Source of the DNA: Capsaspora owczarzaki ATCC 30864
Lineage: Eukaryota > Opisthokonta > Filasterea
Assembly: GCF_000151315.2 (NCBI RefSeq)
Contig: NW_011887298.1
Location: forward strand, 1,275,695-1,339,694
Length of the DNA stretch: 64,000 bases
Direction of reading: 5' to 3'
Each line of letters starts with the position of its first letter. Position 1 is the stretch's first letter. The notes below the pieces were generated by a model. The model worked only from the letters and a program-made list of their open reading frames with translations. It did no database searches and was not told the origin of the DNA. The position numbers were made by a program, and so were the translations under genes. This document shows positions 1-64,000 of this stretch, in pieces.

Positions 1-2976
1 ATCATCATCATCATCATCGTCTTCCCCCGCGGCGGCGGGGGGGATTCAGGCAAACAGCAGTCAAGCACGCGTCAAACCCGAGATTTACACCGAAGTTCAT
101 TCCCGTTGGCTATTTTCCAACCCCGACGAGTTGAGAGACGCGTTCAAGATGCTCGAGGAGAACAATCATGACATTCGGTTGCGATACGACGCCAATCCCA
201 CCGAAGACGACGACATCGCTGAATGCGACTGCAGATTGTCTTCCGTGCAACCCGCGTCCACCGACTTGGCCGACGACGAAACTAGCGTAGTGCAAGATGA
301 TAGGGACGACATTCTTGAATTTCTTAACGACCAAGACGGGCACGACGAAAACTGCCGCTCAAGAACGCCTCGGAAGCGCAGGGGAGTCCATCTCACCAAG
401 GAGGAGCGAGATAAACTTCCGCAGTGGAGCCCTAGTACGACGGTCATTCCTGTTCGAACACGCCGTTGGTATTGCTTCAATAGACGCGATCCGTCGAGGC
501 CGCCTACGACCGTGCCAGACACACCAACTCTCCAACAACGATTTATTCGCGCCTGCTCCAGCAAGAAGCGAGTTGACAACAACTTTCACTTACGTCCGGA
601 GCTCGGCGCCGGATCCTGCAGTTTCGGTCTGAGATTGACGGAGCTTGGCCAACACATGCACGGCGAGCTGCTCCTTATTGGGTTCAAGCTCGAGCAGATG
701 GGTCGCCACGACACGGCTTGCACCGACGGCTCGCTCGCTTTCAAGCAGCGCGCGCATCCTGAAATCAAAGAGTGGGTCATGGATCTGGTGCGCAAGGGGT
801 GCTCGGAGGCGTCCATTGTAGCGCAGTTGGAAGGGCCAACTCTCAACCCGCCGCCTCGCCCTCTTTCAAGTTGGAACGTACCGTACACTTCTGGTCGCTG
901 GTATCCCACCAAAGACGCAATTCGCATGATGATAGTCAACTCAAGCAGCGAGAAGCTACATGGAACCGACCAGCAGCGCATCGACCAATTTCTCGCGTCA
1001 ACCTCGTCGTATGCCTGCTCTCACCCTCACTCGCTCTACCAAGATGGGCAGTGCCCCGGCGAAAGCCAATACGGCGACAAAAGCGATGTCATTTATCATC
1101 AATTTGTTCACTGCGACTGCCAGAGCTGCCTCGAAATCCCCCTGAGGGAGTCGAACATTCTGATTTTAATGACGCCTTGTCAGCGGGCAACGTGGGACGC
1201 CCTTCGTCCCAAGGTCCTGTTCCTGGATTCAACCTTCTCAGTCAACCGCTACGACTGGGCGACAACAGCACTCGTTGCTGCTGACGAATCAGGCGCTGGT
1301 GTGCCGCTGGCGTTCATGATCTCCGACAGAGATCGCGAGCATGAATATGCGCGGTTCTTGTCCGAGGTCAAGCACGCCGTAGGTGAAGCGTTTAATCCGG
1401 TGCGCATCGTCATCGACAAATGCGGCGCTGAGCGAAACGGCATCAATCAGGCGGTGCCGGGTGTGCAGGTGGCAACTTGCTGGTTTCACGTCTGCCAAGC
1501 GGTGGAGCGCCAGTACCCGGGCAGACTAGATCTTCTCTCGTGTATGGCTAAAATGCGGTATGCCAGGAATGCACAAGAGCTGAAGGACGCGAGCAACAGC
1601 TTGCTCAACGCCGCCGGCGAGTTCCAAGGTTATTTTCTGTCTCAGTGGCTCAACGAACGAGATATTAAAACCTGGACGCTCTTCCACCTTGGCTTGGTGC
1701 GTGATGCGCTGGATCAAGGCCACACCAACAATTTGATTGAGCGGTAAGCTTGTGATGATTGTGAGTCGCTTGTCCCGTGCCGAACTTTGGAACCTCGTTG
1801 ACTTGTCATTGCGACTTGCCTCCCCCATAGCTTTTTCGGCACGTTCAAGTACAAGTTTCTGAAAGGTTACCGCATGCACGATTTGGCAGGTCTCGCAATC
1901 AGGATTGTTCGGGACACGAACCAGCACTTCTGTTTGCAACGCCAACGCCAGCGACTCGACAAGCCGAATGTCGCCTTCCTTCCAAAGTTCCGCTCCTTAC
2001 TGCTTGAGAAAGAGATGCACGCAGAGAAGCTCGTGGAAACCGGTCAGGTGTTGGAGCTTCATCGCTACTTTGGTGTAGGACTTGTTCTGCCTCAGCGGAC
2101 GCTTTCTGAGCTTGATCTACTCCAAATTCGCGAACTCGCAAACGCTCACCTTGAGCCATTTTATCAGACGCGTGGCATGCCCTTGACTGAGGGTTTGCAG
2201 CAGCTGCACGAAGCGCTGAAGCAACAGTACCCAGATGTTGTGGTCGTTGGTGTCGAGCGGCGCTTTTGCAGCGCCATGCACGATCACGCTTTCATTTGCA
2301 GCCACATCCGTGCCGTCGCGCGGCACTTTGGAGGCATCGAGAACTTTCGTCTTCAAATCCATTCTCTCTTCGAAGAGCCACCAGTGTGTCCCGTGTCCCG
2401 CTCAGCACCCGTCAATCCTGCAAGCGAATCTGCTGTGTCCGCAGCCACTACTGCTTATGCCGATGATGCCCTGCCGACTGGCGCAACCGACATGGCCGTA
2501 GACGATCAGCTTGATGCAGACGGACCTGCTCGCACCTCTGACATGGCCGTAGACGATCACCTTCCCTCGGGCCCGGATGCAGACGGACCTGCTGACCGCA
2601 CCTCGGACCTCCCCGCCGAGCTCGATCCGAATCACGGAGCGTCACCTTCTGCGCGTAACTCCGATGATGCTCCAGAGCACAGCTCTGGCCTTGTTGAGAC
2701 GGTGGCCAGTCCCGACGACCTGGTGGACGAGCTCTCCAAGCTGTTCGAGAAAGGACTCGAGCGTCTCAAGACCATGGCTCAGGGCGATGAGTTGCACAGC
2801 CTCGTTCGCCAGCTCACACGCAATTGCAGCAACAGCATGCGGAATGCGACAGGTCAGCGAGGGATTCTTTCATTAGATACCCGGCGCACGCGTGGTGCAA
2901 CTCGTAAGGCTGCCAAATCTACCCGAGCTGCCCAAGCCAAGGCAAAGCGAACTGCTGCTGCCAAAGCCAACCGAGC

Positions 2977-3007
<31 letters not shown>

Positions 3008-3679
3008 TCAACATCGTCAGCCTCAACCGTTCTTCCAGGTAACGCAACTGCATCCGCAGCAGCGTCGTTGGCGACCAGTTCGTGGACACGACGCAAGAAG
3101 TCTGGAGTGAAGGGGCGGCCCAAAGCTAAGCACCGTGTTCCTGCTGCACTTATCCGAGAAGTCGCAAGATCCTTTTGCGCCAAAGACAGTCAAGCATTCG
3201 AGAGCGCAAGGGCGGCGGTGACTGCGTACAAAACCCAACAGTTTGTCGACTACATCCCGCCTTCTCGCAGCAATCGCGGTACTCGAGATCCGTGGGGCGA
3301 CACTACCCCTTCATTTGCTGATTCCGATCCCACATTTGGGAATGCGAGTGATGGTGCACGTTCAGCCAGTCGGAAACGACCTCGATTGGAGCCAGAGGCT
3401 GACCCGCAGGAAACGAAACCAGCGCAACCAACAGAGGATTGGTTTGAACATTTTGCCCCTCAACTGCGGCCGCCTGGAGGGCGCTCAGCGGCCATCCGTG
3501 CGCGCGACACAATTCGACGGTTTTCACGCTACGACACGAGTCGGGATGACGATGCAGACGTGTTTGAGGCCCAGCCTGAGGAGATGGACGACGATGACTT
3601 CAGGTACACTCTGGAGGAGTGTGTGCGTGCTAGACGGCTTGAAATGTTTGATTCATCTGTAAACCCGGAGTTTTTGTGA
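1..3679 (+). mobile_element. Putative Mutator-like DNA transposon (ends not determined)
   Basis: The region is called mobile only because of the intact MULE DDE transposase it encodes. The left end lies outside the window, and I could not identify a terminal inverted repeat or target-site duplication in the 600 bases after the stop codon. A 13-base direct repeat (gcgcaaaaggagg) occurs twice near 3881-3910, but this is not a terminal repeat. Confidence 0.4.
2..3679 (+). CDS. Mutator-like (MULE) transposase or transposase-derived protein, 5' end outside window
   Basis: Two exons, 2..1743 and 1831..3679 (GTAAGC...CATAG intron); the frame stays open to the left edge, with no in-frame ATG before 149, so the N-terminus is missing. 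A MULE-type DDE integrase core is complete: the first Asp lies in FLDSTF (1226-1228), the second in VIDKCGAE (1415-1417), and the Glu in TNNLIER (1739-1741), directly before the splice junction. A CWFH Cys/His motif sits between the second Asp and the Glu, as usual in the family. Upstream is a possible helix-turn-helix (HPEIKEWVMDLVRKG). The second exon adds about 600 residues: a helical part, then acidic and Ala/Lys-rich disordered sequence with a GRPK AT-hook-like site near 3110. The core has no stop or frame break, so it is either a recent transposon or a domesticated gene; the long C-terminal tail favours neither clearly. Confidence 0.8.
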
Positions 3680-4987
3680 AGTTTTGTGTGATTGTGTGTG
3701 CTTGGTGTTGTACTTTGGGTCATTGTGGTGCTGCCCTCCCCACTGTTTTCACAGCAGCGGCGCCTGAGAGGTGTCAGCATCCTTGACCCCATTCGATTTT
3801 AAATTTTGACACATGGATAAACTTGTCTTTGAAGTTTCGCGGCATAGAACGTGGCAGAAGAGCTTAAAAACAGCTCGACAGCGCAAAAGGAGGAAAGCGC
3901 AAAAGGAGGGAAAATTTTTCTAAGTCCAACTTTTCCTGTCGCCCCCTTGATGCTCACTGCTACGCAGCCTGACTGGGTGACCCGATCCGCCCGCCCTTCA
4001 ACCCCATGACTCAAACACCAATACCATTCCATAAATGCCCTAGTAGTGGGTTGCTGGTCCACCGTGGGGGTTGGTGGCTTGGCCGCTCCCTGCGCGCTCG
4101 CGTCGCTCCCAACCATTCCCTCCCGTGCTCGGTCCAGCGCAGACTTTTTCACCGGCTCAAAGCGGAAATCTACATTATCATTTATGGGCAACATGATGTT
4201 GGCAGAGAGAAGAGGCTAGATGACACTTTGAGATTCGGACTGAGATTAGCGATGAGTGAATTCAAAACGCTTGCATGTAAAAAGGACCCTCCGAGAGGAT
4301 GCTCGGTTTTACTTTTCGGAATATTCACCCAAGCAACCATCATTCGATTCACTCTGTTTTTCTGGTTCTGCTTTCCAAATTATTCAGGTTGACAGCTTTG
4401 CTTGTTGATTTTCGCTTGTTTTGTTTGATTATTGTTTGCTCTTGCTTTCCATCCATTTTGCTTCTGGGCTTCGTGCGACGCCATGTCTATCCACACACTC
4501 ACACTCACACTCACACTCACACGTCTCATCCAACAAGCCAACAAAGCATCGCACGGGTGTCTTGTTGTTGGTTGGTGTCAGAGTCAAAGTCTTTGTTGTG
4601 GATTTGGCTGTGTGTGAACACATCACTTCTCGTTTCGCTCGGTCCACGCTGTCGCCGAGGCTCAAGCACCACCTTCGCCGCTGGAGCAGCTTGTGTTGAT
4701 GTTGTCGATGGGCGCAGTGAGTGGGTGGGCGGTGAGAGCGCTGGGGGTTGTCTGGGATCGACCACTCGGCTGTAGAAGCGGTTCAGAACGAGAACCACCG
4801 CTTCACGAATGAGGCGCAAAACCGCTCTGTCGTGTCGTGGAGTCTCGTTCCAAGGGCAGTGAACGAGACGTAACAAGTCACACCAAGACGGCCGGAACTG
4901 AAGGGGAGGGGAGTGGGAGTGGGCTCAACATTGGCAACAGCAAAAAGCGAGCTCGTGCTGACTGTTGTTCTGATCATATTATTGCAG
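3680..4987. other. Gene-free stretch and likely 5' leader of the LRR-kinase gene
   Basis: No convincing coding sequence. It holds the 3' flank of the transposase gene, a hexamer microsatellite (cacact type) at about 4493-4520, and at its right end the string attgcag directly before the ATG at 4988. That string is a good 3' splice site, so the LRR-kinase mRNA probably has a 5'-UTR intron here. Confidence 0.5.
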
Positions 4988-7900
4988 ATGGCTTCTGCAT
5001 GGACACCGCGGCAGCGTGAGCTGTTTGAAAAGGCCAAGTCTTCCAATGTGGTCGAGTAAGTCTCGTCCAAGACCGAGGCGTGGTCGTTGCCGCGCGCTGA
5101 CTTATTTGGCGGCATATAGTTTCAGACGCTCAGGAATCACTGACGCCGATGCTTTGGTTATTGCCGAGGGTCTCAAGGAGAATCGCAATTTGCAGTATCT
5201 CGAGTAAGGCAGTTGCAAGGAAGGGAGTCGCTCAAGACGATATCTGACGTGTATCAATTAGTTTGGATGGCAACCAGATTGGCGACGCAGGAGCACAGGC
5301 GATCGGAGCTGCGCTTCGAAACAAGGCCAAGCTGTCTATTCTCTAGTACGTTCTGGAGCTGTCACAGAGGCTATTGGGCGCGCTACACTAACTTGAGCGA
5401 TCTGACATAGTTTGAGCAGGAACAAGATTGGTGACACTGGAGCTCGTGCCATCGCTGAAGGCCTGCAGACGTCGACTGCATTGACTGATTTGAGGTATTG
5501 GTCGCTCGTTTGAGCATCTCCAGCTTTGCTCCAGAATGGCTTGCTTCTGATTTTGGATGATTTAGGATGTTTGAGAATCAAATCGGCGATGCTGGAGCGC
5601 AGGCGATCGGATCTGCGCTTCGAAACAAGACCAAGCTGTCTATTCTTTAGTACGTTCTCGTGGTGTCACAGGGAGCGATTGGGGGCGCGACACTCACTTG
5701 GCCGAGTTGATGCAGCTTGGATGTGAACAGGATTAGTGACATTGGAGCTCGTGCCATCGCCGAAGGCCTGCAGTCGTCGACTGCACTCACTGTGCTCGTG
5801 TATTGTAGTCCCGTGTTGACCTCCTGTCGCATGTCAAGTTTCGCTCAAGAATGGCTTGCTTCTGATGTTTGTATGGCATAGGATGCACGCCAATCAAATT
5901 GGTGACGAGGGAGCACAGGCGATCGGATCTGCGCTTCGGAACAAGTCGACCTTGACTGCACTCAGGTACTTGTCTGGTGGTGTCACAGAGGCTATTGGGC
6001 GCGCGACACTAACTTGATCGAGTCGATGCAGCTTGAGTAATAACAAGATTAGTGACATTGGAGCTCGTGCCATCGCTGAAGGCCTGCAGACGTCGACTGC
6101 ACTCACTGACCTCCGGTATTGTAGTCGCCCGTTTGAGGGATCGCCGCATTCTTCAGCTTTGCTCAAGAATGACTTACTTCTGATATTGGTTTGATTTAGG
6201 ATGCACACCAATCAAATTGGCGATGCTGGAGCACAGGCGATCGGATCTGCGCTTCGAAACAAGGCCAACCTGTCCATTCTCTAGTACGTTCTGGTGGTGT
6301 CACAGGGGCGATTGGGCGTGCAGCACTAACTTTACCGATCTGACGCAGTTTGAGCAACAACAAGATTGGTGACATTGGAGCTCGTGCCATCGCCGAAGGC
6401 CTGCAGACGTCGACTGTGCTGACTGATTTCAGGTATTGGTCGCTCGTTTGAGCATCTCCAGCTTTGCTCTAGAATGGCTTGCTTCTGATTTTGGATGATG
6501 TAGGATGTTTGAGAATCAAATCGGCGACGCTGGAGCTCAGGCGATCGGAGCTGCGCTTCGAAACAAGACCAACCTGTCTATTCTTTAGTACGTTCTGGTG
6601 GTGTCACAGGGGCTATTGAGCACGCGACACTAACTTTACCGATCTGACATAGTTTGAGCAACAACAAGATTGGTGACATTGGAGCTCGTGCCATCGCTGA
6701 AGGCCTGCAGACGTCGACTGCACTCACTGACCTCCGGTATTGTAGTCAAGTGTTGACCTCCTGTCGCATTCAAGTTTCGCTCAAGAATGGCTTGCTTCTG
6801 ATGTTTGTATGGCATAGGATGCACACCAATCAAATCGGCGATGCTGGAGCAGAGGCGGTCGGATCTGCGCTTCGAAACAAGGCTAACCTGTCGAAACTGA
6901 AGTATGTTCTGTTGTGGTACAGGGGTGTGGGTGTGCGGGTCTTCCAACAACTTGATGCAGCAACATGAGCCATCGAACACTGAACGTCGTTGACAATGCA
7001 ATAGTCTGACAGACAACCAGATCTCTGCAAGCGCCGTTCAGTTTTTATCCAAAAGCGTTCTCGCAAAATGCGTTTTCTCGTGAGTGCCCTTGTCTTGCGG
7101 GTGTTTGTGACTTTTCCGGTCTTTCTGACTTGATTCAATTCCAGGGCCGAAAATCAGCGCACTCGCCCTCAAAATGCAATCAGTCCTCCTGCCATTCCAC
7201 CGAAACCTGCCCACTTAGACCATACTCCCAACTCGCCTCTCGCTGCGTCTGATGCGACGTCGCAGCAAGTTCGTGAACTCCAGGCGCGTATTGCTCAGCT
7301 GGAGCTAGCTCAGCAAACCACAACCGCGGCACCCATCCTCTCCACCATTCCGCGAGTGTCGTTGCAAGTTCTGTCGCAAGCCACAACGCAGTTTTCAGAG
7401 TCCAAGCGCATCGGTGGCGGTGGATTTGGCAGCGTCTACTCTGGTGTGTGGAGCGGTCAGCGAGTTGCTGTCAAACGGTTGGCAGCGGATTCAACTCAAG
7501 GCGTGGCTCAGTTTGAGGCCGAGCTCGAAGCCCTCTCGCGTTTCCGTCACCCGAATATCGTCACCATCATGTGCTATGCCCAGGAAGGCAACGAGCGTTG
7601 CTTGGTCTACGAGCTGATGCCAAACGGCTCTGTTCGCGAACGTCTCGATCGCAAGGGTGGCACGCCTGCATTGAGTTGGCAGCAGCGCCGAACCATTGCG
7701 ACTGATATTGCAAACGCTATGCACTTTGTGCAGACTGCCATTCCGCGTCAGCCGCTGTTCCACCTGGATCTCAAGACCGACAATGTACTTTTGGCCGCCG
7801 ACTTTCATGCCAAGGTCGCCGACTTTGGTCTGACGCGCTCTGCTCCAGCTCAAGTGGATGCACACAGCTACATTCGTACGCAAACGGTTCAAGGCACACT

Positions 7901-8432
7901 GCAGTACATCTGCCCGCAGTACCACCAGGAAGGCAAGGTCTCCATCAAAACGGATGTGTACTCGTACGGCATGATTCTGCTTGAGCTTGTTACTGGACAA
8001 CAGCCCAGCATCGATTTGATGGGTACTGTTCGGCACCAGCTTAAACGGAGCCGTAAAATCGATGCGGTGCTTGACAAGGCAATTGACTGGAGCAGTGAAG
8101 CTAAAGAGTCGGCACAGGCCATCGCCGAGCATGCGGCTGATTGTCTCGAACCCACGCGAGTGGATCGACCGTCGTTCGGCGAGATTTTGAGGCGATTGTC
8201 TGGCGAAGAAGTTGCAGGAGCAAACGAGGAAGAGATTATCGAGGGCAGCGATCGCGAGTGCTTGGTCTGTTACAACGCCCCGACGAATGCCAAGCTGATG
8301 CCTTGTCACCACGCATGTGTCTGCGTTGCGTGTGCTCAATGGATGATACAGCGTCGAGACAAGTGCATGATTTGCCGAGTCCTTCCGACTTCGTTCCAAC
8401 AGGGCACGTACACCAAGACTTTTGTTCCGTGA
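4988..8432 (+). CDS. LRR (ribonuclease-inhibitor type) - TKL/IRAK-like protein kinase - RING finger protein
   Basis: Fifteen exons give 812 residues: 4988-5055, 5120-5203, 5262-5345, 5411-5494, 5566-5649, 5716-5799, 5882-5965, 6032-6115, 6200-6283, 6349-6432, 6504-6587, 6653-6736, 6818-6901, 7005-7079, 7145-8432. Exons 2-13 are each exactly 84 nt and encode one 28-residue LRR; every intron is phase 2. The kinase spans about residues 470-738: GGGGFGSV loop, VAVK lysine, DFG, and a GTLQYICPQY activation-segment end. Two motifs are unusual: HRD is HLD, and the APE triplet reads CPQ. The C-terminus (about 756-795) is a RING with spacing C-x2-C-x11-C-x-H-x3-C-x2-C-x10-C-x2-C, the MIB/IAP layout. 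No signal peptide or membrane segment is visible, so it is probably cytosolic. Function is inferred: sensing through LRRs coupled to phosphorylation and ubiquitylation. No ligand can be named. Confidence 0.9.
5120..6901 (+). repeat. Tandem array of twelve 84-nt LRR exons with co-duplicated introns
   Basis: Two exon types alternate, one ending GARAIAEGLQ(T/S)STAL, the other GAQAIG(S/A)ALRNK. The two-exon unit recurs at 5411, 5716, 6032, 6349 and 6653, a period of 304-317 bases. A larger copy is also visible: 5411-5965 and 6349-6901 match at an offset of about 937 bases, including their introns. The 71-nt intron at 5495 and the one at 6433 differ at only two positions by eye. This indicates recent duplication or gene conversion of whole exon-intron units. 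Confidence 0.9.
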
Positions 8433-9064
8433 ACTTTATTGTTTGAAAGTATGTTGTGTTGCATGTCTAATTCGGGCTGCTTCTGGAGTCGCGCTGATCT
8501 AGTTTGTGTCTGTGGAGATGATCTTCTTGAAAATTGGAGATCTACTAAGAAGGTCAAAACTCGAGAGAGACTTTTCAATTGTTTTTTTTTGTTGTTGTTG
8601 TTGTTGTTGTTGTCAAGGCAAGCTGCCGAACGTTGAAAACCACATCTCTCGTAACAGCTTGTGCTTGATAGCGCATTGCTGCGAGTGCAAAGGAAATGGG
8701 GAAGGAGCGAACGCAAGATCAAGATCAGTCACCCACAAGCCATCCCCGGTTTTTAAAAACATTTCGAGCTACTTGCCTCGTAATGCGCCGACAAGTCTTC
8801 GCCACTATCGCCGTGGGGTAAACGCTCGAGCACAAGAGCTAGAATTTTGTCGAGAACTTTCATATTGCCGACCTGCAATCGCACAAATCAGCAAGTTAGA
8901 GAGGAAAACGCCAACCACATTTCAACTCATATGAAACTGAAACCTCGGTCGCGATTGGAGGTAGCTCGTTTCCCAATGACGAGGCAGTCGTCTCGTGGGC
9001 ATCTGGTCAGTGGGAAAAAAAGCAATGAATATCTCTAGCACATGGAAAAAACAACACTGCACAA
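8433..9064. other. Intergenic region between convergent genes
   Basis: Tail-to-tail gap between the LRR-kinase gene and the minus-strand gene ending at 9065. It holds a (GTT)n microsatellite at about 8591-8613 following a short T run. No gene is visible. Confidence 0.5.
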
Positions 9065-10419
9065 TCAAAGCTTACTCATGATCTCGTGCGTTGCGGCCAA
9101 ATTGTCAATTTCCAGGCAAATCATCATCTTCCACGAAAGAGGTCGGGAGCACTGTGCAACTACTTGGCGCAACGCGGTGGCTGGGAAGTGGAATGTGTGG
9201 TGATGGCAAGTGAGCTCCACATCCGCCGCTAAAAAAAAAAAAAAAAAAAAAAAAAACACGCATCCCACCAATTCATTACCTGCAGACCATTTGGCTGGTG
9301 TGTTAACAAACTGCCAAGCATCACGGGTGGTCACACGACCCGCTCCTAGTGCGGTCGGATAGCCAAGTGTGCCAATCAAATCGTCCGGATGCCGCAGTTG
9401 GACAATGTCGAGATCGTCCACCCAGGAAACGGAGGTGGTGTGTTGGGCTGTATTGCTGGCAAACAGTTGCTCGCACGAGTTTTCAAACGACTCCCACAAC
9501 TCGGACACGAGGGCGTCCTTGATGCTGTTTTGGCTCTCGAGGCGCGACGTGCTTGCGGAGGAATCGGGCTTGACGAGCAGGCCGTCAGATAATTTGGTCC
9601 AGTTGATGAGCAAGAGCGGCTCGCTTTCTACGCTTGATCGAGGCTGTGGTGGTGGTGGTGCCTGTTGCTTGTTTTCTTGGGAAGGTGATGACTGAATCGG
9701 CTCCATCTGCCGCGGTGGTTTTAGAATGCGAGCTGCGCAACAATGCAAGAAAATCAAACAAGGTCAGCTGTAGTCCATCCCACAGCATCCCAAAAAACAA
9801 GACAAGCCTTGGTGGTAGTTTCTTTGAGCTGTCTGACTCTACCTGCCGGTGTCTGTGCTGAAGTCTGAGCAGCTGCGAACTTGGTCGCGCGCGCAACAAC
9901 CGCCTCGTCGTCCTCCCACGACTCTGGCAGAGCGTCCGACGCTGCTGCAGCTTCGTGCATCGAACCAGATGCGTCGGCCGTGTGAGGCGCAGTTTCTTGA
10001 CTGGCTTGAGCAGCACTCGTCCTCGTGCTGCTACTTGTCAGTTGGACTACTTTGGCAACTGGATTGGCCAGCACGTAGCGGTTGCCCTGGCTGTCGACCC
10101 ACGGACGCGGCCCGTCGTCCTCGGGGGCAACCGTCGCGCTGGGCTTGTCGTCAGCTGCCGTGATGGCTGCCTGGCTCAGCAGCGCGGCGAGTGCCCGCGT
10201 GAGTCGCTCGGCCTCGTTCTCGCGCGCCGCAGAGTCCTCGTGTCGCTCGGTCAATCTTGCGCCTGAGCTCGCTTCTTGCTTGTTTGTGGATGCACCATCA
10301 TTGCGCTTGGCATTGTCGTTGCTTTTATTGTCATTGTCATTGTCGATGTCGTTATGGTCGTCGTCGTCGTCGTAAAAGTCGTCTGCATTGTCGGCGAACG
10401 AAACGAACGAAAGCGACAT
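9065..10419 (-). CDS. Unrecognised acidic, partly disordered protein
   Basis: Three exons on the minus strand, 10419-9843, 9732-9280 and 9228-9065, give 397 residues. I do not recognise the family. The N-terminus has a long Asp/Asn tract (DFYDDDDDHND), followed by Ala/Ser-rich sequence, a short conserved-looking block PWVDSQGNRYVLANP, a Pro-rich linker, and a folded-looking C-terminal half with several Trp and acidic helices (ELWESFENSCEQLF, VSWVDDLDIVQLRHPDD). The last intron carries a 26-base A run on the plus strand (9231-9256), which is the T-rich polypyrimidine tract of its 3' splice site. The ATG at 10419 was chosen because the acidic tract follows directly; an in-frame ATG at 10539 would add 40 residues. 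The splice pattern keeps one frame throughout, which supports a real gene. Confidence 0.65.
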
Positions 10420-10756
10420 GTCACACAAAGACAAATGAAGGACTGCATATGAAAGAGCGATCAAGTGATCCATGATAGGATGGATCGTACTGCGTATGCA
10501 TCGAATAGTGATGAGCAGTGCGGATTCACACAGCCCCAAGTTGACAAGTTGATCGAGACGAAGCCAATGTCAAATCCGAGCGCTTCAACGCCAGCCAGAC
10601 AGCAAATGGGTCCAATATGAAATTGCTCCTCATCATGTATCAACGTCTCACCGGTCCACATCAATCATATTATTCACAGATAGTCTCAGTTATGTCTCAG
10701 ACATGTCTCAGTCTTTTTGTTTGTTTGTTTCACTTCTTTTTTGTCCCTGGGAACTC
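10420..10756. promoter_or_regulatory. Candidate bidirectional promoter region
   Basis: The 337 bases separate two head-to-head start codons (10419 minus, 10757 plus). No TATA box or known motif stands out. The assignment rests on gene arrangement only. Confidence 0.4.
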
Positions 10757-12922
10757 ATGTCGACGCCACCGACGCTGCCTCCCAACCCTGCTTCTGGTGC
10801 TGCTGCGAGTGGACCCACGATGAGCCAGATTGCCAGTGTGGCAGCGACTTCGACTGGAGCTGCTGTCGCCTCGCTCACCGGATCGCACAATTCTGCTACC
10901 ACTGGTACCACTGGCACTACTACGACGACGACGACGACTACGACTACTACTACTCCTGCTGCTGAGGTGCCAAAGTCGTTTGTGATGCGGCACTGGCGCA
11001 AGGCAGCAGTCGTCTCTGCCATCGCGCTGCTCTACGCTGGCTACAAGGACCATGCGGCCCACGTCGACCGCCACCGCCTCGCCATCCTCCGCGCAGCCGC
11101 CGTACGTCCTCGCTTCTGAACGACAATTAGTGATCTAAGCATTGGACGTGAATGGGAGGTGTCGTTGTGGCTTTGTTGTGTTGGGGGATGGTCGGGAGTG
11201 ATCCGTTGCTTCAGTCTTGGCAATGCAAACTGCCAATGATGCTCAGAGCTTTGGCACTGAGGATGATCACAAAAACTCAACAAACTGCAACAAACGTGTT
11301 ACTCACCCTCTTGTTGTTTCATCTCACTGTTGGATTTTTAGGATGTTGGCGCAGAACCAACCGTCGCAATGGAAAGCCCGCGCAGGCTGACTGTCATCAT
11401 CAACCCGGCGGCGGGTGATCGCAAGGCGCGTCGCTTGTTTGAGGAGCACGCTGCGCCGATTTTGCATCTGGCTGGCATCGACTACGGCGTGGTCGAGACG
11501 GAGCGCGTTGGCCAAGGCAAGGAGATTGCAGGCATGATTGAGCTCGCCAAGACGGACGGAATCGTCGTCGTCGGTGGCGACGGACTGCTCCAGGAGGTCG
11601 TCACGGGCTTGCTGCGTCGTGAGGATGCGGACGAGGCGCGCAAGGTGCCCGTCGGAGTCATCCCAATCGGATCCGCCAACGGTTTCTTTGCCTCGTGGTT
11701 TGCCACGTCCCAAACCGCGCTCTGGATTGCTGGCATTGAGCGACTGCTGCCAGAGTCGTGGCGCACCCGTGTACTAGGCCGGCTAATATCAATCGATCCG
11801 GAGCAAGCATCCGACACTCGTGGTTTGCCTACCTCGGAAGACGGACAGATTCAACCACAAGACCACCCAGACGTCCTCCGCTACCTCGCCCAGCAACGTG
11901 ACGAGCAGGCCCGATCGGTGCTGGTGCGCCGCATGGACGCGTTGATGCGCGAAAAGACGCTCGTCCAGCGAGAAATCGAAGTGCTCGACACCAGACCCAC
12001 TTGGAAGCGCATCGTCTCGAGCGCTGCACCACCCGGCGTTGACGAACGCAACAAACGGCTGGGCGCACTGGTCATTGAGATTCAAGCACTCGAACGCCAG
12101 ATCCAAGCCTCGGCCAGCCAGACGCTCCGCGTGCATCGCGAAGTCACGGCGCCTGCGGCACAAGTAAGCTCGACCTTTGCCAAGCAAATCATCTCCACCA
12201 TCCTTGAGGACTCTGGCCGGTCTGTCGCTGCGGCTGCACTTGCGATTGCCCGTGGCAACACGGCGCCAGTGGACGTGTTTGAGATCTCTGCCGCCGAGTT
12301 GCAAAAGAAAGTGTACGCGCTGCACCACATTGGCTTTGGTATTCCGTCGTACGACGGGATTGATGCGACCAGCTCGACTTGGCTGAAGGGTTTGCGCTAT
12401 GAAATGGCCCTTTGGAGAGCCGCCGTCCTCAAAAAGAAGCCGAGCGCCGAGATGACAATCTCCTACCACGACGTTCACACCAACGAGACCCTTTCGGCCC
12501 GCGTTCCCAACGTGCTGAGTCTCTTGGCGCTCAAGGGCAGCCACCTGACCGTCAGTCACCAATTGCGGCCATATGCGGTAGCGCCCAACCTCCCGCCTCA
12601 AGTTGTTCCGCAATTGTTCTTGCCAGGCGAGAATCGCGCTCTGCCTGTCGGTGGCTCCGTGCAACTGATGCTTCTCCAGGGCCCTGTGTCTGGCTGGCAG
12701 CTGGTGCAACTTGGCTCGGTCCTCTCGGCGAACTCGACTGCTCTGTCTACTCTGCAGCAACCCTCCCCTCTACCCGCAAACATTCGCGTTGTTCAGACAG
12801 ATTCGTTTGAGCTGCAGCCCGACCGTAGCGCTGGCATCCAATGGAGCTTTGATGGTGAATTGTTTGATCCCCTTCCGATTCGTGTGCAAGTGCTTCGGCG
12901 ACATCTCGCCATGTTTTGTTAA
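10757..12922 (+). CDS. AGK: Acylglycerol kinase, mitochondrial (AGK-like lipid kinase)
   Basis: Two exons, 10757-11101 and 11342-12922 (phase 0), 641 residues. The second exon opens with a diacylglycerol-kinase catalytic domain: the phosphate-loop-like INPAAGDRKA, then VVGGDGLLQEV with the catalytic-site GGDG at about 193-196, and IPIGSANGFF. Exon 1 has a Ser/Thr-rich N-terminus with a poly-Thr tract, a basic segment (MRHWRK) and one hydrophobic helix at about 83-97, matching the inner-membrane anchor of animal AGK. AGK phosphorylates mono- and diacylglycerol to lysophosphatidic and phosphatidic acid and, in animals, is also a TIM22 subunit; whether that second role applies here is unknown. 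The protein is about 220 residues longer than human AGK, mainly through an inserted coiled-coil stretch in the middle (roughly 275-400). Confidence 0.85.
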
Positions 12923-13075
12923 ACGGCGCCCGCTGTGTAACACAACAATAACAAGCCATCAATGTCTTAATTGAACAAATTTGTTTCTTTAATCTGTCTT
13001 GCTCTCTCTTTGTGAGCAAACAACACAAAATAGAATTGAACAAACAAAAACAAAAAGAGCGATGAGCTGATTCGT

Positions 13076-15713
13076 CTACTTTTTGTCGTCAGGTCGCGGA
13101 GGGGCCGGGGCGGTGGAGAACACAAAATCGTCTTTCGTGTCCAACGCCCACGAGAAGCGATCCAGGGTCGTTGGCGGGAAGATCTTGTTCAGGTCGAGCT
13201 TGTTGCGCTTGCACCATGCCACGCTGATGCGAGGATCAATGTAGTTCACTTTTGACGTGTTGAGTGAGAGTGCTCGGGAGTCCTCCTGCATCAAAAGGAA
13301 AGATTGGACCAAAAAAAAAAGTAGTGAAAGAAAAAGTGAGTTCCTCGGGAATTTTTTTTCACAGCTGTTGAACACAAGAGCGCCTGGGAAAAAATGAACG
13401 GGGCTACTGTACCTTGGTCTCTTGCTTGACTTCAAGCTGGACAATGCGGTCTTCCGCTTTCTTTTTCCGCTCAACGAGAGCGCTGTACTTTTTGGTTGTT
13501 TTTGGCGTTTCCTTCAGCTCGTCCTTGATCTTGGTCAAGCTCGCCTTGGCAGCCTTCATGGCCGAGGCCATCTTCTTGCGATCGTCAGCGGGATTGGTGG
13601 TCGTGATGCGCTGGTGATTGCAGAGACGAGCGACAGCCACATTGGCGCGATCAAACGCCGCCTTTTTGTGCACTTCGCTCACTTTGCGGCAATCGGGCAA
13701 CGAGCGCTCAAACAGGGAGGAGGCCGAGTATGTTCGGAAGCTTCGAGCTGAAAAGTTCTTGTCGAATGACTTGACAAACGTGTCAACTCGGGTGCCCTAT
13801 GATTGGCGATACGAGAAGAAAGGGATCAGCAAAATTGAAGCGACCAACGGGACTCATTTCGCTCAAACACTCACAACTGAAGAGTCAAACACGGGTGTCT
13901 TGGGATCTTTGGCTGCCGCCATCATCATTTTGAACACTTTGAACGCTGAGGGATCAACTTCGACACTGTTGGTGTACTGCACCATGTCCTTTCCGGGAAA
14001 GTCGAACGAGATGGTGCGGGGCTCGACCAGCTTGACATGCTTGGGCAACAGCGTGAAAAGGCCATAGGACGAGTCGGTGTCGATCTTGCTCGTGCCGGGT
14101 CGAAGCGCAAGCTGATCGAGCAGGTAAACGCCCAACGCAGTCTGTGCCTGAACGGTTGGCTCCTTGGCGAGGCGCATGCACTTGAAAACTTGCTCTCGAA
14201 TTTCAGAGATGTGCTCCTATTCGAGGAAAACAAAAAAACAACGTGGCGTGAGGATTGATTTGTTTTGTTTTGTTTGTGAATGAACAGAAAACCAAGTACT
14301 ACTGCTTACACCTAGTTTGCGAACTTGGTCAAACTTGGCCGCAGTTGCCTCTTGGATCAGCTTTGCAGAACGGCTTGGCACAATCGCCTTGGTTAGACCG
14401 CTGATTTTGCACGTCCAGGTCGCGCTCCAGAGCGCAGTCGGGCGCGAGACAATCGCCTTCCAGTTTGTGCCTGGAACGGGAGATGGCGGAACAGGTGCGC
14501 CTTCGGACAAGTTCAGCGTAACGTCCGCAGGCGAAAGTCGAGGCTTGATGTGACCTGTAAGCGGCGAGTTGCCTCGTCCCAGAAAGATGCTGGGCGGCTC
14601 CATTACGTACGGGCCGAACTTTTGCGGAACGCCATCCACAACAACAACGCCGTGCTTGAGTGCTCGTTCCGCTTTCTTTGCTTTCTGTGAGATTGAGAAA
14701 AGAGTTGAAGATGAGGGACGACAAGTTGACAATTGGCTCTCCAACAAGAGCAAAAGGATGCACCGACCTCCTTGGCAGTCAGAGCACTGCGTTTCTTTTC
14801 GCGCAAGCGCATCAAGTGTGCTGCTATCTTGGTGAAGTCGCACTTGTCATATTCAAGCACCTTCGGGAGCTGATCGCGTTCCCAAAAAACAAAACAAAAA
14901 AAAAAAACACGTAAGAATCGCAAGTCCAAACACGGGACCCACAACAAGACCAACACCTACTGGGCTTGCCAGCTCATGGCGGTGCTGATCCACCAGCTTG
15001 TTAAGATCGGCAATAAAGTTCAGCCGGAACTTTGGATTGACAATCAACGGCGAGTTCAATCTCGCAGCAAACAGGCAGACGGCCTCCTCGACAACGTCAG
15101 GAAGCATCCTCACGGGCTGCCCGTCATAGAAGAACGTGACATTCACGGGCAATCGCGTGTACGGCTCTGGGAACAGGGGACCATTGTGCACAAAGGTCGT
15201 CCAGCGAGCCTCCTTGGCGTCGGCTGGGATGTCGGACGCGTCCAGATCGACCTCCTCGCCGTCGGCCTCCGCTGCATCGTCGAGCTCGTCCTCCAGGCCC
15301 GAGCTGATCTTGCTTGGCAGCCGTTGCTTGGCCTTGGTCTTGGACGCGAGCTTGGCAGCGCTTGCGGTCTTGGTGGTCTTGGCTTTGCTGCTCTTTGCTC
15401 CCGCGGCCGTGGCCGTGGCCGTGGCAGTCAGGCTCGATGCAGCTGCGGTAGCGGCAACTGACGAGACTGAGAAGGGCGTCGTGGTGGCTGTGGTTGCGGA
15501 TGGTGCGCGCTTGCTTGGGCTCCATCGTGGGCTCGTCACAAGAGCAGTCTCCAGTGTCAGTCCTCGCTTGAAGGCCGGCAAGCCGTCAGATTTGCGGGCG
15601 AGCGTCACAGTGGAACCCGAGTACTGGCGATGACCAGGCACTGCGACGGATGCGAGCAACGGACGCGATGCGATCAGCGAGAGTGCTTTTGGCGGGAAAC
15701 GCAGGCTCAGCAT
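13076..15713 (-). CDS. TOP1: DNA topoisomerase IB, with mitochondrial-type N-terminus
   Basis: Six exons, all introns phase 0: 15713-14961, 14869-14768, 14684-14310, 14216-13875, 13796-13413, 13285-13076; 721 residues. The full catalytic set of type IB topoisomerases is present: Arg449 (LALRPG), Lys486 (FPGKD), Arg545 (SFRTY), His585 (CNHQR) and the nucleophile Tyr667 (SKVNYIDPR). The enzyme nicks one strand through a 3'-phosphotyrosine and relaxes supercoils. The first 35 residues are basic, Ser/Leu-rich and lack acids, as in a mitochondrial presequence; they are followed by a Ser/Thr/Ala region and a Lys-rich block (about 125-150) that could serve as a nuclear signal. The long charged N-terminal domain of nuclear TOP1 is absent. 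Dual targeting is therefore possible. It lies tail-to-tail with AGK, 153 bases apart. Confidence 0.93.
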
Positions 15714-15883
15714 TTGTTTTGAGGATTGGGGGGAAAGACTGCGTTCATAAATATAGTCTGAGAATAGTATATTAAGATGCAAAAACACACAAACAAAAAA
15801 ACCAATAAAACAGCAAAGAAACAAAACGAGTGGGTTGATTGATGATTGCTCAAAGAGTAAAACGAGCCGCAACACAATGATGT

Positions 15884-18800
15884 TTAAACCACCTGGACGG
15901 TCGCGCTGCACTTTTTGCAGGGAAGGAACTCTATTGATGTAGCGGTGCCTTCAATGGAGTCGAGCATGGTGCGCGTCGAGTCGTCGAGAAGAACGAGCGG
16001 CTGCTCCAAAACGCCGCGGGGGAAATCAAAATCAACAAACAAACAAACAAACAAACAAACATGTTCAGAGTGAGTATCGCAGCCAGGTTCAAAAAATTCC
16101 AACAATCGACTTGCAACAGATCAAATCACCCCATTTCGTACCTGCTCTGGTGGTGGAGATGGTGGCGGTGCGCCCTCGATGCTCTCACCCGGTGTACGCT
16201 CGTGTGGCGGCCGTCGGCAACGCTGGAATGTCTGGATGGAGTCGGTGAGCTGGTTGTAGAACTGTTGCTGGACCGACTCGGGAGCCTGGTCGACAGCCTC
16301 GCTGTCGCCGGGTAGAGGAACGATGCCTTCCAGAGCCATGTAGCGGAGTAGCAGGCGCTTAAGCTGTGACAGGGTGTGCTTTTGAATTTCACGCTCCTCG
16401 AGCAGTTGCTCAATGTAGGTGTTGCGCTCTTCAAACTTCTTTTTCAGCGCGGCTCGCTCTGCCTGGTACATGAGAATGTACTCGCCCACCGTGTCCGTTT
16501 CCAGCGCCAATCGTTCCGACAGGTGCTGCTCTTGCGCCAACCGCTCGACCAGCGCAGTCTTTTCGTCCACGACCTGCACAAAGTGGCCCTGCAGCTTGTC
16601 CATTTTGGTCTGCAGCTCCTCTCGCATGGTTTCGTGCGACCGCAGGCTAGAGCGCAATGCATTCACCTCGGCCTCGTGATCGACGCGGGAGATGATGTCC
16701 GTGTCAGCTAGGGATGACTGTTGTTGCTGGTGTTGTTGCTGTGATTGCGAGGACGAGGAAGAGGAGGGTTCAGCGTCACTGTCATCGTGGTGGTGGTGGT
16801 GGTGTTGGGCGTGCTCCATCTGCTGTGCTTTCAGCAGGGCTTGTGTTTGGAACACGGTTTGGTTGAGTTGCTCATTTTCGTCTGTTAGCCGTGAGTTTTC
16901 AAGCTCCAATTGTTGCATTCGCAAGGTTGTTGCCGCCGATACTTCAGCGTCCTCGTCGTTGTTGTTGTTGGCTGCGTCGCCATTAGAGGACAAAATACCG
17001 CTGGATGCACCTGCTTGAATAGCATCCAACTCTTGTTGCAATCGCGAACATTGAGCTTCGAGTTGACTCGCACGATGCTGCTCGCTGTGCGCAGATTCGG
17101 TTAGCTGGGCATTCGAATTCATAATCTGCACAAACCGATCTTCCAGTTCGGTGACTTGCGCCTTGAGTGCACGGTTTTGCGACGTCGCCTTGCTGATCGT
17201 CTCCCCGTCACTGCGGAGCTTGCCCAGCAAAGAGTCGCGATCGTACATTGAAGCCTGGTAGCGTTCGTTTTCCACCCGCAACGCCGAGAGCTGCTCGAGT
17301 TGTTGGTCGTACTTGGCCTGAAGCGCGACCATCGCGGCAGCCTGGGTGTCTGTTTGCTCCCGTTGGGCGACATCGGCTCCTTGCAGCTTTTCAATTTGGA
17401 GACGCAGGCTCTGGGTTTCTGCGGCCGATTCGGCAGCTTTTGCCTCTAGCAGCCGCTCGAGCTCCTCGATGCGTGCCTGTGACGCCCGTGATGTGGCGGC
17501 AGCAAGTGCCTCGTCGTGTGAATTTGGCGGTTGAGTCGATGATTCAGATCCAGAAGCCGAGGCCGAACTTGCAACGGCGGTGGCAGCTGCTGCGGTCGCA
17601 GAGGCGACAGCTGCTGCCGTGTTTCGTTGTGCATCTTGCAACTGGGCCTCCAGGTCGGAGATGCGCTTGGCGTCACTGTCGCGAGCGCGAGCAGTAGTGT
17701 CATGCTGGGTGGTCAGAGTTTGGACACGCGCCGTCTCCAGCTGAAGCTCGCTGGCCAAGCTGTTGCGATCCTCTTGCACTTGACGGAGCGCCGACTCAAG
17801 CTTGAGAACGCGCTCGTGAAGCTCCGTGTTTTCGGTAACAATGGCAGACAGTCCCAGTTTCTCGGCGCCCGCTTGGCGCGTCGCCGAAACGGCTCCGTTG
17901 CTGAGCGGGGGAGCAGAAGTCTGCAAAAGAGGCGAGAAGCCATTGCTGCTGCTGCCGTCGCCAACAATTTGCTGAAATTCCAGTTGCTTTAACGCAATGG
18001 CCTTGCTCAAGTCGCGGTTTTTGATTTCCAGGTGCTCCATGCTGGTGAGTTGCCGCTGGAGTCGCTGCACAAGCTCGCTGTTGGACTGGCGCGACTCGCG
18101 CAGCTGCTGCTCGCACTCTCGCACACGATCGTTGGCGCGCGCCAAATTCGCCTTCCCGTCTTCCTGCGCTCGGCTTTGCTGATCACAGCGCGCTCGCAAG
18201 TCTTGGACGGTGCGGTCGAGAGTGTCGGCGCGTAGCTTTTGCTCCGTCGCCGAGTCGCGCATTTCGCCAACAGTGCGCGCATGCTCTGCGCTCTGTCGCT
18301 GGGCTGTTAACAATTGCTGTGCGAGCTCGCCTTTGTCGCGAATCAACGTCTGAATGACCTCGTTTTGCGAAGCAATGGTGCGCTCGAGCTCTGCGAGTGC
18401 ATCCACTTGCACTTGGTGAATTGGCGCCAATCCCGGCAATGTACTCGCTAATCGCTGTGTCATCTGTGATTTTGTGAATGTGAGCGTGAGAGAGGAGGGT
18501 GGCTTGTGATATCCCGCATCACGAGTAACAAATCCAATTGCGAGCACCAAACCTGTGCTAACGGATCGAGTGGAGCCACAGCCAGATTCGAAGCGACTCG
18601 CTGCGGTGGCAATGCAACGCCGCTTGTGTGGGCATGGGTCTGTGCATGCACCGCGGCTGGTGGATGAACAGTCGATGCGCTTCTTGAGGGAGCAGCAGGA
18701 GCGAGTCCATTCGGCAACGGTGATGACGGTGCGCCTGCCTGTGCCTGTGCCTGTGCCTGTGTCCGTGCCTGTGCCTGTGCCTGTGCATGTGCCTGTCCAT

Positions 18801-19351
18801 GCGATGAAGCAGCAGCTGAGCTCTTGAGTGGTGCCTGGCTCGCTGGCGGGTGGCTGGCTCCTGCTGCGTTGGCACTGGAACTGGCTGCCTGCTGGCTCGA
18901 GCTGCTGCTGCTCGCACCGCCGCGACGCTTCTTCTCGAGCTAGTGCGTTGAGCATTTTGTTGTTGGTTGGTTTGTTTCACACAGTTCAAAAAAAAGCGCA
19001 AGGTCAGCAATGGTCTGTCAGTCAGCTCAGAGCTCAATAACGCAATGGCTCAAAAGCGACGCTACTGCCCCACATCCACCATTGGAAACTGTAAAGTTGG
19101 GTTGATGGATTGAAAGTAGTGAGCATTGGAGGGGCGATGGGGGGTTGGCGGCAGAATTGGAGGTGGGACAGTCGTGGCGAGGGGGGCGTGAAGGAGGAGG
19201 AGGAAGAACGAAAACGGTTTGGATTCAAAAAGAAAACGCCGCGTATCGGAATTGTTTGGATAAAAACTGGTGGATTGGATAGGGAAAGTGAACCAAGCGC
19301 GCCTACCAATCTCTGGGCGAGCTGCGCCTTCGCATCGGTCGCGGCGTCCAT
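15884..19351 (-). CDS. GOLGA2: Golgin GM130 homologue (Golgi matrix coiled-coil protein)
   Basis: Four exons, all junctions phase 0: 19351-19307, 18939-18553, 18463-16142, 16000-15884; 956 residues (human GM130 is about 1000). Exons 1-2 give a basic start, KAQLAQRLLEKKRR, like the p115-binding N-terminus of GM130. A Ser/Ala/Gln-rich linker follows, partly encoded by a GTGCCT-type repeat (Gln-Ala on the coding strand). About 650 residues of heptad coiled coil come next. The decisive block is ETDTVGEYILMYQAERAALK, which closely matches the GM130 C-terminal signature ETDTIGEYI-LYQ-R. A short last exon ends SATVQVV, resembling the C-terminal PDZ ligand by which GM130 binds GRASP65. Likely role: cis-Golgi tethering and stacking. 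A longer frame through the first two introns exists but is broken into unlikely Cys/Thr repeats, so the spliced model is preferred. Confidence 0.88.
18733..18797. repeat. Hexanucleotide repeat (GTGCCT)n in GM130 exon 2
   Basis: About ten imperfect units; on the coding strand they are read as alternating Gln-Ala (with a few substitutions), a linker without predicted fold. Confidence 0.8.
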
Positions 19352-19645
19352 TCGCTCGGATGTTTGTCGGGAAATGAAAAATCACAAAGCCGCAAGTTCA
19401 ATGAGGAGTGAATAAAGTAAAACAAGTAGAGTGAGCCGAATGATGATCATCGAAGAGAGCGAGGATGTTGCTGAGAAACGGTCAGATTTTCTGTTTTGCT
19501 TAACGTTTGTCGTTTCCGCTGTGCAAAAACTGCACACTCAACGTTGAACGCACTCTCTATGCATCGCGCATTGGTCGGTGTGGCAAAAAATACAAAACAG
19601 CCGTGTTTACGGTTCTTTAATTACAATACATCCCAAAAAGAATGA

Positions 19646-22600
19646 TCAGACATACACGCCATCCGCTTCGTCGCTCTGCACTTGGTAGCCCGAACGACCC
19701 TTGTGGTAAGTGGCAGCCTCGTTGAGCGTTCGTTCAAGTGCGATCGATTTGGCACTGTGTGTGTCCCCGGTGGTTTGGATGCGTATCGATTCCGTGCCTG
19801 TTTGAAACAACCAAGTCGATTAGCAACGCACACACACACACACACGCACACACACACACACACCCTTTCATTCCGCGCTTCCTGCAGCCGGCAGCATGCC
19901 ACGTACAATAGTGCAGGAAAATCGCTTGGATGGTCACGTTAAACACGCCCGTATACATCATGACCACCAGAACGCCCTGGAAAATCATAATCTGCTCCGG
20001 CACAGAGACATATTGGTGTTGTCAGACAACAAGTAAAGTACAAACAGAAAACGGCTCCATCGTGTAGCTCAAACGTACAATGAACGGGAAGGCGAGAACG
20101 TCCAAGTCTTCCTTCGAGCGCAAAACCCCAGCAATGATGAGCGCGCTCGTCAATGCAATAAAGCACAAACCAAGCGTCATCACGAGGCTGGTGGCAGACT
20201 GCACGACGGCAAACGGCAAAGCATTTCGCGAGAGGAGTCCAACCGACTTGCGACCCGCACGGCAGAAGGGCTCTCCCGAGATGGCCATCTAGCAAACAGC
20301 AAGTGAGTCGAGAAATGTTTGAGTGAACGATACAATACCTCCCTGCCTGGTCAGACAAAAGCAGTGATGACAGGGAGCGAATGAAACTCACCTGAACATA
20401 AGCCATGCGGGTGACAAACTCCATAAATGACGCCATGCTCAGCACCAAGCAATCAAAACAGCTGAGCAGCAGCTTGGCAAAATCGTTCTTGCTCTTGCGC
20501 AGCATTTGCCGGACGCGGGAGATCAGGAGACGAAGCAGCGCTGCAACAACCATGACCAAGGAACCAAAGGCAATCGACCCCAGGTGGAAGTACATTGTGC
20601 GCATGAAGGAATTCCAGACTGGCCGAGAGCACGGAATCTAACAATGGCAAAGATACAAAGCAAACCAAAAGATTGTCGTGAGCATTGACGCCAGCGAAAC
20701 ACCCTCAACAAAAAAAAACACGAGAACTGCGGGTGCCAAAGCACGCATTACCTTTCGCTTTTCACAGGTAAGCCAATCAGACACGGCCCCTGCGATTGTC
20801 ATGACGGCAACCCCTTGGATGAATTGCAAAATCCAGATAAACCCAATGATCTGGAACACACGAACTTGTTGAAGAGACTCGTTCTCGTCGTACCACAGGT
20901 ACGGAATGCCCGAGCCGGTGAAATGGATGGATGTGCTGCCTGCCGACCCCATGTGCACAATCACGATAATGTTGAAGGCAAATACGATGCAAACAAGGCC
21001 AAACCCGAGGAAAGGGACAATGACGAGCTGAGGCATGTGAGTGACTGCTTCGGCGGCCAACTTGATGATCTGGGTGGCAAAGTAAATGCCACGGCGCAAA
21101 AGAAACGTCATCAGGATGGCGAACAGCGTCAGCAGAAGGAAGATGATGGCGTAGGTCAAGAACATGTCTCGGTCCGTGTAATCAGAGTGCACGGTGGCAT
21201 CGCTTGGCTTGCCGTCCAGCTTGGAGTCAAGCGAGTGCCACTCGGCAAAACAGAACGCCGAGCAAGACAGCAAGAGTGTCAGGCCGAACGCAATGGAGCT
21301 CCAAATAATGCAGCCAGCAAAGCGACTCAGTAGCAAAAGCCAGATCAGAGAAAGAGCCGTTGCCAGAAGCAAGCCGCTGTTGCAGAGGGGTGGCGAGGTG
21401 GTGGCGAGAAGAAAGTCAACGAAATTGATTGGGGGGGGGGCGGCGGCGGAATGAACAATCCAACAATCACCCTCCTGCTCCGCTCTTTTTTTTACTCACA
21501 GGAGAATCCAGCCATAAGAATGATTCAAATCCGACATGATCCGATCAGCCAGTCCGCTGTCGTTGATGTCTTGATACGCCATGTCCGCGATTTGAGTTGC
21601 ATTGATGGTCATGTTCGACGCAGGATCCGTGTAAGACTCTCCAAGATGGGATGGAATGCAGCGATGGGCGTCTGGAAGTCAAACAAGAAGAAGAAGGAAC
21701 AAACTCAGCAACGATGAGACTTGGCCTCAAACCCCTCGACCACTCCACTTCTTACCCGAAAAGCTTTGGAAGGAACCGGATGCACACAGGCCTTGGCTGA
21801 TCTTGGCAAGCAAATCAGCTTCGCTCACCACTGTAACGTTGGCGACACACCAAATCTGAGAACCAGACGCGGTTGGGAAGCTGGCCGGCGCTGTCACCTT
21901 TGGACACGACGCAACGCACACACCGCGGGCAATGTAGCGACTCGCCGACAAAAAGGAGTCGTGGAAGGATTGTGAATGCGCCGAGGATGACGGAGTCGAG
22001 CCAATGAGCGCCGCAGCTCGTTCTGGGCGATTCATGAGCGTAACTTGAGGCAAGTACAAGTTCCACTCGTTGTCGTTGTGGATTGAGTCTTGTTGGATGC
22101 TCGTCGTACTGTTGCCATCCAGGTAGAACAGCAAGTAGGGTTTCCCGCGCATGTCCGGCCCATCCTCGTTTTCAATGCCACAAAAGTAGCCTTGCCAATC
22201 TCGACCGTGGTACAATCTGCCGAAAAAAAAAACCAAAATCCCAATCGTTCAGAGAAACGCGGTTTTAACCCCCCCCCCCCAATGAACTCGAGCCATAACA
22301 TTATCTTTTCGCACGGCAGACGTTTAGCCTCCTACCTTGCAGGATCGCCTTGGGAGACGGCAACAATGCCAAGGACCATCATGACAAACACGTAGAGGAG
22401 GAACAGGACGAGGAACGGCCAGTCGTTGACGCACTGCCCGCCTTTCCACTTGCGCCCGGCATCGCGCGGACTTGCCTCGTCAATGTCACCAAGTCCGCCA
22501 TACGGGCTGTCCGCAGAGGCGCCCTCCGACCGACTGATGACGACAGCGCCGCGCTGGTTGGCGGCATTTGGCTGTTTCCGGCTGCTCGGGGCAGCCACGC

Positions 22601-22930
22601 CGCCGTACGACGACCGCTGCCCGCCTGCCAGTGCGCCCGAGGCTTGCTTGTGACTGGAGCTGGCAAACGCGGCCTGTGGCTCGGGGGCACTGGCGTTCTG
22701 GTACGCGCCCGGGTTGTAGTAGGACTGCGAACTCACCGTCCGGCTGCTCCCGCCGGCCTATGTACCAAACAAACAACGACCACCATGATGAGACCAGCGA
22801 AATGCGAAATCAAAACCCAAGGAGAAGTACATCAAATTCACAACGGTGTAGAAGGGCGGGGGTGGGGGAAGGCGGAAAAACCTCAAACCCGTACCAGCAA
22901 GCCGGAACGCTCTTCGTCCGGACTGCTCAT
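19646..22930 (-). CDS. Choline transporter-like protein (SLC44/CTL family)
   Basis: Nine exons: 22930-22895, 22757-22336, 22216-21756, 21671-21500, 21376-20752, 20637-20392, 20288-20079, 19991-19907, 19797-19646; 802 residues. A 12-residue first exon leads to a disordered cytosolic N-terminus (Gly/Ser/Ala, Tyr). The first membrane helix (WPFLVLFLLYVFVMMVLGIV) is followed by a large extracytosolic loop with Cys and N-glycosylation sequons (NST, NHS, NVT). About nine further hydrophobic helices follow. The family block HLGSIAFGSL, followed by a basic cytosolic helix, and the RPVWNSFMR segment are typical of CTL proteins. Such proteins move choline or ethanolamine across the plasma or mitochondrial membrane. 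The last intron contains a CA microsatellite (19828-19863). The C-terminus ends in a short soluble tail after a phase-1 junction. Confidence 0.9.
19828..19863. repeat. CA microsatellite in the last intron of the SLC44 gene
   Basis: Roughly 18 CA units with one CG interruption; located between the 3' splice site and the donor of the last intron. Confidence 0.9.
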
Positions 22931-23113
22931 TTTTAGGCTGGGCGGCGACTCTGAGCGACTGAGAGAATGCTGTACGGCAATAAAAGAAGAGTAGAGGACG
23001 AAAGAATTATCAGGGTTTGACGAAAAAAATGCCATGATGCACTGCTGATACTGTATTGAGATGGATGAATACGAAATTGGAACCGAGGAAACCGACATGC
23101 AGCGCGTGCCAAA

Positions 23114-24453
23114 TCATCGGTGCTGCTGCCTATTATGCTGTTTGGCACGGGGAATGACACGATTCTGCGAGTCGAGGTACTCGTCATCGTCATCGCTCGA
23201 CTCAGACTGGGAAGAACGCTCCTCACCCGACGACAAGTCGTCCAAAAGCGCTTCAACGACGCGCTGAGTGCGCCTGGTGGCAAGGTCTTCAGGCGACAAG
23301 GTCTGTGGTTCAAAAGCAGGTTGATCCCGCAATGGCAACCGCTGGGCAAGGCTTGCGGCCGCAGCTTGCACAATAGCGTCCGCGCACTTCTCGAGGGGAA
23401 GAGAAACCAACGTGGAGCAAGCGTTGACAAGATCCAGCCGCAATCGATGATCAACCCGTTTTCGATGGTGCTGCAGCCTTTGCTCTTGCTCATGCTCTTG
23501 CTGCCTTGCGTCTGATGGCAAAGATCGCCGCGTTTTCCGGACTTGTTGTTGGCGAGGCTCACTCTGTTGGACGAGTTGGAGCACCAAGCGAGCGCAGTAC
23601 TCCAACAGCACGGAATCAAGGACGGCGTTGGGTCGGGCACGCACTGTTTCGCGCAGGAAGCGGCGAACTTGTGTTGCGATGGCGTGCAGGGTGCCCACTT
23701 GCGACTCGGACATGACACCAAGGTGCTCGATTGGAAGCGAGGCAATAACAGAGTCGACTGCACGCTCATCCGATACGAAGAGCAACGAAGAACTGGGCTG
23801 CTGAGTGGTAGCGAAGGCGTCGCTCTGGTCGTCCGTCTCGCTGTCAGACATATCAGCGTCAGATTCTTCTTCTTCTTCGTCTTCTTCTTCGCTGGAGTCG
23901 CCCTGGTCGTTGTAGACAGTGTGGTCCCCATGGCTCTCTTCCGTTTGCTGCTGATGGTGCTGATGGTGGACTGGCTGCCGGCCAGCTTGATGCACATGAC
24001 CGTTGGCTTCCGTCGTCTTTGAGGCTTGGTGTTCCCGAGCGTCGCTGGCACCAGCAGTAAAGGCTGCATTGACGCGCAACCCATCTAACACTCGCTGCTG
24101 CAGTGCGTGCCCGCGAACGAGGGCGAGCAATCGCACAGCCTCGCGTGCAAAGCGAATGTCCGAATCCTCGTGAAGCGATGCGAGCCAATGCTGCGTCTCG
24201 CCCCGCAAGTCCGAAAGGCTGGCGACCAATGGAGGCAAAGACAATGGGCTGGGTAAATCGTGCCCTGGTTTGCTGTTCTGATTGGGGGTGCTGTCAGCCG
24301 TGCGAGGATGTGCCGATGCAGCCGAAGCGCGTTTCGGCGTCGAGGTCGTGGATGGAGCAGACTGGGCCGCTTTGCTGGGTGTGGTTCCGTTGGAAATCCA
24401 TGACTGAAGATTGGACTGGACTCGCACCTGCCCTGACGACGACGATGATGTTA

Positions 24454-24531
<78 letters not shown>

Positions 24532-25342
24532 CTTGCCGAGGCATGCTGCTCGCTGGTTGTGCTGCTGGCTGCTCGGAGTAAGCCTTGTAAACCAACGAGT
24601 CTGCTGAAGCCCGGTGCACTGTCGGTGAGGCTCCCGCAGCTGCTGCGGTGGAAGCTGGTCGAAGTGGACCTTTGCCCTTGTGAGTTTCAGAACGAGGCGT
24701 AGACTGATGGTTTGCATACCCCGCGTTTCCGGTTGGACCATCTCGAGTCCCAGTGTAACTCGACTCTGGACGGTACCCGAACGTAGCAGGCCACAACAAC
24801 CCATATTCAGCGCTGAGCTTGACGGGATACGAAACGTTCGAGTCCTTTTGTTTCCTGCTGCTGGAAGTGTAGCTCGTGCCATTACCAGTACTGCTACCAT
24901 GAGCATGACTCGTATTGCTGCTCTGATAGCGGGTTGACGGCGTGCTTGGGAGTGACAGCGCGTCAATCCGGTCGAGCAATTGCTGGTGCTCGTCCAGGCT
25001 CGCGTTCAGCGACGCGCGCAGATCGTCCTGGCCATCGCGGGCAGCAGATCCGTACCCCGCAGTGTTCCATCCAGCAGCAAGGCTCGGCGCACCGGCGAAG
25101 GAAGTGGCGGACGAGGAGGACGAGGCGGAGCGTCGGTGATCGTCATACAGCTGCTGGTGGTACTCGTGGCCGAATGCAAGTCCACCCATCCTACCACTGC
25201 CCATGCTGGCTCGACCACCCGCGCTAGAGTGACTTGTTGGGAGCAGCGGTGGCAGTGGCGATGCGTGCGAGATGGTAGCGAGGCGGCGTCTTGCTTCACG
25301 GAGCTCGGCCAGCACTTGCTCGGTGGACTGCCGATCTGCCAT
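23114..25342 (-). CDS. Unrecognised Ser-rich protein with poly-Ser tract and helical C-terminal half
   Basis: A single uninterrupted frame of 742 residues; I recognise no family. The N-terminus (STEQVLAELREARRRLATI) is a short coiled coil, followed by 350 residues of Ser/Gly/Ala/His-rich low complexity. A run of 26 CAT/ATG units (24454-24531) is read as poly-Ser. Residues from about 380 contain regular amphipathic helices, interrupted by a Glu/Asp tract (SSEEEDEEEEESDADMS). The C-terminal part (about 525-690) looks folded: repeated Leu/Val helices such as VLDSVLLEYCARLVLQLV. The end is acidic-Ser then basic (IPRAKQHNRQQHR). The opposite strand shows a poly-Met frame, which is a shadow. Start: ATG at 25342, 232 bases from the divergent TMEM165 start. 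Confidence 0.7.
24454..24531. repeat. (ATG)26 trinucleotide repeat, coding for poly-Ser on the minus strand
   Basis: Seventy-eight bases of perfect repeat inside the Ser-rich unknown gene; the frame used reads TCA codons. Confidence 0.9.
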
Positions 25343-25574
25343 ACTTGACGAGTGGATTGACTGTGAACGACGAGACCGGAATTCTAGTCACAAGTGAATG
25401 AATGACTGAACGAATGAATGACTGAACATCAAAAGGGAAAGCTCAACGAAAGAGAAGCTTTGGTCTCCGAACTCAGTGCGACTGCGACTGCGACTTTGAC
25501 ACACACACTCCAATTTCAAACTCAAGTCAAGTTCAGTCTGTTTGTTGTTTTGTCTTTTTGGAGTACAAGTCGTG
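25343..25574. promoter_or_regulatory. Candidate bidirectional promoter region
   Basis: It separates head-to-head start codons at 25342 (minus) and 25575 (plus). Contains short tandem motifs (gaatgaatgact, and gactgcgactgcgact near 25478-25495). No defined regulatory motif is recognised. Confidence 0.4.
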
Positions 25575-27245
25575 ATGATGATGATGATCGGCAGACGAGG
25601 AGCGAACGGACGCTCTGTGCTGCTGCTCGCTGTGATGCTCGCAGTGCTGCTTGGATTTGTCGCCATCGCCGCCGACGCCCAGGTACATCAAAACAAAAGC
25701 AGCGCAGCGGTTAAAGACCTCACCGCATTACACAGCCGGGCGTTGGTGGGCGGGGGCAGGGGAACAGAGAGGGCAATGCAGGGCAGAGCGACATTTAGCC
25801 CCAGTTTGCCGACGTGTCCACCTAAAGCGATGGGGGGAAGCACCGCACGCATCCCGCTGAGCAATGAGACGAGCAGCAAAACCAAGCCCCATGAAAACAA
25901 GCTGGATGGCCGAGGTTGGACGCGAACACGAGCAAGCTGTTTGAGAGCAATGGTTCCGCGTGTCCCCCTTTCGCTTTCCTCTTCTCACGGAACTCGACTC
26001 GACTCGGCTCAGCACAGTCACTCAACTCAACTCAAACTCGGAAAGTAGAAGAGGAGGAAGATGACGATGGGAGACGAGATCAGTCGATGGGAGCAAGCAC
26101 GAGATTATTGTACCAAGATTGAAAAACTCAGACTTTTGGGATTTTTGGGGAAAAAACACATATACACACACGAGAAACCACACGAGCATCCTGATAGACT
26201 TACTGGGCAACTTTTGTGCGGTTGACAGGAGGCCGAACAAGCAGTGAACGAGCTCGCCAACGCACCGAACGATCAGGTTGATGCCAATAATGCCAATGCG
26301 TACGATCCGAATGCGTACGATCCCAACGCACCCTCGGGCTGGTTTACCGGTACCAAGAAGAAGGGCTTTGCGAGTGCCTTTGTTGCGTCGCTCTCGGTCA
26401 TTATCGTGTCGGAGATTGGCGACAAGACATTCTTCATTGCCGCCATCATGGCCATGACCCATCCACGCAAGGTCATCTTCATCGGTGCAATCGCTGCGTT
26501 GGCGCTCATGACAGTGTTGAGTGTCGCCATGGGCTTTGCGACAACCATCATCCCCCGCTACATTACCTACTATGCATCCACCATGCTGTTTGTCTTCTTT
26601 GGACTCAAGATGCTCCGCGATGGCTGGAAAATGTCGCCCGACGAAGGCCAGGAAGAGCTTGAGGAAGTCACGCTCGAGCTCAAGCAGAAAGAGCAGGAAC
26701 TCGAATCGCGCCAACACGCCAACGCCGACGTCGAGTCGGGTGGCCTTGCCAGCTCGCTTCGACGCCTCCCAGGGCTCATTCCGCCAGTCATGATGCAAGC
26801 CTTTGTGCTCACCTTCCTCGCCGAGTGGGGCGACCGCTCGCAGATCACGACTATCATTCTTGGTGCCACCGAGGTAGGGGAATGAGTTTTGGTGGTTTGT
26901 TTGTTTGTTTGTTTGGATTTTCTTGCTGGAAACTGACTCGTTCTCCCATTATTGCTCTTTCTACGTCTCTAGGACCCGATCGGCGTCTCAGTGGGTGGTA
27001 CTCTGGGTCACGCTCTGTGCACTGGTCTCGCCGTGCTTGGCGGACAGCTTCTTGCAAAACGTATTTCCGTGCGCACAGGTGAGTAAGCTGCTCGTGTTGT
27101 AATGCTATGTTGGCACGGTTACTCATTCGCACGTTGAACTTTGGATATCTGCTCTTGGGGGGGGGGGTTTTCAGTCACGCTGATTGGCGCCGTTTTGTTC
27201 TTGCTCTTCGCTCTGATCAACCTTGTCCAAAGTCCCGACGAGTGA
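25575..27245 (+). CDS. TMEM165: TMEM165/GDT1 (UPF0016) Golgi cation/proton exchanger
   Basis: Four exons, 25575-25682, 26229-26873, 26973-27078 and 27175-27245; 309 residues. The first exon encodes a signal peptide (LLLAVMLAVLLGFVAIAADAQ). Both copies of the family signature E-x-G-D-(K/R)-(T/S) are present: EIGDKT starting at about residue 98 and EWGDRSQ at about 235, each in the first helix of a three-helix half, with an acidic-charged loop between the halves. These motifs bind the transported cation; the family moves Mn2+ or Ca2+ against H+ into the Golgi and supports glycosylation. Exon 3 carries GVSVGGTLGHALCTGLAVLGG, the expected fifth helix. Length and topology match the family. The first intron is long (546 bases) and the last one ends in a G run followed by TTTTCAG. 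Confidence 0.95.
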
Positions 27246-27366
27246 ATGGCGTGAAACATGCGTGATCCTTAATTTCATTGATTGTTACAAAACCAAGTCG
27301 TGCTTCAATTTTTGTTTGCAGGAAAGTTGAATACAGTACAGTACAAAAAAATTAACAAAATGGCCG

Positions 27367-28500
27367 CTAAAAGTCGTCACGGCGGCTACTCTTGCGCGAA
27401 GAGTGCATCTTCTTTTCCATCATACGACGCTCATTGGCAGCACGCTCTCTGCCAGTGTATCGAATCAAGGAATTGTGAGCAATCGAACCAAGACCATTCT
27501 TTCTCAAAACGAAACACTTACAATCGACGAACTTTCGCCTGCTGCTCGGGAGAGGTTTCGGTTGGAAGTTCGGACGCTTTTGCCAGCATGACTTCGAGCT
27601 TTTCGAATGCATCTTCAATGTTCTTGAGTTGTGTTCGGTGGGTTGTTGACGTTACGTGAAATTCTCCCTCTTTTGTTATGCGGCTACCCTCCTGAAAAAA
27701 GGAACAAACAAATAAAGTTAAAGAAAACCCCGGCAAACAGACATATGACAGGTACGACTCGTTGCGGTTTGCAAATATGATTCCAACGTCAAAGCTGACG
27801 ACGACACAGCCATGCCATGCTGAAAATGGTCGAAACATACAAACTGAACGAGGCGATTTTTCACACGCTCGGGAATCCAGCTGGCTTCGCTGAGGTTGAA
27901 TCGGAGCTCGACCTTTGTATTAACTGACATGGTTTGTCACGTTCATGCAAAATGGAGGAGGGAATGAGTGAAACTGTTTGACAACCAGAACAATCTGCTC
28001 AGAATTGCCTCTCACCTTTGTTCACATTTTGGCCTCCAGGACCACTACTCCGCGCAAAAGTGACCGAGACACGATCTGTAACACCCCCGAGCATACAGTA
28101 ATAGTACTATGAGATGTTATTCAACAAGTCCATTCGGCTAGGGGTCTGAAACCAAACACGCTCGCAGACCTCGTGGAACGGGACCAACAAAGACAGAGCG
28201 ATCCTGCAAAGTGGGCAGCAAAGCAAAGCAAAAAAAAAAAAAAAACGAATGTAGTACGATGTGAGCAATCCGAGGCTTCCATTTTTGTGCTCTGAGACGA
28301 TGTCTGAGCGAGGGTTTTCCCGCCAGTATTTTCCCGCGTTTGTTTTCTTGGGGACGAACCTCCTTGTCTGCGGGAGCGAGTGCTCGACCCGCCTGTGTGC
28401 TCAATGCTCGCAGCCATGTGTGGTGTACAGCCATACACGCGGTTGGCGCCGACTGCAGGCAAGGCGTTGCCATTCGAGGCCAAAAACGAGCGATTGACAT
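27367..28500 (-). CDS. MRPL58: Peptidyl-tRNA hydrolase ICT1 / mitoribosomal protein mL62
   Basis: Six exons: 28500-28360, 28203-28170, 28075-28016, 27923-27850, 27691-27522, 27448-27367; 186 residues (human 206). Exons 3-4 encode SSGPGGQNVNKVNTKVELRF, the class-I release-factor signature with the catalytic GGQ at 72-74. Downstream, RITKEGEF and the basic C-terminal tail ending KKMHSSRKSSRRDDF match ICT1, whose tail enters the mRNA channel. The enzyme releases peptides from stalled mitochondrial ribosomes. The N-terminus (residues 1-47) is Arg/Ala/Leu/Thr-rich with LRALST, a plausible presequence. The exon 1 and exon 2 boundaries (donors GTTCGT and GTCTGC) are the weakest part of the model; they were chosen because they restore VPRDRVSVTF, which aligns with the human IPLDRLTISY. 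Confidence 0.85.
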
Positions 28501-28921
28501 TTTACTGCAAAGGTAAGAAACGAGACTGACATGGACGTCCAAACCCCAAACTCGAAATTACAGTTACAAAGGGAGGTGTTAGTAAAGTTGTTTGCATCAT
28601 TGCGAACTAAAGGAAGGCGAAAGAGAGCTGAGAAATCCGAGCACATTGCAGCTGCACAAAACCCGCCTCGCTTCTGCTCCATTTCCAACCATACGAGTGC
28701 TTTGCCAGACTCCACCAAGTCACCAATGGATGCATCTTTCTTCAAAGTTCATGAGCATTGACAGGGCGATGCGAGAACTTTTCGTTTGGTTTGTACAGTA
28801 CATCCAATTCCAAAACGCCAAAAACGCAGCAACAAAAGACTCTGCATCACAACCTGCTTTGTATGTCAACGACCAGAGGAGTCCACCTGAAAAACAAGTT
28901 GTTGGACGGCGCGTACTCGGT
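28501..28921. other. Intergenic region between two minus-strand genes
   Basis: Upstream region of the MRPL58 gene and 3' flank of the propeller gene. Plus-strand reading frames here are antisense shadows. Nothing else is visible. Confidence 0.4.
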
Positions 28922-29923
28922 TTACGGAAGGTACTCCAGAGACAAGGGGCAGTCGGAAAGGTCTTCTTGGCAAAGCTCAACCGACGAAACCACGGCGGCA
29001 GTCTCAGAGTTGACGCCGACGAGGAAGAAGTTTCCAGCATGGGAGCCAGCCGACTGCTGGAAGATGGCGTACAGGACGCGGGTCTTGAAGTCGAAGGCGG
29101 AGATGGAGCTGTCCATGACGAGGTACGAGGGAACGGTGCCCACCGTCTGGAACGAGGCGTCGCGCGAGTTGAGGTTGACCAGGACACGCGAGTTGCCGGC
29201 GTACGCGAGGCAGGCCATCTTGCCGGTGGCCTGGTCGAACACCATGGAGTCGACGTTGAGCTTGTCGGGAATTTGGTGGACAAGCTGGCCCGAGCGAACG
29301 TTGAAGGCAAACAGGTCGACCTCGACGCTGCCGCTCTTGTTGACTGCGAGCGAGACCCATTCAATGCCAGCGGACTGGTCAAAGCCCGAGATGCGTTCAA
29401 TCACGTCAATGCCGCCAATGCGAGCAATGTCCTGGCGTTGACCGGTGAGCGGATCGATGGTCAGGATGTGGTGGGCATTGCCCTGGCTCGCCTCGCGGCC
29501 CATCGCAATGAGCTTGCGCGTCTCTGGGTCAAAGTCGAGGACCTCGCCAACGCCGACAAAGGTGCCCAGAATGAAGGGCAGCGGGGTCTCGACGACAACC
29601 CTGCCCGTGTTCATGTCGAGCCCGACAATCGTGTTGCGCTGCGACGTCACGTTCAGTCCGATAAAGTAGAAGATGGCGTTGATGGGGTCGATCGTCGCGA
29701 GCTGCTGGGCGATGAGCTCGAACGCGATGGTGGGGCCGACGTTCGTCACGTTACCCGTCTTCGGGTCCACACGCACCAGCGCAGGCGCAGGCGACAGGCC
29801 GTACAAGCCAGACGGCGGCCGCGCAGCGCTGACCAACGACGACGACGACGACGACGACGCGGTCGCGGCAACAATCGCAGCAAAGGCAACAAGCGCAGTG
29901 ACCGAAATAGAGCGGCAGATCAT
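28922..29923 (-). CDS. Secreted beta-propeller-like protein of unknown function
   Basis: One exon, 333 residues. A clear signal peptide (ICRSISVTALVAFAAIVAATA) is followed by a Ser run and then six or seven repeats with the pattern LxxIDPxTG, for example LVRVDPKTGNV, IVGLDMNTGRV, LDFDPETRKL, LTIDPLTGQR and VFDQATGKM, spaced 40-60 residues. Such repeats form four-stranded blades, so the fold is probably a propeller. No catalytic motif is evident. Cys are few, near the C-terminus (LCQEDLSDC). The stop (TAA) at 28922 lies inside a GTAAAC that could act as a splice donor to TTTTTCAG 39 bases on; this would be an unusually short intron and is not adopted. An in-frame upstream ATG at 29968 is possible but would bury the signal peptide. 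Confidence 0.75.
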   Translation of the reverse strand: MICRSISVTALVAFAAIVAATASSSSSSSLVSAARPPSGLYGLSPAPALVRVDPKTGNVTNVGPTIAFELIAQQLATIDPINAIFYFIGLNVTSQRNTIVGLDMNTGRVVVETPLPFILGTFVGVGEVLDFDPETRKLIAMGREASQGNAHHILTIDPLTGQRQDIARIGGIDVIERISGFDQSAGIEWVSLAVNKSGSVEVDLFAFNVRSGQLVHQIPDKLNVDSMVFDQATGKMACLAYAGNSRVLVNLNSRDASFQTVGTVPSYLVMDSSISAFDFKTRVLYAIFQQSAGSHAGNFFLVGVNSETAAVVSSVELCQEDLSDCPLSLEYLP

Positions 29924-30279
29924 TCTGTGAAGGGAAAAGGATGAGAACTTGACTGATCGTGTCGTCAATGCCTCTAAATCCGGATTGGCGCCTCGTAGAT
30001 CTACGGCCTTGTGTGCAAGCTTCTGTTATGATCAAAGATCGTTCCACGAAGATACGAGTAATGGGTTGATGTTGAGAATGACGTTAGGGAAAACTAGAGA
30101 CTTCACTGATACAAAGCGACGAGTGAACACACTCCAAATACAGATACACATCAATCCATAACAGCTTCCACTCGCGCCTTTGCCCTCCCCTTTGTGTCAA
30201 TCAATGCATCAATGCAAATGTGTGGGTGAAGTGGCGGGACGCTTTCGCCCGAACTCATCGCTAGGCAAGCGAAAATACG

Positions 30280-30313
<34 letters not shown>

Positions 30314-30794
30314 AGACGAAAAAAAACCGGATCCAGCCAAAATCCAATGCATTCGGATTTAAAAATCATGCCACGAGGTTGTTCGCAAACGCGCGCCCCC
30401 TGCGGACTCTGTGACATCGCCAGCACGCCTTCCGCGAGCCAAATGCAGCCTACACACAATAGGTGTTATTGTGACCAAGCGAGCGCGGAGGTCCGGTCGA
30501 CACGAGCTTTTGAAAGGGCTGAAACATCAGACATCAAACAGTCAGGATGAGTATCATTTGTTTCTTTCGGTACTGTACTTGAGCTCTGCAATTCATGCTT
30601 CATAGTCTGGTGAGCAACGTGGCAGGAGAGACGGAAACGCATTACAGTAGAATTTCGTGTGTTGAAGAGCACAACAAGTTTGAGCTTTCTAGAACAAGGA
30701 CTTAGATCTACTAAGACCTCAATAAAATAAATAAACAGGATGCCCAGTCCATATTGTCGTTATTCAGTACACTCGCATTCGTCATCACACGCAA
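29924..30794. other. Intergenic region between divergent genes, with A33 tract
   Basis: Head-to-head gap between the propeller gene and HAP40. It holds a homopolymer of 33 A (30280-30312) and an AATAAAATAAATAAA string near 30722. No credible coding exon is visible. Confidence 0.45.
30280..30312. repeat. A33 homopolymer
   Basis: An uninterrupted A run in the intergenic gap upstream of HAP40. No SINE body or flanking duplication was recognised. Confidence 0.8.
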
Positions 30795-32633
30795 ATGGGA
30801 GACGCGTTCTGGCAATCGTACCGCGGCATTACTGCCAAGCTGCGAAAGTGAGTCGTGGTCCTGATTCGGCTTTTCTTTTTTTCAATGGTGCAAAACCGAC
30901 TCCAAAATCAATGCATGTTGTTTGCTTGAATCTGACACTGCGGGGACTGTGAATGATGATCCTGCTGTGTGTGTGTGTGTGTGTGCTGTGTAGGCGATTC
31001 ATGCGCAAACCAAACCTGACGGAGGCAGCGTCGAGCTTCAACGAGCTCTTCGCCTCCATGAAGCGCGATGGCAACAACCAATACGCTGCGTTCTGCCTGC
31101 TTGCTGTTGCCCGGTGAGTGATAGCGGATCGGACGCGAGGAGAGCGAGCGAGAGACACTTGTTCCACTCGTTTTGTGATTGAGCTTGACTGACACAAGAG
31201 CGCTGACGATGCGTGACAATCGCGATCTGGTCGCTGATAGATGTGAACAAGCCATGTCAAACACTGCAGAAGAGGCCGAGAAGACGGTGGAAGCAGGTAA
31301 AAGCCCACGCTCGTTCGCACGTTCGTCTCAATCTCGCTTCGGTGGACTTTGCACTCAATCTGCTGGGCTGCACAAACGATTGTAGCACAACTATTCTTGC
31401 AAGCGGAAATGGAGAACCATACACTGAATTATGCAGGCTACGAGGAGCATTTGCATGAGGCGACGCAATGTTATCTTCAGGCGATTGATGTAAAGCTTGT
31501 CTCTTGTGGTTGTTTTTCTCTCAGTCTGCGCTGTGAGTGTTCATGCACTCACACTTGGTCTGTTGATGACAGCTCTATGTCCAGCTCAACCGGCCGCTAT
31601 TTGCAGCGTCTTTATTCGTGGAGCTTGCGGCCGCAATGAAGGTTGGTTTGACTTTTTCTTCGGTTTTTGTGTTTGTTTTTGGTTGGCAACACTCATCAAC
31701 ACCTGCTCTCTGTGAATCACTTAGCTCTTCAAACGCGTGGATGATGCGGCAATGTACTGCGAAAAGGCAGCAAGGTTCCAGCTCCTTAGCCCCCTTGCCG
31801 CTCTGAGCTCGCTCGAAGAGGCTGTTGCTTGCAAGATTATGAAAAGTACTGGTCATTCATCTATGCTGAGTTGAGTATTTAGGAGACTCACATTGTATGG
31901 TGTTCTTTTTTGGTCATGTCTCTTCCTTCTTTGCGCAGAGGACTACGACGGAGCAATTCTCACGCTTAACGAAATTATCAACTTTGCCCTCGAGCGATTT
32001 GGTATGAGACTCTGAACCCGTTGTTCTTTGCTCGTTGATGTGATTCGCTGACTTTGCACCCATCTTTGCTGACAGGAATCCCAATGCCGAACGGAGAAAC
32101 GCACTGCGCCCCAGGCGCCGCGCTCGATGTTATTTCTCGTGCTGAAGTCACGCGATTACTGCTATTACTCTTGCTGCAGGTAATTGACTTGGCTGTGCAA
32201 GGGCTGCGCGTGTAATCGGTTGGTTTGTGAACGTCCATTTCACGTTCATCGTGCCACTTTTCTTCTTTTTTTTTTTCTTTGTTTTTAAAAATCCAGCCAT
32301 CTCCACATGCCTCGAAGCCCGACCACGCCGTTGTGCTTGAAAAGTTTGCTGCAGATGAATCGACGGCATCCCAGTACATGCCCGAGGAATTGCGATTGCT
32401 GCTCCAGTCGCTCGTGGTAACTAGCATCCGCTTCCACTGTATGTTCTTGTTTCTTCTCGCGCGCTCACCTGAAGCTGCCTGTTCCGTTCCTGCAGCTCAC
32501 ATGCGGTGCCGGAGACACTGCCGGTGCAAGTTTATTGCAAGCTGACCTCTGGATTCACTTTACACCGCTTCAAAACGACCTGATGCAATTGATTGTGACC
32601 GAGCTGCACAATGGCTTTTTGACCAAAGCGTAG
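30795..32633 (+). CDS. F8A1: HAP40 homologue (huntingtin-associated 40-kDa protein, F8A)
   Basis: Ten short exons: 30795-30847, 30994-31113, 31241-31296, 31386-31489, 31573-31641, 31725-31845, 31939-32001, 32076-32179, 32297-32416, 32496-32633; 315 residues (human about 370). The spliced protein aligns along its length with HAP40: FWQSYRGITAKLRKRFMRKP near the start, then AAFCLLAVARCEQA, EAAQLFLQAE, LFVELAAAMK, DYDGAILTLNEI, AEVTRLLLLLLLQPSP and MPEELRLLLQSLV. HAP40 is an alpha-helical, TPR-like protein that sits between the HEAT domains of huntingtin and stabilises it. The Pro-rich loop of the human protein is reduced to a short PMPNGETHCAPG segment. No other family fits. The first intron holds a short GT repeat. 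Confidence 0.9.
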
Positions 32634-32873
32634 CGTCGTAATACACCCTTTCTGTGTGTGTGTCGCATGTGCATTTGCGCCTCACTCGCGCACAAGCATA
32701 ATTCCAAGAGAAAACGGGGGTTTTTGTGGGCTTGCTGATTTTTTTTTTTTTTTTTTGTTTCTTGTTACAGAGCTTGCAGCCAAACAAATGATACACGGAA
32801 CAACAGACATCGCATCAACAATCCAATGCATTCGAAGAGGCCGACCTGCAGTTTTTGTTTTGTTTTGTTTTCT

Positions 32874-33730
32874 TTACTTGGACTCCTTCTTCTTGTCCTT
32901 GGTCTCTTGCTTGAGCTTGTTGAGCTCCTCCTTGTGGGTCTTGAGGTACTCGACCTCCTCAGAGTCCTGTAATTTATTGTGTGTGAATCAAAAGTTGGAC
33001 AAATAAGTCAGTGACATGAACATTGACACATTCGATTCAAATCCGAGTTGGATCAAAATCTGAGTTCGATTGATCAAAATCTGAAAACCTTTGACAATGG
33101 TTTTCAATAAGAAAAAAAAAAAAAAAAAAGAGAGATCGATGACTTTTATTTCTCTCTCTCTCTCGTTCTTGCGGCTTCGGTTGGACGTTTTCACGCGTCC
33201 CCTCGTCACACCAAATCCAAACCGAGTCTCTCATTGTGATGAGCGACCCTTGTTTTTTGTCATCGCGGATCGGCCGTTTCGGCGCCCGAGGCAGCGCAGC
33301 GAACGTGTGATGAGTGTGAGTGCAAAAGGCGAAAGCGAGCTTTTTTTTTTTTTTTTTTTTACCTTCTTCTTGAAGTACTGCTCTTCGATGGCCTTCTCGC
33401 GCTTGCCGAAAGCGCCGCCGCCCTCGCGGATGCCGGCAGTGCTGCCGCTGCCAGCTGTTTGTACAAGACAGAGAGAGTGTGTGTGAGAGCGCGCGCGGTG
33501 AAGCGGTGAAGCGGACAGAACAAAAAGTGAGAACAATGAAAAAAAAAAAAAAAAAAAGGTCAATGCAGTTCCAGTCATTTCCCCCAATGCCGAGGGCCGC
33601 ATCACCATCATCCAGTACAAATGGCAGTGAGAAACGAGGGGAAGGGAACCAGACACTCACAGCTGGAGCTGCTGTTGCGGGCGCCGCGAGCGAGGACCTG
33701 AACGGTGCGGGTGAGTGCGACACGGAACAT
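32874..33730 (-). CDS. ATP5IF1: Mitochondrial ATP synthase inhibitor factor IF1
   Basis: Three exons, 33730-33661, 33454-33363 and 32966-32874; 84 residues. Exon 1 encodes a classic presequence (MFRVALTRTVQVLARGARNS). Exon 2 has the inhibitory core GIREGGGAFGKREKAIEEQYF, which in animal IF1 inserts into an F1 catalytic interface at low pH. Exon 3 gives the C-terminal antiparallel coiled coil (VEYLKTHKEELNKLKQE) and a Lys-rich end. The coiled coil is shorter than in mammals and the His cluster used for pH-dependent oligomerisation is largely missing (one His). The introns contain T-rich tracts read from the coding strand (33341-33360, 33112-33128). The gene lies tail-to-tail with HAP40, 240 bases apart. 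Confidence 0.92.
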
Positions 33731-34135
33731 GATTGGGGAAATAAAGGGGAGTGAGAAGTGAGGCTTAGCAAACCAGAGTCTGGATGAAGGGCAAAAATAA
33801 ATAATAAAATAATAAATAAAGGTGGGAGAGGGGACGATGGGTGGGAGTACTGTGTTCAGATTGATCAATGTTGAGGGGTTTTTTTGGGGAAAAAGCATTG
33901 GAGCATTTTGGAACATTTTGGAAGATTTCGCACTCGACTCGACAACTCGTGCACAAAGGGAGCATGAATAGGAAGGAACTAGTGAATAACAGCAAATGAA
34001 CAAAATGACAAACAGAGGGCACGCACAAACTTCGCATACAACCGGGAAAAAAAAAAACACAATCATCATTATTGGAAACTGGCCGTTGCTCGTTGACATG
34101 CTGACACACCCTCGTGCTTGAGAGACAGCTCACTT
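33731..34135. other. Intergenic region between two minus-strand genes
   Basis: Upstream region of the IF1 gene and 3' flank of AIFM1. It holds A/T-rich AATAAATAATAAAATAATAAATAAA-like sequence near 33795, suitable as AIFM1-distal polyadenylation or promoter-proximal DNA. No gene is visible. Confidence 0.4.
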
Positions 34136-36686
34136 TCAGTGATCCTTGGTGCTGTGCAGAGAAAACAGACGAGCAAGATCCTGGGGATTGGTCACTTCGC
34201 GAGCATCACGGATGATGCGGCGGGCAGTGGGGATTTGGCCGAAAATGTTCCAGAGAAGGATGCCAACAACCTTGTTCTCCCTCAGATAAAAGACGACACC
34301 CTTGCCATAATCGTTCTCGTTGGAGGTCGACGGTTGGACGACGGCGGGCACGGGCGAAGCGACGGCAGCGGCAGCGGAAGCAGAAGCCTCAGCAGTGCGA
34401 TCGGCGGCGCTGGCGTTGTCGGGGGTGTTGACACCAGCAGCCTGAGGGGTGTCGGCAGCGGAGGCCTTGGCCCAGATGCTCACAGTCTCCAGCGATGAAT
34501 CGACAATGCCGATGGCCTCGTAGCCAATCTTGGGGCCAAGATCGCTCCAGAACTGCGACTGGTGCTGGTATGGCTTGCGTGCGCCAGTCATGTTCTCACC
34601 AGCCAGACGGCCGCTGACGACAGCATGGTCGTGGTGCTCGACGCGACGGCGGCCCAGGGCAATGTCGTGGAAGGACGAGACATCGCCAGCAGCCCACACA
34701 TTCGTGCGAGCCTCGAGCTCGGCGTTCACAAGAATTCCACCGCGGACAGTGTCAATCTCCAGGCCAGCCTGCTTGGCAAGGCCGGTGTTGGGCTCGAGGC
34801 CGACAGCGACGACAACGTGGTCGACGGTGACCTGGCCTGCGGGTGCCTGAGAAGCGGCGTCCGTCAACGAAAGGGTAATCTTGCCGTCGGCGGTCGTGGC
34901 AGATGTGACAGTCTTGGAGTCCATGACCTCGACGCCGACTGCGGTTGTTGGGATGGAGCAGTTGATGGTCGTGAGCGTCAAGGTCACCAAAACCAAAACA
35001 ACAAAAAAATCGAACCAATAAAGGGACAAAATCCGTGTGCTACAAACAACTTACGCTCTTTCAAGCGAGCGGTGGTCCAGTTGCTAAGATATTCAGGGAA
35101 CACACGTGCCATGTTGCCAGATTCGGGGAAGATTTGAACCACGCGGGAGCCAGTTGCCGAGCCTGTAGTGTAGCCGAAGCACTGGGTGAGCCCAAAAAGG
35201 CAAACGCTCCTAAAACTAAACATCTGAACATCTGCACCCCCACTCACCTTGCGCGGAGATGGCACAGGCGAGCTCACTGCCGAGGAAGCCACCGCCAATG
35301 ATGGCGACCGTCTTTCCACTGTCAACAATCGATTGAAGATGCTTGAAATCGGCAATCTGCGATGTACGAGACGAAACGAACGAATGAGAAAACCAGAATG
35401 TTCACAGACTCGATGCCCGCATCGGTCACACGATTCTTGAACGGTTACCTTGCGGAAGAGCGTGACGTTGCCAGCGAAAGAAGCATCGTTCGCAAAGATG
35501 GGGAGGTTCTTGGGCTGGCCACCAGTAGCGAGCAAAACCTTATCAAAGGCAATCTTGCGGCCGTCGGCGAGCAGGACAAAGCGGCGGTAGACATCGAGAT
35601 GGGTGACTTGCTGGCCGAGAATGAGGGCAGTGGCGCCCTTGGTCTGCTCGAGCAAAACTTCAGGAGCAACGTAGAACGCCGGTTCGCGGTAGTGGAGGGC
35701 AGTCTCTCGGCCGTTCCAGTCGGTAAACTTGAGCTGGTCGACAAGATCGGCGTTGCTAAACCACATCTCCTTCGAAAGAGGCGTGCGCATGTACGGCGAG
35801 TCGGCCTCTTCGCTGATGATCAACACTTTCGCATCCGGCTGGCGCTCGCGGATGGCCTTCATGGCAGCAAACGCGGCCGTGCCACCGCCGATAATCAGGT
35901 ACGGAACAGCAAGATCGTCGGGTGAGCCAGGTGTCGGGGTAGTGGAGGAAGAAGCAGCGGGAGTGGACGCAGGGGCCACAGCCGTCTCGGCAGCTGGAGC
36001 AGCAGCAGGCTCGTCGGCGGTCGTCGTCGCGTCGGTCGTGGTCTTTGATTCGGAAGTTGCAGGCGTCGGTGTCGTCGTCGATGTGGTTTCCGCAGCCTTG
36101 GAAGCCGCCTTGGACGCAGCGTCAGCAGCACGTGCGACCTCAAGGTCCTCGAGGATGCCCGATCGCTCCACAGTCATGTTGTAAACCTGTCACACACAAG
36201 CACCATTGAACGTCAGTCAACGCTCACTTGTTTTCACTTCAACTTAAACCCTGCCCCCCGCCCAAGCTCGTCTGTGGTCAACGAGACCGAGTCCAAGCTG
36301 CGTTCAAGTGTGATAGACGGATGGAAGAGCGAAGATCTCAATCTCCGCGTCTTGGCAACCGCCTTCGCTCTGCAACTCACCAGAAGACCGCCCGAGACGA
36401 GCATGGCGGCGGCAGTGACACCGAGCAGAGCGCTGGACATTTCCTGGCTCTGTTGTTGCTGCTGGCGCTGGTGGCCGCCAGACGATGAGGCAAAGCGCAC
36501 ATGCTGCTGCTGCTGCTGCATCCGCGTGGAGCACTGAACAGTGGTCGAACGCAGGGCGACACCACCCGCAACGACAGCCAATGCGCGGGGCTGCATGGCT
36601 GAGGTTGTCAGAGTGCGTGCATGGGGTGCGATCGCGCGGCCGAGCACAGCACGCGTCGCAGTCAACGCGAAGCGCGAAAGCGACAT
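34136..36686 (-). CDS. AIFM1: Apoptosis-inducing factor, mitochondrial (AIFM1)
   Basis: Five exons: 36686-36381, 36186-35449, 35356-35248, 35162-35055, 34938-34136; 687 residues (human 613). The N-terminus is a presequence followed by Gln tracts and a single hydrophobic helix (about 85-102), as in inner-membrane-anchored AIF. A Thr/Ala/Pro-rich linker leads to the FAD-binding motif IIGGGTAAFAAMKAI (from about 200), the NAD-binding motif IIGGGFLGSELA (from about 363), and the second FAD motif VWAAGDVSSF. The stretch LGRRRVEHHDHAVVSGRLAG and the C-terminal dimer domain (YGKGVVFYLRENKVVGILLWNIF) are almost identical to animal AIFM1. Function: NADH-dependent flavoprotein supporting respiratory-chain assembly (with CHCHD4 in animals). 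The C-terminal insertion carrying animal DNA-contact residues is replaced by an Ala/Thr/Pro-rich segment. Confidence 0.95.
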
Positions 36687-37487
36687 TCAGAAAGTGAGAG
36701 AAACGAGCGGGGAAAAGCTGGACTGTCATGCTGCACGAACGGGGGAGATGTGATTGGGGGAAAATGTGGGACTCGGTTGGTCGTGCATGTTGTGTGGATG
36801 GTGGTATGCAGACGAGAGGCGCCGAGTCAAACCAGATGAGGATGGATTGGTGGGACAAATTTTGGCAGATCGCTTCCAAAACCCCTCGCTTGGAGCCGCC
36901 CCCTCCGCTGTAATCAGTCATATCTAGCCCGTAGAACTATGCTCAGATCATTGCAAATATTATTATGCATTGTATTTCCAAGATGCGAGCGCCTGGTAAG
37001 CAAGCTGCGATGCGACAATTCTCGTTGGCAAAAACGGTTGCGCGAGACCTGCATCTCGCGCTTGTGCGTGGGACTTGATGCATTTCAAGTTCTGATAAAT
37101 ATTATCAAAGCTTGGTTTGTGTTAATCCAAAATGTTTCGGATCGATCGTGGATGCCGTTATCACGAGCCTCTTCAAACAAGATCGAAAGGTGCTCTCTCG
37201 ACAAACACAGTTGCGGGCGTCTGTTTTCAAAGTTTTTGTGGCCTTTCGGGCAAAACTTAAAGTCCCATATCTCAGACTCAGAGGACAAAAACAACACTCA
37301 GAGAAGCAAATAACCACTAAACAGAAATCTATCTCGGACAGCAGCGAAAGACGCCATCGAAAATAAACCGGGAAAACAAAAACTTTTAATAACAATCCTA
37401 CTGTTCATCAAATTTTGGCAAAGAAACAGGCAATTGCACAGAAAAAAAAACGATTATCGTGATTACTAAGAGAGAGAGAAAAAAAAA
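36687..37487. other. Intergenic region upstream of AIFM1
   Basis: About 800 bases of mixed composition; it contains A-rich runs near 37440-37490. Short frames on both strands lack splice support or protein-like composition. No gene is called. Confidence 0.4.
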
Positions 37488-40095
37488 CTAGGTTGAGCCA
37501 GAGCGTAGCACAATCCGGTACCACCCGTCCGTCTGGAGCTCGACGGCGACGATAAAGTCATCCTCGTTCTCCAGATGCTCGACACATTTCGTATCCATCT
37601 GCACCAAAACGCCCTTAGCAGTTCGCCGAAGAATTTCTCGGACGCTTGCTGCCGGAAGTTTGAGCAGATCGGCCAGTTTATCGCGCAAATCGTCCGCCGT
37701 GAGTGCGTCCAGGTACACTGAGTGGAAATACCGTTCCGCTTCTTGACGAAGGTAGAGTGTCAACACTAAATGACGAGCATAAGGTGAAGAAAACGAGCAA
37801 GGTGAGAAGGGCATCCCAAAAAAACAAACAAAAAAAACAAACAAACAAACAAACAAAAACAACAAAAAACAACCGCGACAGCCACTCACCTGGCTCCTTC
37901 TTTTTGGACACAACTCGCACAATTTTGGTACGAGGCACCATAAACTCAATGCCATTATCCATAACTGGGAGCAGTGATGTGACCGTGTGTGACTCTGCGG
38001 CATGGTCAACGAGCGAGGCCGAGGAGGCAGATCGCTTTTTGGAAGTCAAACCAGTGTGAACACCGCTCAAGACATTGCCGCCAGGCGAGGTCGGTGCTGA
38101 CGTTGGCGTGGAGCTGGGTGACACCATGCTGTGAGGCTGCAAAAAGTTGGAAACGTCGTGCGAAGACGACGAGGCATTCGAAGGATGCGCCGTGCGCGGC
38201 GCACCAGTGTGCGCAGCCGTCAGAGTGCCAGACGAACCGGCGCCGGAAGACGTCGACAGCGACCCCGTTCCGCCCGCAGTGTTCGTGCCGCCAGACTCGG
38301 TGGAGCCACCTGGAGCCTGGGGCTTTGATGGCAACAGCGCGGGTTTGGGCCACAGCTTGGACGACGGAACGAGCAGGGTGGCGTTGAAAGGAGGACAGAA
38401 GGGAAAGTCCACAGGGTACTCGGAAGCACGTTCACCGTACTTGAGTTCGTGCTGTTTCAAAATTTTCAACAGTTTTTTTTCTGCGCTCTTGGCCTCGTCC
38501 TTGCTCTTGCGCTCAGATCCTTTGTCGCGGAAGACTTTGATCTGGCAATAGTCACGGCTAACAGGCATGGATGTTTCGTACGGCTCGGTCACGTTTTCAT
38601 ACGTATCGATCTGAATGCGCAAGGGCATGCCTTTGACGCCCTTCTGTGTAGAAAACTCGGTACTGAGGCAATTCACTCGCACCACAATCTTGCCACCTTC
38701 CCGCGGATTCCACTTGAACTCGAACGCGTTAAAAGCGAGTTCGTTAATGTCTGTAAGGCCCGAGCAAGTTTTGCGGTCTGAGGGCACAGGAACAATGAAT
38801 GATAAAGGGCCGAGCAGAACAAGGAGACAACAAAAAGAAAAAAGACAAAGAAGGAGAACCCCCCCCCCCAAGCAAACACAAAACACAAACAACAACAACA
38901 GTGGAGCAAAATCGCGTCAGTGTCTGAAGATCGTCTGCCAAAAACAAGTGCTGGCGCTCGCACGTACCAACTTCCATCGCGCGCAAGGTGGGTGGTTGCT
39001 GCCAGCGCCAATACTCCCAAAGACCACGCTCGTTCTTTTGGTCGTGCTCATCGTGAAAGACAAGATGAATGATGGACTTGACCGTGTGCGGCAGCTCACC
39101 AGCGCTCCCACGGCGTCCACGCATGCCTTCGAATGTGACGGCGTAGGCTTGCCCCTTATTCACATACGTCAGGGTTCCTTCCTCGAGTTTTTGAGCAATG
39201 GATGTCGGTGCATCCAAGATAAAGGAGTATCTGGAACGAGGAGATGTGGTGAGTACAGGCAGCAACCGACACATCAGTGGCCAACAAACAGCTAACAACA
39301 AAACTAGTCGTACTTTTGAGTCGAGTGTGGGTTGGTCGTGGTTGGCCGAGCCAACATCATCCGGAGCATGTTCGAGATGAAAACACTCTGGGACGGTTCC
39401 GTCGGCAACACGGGATAGTTGTGCGAGGGCAAGTTTGACATGTCGTACAACAAGTCGTTGGACGACGGCGGGATGCCGTGGACGGATCCATGGTGCAGCG
39501 ATGCCGGATTGCTCTGAAACGACGCGACCGAGGAAGGGCGGCGAATATCCGCGAACGCCTGCCCAGAGAATGAGTTTCCAGGGCCAAAGTCCACGTGAAG
39601 ATCCAAGTCGTCAATGCCGCTGCCGGGGCGCATCTGCATCAACTGCTGACGCTGCAGCTGCAGCTGCTCTTGCAGCTGCGATTGCTGCGACGCGTCGTCC
39701 ATTCCGAAAAAGGTGCCCAGACCCATCGAGTTGGGCGTGTCGGCATTCTCCTGGAGGAGACTCGCCATGGTCGTTGCGCTCAAGGTCGCAAGCGGCGTGG
39801 ACTGAAGCATGTCAAAGCCTTCCGGCATGTCTGTATCAGCGGACAGGACTAATGGCGCAGGCACGGGCGCAGTCGTCGTCGTCGTCATCGCATTGGCGCT
39901 CTTGCCCTTGACAAGACTGCCGGCAGTGGACGGCTGTGGCGGATTGAGGTCGTTTTTCTTGCTAGAATCGACTTTTAGCCCACCCGACCGAGTGGCAACA
40001 CTCGGAGTGGAGGCAGTTGTTGAAACAGAATCCGACATGATTCCAAGATGCTGCGAGAGGGTTGGTGGCTGATGTAGTGGTGCTCTCAAGGCCAT
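37488..40095 (-). CDS. Grainyhead/CP2 (LSF) family transcription factor
   Basis: Four exons: 40095-39314, 39230-38968, 38777-37890, 37765-37488; 736 residues. Residues 1-258 are a disordered, Gln/Ser/Pro-rich activation-like region. The immunoglobulin-like DNA-binding domain begins in exon 2: YSFILDAPTSIAQKLEEGTLTYVNKGQAY, matching the family block YxYVLxAPTSxAxKxxExTLTYLNQGQ, and continues with VNCLSTEFSTQKGVKGMPL and the YCQIKVFRDKGSERK signature. After a Ser/Gly/Thr-rich linker, the last exon (about 645-736) encodes the C-terminal dimerisation/ubiquitin-like domain (LYLRQEAERYFHSVYLDALT). The intact domain order of animal GRH and CP2 is kept; the sequence alone does not let me assign it to one subfamily. 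A start at Met20 (MSDSVSTT) is also plausible. Confidence 0.93.
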
Positions 40096-42083
40096 TTACC
40101 AAAGAGTAGGGCAACGCTCGAAACCGCAGATTGGAACGACTAACGCAGGAACAACGACCGGGGGAAGGGGGTGGCCTCGAGGGAGTGAATACACACTATT
40201 GACTGGGCAAAGTCACAGAAGCATACAGTCACGGAGGGGAGGTGAGACAAGCGAGAAGGAGGTCGAGCAGAAGGGAGGGAAAACCAAAAAAAAAAAAAAG
40301 AAAAAAAAAGAAAGCGAGCAACCACAAACGTCCTGAACGCTCGTTCGGCACTCACCCACTCAGTCCAGCAGACGATCGGGGTTGTCTGCAGCGGCTCCCA
40401 GAGCGTATTCAACGGTCAGGGGTCGGGTTCCTCGCCTCCAGCGGGAGAGAAAAGGCGCGAAGAGGCGAGACGAATTCGCCTCCGTCTCGTGTCTTGCTTG
40501 GTGGAGCGTGAAACTGCCTCGCGCGCGAGAGAGAATCCCTAGATGCAAGCAAACAAAGGCGATGGACAAAAGGGGGAGGGGGCGGTGAGCGCAGGCGAGT
40601 CAAGCAAGGAGGATGGGGGTTTTGGAAACAGAACGGAGAAAAAAATGAAGCAGGTGTGATGACAGAGTATCCAAATTAAAACAATAAAAGCGAGGAAGTC
40701 GATACGAACGATAACGAATGGAACCAAGAAAATAGTAGTACGGAACAAAACAAAAAAGTGGCAATTTTTTTTGTCTTCTTCCACAACAACGCGCAATTCT
40801 GAGCTCTGATCCGACCCACTTCCGCCCATCCATGGCTGGTCTCATGGGCTCGGATTCGCAGGACGAGTGCTGCGTTTGAGGAGGCGGTCTGCGCGGCATT
40901 GATAGCAACCCTCACTCTTCGGTCGGCGATTGTCATGTGGGGGATGGTGTGAGAAATAAAAAAATAAAAAATAAAAAATAAAAATAAAATAATATAATAA
41001 TAATAATAATAAAAAACATGTGCCGCGACATTCGTCGGTTGCTGAACGAGAACGGAGCGCGTTGGTGCTGCGGCGAGTGGGGTGGTAAAGAGCAGAGAGC
41101 ACTTGGATGTTTGGATGCCCAGCAGCACACGCACAGTCGGAAGAGGGAGATCCCAAAGTAGGAACGGCACCACACTCCCAAAAAAAAAAAAAAGAAAAAA
41201 AAAAAAAGTCAACGACGTAAAAAAAAAAAGGCAAAAAAAAAAAAGAAAAAAGAAAAAAAAGGGGGTGCTTTGTTCTCACTGTGAATAGGACGAAACTGAA
41301 TAGTCAACAATGAAAAAAGCACGACTGGTCGGAGAACAAAAAACAAACAAACCAAGGACTGTGCATCGTAGAACGAGAAGCACAGGGACGAGCAACAGCG
41401 ATGAGTTTTACAAACAAGAAGGATTCGCTTGGCTCCGCCTTACGACGTTACCCGGAACGTAACCTGGAATCACAACTGAAGCGTATGAAATGAATGCGGA
41501 AGGATCGTTTACTAAGAATATAGTGAAGAATGAGGGGAAGACCGATGACTGATTAGCTTCGTTCCGCCTCACTCGCGCTTCGTGCTGCTTGAAACAACTC
41601 TCTGCCCACGGGGTGCTCTGTACCCGAATAATACATACTGTAGGTATTGTTCACCATTGCCTTGTTTGGTTTTTGGTTTTCAGACCACTACATCCATCAA
41701 TCCGAGATCTACCCACTTGTGTTGAATGACTGGCTGTGCTTGTCGGCGTGTTCGCAAGCATCGTGTGAGTTTTTGCAAGTTCTTTTGTCGCACACGTTTT
41801 CCTCCCATGCTGGAAGGCAGCACCTTGCGTTCGTATGCCTGAAATGCTGGCCATCAGTATGTTTTTTATTTTTTTTTTTTTTGGCTTGTCATTCCCGATT
41901 TTTTTTTTTTGTATTACGTTTATTGGAGAGTGGAAAAGCTTCTAAGGCTCAAAAACCACAAAGAGAAGGATCATGATCAGGGGCAAGGAGTAAGTGACAA
42001 GGGCAGTCATTCCCGATTCGGGTCGTTGAGCTCACTCAGATCACGTTTCTTGCAGACTGGCTCGTTCTGTGTTGTAAGAGGAT
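40096..42083. other. Two-kilobase gene-free region with A-rich tracts
   Basis: Upstream DNA of the Grainyhead/CP2 gene. On the plus strand it has many A runs (40266-40310, 41180-41260), an (ATAAAA)n to (ATA)n tract at about 40950-41010, and T runs at about 41866-41913. Two copies of a tcattcccgatt motif occur at about 41889 and 42007. I see no convincing exon; a non-coding 5' exon of the transcription factor gene may lie here. Confidence 0.5.
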
Positions 42084-44009
42084 TCACTCCTCGACAGGGG
42101 AGACGTCGCAAAGTGGGAAAGTGTCGGGGCTGAAGAACGGGGCCTTTTCTGCAAGTGCGACGCTGGACAACAGGTGCCAGACGCTAGTCGCTGCGTTGTA
42201 GTCCAGATGAATGCCGTCGTTCATGCGCAGACGTCCTGGCTTTGTCAGTGCGTTTCCGTCCACCAGCACGACAGATGGCGAAAGTTGGGACAGAGTGGCC
42301 AGTAGGTCCATGTTGATCTGGTCAATGTACTCGTTGCGCAGGTAGAGCCGATCTGTGCGCAGAGTGGCCGCTTGGGTTGCGAGCACGTTGACGCGAATGA
42401 TGGATGTGTGGCGCTCGCTGATCAACCGCTCGTGCAACACAGCCTCTGTTCGCAACAACTGGCGAAACTCGTGACGAGCTGCCTTCCATGTAGTGTGGTC
42501 CAAGTCCATGTTCGGCAGCTGGTTGTTGTTGGCTTCGAGATGCGCGACAAAGGCTTGGTTGGTCGCAGAAAACCCTTTGTAGACCGCATGCAAGCCGTGA
42601 TTCAGCACAATTGAGTTTGGTACCATCGCGTCGGATGGGAGATTGGCAAACTGAGCCGTGCACACCTCCCCTATTTCGTGCCACTGGACTGACAGGCAGT
42701 AGATGGTCGCGTCTGGAGCATTGGCTTTGGCACGCGCGTCCGCAGATGTACTTTGAGCCAGCTCGGACAAGTGCGCGTCGTTGCAATCGTACGTCTGATC
42801 GATCGACACGGCGCAATCGGAAAGGCCCATGCTTGCTTCCGTACAGCACACAATACGCTGTCGGTGGCCAACCGTCAGCAGCTGCTCCTTTGTTGTGCCG
42901 TTCATGAGTCGCGCGTCCAAATCTTGCTTGACCTTGCCAGAAATGCTTGTTCGCTCAACGGCCTCTGCAATGCCCGCCAAAAACACGCCTCGAACGATCG
43001 AGTCGCCAGAAAAGTGCATCCAGTAGGTCGCCCCTGGTGTCCCAGCAAAAGGACCGCCCGCCCGCAGACGGTGTGTGACGTTGGCCTGCAGCAACGGGCA
43101 GAACGGGAACTCGACCAGTTGGGTTGTGTTTGAGATCTGATGTAGCCCGAGATCACACTGATTGCAGCGTGCAAAGATGGGTGGGATGGGTACATTAGAC
43201 ACTGCTCCTTGCTTGACGTCCTTCGCAGGTTGCGACGCGTCTACAGGCAAACAAAATGTGAGTTCAGTAGACGGGACTTTCTTTCAGTGCAAAAAGTTGA
43301 CTACTATTGCTCACTATCGTTCAAAAGGGAGCTTCTGGCCTCGTTGAATTCATTTGAAAACCTGTTGCCTGCTGTGTCCTGCAGGGTTGGTGACAATGCA
43401 CAATCAAGTTCACCAAAAAGCGAGGGGTGAGCGAGTGAGTGGCACTGAAAACGGTGAGAAGTGTTTTCGTGTTTTCTTCTTCTTTTTCTTCAGTTGCGGT
43501 GGGAGGTGTGTGCGTATGTGTGTGCGGGGTGGGGGTGGGGTTTAGGGTTTGGTCTCCGATCTCTGTTGCAAAGCGTGCCAAGCGCATGGTCATAAAAAGT
43601 AGGTTGTCAAACTCATCACGGTCAGCTGCTCTGTCCGTCTCACCATCGCGCAACCAACCGAGCCATGCTTCTTGAACGCAAAGAAAAAGATCGTGGTGTA
43701 TGGCACAGAGTGGAAGAAGTGGACGAGTTGACCGTTTGGAGGAGGATGAGGAGGAGGGGAAAGGAGAAGGAGAATAGGATGAGCCGGTGGTATCAGCATT
43801 CACGATCACACGCACGCTCACACCAGAGTCGTCGAGCCAGCAAGGACAGTAGGGTGAGTGAGCTGTACACACAGTCGCATGGATGGCGATCAGAAGGGGA
43901 CAAGGCGAGCGGTGAAGGAACCTACACAACACGAGTGGTACAGCACAGCAAGAACCACCGTGACCGCCACAGCGGCAATCAGCAGGCGACCATAGCGACT
44001 CGAGATCAT
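42084..44009 (-). CDS. Membrane-anchored SGNH/PC-esterase-like hydrolase
   Basis: Proposed exons 44009-43926, 43378-43315 and 43240-42084; 434 residues. The large last exon is secure. It carries a GDS-type nucleophile motif (MHFSGDSIVRGV), several Cys that could pair in the lumen (CNQCDLG, CPLL, VCCTE), a late block MNDGIHLDYN with the Asp-x-x-His pair of SGNH/PC-esterases, and N-glycosylation sequons. Exon 1 encodes a type II signal anchor (GRLLIAAVAVTVVLAVLY) after a short basic cytosolic tail. This layout resembles Golgi polysaccharide O-acetyltransferases and NXPE/TBL-like proteins, so acyl transfer or esterase action on glycans is the inferred role. The 5' part is uncertain: an additional 27-nt exon (about 43666) would also keep the frame. 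Confidence 0.65.
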
Positions 44010-44325
44010 TGGTTGACTCTTGTGCAGCAAGGGCAGCGAGAAGGCGGGGAGCGGCGGGAGGGAGAAACAAATGCACCCGCTTTGGCCGCGCAAACAATCG
44101 AGACTGAGCTATCCAAAACGACCAAACATGAAAGAAATGGCAAGGGAAATGTATTCAAAAAATAAACAAACAACCAAACAAACGAATCAAGCATCCAATC
44201 CAAGCTGCGAGCCAGAACCCCCCCCCCAAACAAACAAACAAACAAAAAAAAAAAACAAACCCCGGAACACGAGACAAACCCAGAAGTGAGCCACAAAGAA
44301 GATACAAGAACAAACAGCAACACCG
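44010..44325. other. Gap between two minus-strand genes
   Basis: 316 bases between the SGNH gene start and the eIF4G stop. C8 and A runs occur at 44219-44260. No gene is seen; an alternative downstream exon of eIF4G cannot be excluded because the final codons AAG|GTTTGT could be a donor. Confidence 0.4.
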
Positions 44326-47300
44326 TCAAAGCGAACAAACCTTTGCTCGGAAAGATTCCATGGTGGTGTACGATGCCTTGAACGAATCGATCGGAAGCGC
44401 TTCAACGGCCTTGAGAATACCCGCCTCCTTGGCCTTAAGGTTGACAAAAGTAAACCAACACCACAAAGAAGAGGAAGGAAAAATAAAACCACCACCAAAT
44501 TGCGTGAGTTGTCAACCAGGCACCAACATCAAACCGACCAGGTTTTGTGTGGCTTTACCTTGTCGGCACGAAGGTCCTTAACTGTATGAATCAACATATC
44601 CTCGCCACACCCGTTCTCCACAGGCTCGCCGAATACTTCGGCGGAAGGCGAAGTCTTGGCTGCCTCGAGTGCGTCCACAAGGGACGAAAGCGACAAAACT
44701 CCAGCAGCCACGTAGAAGCCCAGGAAGCGACCAAGGTGCTCGTAGCACTTCGGGTTGTCAACCTTCTCTTCAGCCAGCGATGGCAAGACAAGACCGACTC
44801 TACATTATGAAAACAACCAAAAACAAAGAAGCAAAACCGAAATTCAGGTGAGAAAAAAATGAAGAACGATACCCGCAAACCCCTCCCCCTTCGCCCGCCA
44901 CCACCTCGAACAACAATTAGTGCAGAATAACACACCCTTGAGCAAGGTCCAAAGCAGTGCCAGTCGGAGGTGTCGACTCGAAGAATTTGGAAACAATCTT
45001 GAAAATGGTGCGTTGATCAAAGCCCTTGTCGTTCTGCATAAACTTTGTCGCAGCAGCAGCAAAGAAAATGGGCAGAATGGGAGCAGAAGGCGAGTCGATT
45101 GCACGGATGGACTCGACAACGCGCTCTTCGTCAGGGTCTTGCTTGAACTTGTCAAGAATCTCCTTGGCTTTCGTTTCGGCTTCTTCGCGCGTCGCACACG
45201 CCGTTCGGGCTGGCGAAGCAGACTTGCCTGCCAAAGCAGCGGCAACAGCATCCGCGCCAGCGGTAGCGGCGGCATGGGCAGCAGCGTTCGCGGGAGCCGC
45301 GGCAGGTGCGGCGGGCTGCGGGCTGTCGGATTCTTGCGACATCAAGCGGGCGAACGAGTTGCCACGAGGAGCAACAACACGCTCAGCGCCGGGCTTGCTC
45401 AAGGCCGGAGCGGAAGCGGCGCCGGGCTTGCCAGAGCTCCAGCCGGTAGCGCCGCCAGCGTTGCCGGACGATCCTTGCGGACGGAGAGAGACATCGTTGT
45501 TGGCGGGGGCCGGAGATGGCTTGCGCGCGCCAGCGTACGACCAGTCGGTCGGACCGGCTCCTGGGGCGGGGCTTCCAGGAGCATTCTTGCGACCAGATCG
45601 ATCGTTGCCTCGGCGGTCGCCGCCACCACGATCGTTGCGGTCATTGCGGTCGTTACGGTCATTACGGTCGCCACGGTTGTCGCGATCGTTGCGGTCACGG
45701 GGACCACTGCCACCACGCGAGGAAGGCGTGGCTGTTGTGGCGGGGCCCTTTTCGGCGTCCTTGGCGGCATCAACGTGAATTTCAGCCAAGGTCTTGGGGC
45801 CGGCGTCGGCGTGACGCGGAACCCACTTGCCCTTGCGCAAATCAATCACAGCCTCAATCATGAAGCGGATGCGCGACGAGACGGCATCCTTGATCGAGAT
45901 CTTGGCATTCAGCGCGCCAATCACCTTGTCCATCTCGGCAACAAATTCGGCCTGCTTGGCCTTGTCGATTTCAGACTCGCTGTCGCGAGCCTCAAACTTG
46001 CGACCGACGGTGGTCATGAGCTTGCACAAGCACTCGAGGCTCTCCTCATCAGAGGTGTGCAGCAGCGTCTTGAAGCAGTACAGCATGATTTTGCGGGTCA
46101 GCAAACCGAGCTTGAAGAGCTCACCAATAAACTTGATGTTGCCCAGGTAGCGACGCTTGGCGAGCATCTTGGCCTCAGCGTCTGCCTCCTTTTGACTCGG
46201 TGTCTGGTCTTCGGCGGGAGCTTCCTCTGCAGCTTGCTTGGACAGCTTGGCAAACTTTTCGAATTCGTCCTGGCAGTGAGCAAGCATGGACTTGCGGAAC
46301 TCGCCGTGGCGGGCGGCAGTGTTTGCGGCGCTGTCTGCTTCAGTCGCCGTGGTCGGGGCAAGGCGGTCACCGAGCTTTTTGCACAGCTTGGCATACATTT
46401 CACTAAATTTGGGCTCGTCGAGGGCCTTGCCGAAAATGAGCTTGATCAAGCCATCCAGACGCTGTGCCGTGCTGATTTGCAGCTTGAGGATGTCGTCAGA
46501 AAGCTTTTCAAACTTCTCAAGAGTAAGCTTGTTGAGAATACTCTTGATGGAGCGCAGAATGCCTTCCGTCTCTGCCTGCTCCTCAGGCATGTCTGGCGCG
46601 GGTTCGTATCGCTTGTAGCCCTTCTCGGAACGACGCAGCGGCTCGAGGCGCTCGAGGTTGGACGGCAAAAGACCTGCACCTCCACGGTGGTTGCGGTCAC
46701 GACCACGGCCGCCACGGCCACGACCGGTAAAGTTCGGCTGGCGCATGCCAGGATGCACAACTCGCGGGGACTGGTTGCCCTCCCCGAGGAGGCCAGGCGA
46801 GGCGAGCTGACGCTGCGACGTACGCGCGTGCTGCTGTTGACGGCGCGCAAGCTGGTCGGCGACAAGTTTCTCCTGCGCCTTGATGTGTTCGTGGTTGATG
46901 CACTCGTCGAGACCGCTCTTGTTGAGGGTTGCCGGAGGTTCCTTGCACAACTCACGGAACTGCATCAAGAAGGCAAGAGAATGGCGCTGGAAGCCATCAG
47001 CACCGCGCGGGGTCCTTGGAATCTTGAGCGGAGTGGGCAACAGACCGGGCGAGTCGGGAATATCGCCGACAAGACCGCCGCGCTTGCGCGGAGTGGTCGG
47101 CTCGCCATTCTCGTCCAACTCGTCCTCGTCGTACTCGTCGTCAAACTCGTCCTCAAGACCGTCCTCGTCGTCGAGTTCCTCGGTCTCAGACTCGTCATCA
47201 TCGAATGCACGATGCAAGTCAGTCTCTTGGTCGTCGTCCTCGGCGGCAGGCGCAGGCGCAGGCGCAGGAGCAGATGAAGCGGACGCGACTGGAGTCTTCT

Positions 47301-48034
47301 CCACAGCAGCAGACTTGGTTTCGGTCGGCTTGGCGGTGATGGTGGCAGCGGCAGTAGCAGCAGCAGTCGAAGCAGCTGGAGCAGGAGTGACGGCAACAGG
47401 TGCGGGCGCTGAGGCGGTCGCAGGAGCGGCGACGGCAGCGGCAGCCGACGACGCAGCCGCAGGGACAGCAGCTGAAGCAGGAGTAGACAAGGCTGCAGCA
47501 GCAGCTGCAGCTGCTGGGGTCGTGGTTTCGTCGACATGCTCCTTGTTGACCACCTGCATCGTCGAGGGATCAATGATGGCAAGCGCGTGCTTCTTGCGCG
47601 GGGTAATCACCTGAGCCTGCGGCTGGAACTCTTGGGCACTGGGATTGGGTGCAAAGGTGGCAGCCCCAGCGTTCATGCCGGGCATGGGGTTGAGTTGATA
47701 GTTGTTGTACCCAGGGTAAAAAGGATATGACGGCACAAAGCCAGCTGGGGAGAACATCATAGGTCCAGCCTGGTAGAACTGTCCTGGCTGCGGAATGAAA
47801 CGCGGAGGTGTGTTGGCAGAAGGCTGGAATGCGGGAGCATTCACTTGAAGCGAGCGACCGGGTGAGAGATGCTGCGCCGGAGCGGACCCGTGATGAACCA
47901 CATTGTTGGGTTGCGGCTGGTTGGGAGCCACACCAACAGGGATTTGCGGTGCGTGTGCGTGCGGCACGGCTCCAGCGACAGCAGCGAATGGTCGCGTCTG
48001 CGCGTGCTGTGGAAGTTGGTGGTGTGGAACAGGG

Positions 48035-48073
<39 letters not shown>

Positions 48074-48468
48074 GCTTGCACAGGCTGGTGTTGCTGTTGT
48101 TGCGGCTGCTGTGGCTGCTGTTGATGCGGCTGTTGTTGTGGCTGCTGCTGCTGCTGTGGTCGGTTGCCGACAACCGGGCGAGGACCCGCGACACCATGAC
48201 CGGGAACGGCGTGCGGCAGAGCATGCACGGCTTGCGCGGGGAGCCGCGGTCCGGTGGGGAAGCGCTGTTGCTCGCCGGGCGGCGCCGACTTTGTGCGCGC
48301 AACGTCAAATGTGGCATTGTCGGACACTGTGCCAAACTGGATGGGCGCAGCGTTCTGGGCAACAGGCTGCGTCGGCACGGGCACGGGCACGTTTCGGGCA
48401 GCAGCCGATGCGAAGGACAGCACTTTGGGCGGGGGAGCAGCTCCGCCGTTGGCGTTAGGCTGCGACAT
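44326..48468 (-). CDS. EIF4G1: Translation initiation factor eIF4G
   Basis: Three exons, 48468-44936, 44799-44559 and 44433-44326; 1293 residues. The N-terminal 480 residues are low complexity with a poly-Gln tract (48035-48072) and Ala/Pro-rich and acidic stretches, as in other eIF4G proteins that bind PABP and RNA there. The eIF4E-binding site is recognisable as RHSLAFLMQF, but the position of the canonical Tyr is His (codon 46981-46983, residue 496). The MIF4G domain, which binds eIF4A, spans about 630-880 (ILNKLTLEKFEKLSDDI ... GNIKFIGELFKLGLLTRKIM ... ESLECLCKLMTTVG). An Arg/Gly/Asp repeat (DRNDRNDRNDR) and a GG-rich linker follow, then a helical MA3-like C-terminal region across exons 1-3. 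The large plus-strand frame over this gene is an antisense shadow. Confidence 0.92.
48035..48072. repeat. CTG/CAG repeat encoding poly-Gln in eIF4G
   Basis: About twelve perfect units, read as Gln on the minus strand in the disordered N-terminal region; further imperfect CAG/CAA tracts follow up to 48160. Confidence 0.85.
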
Positions 48469-50864
48469 GGCTTACTCTTCTCGAGGCAACCTACAAAGCA
48501 AGAGAGCAACAAGACAAAGCAAAGCAGCAAAGACGAAAAAAAAAAAGTCGCAAAGTCAGGTGCAATCTCCATGTCTGAGTGAATCACTGTAAGACTTTGC
48601 CACGAAGCGTTACACAAAAAGAGACAAAAAAAAAAAAAAAAGACCAACAATGACACACGATCGCGTGGAGACCATCAACAGACAAAGTTGCGAACGATGT
48701 CGCAACAAGTCAGAAATGAGGGAAAAAAAAAAAAAGCAAAACGCATGTGTTTTCAATGGAAAAAAAAAAAGGAGAGAAAAAAAAAAAAAAAAAAAAAAAA
48801 GGACAGACAGCCAATAAAACAGAAAACGAGGACGGAACAAAAGAGCGACGACCGCGAACGTGCGGAGGAGGATGAAGGAGCAACGACTGAGCATGAAGCG
48901 TGCCAGGTCCTCACGAACAGCCTGACGAGAGGGAGCGAGCGAGCGAACGGAAGCAGAGCCAAAGGGGAAAAAAAAAGAGAAAAAAAAAAAAAAAGAGCGA
49001 GATCTTGCGTTGGCGCAACGTTCCGTCAGCAAAAGCGACAAAAGCAGTTGGAGAAAGAGAGAGAGAGAGAGAGACAAAGAGAGAGGAGGGCGAGCACAAG
49101 GCAGATACAGCACGCCAATAGAATCAAGAAGGGCCGCGCTGGGAAAGATGGCTGGAGACGGGAAGAGCAAGGAGACACAGTTCATCCACGCGGCGCTGCA
49201 GTGGCTCGTGCGCATCGACAGCCGAACGGAGAAGCGGAGCACGGATGGTTGCAAAGCACACACACACACACACACACACACACTCGAAATCAGACTCGCA
49301 CCTAAAAAGCGAAACGCGAGGCTGGGGAAAAGAACGAGCTGGAAGACTGAATGAAAAAAAAAAAAAAAGTTGCAGAGCAAAAGGGCGAACAGAGGTTTGC
49401 TCGCCTCTCTTCTCTTTGCAAAGCAGAATGAGCTCACTGTTCGATTTGGTCAGAGCATCAAAAATAATATTCGGAAAGGATCGTCGAGGAGCAAGCTGCG
49501 GGCAGGTGGAATGGAATGGTGAATCATTGAGAATACATGTAAATCCAAAAAGATCGACAGGAACCAGGGGTCAAAGTCGGGGGAAAGTCACGTCGGATCA
49601 AGCAATGCTTTCGTAAAGTGCTCATAGTGCACTGTCTGAGCCGTGAAGGAATCGGCTGGAGGGATCCCGCTGAACACGGTTGGGCTTGCGAAGCGTTCTT
49701 TATTCGTTTCGGGGTGTCAAGCGTGTCGAGGGAGCGAGCGTGCTACCAACGCCTTCCTCCTCGTCACGCAACAATGCGAATGATTGCACATCGTTCTCAT
49801 GAATGAAAGCGGCGAACGAAAAAACAAAGCAAGAGCTGTTCTGAGCGCAGTTGTTGCCAATTGTACGAGAGCGATTTTTCAAACAAAACTTGGCACTGAG
49901 GTTCCATCCAAAGTAATCCATCTCACCATGATACTGCGCCTTTATCTTGCTATTTTGACCTTCCCAACCGCGGACGGGGGAGGCTTGCGTGTCTGAGCGT
50001 TTTGCAACGGCTCAGAACAGAGAAACCCGACAAGCTTGCAATGAAGAGCCATCCCTGCTCTCAACCTCCAATAAAAGTGCTGTCACCTACGACCGAAATG
50101 ATTCTGAGAGTCCCCCAAGCACGAACGGTAGACGAAAGCCATGAACTGCCCGGTTGAAAACAAAACAAAACAAAACAAAACAAAAACAAAGAAAAAAAAA
50201 AATCCAATTCCAACAACTAAAACTGGCCCCAAATCGATCCTCTTTGCTCGCTCTCTCTTTTCTCGCAGGGTATGACATCTTTGACACCGATCGTCTCCAC
50301 AACCCTTCTATCCGATACAAAAGCATGCCAGGATGACGATTCACGCGTGGATGGGGTGGGGCGCAATGAGAGGGTTTGTCAGGAGAGGGGGCGAAAGAGG
50401 GAGGAGCGGAAAGGCCAGGTTCGGTTTGAGTCGGTGTCCTCGACCTTGTAGCCGCTCGTACGCCGGTCCGTAGCGTCTCTGGTCGCCGCGACACGCCTGC
50501 AGTGGGTAGTATGTGGGAGCTAGCGTGCGATTCCGGGCGGCGTTGGCTGAGCAGAGCCGTACCTGTTGCGAAAAACGGCGCGCTGGGCGAAACCGTATAT
50601 GCTCGACGATTGCATGTGCCGCTTGCGATTCGGCCCCTCGCGCCGGTCTCGCCTGTGCTCCCGCCCCCCCCATTCCGACCTAGCGCACACAACGTGATTT
50701 GTCGTTCCAACTGCTCCCTGCCTCTCCTTCGTCCTCTGCCGGGCTTTTCTTTGGAACGAAAGTTCTCGCTTTTTTTTTTCTCTACTCGATTGCTCTTTTT
50801 CCTCGTTTTTCGCCGTAGGCTCACTCTTCCAAACATCCTCCTACTCGCAAACAAACCCCCGTAG
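48469..50864. other. 2.4-kb purine-skewed region between divergent eIF4G and RPL17 genes
   Basis: No gene is called. From 48530 to about 49370 the plus strand is strongly A/G-rich, with A runs (48627-48641, 48777-48800, 48979-48993), a GA repeat (49058-49073) and a CA repeat (49258-49283). The transcript sense of eIF4G would therefore be pyrimidine-rich. From about 50700 to 50864 the plus strand is pyrimidine-rich and ends cccccgtag before the RPL17 ATG, consistent with a 5'-UTR intron and a TOP-like leader. Confidence 0.55.
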
Positions 50865-51365
50865 ATGACCCGTTACTCCACCAATCCCGCAAACGCTGCC
50901 AAGTCGGTCAAGACCCGTGGTGACCACCTCCGTGTTCACTACAAGAACACACGGGAGGCGGCTGCGGCGCTCAAGGGCCTCTCGATCCCCAAGGCTCAGG
51001 CTTACCTGAAGAACGTCCAGGAGCACAAGCAGATCATCCCGTACACTCGCCACACTGGCGGTGTTGGCCGTCACGCACAGACCAAGCAGTTCAAGACCCC
51101 CGGCTCTCTCGGTCGCTGGCCCGCCAAGAGCGTTGAGTACCTCCTCAACCTGCTCCAGAACGCTGCCTCCAATGCCGACCTTAAGGGCCTTGACAAGGAG
51201 ACCCTCCACGTCTCGCACGTCCAGGTCAACCGCGCCCCCAAGATGCGCCGCCGCACTTACCGTGCTCACGGTCGCATCAACGCGTACCAGAGCTCCCCCT
51301 GCCACATCGAGCTCATTTTCAGCGAGAAGGAGGAGACCGTCCCCGCTCCCCCGCCCAAGGCTTAA
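50865..51365 (+). CDS. RPL17: 60S ribosomal protein L17 (uL22)
   Basis: One exon of 166 residues, full length against eukaryotic uL22. Family blocks are visible: [30 protein letters not shown], the [22 protein letters not shown] helix and the [15 protein letters not shown] loop lining the exit tunnel. The C-terminus adds a short acidic and Pro-rich tail. Codon use is strongly biased to C-ending codons (CTC, GTC, AAG), as in highly expressed genes. The ATG follows directly on a tag that looks like a 3' splice site, so the leader is probably spliced. Confidence 0.97.
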
Positions 51366-52044
51366 ATCACTCAAAAATTATGTCGGGTTGTTTTGAAGCA
51401 ACGTGACTGATTTTTTTCTGTTTTTATGTGCCCGCCCTCTTGCCCCCCCCCCCATCTGGCGTGGGGTTTGCAGTGTTTTGTCCAGGTGCCCTTTCTTTGG
51501 TTTTTTTGAAACAATACAAGACACGTTGCATTTTGCCCCTGTTGCATTTCCTCTTGGTTTGATTTTTTGCAGATGCGACAGTGGAATCTTCGGAATAGTT
51601 GCCCTTCGACATTCTTGGCTCAGAGCGATGGTGTGTTTATCATCTATTGTTGAAATCGAGGAGAGCGTCAGTCCATTTTGGCACTCAAACGTCTCCATTT
51701 CATTTCACAAAAGTCCTGGTGTGTGAACAACAGCTGAATCGAGATTCACATACAAAATTACTTTTGACTTGTTGGGTGCCACGAAAAACGAAAGTCATGA
51801 CACGAACACATCGACCATATTGAAACAAATGACCAAGTCGCGAGGAAAAAAGTCCAGAGCAAAGTCAACGACTGTACTACACGCAAAGCTTTTCCATTTC
51901 TTCAATCAAAACAGGACACGCGCATAACGAGCAGCTAAGCTGCCGCCAGTCACCTCGTTCCGACTCGTCAAGCTTGGCCATGGACTGTAAATCATGATGT
52001 ATTCAAACGATCGATCGCTGCAGTTTTGCAACATCAAACAAAAA
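51366..52044. other. Intergenic region between convergent genes
   Basis: 3' flanks of RPL17 and the CCA-adding enzyme gene. T-rich and C9 runs near 51410-51455 follow the RPL17 stop. No gene is visible. Confidence 0.45.
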
Positions 52045-53970
52045 TTAATGCCCTCCTGATTGCTTGCTTCCCTTCTGCTTGGCACGTAACAAGTTGCCGA
52101 AATTCACTACAGTTTGCATGGACGGGTCGGGCTGGAGAGCGAGGGTGGGGTTGCCAGAAACTTGCAGGGCATGTTGAACAAGCTCGTTCTCGCTGACTTG
52201 GAATCCAGCATTCTTCCAAAGCTGTCGCGTGCTAGCAAGTACCAGTCCCATCGTTTTCCCTTTGGGCACTCCGCTTTTGGCCAGCACGTCGCCAGACAAA
52301 GGGAAGACGGGGATGTTCGCAAAGTAGATTTCCTGGGGTGAGACGTATGGAAAGACCAACGCAGCAACCCAGTCAGGGTGGACTTTATCGACCAGCATGT
52401 CGAGTGCAAGCCGACGAGCAAAAGCAGAGTCCGGCTCGTTCACCAGGTGTCGATTGAAAACGAGGAAGAGCAACAAGTCACGCTGCTGGTTGGAGAGTTT
52501 CCACCTGAGCGCAAGCTCGGCCGCGGAATCTTCGTTTTTCACAATGTTGGAAAGACGAATCATTTCAATGTACGCATGTTCCTTCCATCGATCCGCAACA
52601 TCGGTGGGCGGGAGTTGGAGCGCCAACTCTGTCGTATGCCTCACGGCCATTTCGAGTTGTTGCAAGAGCCGAATCTCGCTGGAGGCTACTGACTGATGCA
52701 AATCAGCAAGCCCAATGATGTTTGCAACGCCGCACCGCGTCATTACCTCGAGTGTGTGAGGGCAGCTGCGTTGCTGGAGAATTTTGGAACACTCGAGCCA
52801 AATACGCTCGGCCGAGATGCCGGACAAGTTTGGAGCATTTTCAGCAATGCACTCCAGTGTTCCAGGCTCAACGCTCACATTTCCTTGCCCGAGCGAGTCG
52901 CACATGCGGCCATAGAAGCGGAAGAAGCGCAAAATGCGGAGGTAGTCTTCCTTGATGCGGAGATCCGCCGTGCCGACAAAAGCGATGTGATTGTTTTGCA
53001 GGTCTTGTACCCCGCCAAAGTAGTCGTACACGGTCCCGTTGAAATCAATGCTCATCGAGTTGAATCGTAGATCGCGACGTTGGGCATCCAGGCTCCAATC
53101 CGACGTAAACTCGACCTCGGCATGGCGTCCGTCCGTGATTTTGTCGACGCGCAGGGTTGTCACTTCATACTGATCGTAAAGTTTTCGAGGATTGCCTGCA
53201 GCAGCAGTAGTAGCAGCAGCAGCCGCTACTGGATCCGTGCCGTTGTCGACCACCTGCTGCTGCTCTGCTGCTGATGGCGGGCGTTCAAACACGACGGTGA
53301 CGGTGCCATGCTTGAGCCCCGTCGGGATGACGCGAATCCCGGCCTCTTCGAACATGTGCTGAAGCACGTCGGGTAACGCTTCCGTCGCGAGATCAACGTC
53401 CTTTGGCTGAATGTTCATGAGCAGGTCGCGCACAGCACCTCCGACAATGCGGATCGAGTAGCCATGCGAGGTCACAACGCGGTGGATCTCCTGGAGCGAA
53501 GACGAGCCAATGACTTGATGCCACAGCGGGCAGTTCAGCGTCCCAATGGCACCGGGCGTTCCAGCAAGTTCAGCAGCGACTGGCAACAAGTCCATCTGCA
53601 GGAGGGCCGGCTTGGAGTGGAGGAGGCGAGCAGGGTGAACTGAAGCAGAGGCAGAAGCAGAGGCAGACGCCGTCAGTGAGAGCAGCGAGAGGGATGAGTT
53701 CCGGAGTCGAGCCGCTGCGTTCTGTGCAGTGAATGCAGAGCAGGATGCAGAGTGGGATGCGAAGCGACGGCTGGTCGGAAGGGAAGGCGGAGACGGCGCG
53801 AGGCAGCTGGACGAAGCGCGTGTGAGAGGGCGAGATGCAGTCGCAGTCGCAGTCGCAGTAGTCACAGCAGCAAGTGCAGAAGTGCGAATTGGAGCAATAG
53901 ACGCAAGTGCAGCCGTCCGAGGGCGAGAGAGCGGCGAGAGAGCGAGGCGATGACGCAAGAGTACGAGCAT
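52045..53970 (-). CDS. TRNT1: CCA tRNA nucleotidyltransferase
   Basis: A single exon of 641 residues. The class II nucleotidyltransferase head is clear: RIVGGAVRDLLM, then DVDLATEA with the two metal-binding Asp (near residues 185-187), and the template-like RRDLRFNSMSIDF. The downstream EDYLRILRFFRFYGR and SAERIWLECSKIL segments match the neck helices. The enzyme adds CCA to tRNA 3' ends in nucleus/cytosol and mitochondria. The first 125 residues are Arg/Ser/Ala/Thr-rich with almost no acids, which is a long presequence-like extension; an inner Met (LQMDLLPVAAEL) could start the cytosolic form, as in other eukaryotes that use one gene for both. A Gly/Ala insertion follows VFERPPSAAEQQQ. It is one of the few multi-hundred-residue genes here without introns. 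Confidence 0.93.
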   Translation of the reverse strand: MLVLLRHRLALSPLSRPRTAALASIAPIRTSALAAVTTATATATASRPLTRASSSCLAPSPPSLPTSRRFASHSASCSAFTAQNAAARLRNSSLSLLSLTASASASASASVHPARLLHSKPALLQMDLLPVAAELAGTPGAIGTLNCPLWHQVIGSSSLQEIHRVVTSHGYSIRIVGGAVRDLLMNIQPKDVDLATEALPDVLQHMFEEAGIRVIPTGLKHGTVTVVFERPPSAAEQQQVVDNGTDPVAAAAATTAAAGNPRKLYDQYEVTTLRVDKITDGRHAEVEFTSDWSLDAQRRDLRFNSMSIDFNGTVYDYFGGVQDLQNNHIAFVGTADLRIKEDYLRILRFFRFYGRMCDSLGQGNVSVEPGTLECIAENAPNLSGISAERIWLECSKILQQRSCPHTLEVMTRCGVANIIGLADLHQSVASSEIRLLQQLEMAVRHTTELALQLPPTDVADRWKEHAYIEMIRLSNIVKNEDSAAELALRWKLSNQQRDLLLFLVFNRHLVNEPDSAFARRLALDMLVDKVHPDWVAALVFPYVSPQEIYFANIPVFPLSGDVLAKSGVPKGKTMGLVLASTRQLWKNAGFQVSENELVQHALQVSGNPTLALQPDPSMQTVVNFGNLLRAKQKGSKQSGGH

Positions 53971-54148
53971 GCAGCGAAATGGCTGAGAGAAAAACGCTCA
54001 GACAAACAACCGCAATGGAAAAAGTAAAGAAAAAAAAAAAGACTAAGCAACCCTGAGATTGACAAGTTGGGAAATGTGCAAGTTGATGGAAATTCAGCTA
54101 TTGCATTTATTGAGACGGTGTTTGACAATCAAACGCACCAATCCCGAC

Positions 54149-55852
54149 TCAGCTCCGCTGCAGAAACAGACGATCGGGCGCGAACGTTTGTGGATTGGCG
54201 CGGCGATGGTTGGCTTGGAGCAATGCAACCAGCGAGCTCGATCCGGGAACAAGTACAGAGCTGGCCGGTACATCCGCTGCCAGCAATGACGAGCCGCTTC
54301 CACTGGAGGACGCGCTGAAATAATTCTTCTCTTGGAATGCGGGAATGCCTACGGGCGGGCCTGCCAGCAACGACGGACCAGGGAGCAATGGTGCTGGTGC
54401 GAGCGTCGGATGGCTGGCGCTCGCCCCGAATCGTTGGTGAGCATTGTTGTGGTCGCTGGTATTCATGTCGTGTAGCTCTCGCACACTCATCGCCTCGTAC
54501 TTGTCGAGGGTTGCAAAGCCAGCCTCTGCAGCATCGGACGAGGACTGGTTGGGTCCGGCAAGGGATTCGCGAGCACGCTTGGAGGCGCTGTCGGTCGTTG
54601 TTCCGTCTTCTTCTCGTCGTCGCTTGCCGCGGGAGTTGGCAGCCTGCGATTCCTCGTCGTTTCGTTCTTCTTGCAAGAGACGGTTCCATTCCGCCAGCAC
54701 GACGGGCTGGAAGCGCCGATCCATGCTTTCCACAATCTGTTATTTATGAGAAGCAAGAAACGCAACAACAACAACAACAGCAACAACAACAACAACAAAA
54801 AAAAAAAAAAATAAAAATAAAAATAAAATGAGCACAACCGCCCACAATCAAAACATATGCACTCTCTTACTTACAGCACGAGCTCCAGGGCTCTCCAGCG
54901 CCCAGGCCATTTCGCGCAATTCGAGCCAGAACAACCGGCACGTTTTCAACCTGCGTGACAGGGAATGATGAGCAACCAAGAGCAAACACCGACTGAACGT
55001 GTTACAACGACTTACGGCAAGCCAATCGCAGTCACTCCTGGCGACTGCAATTGGAAGGACTCAAATAATCGTTGAATGTGCTCGTCCACCTGGGTCCGCG
55101 TCAGCGGAACACTATTGACGATTGTTGGAAGAAGCTCTTCAAGTAATGGCTGTGCGAGTGTGCCAAGTTCGTTCTGACCAAACAAAGGCACAAACAAGCT
55201 ACTGTCGGTTGCCTCATCCCCAACAAGCATTGGGCAATCCAACTCTACAGGAGACCAAAAACTCACATTCAGGACAGAGTACAACGATGTTTGATTCTCG
55301 AGACGAGGAACTCGGCGTGTCGCCCTTTCAAGTAACGCAGTGGTGGTCGCAGTTTCTTCAGCAGCGTCGATGCGCGCAGACAAGGACTGGGAGAGCCGGG
55401 AAAAGGGCGCATCGGGACCGATCGCCTCGCGAGCAGGAACGAGGAGCGAGTTTCGCATAATGCGATCAAATGAACGAGCGGCTGCTAGAGCAGAAGGAGG
55501 TGGAGGACGAGCAGCCACATCCGCCAAGAGGGCGTTGGGCATGACGCAATGAAGGAAGAGGCTGCCGTTGTGATTCATGACGAGATGGGTGATGCTGGGG
55601 ATGGAAAACGTCCCATCGTGTGTGGTAGAGCTGTCAATCAGCAGCAAGGTCACGGTTGCAGTGTACTTGATGGTGCCCGCAACAGCTTGCAGCCCCAGAG
55701 TTACAGGGGTGATGGCATGGACACACGAGCAAGGAAGAGACAAGCGCGGAACTTTGCTCTTTTCCAAATGCCGCGCGTCACACGTCAGCGCTCCATACCG
55801 ACCGAAGCCATGGAGGCGCATATCCACCTTGCTGTCCTGATCCGCTGATGGC

Positions 55853-55886
<34 letters not shown>

Positions 55887-57540
55887 GGGAGGGTGCACTC
55901 GACGAAGGGGCAGACGAATCTTCAGAGCCAGCTCCTGTTGCTGAATTTGCAGCTGCGAGCGTGTTTGACAGGAGGGTCGTCGGAATAGTTGACAGGTCAG
56001 AGACCAACATCATGGAAAAGTACCATGCATGCAGAGACGACGACGACGTTAGGGATTTGGGAATGGGTGCGCGGGACTGAAGTTCAAGCAGACTCTCTGC
56101 AGCATGGTTTTCAGCAGCATAGTAAAAGTTGACATCTTGAAGTGGCTCATGAGAGCCAGAGGGACGAGAGCCCGGGGCACCCATCACGCGCAATGTGCGC
56201 AGACCAAAGTGGATGCGAGCCAGTACGGGGCAAGCAATCCACAGCGTCCCGACCGAGTCGCTCGAGGCATACGTTAAAAAGGGCGTGGAATCGCCGTGCA
56301 CACCACCCGGAAGGAGTTTGGCCGGGTCTGCCACTGGCGGGAGTGCCGAAGTGCAAGAAATAATGTAAAACTGCAAGCCAGCCAGCCATTCCTGTGCGGC
56401 TGGCGACGGAGCCAATTGCGCAATGGCTGTATCTACGAGCAAGCGGGCTGTAAAGATAGGATCGTTGACCACGGTGGAGGAAGGATTGGTTTCGAGCGTT
56501 GGAGTTTGAGTTGGAGCCGGCAAAAACCCATTCCAAGCTGCTGCGGTTGCTGTAACGATAAGAATGCGGGTGTGAATGACAGGCGCATCAGCATAGGACG
56601 ACGACGACGACGACTGTTGCCGAGGTTCATGTCGTGGCGGATCTGTCAACAAGCCAGACGTGTGTGATCCTTGCATGAACTGAACGGCAAGCGGGATGAT
56701 TTGAGCAAGTGTAAACAGAGCTGCTGGTGGTGGGGCACGACCCAATGCCGCAACACCTCCTTGAATGATCTGTGCCAACCGTGGTGCATCAAAAAGAACA
56801 TATAGGGGTTGGGGAGAGTCGAAAGTGAGTTGGGAGGCACCTCGACCAGAGACCGATTCGGCAAAACGGGCCAGCAAGGCCAAGCAAACGAGTCATTACC
56901 GCGGTTGTTGATTGCGCCGACCATTGCCAATTGTTCAGTGGCACCAATCCATCGACATCGTTCGCTGCGACCACACAAACCTGTTGGTACAGAAAGGGCG
57001 GCACGTACAACGATCAGCAGCGATAGCAATGAACATTGCGACCAAGAACACCTCAGTGCCATCTCAAACACTTGTCTTGTCTCCGTTTATATGCTTTTGT
57101 TTGATGCTTGTATTGGAGGTACCTTTGCACGGGTTGGGAAGAGGTCGAACGCAATGCGGCAGTACTCGAGCGCGCCTTCGAGCTGAAACGACCACGGACT
57201 GCGCACAGCCTGCGGCGATCCCTTTGGACCTGGCAAGGTGAATCAATAGTGCCAAGCAACACAAGATGAGTATTCACGCAGGTAGGCAATGAGAGCGAGA
57301 GGGGGGAGAGAGAGAGAGAGAACGCGAACATTCTGCCCCTCTGCCCCTCTGCCCCTCTGCCCCCTCTGCCCCTCGGCCTCCTGGGTCTGGGTTGGATGGA
57401 GAAAAAAACTTGCCTAGCTCAAAGCGAGCAGCGAGAGTGTCGGATCGCGCTGCGTGGCTGTTGTCCAGCACGATCAGCGTCCGATACTGCGCTGGCTGAC
57501 GGTCGTGCTGATGGTAATGCTGTGCCATTTTGGAGCCCAA
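54149..57540 (-). CDS. INTS13: Integrator complex subunit 13 (Asunder)
   Basis: Six exons: 57540-57414, 57229-57123, 56980-56900, 56769-55016, 54950-54875, 54736-54149; 910 residues. The VWA-like start has TLIVLDNS, and exon 2 gives SPWSFQLEGALEYCRIAFDLFP, matching human [22 protein letters not shown]. Later blocks fit too: THLVMNHNGSLFLHCV and CRLFWLELREMAWALE. The C-terminus has SSLVALLQANHRRANPQTFAPDRLFL, equivalent to the segment with which animal INTS13 contacts the Integrator cleavage module, preceded by a basic, disordered stretch (GKRRREEDG). Integrator cleaves nascent snRNAs and promoter-proximal mRNAs. Intron 1 uses a GC donor (AG|GCAAGT) and contains a CCCCTCTG repeat. The first Met at 57540 or that at 57528 may be used. 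Confidence 0.85.
57330..57376. repeat. CCCCTCTG minisatellite in INTS13 intron 1
   Basis: Five to six tandem 8-base units downstream of the GC donor. Confidence 0.75.
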
Positions 57541-57715
57541 AGCGACAATAGAATTTAATAGAATATTATCTACTATTTAGACTGAACTGGGGAACCTGGG
57601 GAGTGGGGAGTGGATTGTGACTGATTCTGCTGTTCTGTTGCTGCTCAATCTCAATCTCAATCTCAATCTCAAATCTCCAATATCAAATTTCACTCTTTTG
57701 TTTGCTTGATTCACA
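57541..57715. promoter_or_regulatory. Candidate bidirectional promoter of INTS13 and RBM26/27
   Basis: Only 175 bases separate the two divergent start codons. It has an A/T-rich core (aatagaatttaatagaatatta) and a CTCAAT repeat of about five units near 57646-57672. Assignment is by position. Confidence 0.45.
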
Positions 57716-59672
57716 ATGCACATTGCAGACACGGCTGCCTTCACTGCATGGCTTCACAAGCAGCTTCAGAACTCGTAAAGCACAACGCTCTCTCTCTCTC
57801 GCTCGCTCTCTCTCTGTCTCTCTCTCTCTGTTCTCGGCCACCCTCGTTCGCTCAAACCCTGCTCGTCCTCCGATCGATGGATGAGTCGCTTTGGGGGAGT
57901 CCTCTGCTTGGAAGGGATGTGGGGATGGGGCTTTGTGATGCAGATCGTTCCACAGACGTTCTCTCGCTTGCTCTGCCTTTCGTCCCCGCTGTCCCGCCAC
58001 CTCACTCTTTCACTCTTCCTCCCATGAACAAGAATCGGACAAGCGACTCACCTGCAGCCACACCAAGGGGCCTTCCTCCCCCCCCCCGCCTCACCAAGCC
58101 ACAAGCACTATTGCTCTGCTTCAAACTGCTTCAAACTGAGCTCCCAGCAGAGATCGCTCCTTTTTTGCTTCATCGTTGGGGCTTCAAGCACGGGGAAAGA
58201 ACCAGCCGTTGCATCATATCATTGAAAAACAAACACAACTTTGTGTTTTTCCGTTCGTGTGCTCCTTTGGACGGGATTTGTTCTTGTTTTGGACGGAAGA
58301 AAGGGGTGGCACACGGATCCGTGAACTTCTCAGCAACTTGGCGCGCGCGCGTTTTTGCTTGATTTGGTTTGCTTTTTTCGGTGTGCTTGCGAGTCTGAGA
58401 CGTTGAGCTTGTTGTTGAATTCTGGGACTATGATTTAACACACAGATTGCACTTTTTTTGATGCATGCTGATCTACTGTTGTGCTCAGAATATCAAACTC
58501 CACCGTCGTGCTCACTTTTGATCCGTGCCGCTTTGCTACCATCTTGCAGATCGTACAGCACGGATCCAGGACTGCTGACGGAATACGTGCTGGGCTTGAT
58601 CCAGGACAACTCACGCTCGAACGATGACCTCAAGCGGTATTGCGTCGAGCAGCTCACCGACTTTTTCGAGGAATCCACGGCTCAGTTTGTCGACCAGCTG
58701 TTTGAAGGACTATCATCCAAGGTGTATATGGCTCCGGCGACGCCAACGCCAACGCCAACGCCCTCAACGCCGTCCGACATCCAAACCCTTAACAACAACA
58801 ACAACCCTCTTCGTGGCGCCACCCCTTCACCTTCCCCGCCTGTTAAGGTGCATGGCCACCAAGATGGGTCAGAGTTGACTCACGACGAGCGCGAGCATGA
58901 TGATCGCCGCAGTCGGCATTCGGACGAACCGTCCTCTTCTCGCGATCGGTACCCTGAGCACAGCAGCAGCAGCAGCAGCAGCAGCAGCCGCGATCACTCT
59001 AGCAAACGTTCGCATGGCGATCATGACCACCACGACAGCTCGTTGGATTCCAAGCGCATCCGGCTTGCTGATGACAGTCATAGACAACAGCCCATCAGCT
59101 CCGTGCTCGACATGGGCGACGAACAGCGACGGCAACGTCGCGCCGAACGGTTTGGAGTGACCAACAGCAGTTCCAGCAACGGCGGCCGTGGTCACTATCG
59201 CGAGCAAAGCGATCGTCACGATCGAGACCACCGTGAGCAGCCTCCGCGGCCCAACCTCTTCATGTATGGTCGCCCTCCGCCTCCATTCCCGTATCCACCC
59301 TTCCCATTCCCACCGCCCGGCATGCCCATGCCTCCTCCTGGAATGCGCGGCATGATGCCACCTCCGCACCCGCACATGCGTCCACCACCACCGATGGCCC
59401 TCTTCCCTGGTCGACCGCCGTTCGGGGATGCGCCCGCCCATCTCTTCGCTAACGACGATTCTTCTTCGGCAGTTGTAACCATTCAAACGACCGACTCGTC
59501 GTCAGACAGCGCACCAGCCCACCGCCCTTCGACACACCAACAAAATGACTCCAACTTTCGCAAGTCCAATGCCATGCCACCGCCGCAAGACGTCTTCCGA
59601 TTGCCGACCGGCGCCGCCAACGCGTCCTCAGGAGCACCCGGCACGATCAGCTCCGGGGCCACTGGTGCAACG

Positions 59673-59715
<43 letters not shown>

Positions 59716-61339
59716 CAACAACAGCAGCTGGACGCGACACTTCCATCTATGTCCGTTCCATTCCTCCCGAGCTCAACACCATTGAAAATCTCAATGAATA
59801 TTTCAAGCGGTTTGGTCGCATTGTGAATCTGCAAGTTGCCCAAGGGCCGCAGCGCAAGGACGCCATCATTGAATTTGGCTCCCACAACGAAGCTCGCAAC
59901 GCGTATAACAATCCCGAGGCTGTCTTTGGCAACCGGTTCATTCGGGTACTCTATGCGAGCCAAGCAAACCGTCAGCAAAACTCATCGCATCCCAGACCTC
60001 CGCATCCCGTGCACTCAAGCTCTCACTCTCACACAGAAAGCCAGCACGAGCCAAGTCACGCAGCGACTGAAGTTGATGCTTCAAGTGAATCTCACCGAGC
60101 GCCCAGACCTGCTTACCATGCAACACGTGGCGGTGCCGCCTTTGCCGGTGGGCCACCGCGACCAATGTCTCGAACCTTCAACACCTCCACCAGCACAGCT
60201 CCCACCCCCGCTGCGCCGGGTGCCCCGCCTGCAGCAGGCTCCGCGTCGGAACTCGAGCTCAAAAAGCTCCAGCTCGAAGCTTTGCAGAAGCAGACCGCCA
60301 TGGTCGAAAAGCAAAAGCAGCTGCTTGAGCAGCTGTCCAAGTTGAAAAATGCGTCGGCTAAAACCGAGCTTCTCAAGAGTCTCGGCAGCGTGTCTGCAAC
60401 CCTCACGTCCGTCACCAAGAGCAGCACCGCGGCCTTGTCGAAGCCTGCTTCTGCTGGAGCGCCGTCTACCACCGCACCGGCAACGAATGAGCTCGAGACC
60501 ACGCCCGAAGCGGCGAAGCCAGAAGTGAGGCCTTTGAAGGCATTCTTGCTGTTGGTTGCCTCATCGTGGTGTGTCGACTATTGCGACTGGAGCAAAGCAA
60601 CCCCACCACCAAAGAGCAAGGAGAAGATGAAACGAACGTTTGAATGTACTCACCCTTATTGTTTGATCGAAAACAGACCCTGCCCAGCTCTCTCCCTCCA
60701 GCTGCTGCGCGAGGCCTCGGAGCGGCTGGTCGTGGCCGAGGCGCTGCGACCGCCGGGCGAGGCCGTGCACCAGGTTCCTTTTCTCTGGACAACCGCCCAA
60801 CCCGCGTCCTGGTCTCGGGATTTGATGCGCAGGATGCGGATGCAGTTGCCCAGCACTTGTCGGTATGTATTGTTTTGCGCTTTCTTCTCGAAGGCGTTGC
60901 AAGATGATGCTTTGTGTCTCACTTGTTTTTTTAATTGAATCCCCAACACTTGCTTGTACCCAGTCATTCGGCCCGGTGACGAGTTTGAATTTCAATGACA
61001 CCAAAACGTCTGCTACCGTCCACCTGGCGAATCGCAAAACAGCAGAGTTGCTGATGGGACACGGCCAGTTTTTGAACAATCTCAAGTTGGCGTTGCAATG
61101 GGTTGCCAATCCTTCCCCGGCTTCCGTCTCGTCCAGCCCAGCGCTTCCAAGCGAAACCGCACTCGAGGGCGGAATGCAGCAGGTGTGCTATGAACCCGTG
61201 TTTTGATGAGCTCTTTTTTTTTTTTTTTTTTTTTGGCAACTTTAGATGGCATTGCGCTCATATGCGTGTTGATGGCTGCGTTGGAATTGTTTTCCTGTTT
61301 CGCACACAGACTGACGAGCCAGCGACAACTTCAGGGTAG
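57716..61339 (+). CDS. RBM26: RBM26/RBM27-type RNA-binding protein
   Basis: Five exons: 57716-57774, 58550-60524, 60677-60862, 60964-61182, 61310-61339; 822 residues. The PWI-like N-terminal domain is split across the first, 775-base intron: AFTAWLHKQL joined to TDPGLLTEYVLGLIQDNSRS and LTDFFEESTAQFVDQLFE, as in RBM26. A Ser/His/Arg/Asp-rich region and a Pro-Met-rich stretch follow. The central RRM (DTSIYVRSIPPELNTIENL ... NRFIRVLYAS) has the RBM26-specific pattern, then a coiled coil (LELKKLQLEALQKQTAMVEKQ). A divergent second RRM (RVLVSGFDAQDADAVAQHL, then SFGPVTSLNFN) closes the protein. The family links nuclear exosome adaptors and polyadenylation. The CCCH zinc finger of animal RBM26/27 is not found; no suitable Cys cluster exists. 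Confidence 0.88.
59676..59716. repeat. AGC/GCA repeat encoding poly-Ala in RBM26/27
   Basis: A (GCA)n tract just before the central RRM, read as about 13 Ala. Confidence 0.8.
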
Positions 61340-61605
61340 CCAGCTACATTGAGCAAACCAGCGGGCAATCCTACGACACAGTTGTGTCATTGATGACTTG
61401 TTGTTTGAAAACGGGCATACTGACCAATCACAAAGAAGAAAAAAAACTTAAAAACTCAAAGGAATGGTTTCACAATAATATGTAAAATTGATAACAAATG
61501 ATCGAAGCACAAAAACACAAATAAATCGACGACAAAAGTGAGGGGAGGAGAGATACAATTGAAAACCGAGCACAGCAACAAACATGAATTGTTTTTGAAA
61601 GTGTT

Positions 61606-64000
61606 TTAGAGGCCGCTGACCATTTGCGACAGTTGTTGGTCGTGCTGCTGTTGTTGCTGATCGGCCGGGTTGTCGAGAAGCCCGGCAAAGTTGCGATTCG
61701 CATTGCCGGAAAGCACGTCCATCGCGGACGAGGTGGATGGAGCAAATGCATTGGGATTCATGGCGCCTGCTTGCGTCAAGAGTCGGAGATCATTGATCAG
61801 CTTGGCTTTGCGAGCTTCGATCAGGGCAACCGTGTTCGGATTGTTGGCGTGGAGCCGCGCTGCTTCATTGAGCTGGGCGAGGTTCAACTGGGTCTGTTGA
61901 ATGCGCTGAGCCGGCGTAAGGTTTGCCTTCGCTTGCTGTTGCTGCTGCAGTTGCTGTTGTTGCTGAACTTGCAATTGCAACGCTTGCACCTGGAAGTTTT
62001 GTTGCGCTTGCACATTGTTGAGACCAAGAAGAGGGTTGTTGGCCAGCGCACTGGCGGCTTGCTGTTGCTGCTGCTGCTTTTGCTGCTGCTGCTGCTGTTG
62101 CATTTTCGCCTTGAGAAGGGTGGCATTTTCAATGACTTGCAGCTCTGGGGCACTGAGTTGCTGACCAGAGCTTTGCTTTGCGACCAGCATGGCAGCGCTG
62201 AGGATGGTGGATCGATCCAGAAGGTTCTTCTTCTCGAGGGTCAGCGACTCGCGTTCGGCCGTTAGAGCGGCGAGGGCGCGAGCCTGATCTTCCGGAGTCA
62301 TGGACGCCTTCTTCTCGGCGAAGGCCTGTTGCTGCAGCTGAAGGTTTCGAAGACGGTTCTGGAACTCGTTCCGCGCCTGTTCCAGCATCTGGCTCGTTTG
62401 CTGGATTTGGTTTCGGGAGAGAGTGCTGACACTCGAAGAAGCAGCAGCAACAGCAGCACCACCACCACCGCCATTCCCAAGAGTACCGAGCGCTGGCGAC
62501 CCGACAAGGTTGGGAGTCGCCCCAAGGTTGCCGGCAAGCATGTTTGGAAGCATCGGGTTGTTCGAAGTGAGCATGGGGGACATGCCAACGTTGCCAAGAG
62601 CATTGGAGGTTGCGTGCTGTGCCATCGCAGGGGCTGGCGAGGGCGTTCCACCCGTGGAAGTGTTGTTGCGAAGGAGCGTGCTGTTGGGGACGACCTGCAT
62701 CGGCGTGGTCACCATAGAGTTGAGTTGCGGCGCAGCCGCGACAGAGGCGCTGGAAGGAGCCGAGCTCGGGTGAGAATCAGCGTGCTGCTGCGTTTCGACG
62801 GGAATGATACCCGAGGCCTCCTGCACACTGCGTTGCTGCATGCGTTGGAAGAGCATGCGGCGTTGTGCAATCTTTTTGGCCTTCATACGCGTCTGCTGCT
62901 GCTGACGCTGCAGGCGCTGCTTGATGCCAGCGCAGAACGGAACGACGCAAACATCGTCCTGGCAATGTTTGGCATGGTAGAAGCACAGCGCAACAAGCTG
63001 CTTGCAAATGTTGCACACGGGTGCCTTGACCTGGCAGACGCGAGTGTGTGCGACCACCTTCTTCATCTTGACACACGAGCCGTTCTTGCACTCCGTGTCG
63101 CTGCACTGGCACGCGTGAACGAGCGACTCGATGCACCGCTGGATGGCAAGGGCGCGGTTGGCAGTGTCACTGCCTCCGTCGCCGCCGCCCGAGGCGCCCA
63201 TGGCACCCACAGCAGCACCAGCGCCGCCGTCCCCGCTGGCGTCGAACGCGACTTGCTCCATCGGGTGTTCGTGCGGTTTGGCAGTCTGGCACTTTGGGCA
63301 CAGATCAAACTCGGGACACACTGTGCAGCGGTAGCGTGTGTCGGCGACACTGAGCGAGACTTGGCACGAGTCGCACGTAATGTGGTAGCCAGCAGAGTCG
63401 TCGGGATTGTGCAGATGGTACAGGAACATGAGGCTGGCATACTTGGCGCGCCGCAGAGTCGAGAACTCGTAGTGGTTTTCGCGTGCCAAGTCCAAAAAGG
63501 CCTCACGGCCTTCCATGAGGGCGCACGCCACCAGTGGGTCGGGATCCTTGATGTCGACCAGCGGGTCTGTCGGAGGACGCAGCGTGGCCACGAAAAAGCC
63601 GTCCTTGGCCTTCTCCATCATCTGGTAGAGCTTTTCGCACACGTCAGAGTTCTGGCGAGTCAGGGCGCGCACCTTGACGGCGCCCTTGGCCTTGCTGCCA
63701 GACTTTTTCAAAGCCGCCTTCTTGCTGCTGCCCTTCTTGCCCTTCTCTTCGCCAGCTTCCTCAGTGTCAGTCCGCTCCTTGGCAGCTTCCGTGAGCGAGT
63801 CTTCAATCACGCCGGGCCAGTAGTCTCCCTCGAAATAGGGCAGTTGGCGGACGGTCAGGATGTCGTCGGTCATGCACTGGGAGTAAATGTCGCAAAAGTC
63901 CAAAATGACCTTGTCGTCGCGCGCGCGTGTGAGCATCTGACGGTACCATTCTTGGAGACGCTTGGGCTTGGGCACCTTCTGGTCTTCGGGATGGCAGTAG
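61606..64000 (-). CDS. CBP/p300 histone acetyltransferase, C-terminal part (5' end outside window)
   Basis: One open frame of 798 codons running off the right edge. It starts within the acetyltransferase domain at YCHPEDQKVPKPKRLQEWY, almost identical to animal CBP/p300, and continues with TDDILTVRQLPYFEGDYWPG, where Trp-Pro belongs to the catalytic region. A Lys-rich autoacetylation-loop-like segment (GKKGSSKKAALKKSGSK) follows. A ZZ zinc finger (CDSCQVSLSVADTRYRC ... CPKC, about 63390-63260) and the TAZ2 domain (about 63165-62840, with HxxxC-xxxx-C sets such as CIESLVHACQCSDTEC and CNICKQLVALCFYHAKHC) are complete. The remaining 350 residues are Gln/Asn/Met-rich and disordered, resembling the interaction tail of p300. 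Bromodomain, KIX and TAZ1 would lie to the right of the window. Confidence 0.96.
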   Translation of the reverse strand, partial: YCHPEDQKVPKPKRLQEWYRQMLTRARDDKVILDFCDIYSQCMTDDILTVRQLPYFEGDYWPGVIEDSLTEAAKERTDTEEAGEEKGKKGSSKKAALKKSGSKAKGAVKVRALTRQNSDVCEKLYQMMEKAKDGFFVATLRPPTDPLVDIKDPDPLVACALMEGREAFLDLARENHYEFSTLRRAKYASLMFLYHLHNPDDSAGYHITCDSCQVSLSVADTRYRCTVCPEFDLCPKCQTAKPHEHPMEQVAFDASGDGGAGAAVGAMGASGGGDGGSDTANRALAIQRCIESLVHACQCSDTECKNGSCVKMKKVVAHTRVCQVKAPVCNICKQLVALCFYHAKHCQDDVCVVPFCAGIKQRLQRQQQQTRMKAKKIAQRRMLFQRMQQRSVQEASGIIPVETQQHADSHPSSAPSSASVAAAPQLNSMVTTPMQVVPNSTLLRNNTSTGGTPSPAPAMAQHATSNALGNVGMSPMLTSNNPMLPNMLAGNLGATPNLVGSPALGTLGNGGGGGAAVAAASSSVSTLSRNQIQQTSQMLEQARNEFQNRLRNLQLQQQAFAEKKASMTPEDQARALAALTAERESLTLEKKNLLDRSTILSAAMLVAKQSSGQQLSAPELQVIENATLLKAKMQQQQQQQKQQQQQQAASALANNPLLGLNNVQAQQNFQVQALQLQVQQQQQLQQQQQAKANLTPAQRIQQTQLNLAQLNEAARLHANNPNTVALIEARKAKLINDLRLLTQAGAMNPNAFAPSTSSAMDVLSGNANRNFAGLLDNPADQQQQQHDQQLSQMVSGL

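Follow-up and report, generated by a model that had tools for sequence, protein, structure and literature searches.

Capsaspora owczarzaki, a single-celled organism close to animals, carries genes in which leucine-rich repeats (LRRs) are laid out one per exon in rows of 84-nt exons. In the subfamily characterized here the quantum of change appears, judging from the sequences of related genes, to be the exon pair, a unit of roughly 310 bp with conserved introns. One such gene lies at positions 4988-8432 (+) of a 64,000-nucleotide stretch of the ATCC 30864 genome (contig NW_011887298.1, positions 1,275,695 to 1,339,694 of the forward strand), hereafter the window; positions given without a contig name refer to it. 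We consider it quite likely that the array of this gene serves an LRR-kinase-RING protein, which is probably cytosolic, as its recognition module, and that it was made by repeated unequal homologous recombination of the two-exon unit.

Reading exon borders from the DNA and deducing splicing from them, we found that the gene comprises 15 exons, all on the plus strand, which when joined form a single open frame encoding an 812-residue protein, with all 14 introns in phase 2. Exon 1 (4988..5055, 68 nt) supplies the start codon and leaves in phase 2; of four donors tried for it, this was the sole one to give a single open frame. Then comes a row of twelve 84-nt exons (5120-6901), every one in phase 2, bounded by AG and GT and read in one frame, exactly as the earlier note had claimed. 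The first is an N-terminal cap repeat of a diverged A type, termed A' (5120..5203), and a similar cap begins all 12 subfamily arrays described below. It is followed by a B-type exon (5262..5345), types being assigned by comparison with the subfamily arrays, and by five AB units: unit 1 (A, 5411..5494; B, 5566..5649), unit 2 (A, 5716..5799; B, 5882..5965), unit 3 (A, 6032..6115; B, 6200..6283), unit 4 (A, 6349..6432; B, 6504..6587), which is 94% identical to unit 1, and unit 5 (A, 6653..6736; B, 6818..6901). The 84-nt exons are symmetric in the joined model, with phase 2 at both ends, and are frame-neutral, as had been supposed. The idea that each LRR has its own exon of equal length holds for these twelve and fails for a thirteenth LRR-like exon, a C-terminal capping repeat of 75 nt (7005..7079 in the joined model). 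The last exon (7145..8432) encodes a linker, a TKL-type protein kinase and a RING finger (Pfam PK_Tyr_Ser-Thr and zf-C3HC4_3) and ends with the stop codon. The eleven introns between the 84-nt exons span 58-84 nt (58-103 nt for all introns of the gene), so that, unlike the exons, they are not uniform in length. Exons and introns together form a DNA tandem repeat at 5281..6892 (+), with a period of 304 bp, i.e., two exons plus two introns, in 5.2 copies with 79% matches (Tandem Repeats Finder).

The LRR array of the encoded protein was recognized by Pfam LRR_6 (E 3.7e-53), and its 28-residue units show, by eye, the LxxLxLxx(N/C)xL core that, together with a length of 28-29 residues, characterizes LRRs of the ribonuclease inhibitor (RI) class. 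In line with this, ribonuclease inhibitors (1dfj, E 2.1e-43) head the best 60 of 89 PDB matches of the repeats, with NLRP proteins lower. The kinase, whose catalytic Lys, HxD and DFG are present (by eye), groups by sequence matches with the TKL / RLK-Pelle-IRAK kinases, and among the best 60 of 2081 matches its nearest solved structures include SYMRK, FERONIA, BAK1, BRI1 and IRAK4. The RING is a predicted C3HC4-type zinc finger (zf-C3HC4_3, E 2e-10) with 44 matches in the genome, itself included; because a RING follows a kinase match downstream in the same frame at 16 loci (a count by eye, based on coordinates and on frames of equal length), the kinase-RING ending appears to be common to further loci beyond the window gene. 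Most of the stretches compared stop short of the RING position or show none by a simple pattern, to which only the window gene gave a match. Two RING-like copies stand in tandem in one 1044-aa open frame at C19:100968-101330. A Pfam search at E 0.001 detected neither NACHT nor NB-ARC in the 812 residues, which sets the protein apart from NLRs, and NACHT is rare in this genome (4 matches, all outside the window protein). Inspection of the translation by eye brought neither a signal peptide nor a membrane segment to notice, and the protein is probably cytosolic.

As for the neighborhood of the gene, the window has a G+C content of about 54% and no Rfam match at the gathering score. Pfam matches, all on the minus strand, indicate a golgin-like coiled coil (16124-18955), a MIF4G protein (44920-48468), a poly(A) polymerase-like protein (52048-53970) and a TAZ/ZZ/HAT (CBP/p300-like) fragment (61609-63975). 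About 3 kb upstream of the LRR-kinase-RING gene, a frame with a MULE transposase domain occupies 131-1747 (+). A link to MULE transposons, the family considered here, was rejected as the general cause of the arrays: by eye, a MULE lay within 10 kb of a listed LRR match in 1 of 11 instances, namely the window copy.

The genome, of 27.5 Mb in 29 contigs, contains 6 T-box matches. We searched it for related repeats. One window repeat as query gave at least 150 matches (the best 150 of 846 candidates), as did a repeat of a more distant type (the best 150 of 1664 candidates); among the matches listed, LRR repeats formed at least 122 clusters on 19 contigs, and at least 64 of these clusters contained more than one listed match. 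A 27-residue profile, carrying no splice-site condition, was run over 27 genome stretches, the window included; eight loci (L002-L008, and L052, itself within the window) do not figure among these 27. It found 258 LRR units in 26 of the 27 stretches, the window among them. An AG stood exactly 1 nt before the unit in 256/258 (next commonest AG offset, 137/258), and a GT exactly 83 nt after the unit's first base, at the end of an 84-nt exon, in 248/258 (next commonest offset, 112/258); the units share ancestry and the stretches were chosen by LRR matches, so these are not 258 independent trials. One splice site is missing from 12 units. In 11 of these a substitute site lies a multiple of three away (3 nt for 9 donors; 3 and 12 nt for 2 acceptors), and for the remaining one, a donor, there is none. 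The uniform 84-nt exon thus appears to be a family-wide design, many of whose members are kinases, rather than a peculiarity of the window gene.

The DNA of the two-exon unit, introns included, matched 14 loci over much of its length; further matches were five short pieces (40-61 nt) elsewhere in the genome. In the 12 of these 14 arrays that are available in full, the order is always the same: each opens with an A-like cap A' and reads (A'B)(AB)n, n ranging between 2 and 13. Their exon counts are all even (12 in the window; 6, 6, 8, 10, 12, 14, 16, 16, 18, 22 and 28 in the others), and as the 12 arrays are related, these should not be read as 12 independent tosses. Exon type followed position, in strict A/B alternation, in 147/147 typed units, which are the 168 units of the 12 arrays after exclusion of the 12 first caps and of 9 with odd splice sites or spacing. 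It is because the full arrays are even-numbered and alternate in this way that we take the exon pair to be the unit of change. Moreover, exons of the same type share 0.74 identity within the subfamily arrays versus 0.49 for A against B, so recombination would align A with A. The earlier note had held that any single exon, or any number of them, could be duplicated, lost or skipped in frame; in the window's subfamily, the even counts of all 12 full arrays and the unbroken alternation speak against change by single exons, and single-exon modularity was rejected there.

The other two of the 14 loci fall outside this set. One is C9:664924-666243; the other, C7:1119496-1122576, where a single unit was detected alongside partial DNA matches, departs from the even counts and is possibly a remnant or decayed array. 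In the array at C2:593500-598917, one intron in positions 2607-2895 of that region is ~204 nt long, compared with the usual ~65 nt after B exons, and the profile search found no LRR unit in it. The pattern differs at 13 loci of a distant subfamily, where exon identity is equal at odd and even lags (0.68 and 0.68). Profile counts there were 4, 4, 4, 5, 6, 6, 6, 7, 8, 8, 8 and 9, and a further locus had two clusters, of 6 and 8. Whether these counts are truly odd or even is uncertain, since some arrays (e.g., on C12 and at C9:707000-716900) have double-length gaps in which units may have been missed. Single-exon modularity is possible in this distant subfamily.

Array size differs between paralogues, from 6 to 28 exons in the 12 arrays, in agreement with the claim that repeat number varies in evolution, and the comparison with the kinase exon suggests that it changes fast. 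In a trio on one contig (the window gene and two others), parts of the kinase exon differ pairwise by a dS of 0.09-0.17, while n is 5, 4 and 3; in a second trio, n is 13, 10 and 7 at a kinase-exon dS of 0.08-0.17. These dS values come from parts of the kinase exon only and could have been lowered by conversion of kinase exons; one gene, C15a, was compared over a shifted frame, which makes its dS to other genes unreliable. Through these paralogues, copy-number variation arising in the germline is supported, on the evidence of the assembled genome. Within each of two near-identical inverted gene duplicates (98.3% and 99.2% over the array), unit numbers are equal. In the first (C15:60700-66500 / C15:127300-133100), identity is 98.3% over the array and 92-96% in other pieces, and the longest open frame after the array is 266 aa in one copy versus 444 aa in the other, which may point to a broken copy or to a flaw in the assembly. 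The second, of the distant subfamily (C12:41500-51400 / C12:89500-99400), is 99.2% identical over 2.6 kb, with eight units found in both copies.

Traces of change are also seen inside the window array. The introns after its A exons are 97% identical between units 1 and 4 and 96% between units 2 and 5, the exons of units 2 and 5 show lower identities (0.82 and 0.77), and the introns that follow exons 4 and 10 match each other at 0.79. From this we infer a step of three pairs (938 bp) that was later overwritten in places.

Units are related across genes as closely as within them: mean identity is 0.745 within genes and 0.744 between genes. For 56/70 AB units the nearest unit lies in another gene (70 of 72 AB units were counted, leaving out the near-identical second C15 copy). 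The remaining 14/70 have their nearest unit in the same gene, compared with a mean of 6.8 and a maximum of 18 in 2000 randomizations of the labels. On a tree of units, the gene labels require 47 changes, compared with a mean of 50.3 for shuffled ones (as few in 11/200 shuffles); the bootstrap of this tree had not settled, and support was good for 15 of its 67 inner branches. As same-gene neighbors exceed random and the tree changes fall slightly below shuffled, mixing between genes is strong but not complete. This closeness fits exchange between genes, and it also fits an old, diverse array that was copied with the gene and then underwent loss.

Repeated unequal recombination of the two-exon unit, the process we favor, would proceed as follows. 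The recombining unit would be an A exon, an intron, a B exon and an intron, each exon coding for one predicted 28-residue RI-type LRR. With phase 2 at both ends, in-register exchange between any two units, whether by unequal crossing over or by conversion, would keep the frame, and A and B would be too different to pair, so that arrays would gain and lose exon pairs. Similar units would be common to about a dozen sister genes, through descent or exchange. Residues of the expected concave face would drift or diversify, with the scaffold conserved. The horseshoe would probably bind a putative ligand, and signal output would probably pass through the IRAK/plant-RLK-like kinase and the RING, a candidate ubiquitin ligase, both enzyme activities being predicted. 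The germline would in this way yield a repertoire of horseshoe lengths and faces. A bolder version, which we offer tentatively and regard as possible though doubtful, is that the organism maintains a large, fast-turning repertoire of intracellular LRR-kinase-RING sensors whose binding faces the germline assembles as two-exon units are shuffled between genes, with exon skipping as an optional further layer. Such recognition would be NLR-like, but with NACHT replaced by an IRAK-like kinase plus a RING.

Across 142 units (the 147 typed units without the second of the near-identical C15 copies), positions 26, 0, 2 and 3 of the repeat, which flank the leucines of LxxLxLxxN, are among the most variable. 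In known LRR structures, positions flanking these leucines face the concave side. The modular binding surface that the earlier note had proposed is borne out to this extent, as variable residues fall at the expected binding face, placed there by general knowledge of LRRs. In 16 disjoint unit pairs at ≥80% identity (recent pairs), with positions 26, 0, 2 and 3 taken as concave, pN was 0.209 at concave positions versus 0.078 elsewhere (Fisher on N and S counts, p = 7e-5); other positions, chiefly 9, 22 and 23, also had a pN >0.2 in these pairs. Overall pS in the 16 pairs was 0.225 and intron divergence 0.160. The presumed concave face had a pN/pS of 0.92 (95% bootstrap 0.67-1.29) and the rest of the repeat 0.34 (0.26-0.45). 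All-pairs comparisons, which are saturated, gave a pN/pS at positions 0, 2 and 3 of 0.52/0.61 (A) and 0.57/0.47 (B). We do not claim positive selection, as the interval of the concave value includes 1 and the all-pairs comparisons are saturated. The presumed concave face changes at about the neutral rate, which relaxed constraint fits as well as positive selection does.

Such a rate also suits a neutral account, in which it was by chance that an exon contained a single repeat, mistakes in recombination then increased its copies, and repeat number and variable residues are non-adaptive; identical exon length is likewise what duplication alone predicts. We nevertheless regard this account as rather unlikely. 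The scaffold is clearly constrained, as its pN/pS of 0.34 indicates, and 11 of the 12 units with a displaced splice site have an in-frame alternative. Furthermore, closely related sister genes show conservation in the parts of the kinase exon that were compared (dN 0.010-0.036 at dS 0.081-0.172), and related repeats recur in those at least 122 clusters on 19 contigs, at least 64 of which have two or more listed matches.

A different reading is that the exon design exists mainly for alternative splicing, with skipped 84-nt exons giving horseshoe lengths that differ by cell or life stage, the skipping of a single exon being known from NLRP3. All twelve 84-nt exons are frame-neutral, and a Capsaspora splicing study (PMC3870316) reports differential exon skipping enriched in protein kinases, with 191 cassette exons and RT-PCR positive for 7 of 8 tested. 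Likewise, LRR exons of NLR genes are described as strictly frame-preserving, and a human NLRP3 isoform lacks exon 5 (PMC6642158). However, frame neutrality is expected from exon duplication anyway: the identical length and phase of the exons are accounted for if each was duplicated with its introns, selection for skippability is not needed, and an exon with phase 2 at either end is not, on that ground alone, proven to serve splicing. The introns of the window gene are short (58-103 nt), and retained introns (2986) far outnumber cassette exons in Capsaspora, according to PMC3870316. Among the A and B introns examined, 4/139 can be read through in frame. Nor are the splice donors clearly weak, the mean U1 match out of 9 positions being 5.3 for A, 5.8 for B and 6.3 for the distant subfamily. 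A-exon donors are mostly GTATTG (40/70), with a +5 G in 10/70 (examples in the window, on the plus strand, at 5495, 5800, 6116, 6433 and 6737), and B-exon donors mostly GTACGT, with a +5 G in 78/82; total U1 match differs little between A, B and distant exons, and the A donors are at most a possible sign of skipping. On balance, we judge it unlikely that splicing is the main reason for the design.

False exon numbers produced by collapsed or expanded tandem repeats in the assembly are a very improbable explanation: an assembler could be misled by the few units that reach 94-97% identity, but mean unit identity within arrays is only 0.745, and all 12 arrays begin with a cap exon that is distinct and finish with one of B type. 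Least credible of all is a somatic or programmed diversity generator that changes array length among the cells of one clone, for although recent, near-identical units (W.1/W.4 in the window, 94%; C2c.2/C2c.3, 95%) are recombination substrates, the assembled genome already contains the window gene whole and with an intact frame, a casual look at the locus showed neither a cassette store nor a recombinase, and the two gene pairs of 98-99% identity have equal unit numbers.

Several known systems resemble the array and the protein that carries it. Ribonuclease inhibitor (1dfj and others), the best solved match for the LRR array, has alternating A and B type repeats, as here; its exons hold two repeats, and unlike the window protein it is without a kinase. 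Plant RLK-type kinases are also combined with LRRs, and the window protein differs from RLK/Pelle/IRAK kinases in its RI-type LRRs, in that inspection by eye showed no obvious signal peptide or membrane segment, and in its C-terminal RING.

Among NLR genes, alternating 28- and 29-residue LRRs belong to the two-LRR exons of NLRP genes. In an NLR paper (PMC6642158), alternating 28- and 29-residue LRRs are mentioned, and most human NOD and NLRC genes are described as having one 28-residue LRR per exon, preserving the frame. The window gene resembles these NOD and NLRC genes in its RI-class LRRs, in having one 28-residue repeat per 84-nt exon and in keeping the frame (PMC6642158). Unlike NOD/NLRC and NLRP proteins, its product has no NACHT, and its output would be a kinase plus RING. 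The variant name c.2717+158 implies that NOD2, too, has phase 2. Compared with the window exons, the NOD2 junction residue is presumably one codon off.

The LRR genes of Tetrahymena, as presented in one study (PMC6564038), have tandem exons of exactly 90 bp with an extreme phase-2 bias, and its authors suggest that genes of this type may have evolved only once, in that lineage. As here, a single-celled eukaryote carries tandem LRR exons of one exact length in phase 2; exons are often nearer to the exons of other genes, their number differs among close paralogues, unequal crossing over is proposed, and LRR and kinase genes have expanded (PMC6564038). In Capsaspora the exon is 84 nt instead of 90 bp, phase 2 holds throughout the array, number varies among close paralogues, and exons mix between genes strongly, though not completely. 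The differences, again with respect to PMC6564038, are that the Tetrahymena repeat unit is one exon plus one intron whereas that of the window's subfamily is two exons of types A and B; that a LINE-like element occurs near the Tetrahymena arrays whereas MULE, the sole transposon family checked here, has no such link; and that Tetrahymena has thousands of such genes compared with at least 122 repeat clusters here.

A literature search by title found no account in print of the two-exon unit, of the 84-nt length in a single-celled organism or of the kinase-RING output. Uniform LRR exon arrays are thus a known kind, of which the present variant is new and perhaps independent. With a comparable case far from Tetrahymena, in which exons have another length and one subfamily appears to change by two exons at a time, uniform arrays begin to look like a path to variable recognition proteins that evolution can take repeatedly. 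The sister genes, with their known array sizes, offer a ready system in which to measure the rate at which exon units are gained and lost. Finally, since this organism is close to animals, it becomes testable whether the one-LRR-per-exon design of animal NOD and NLRC genes is older than animals or arose again.
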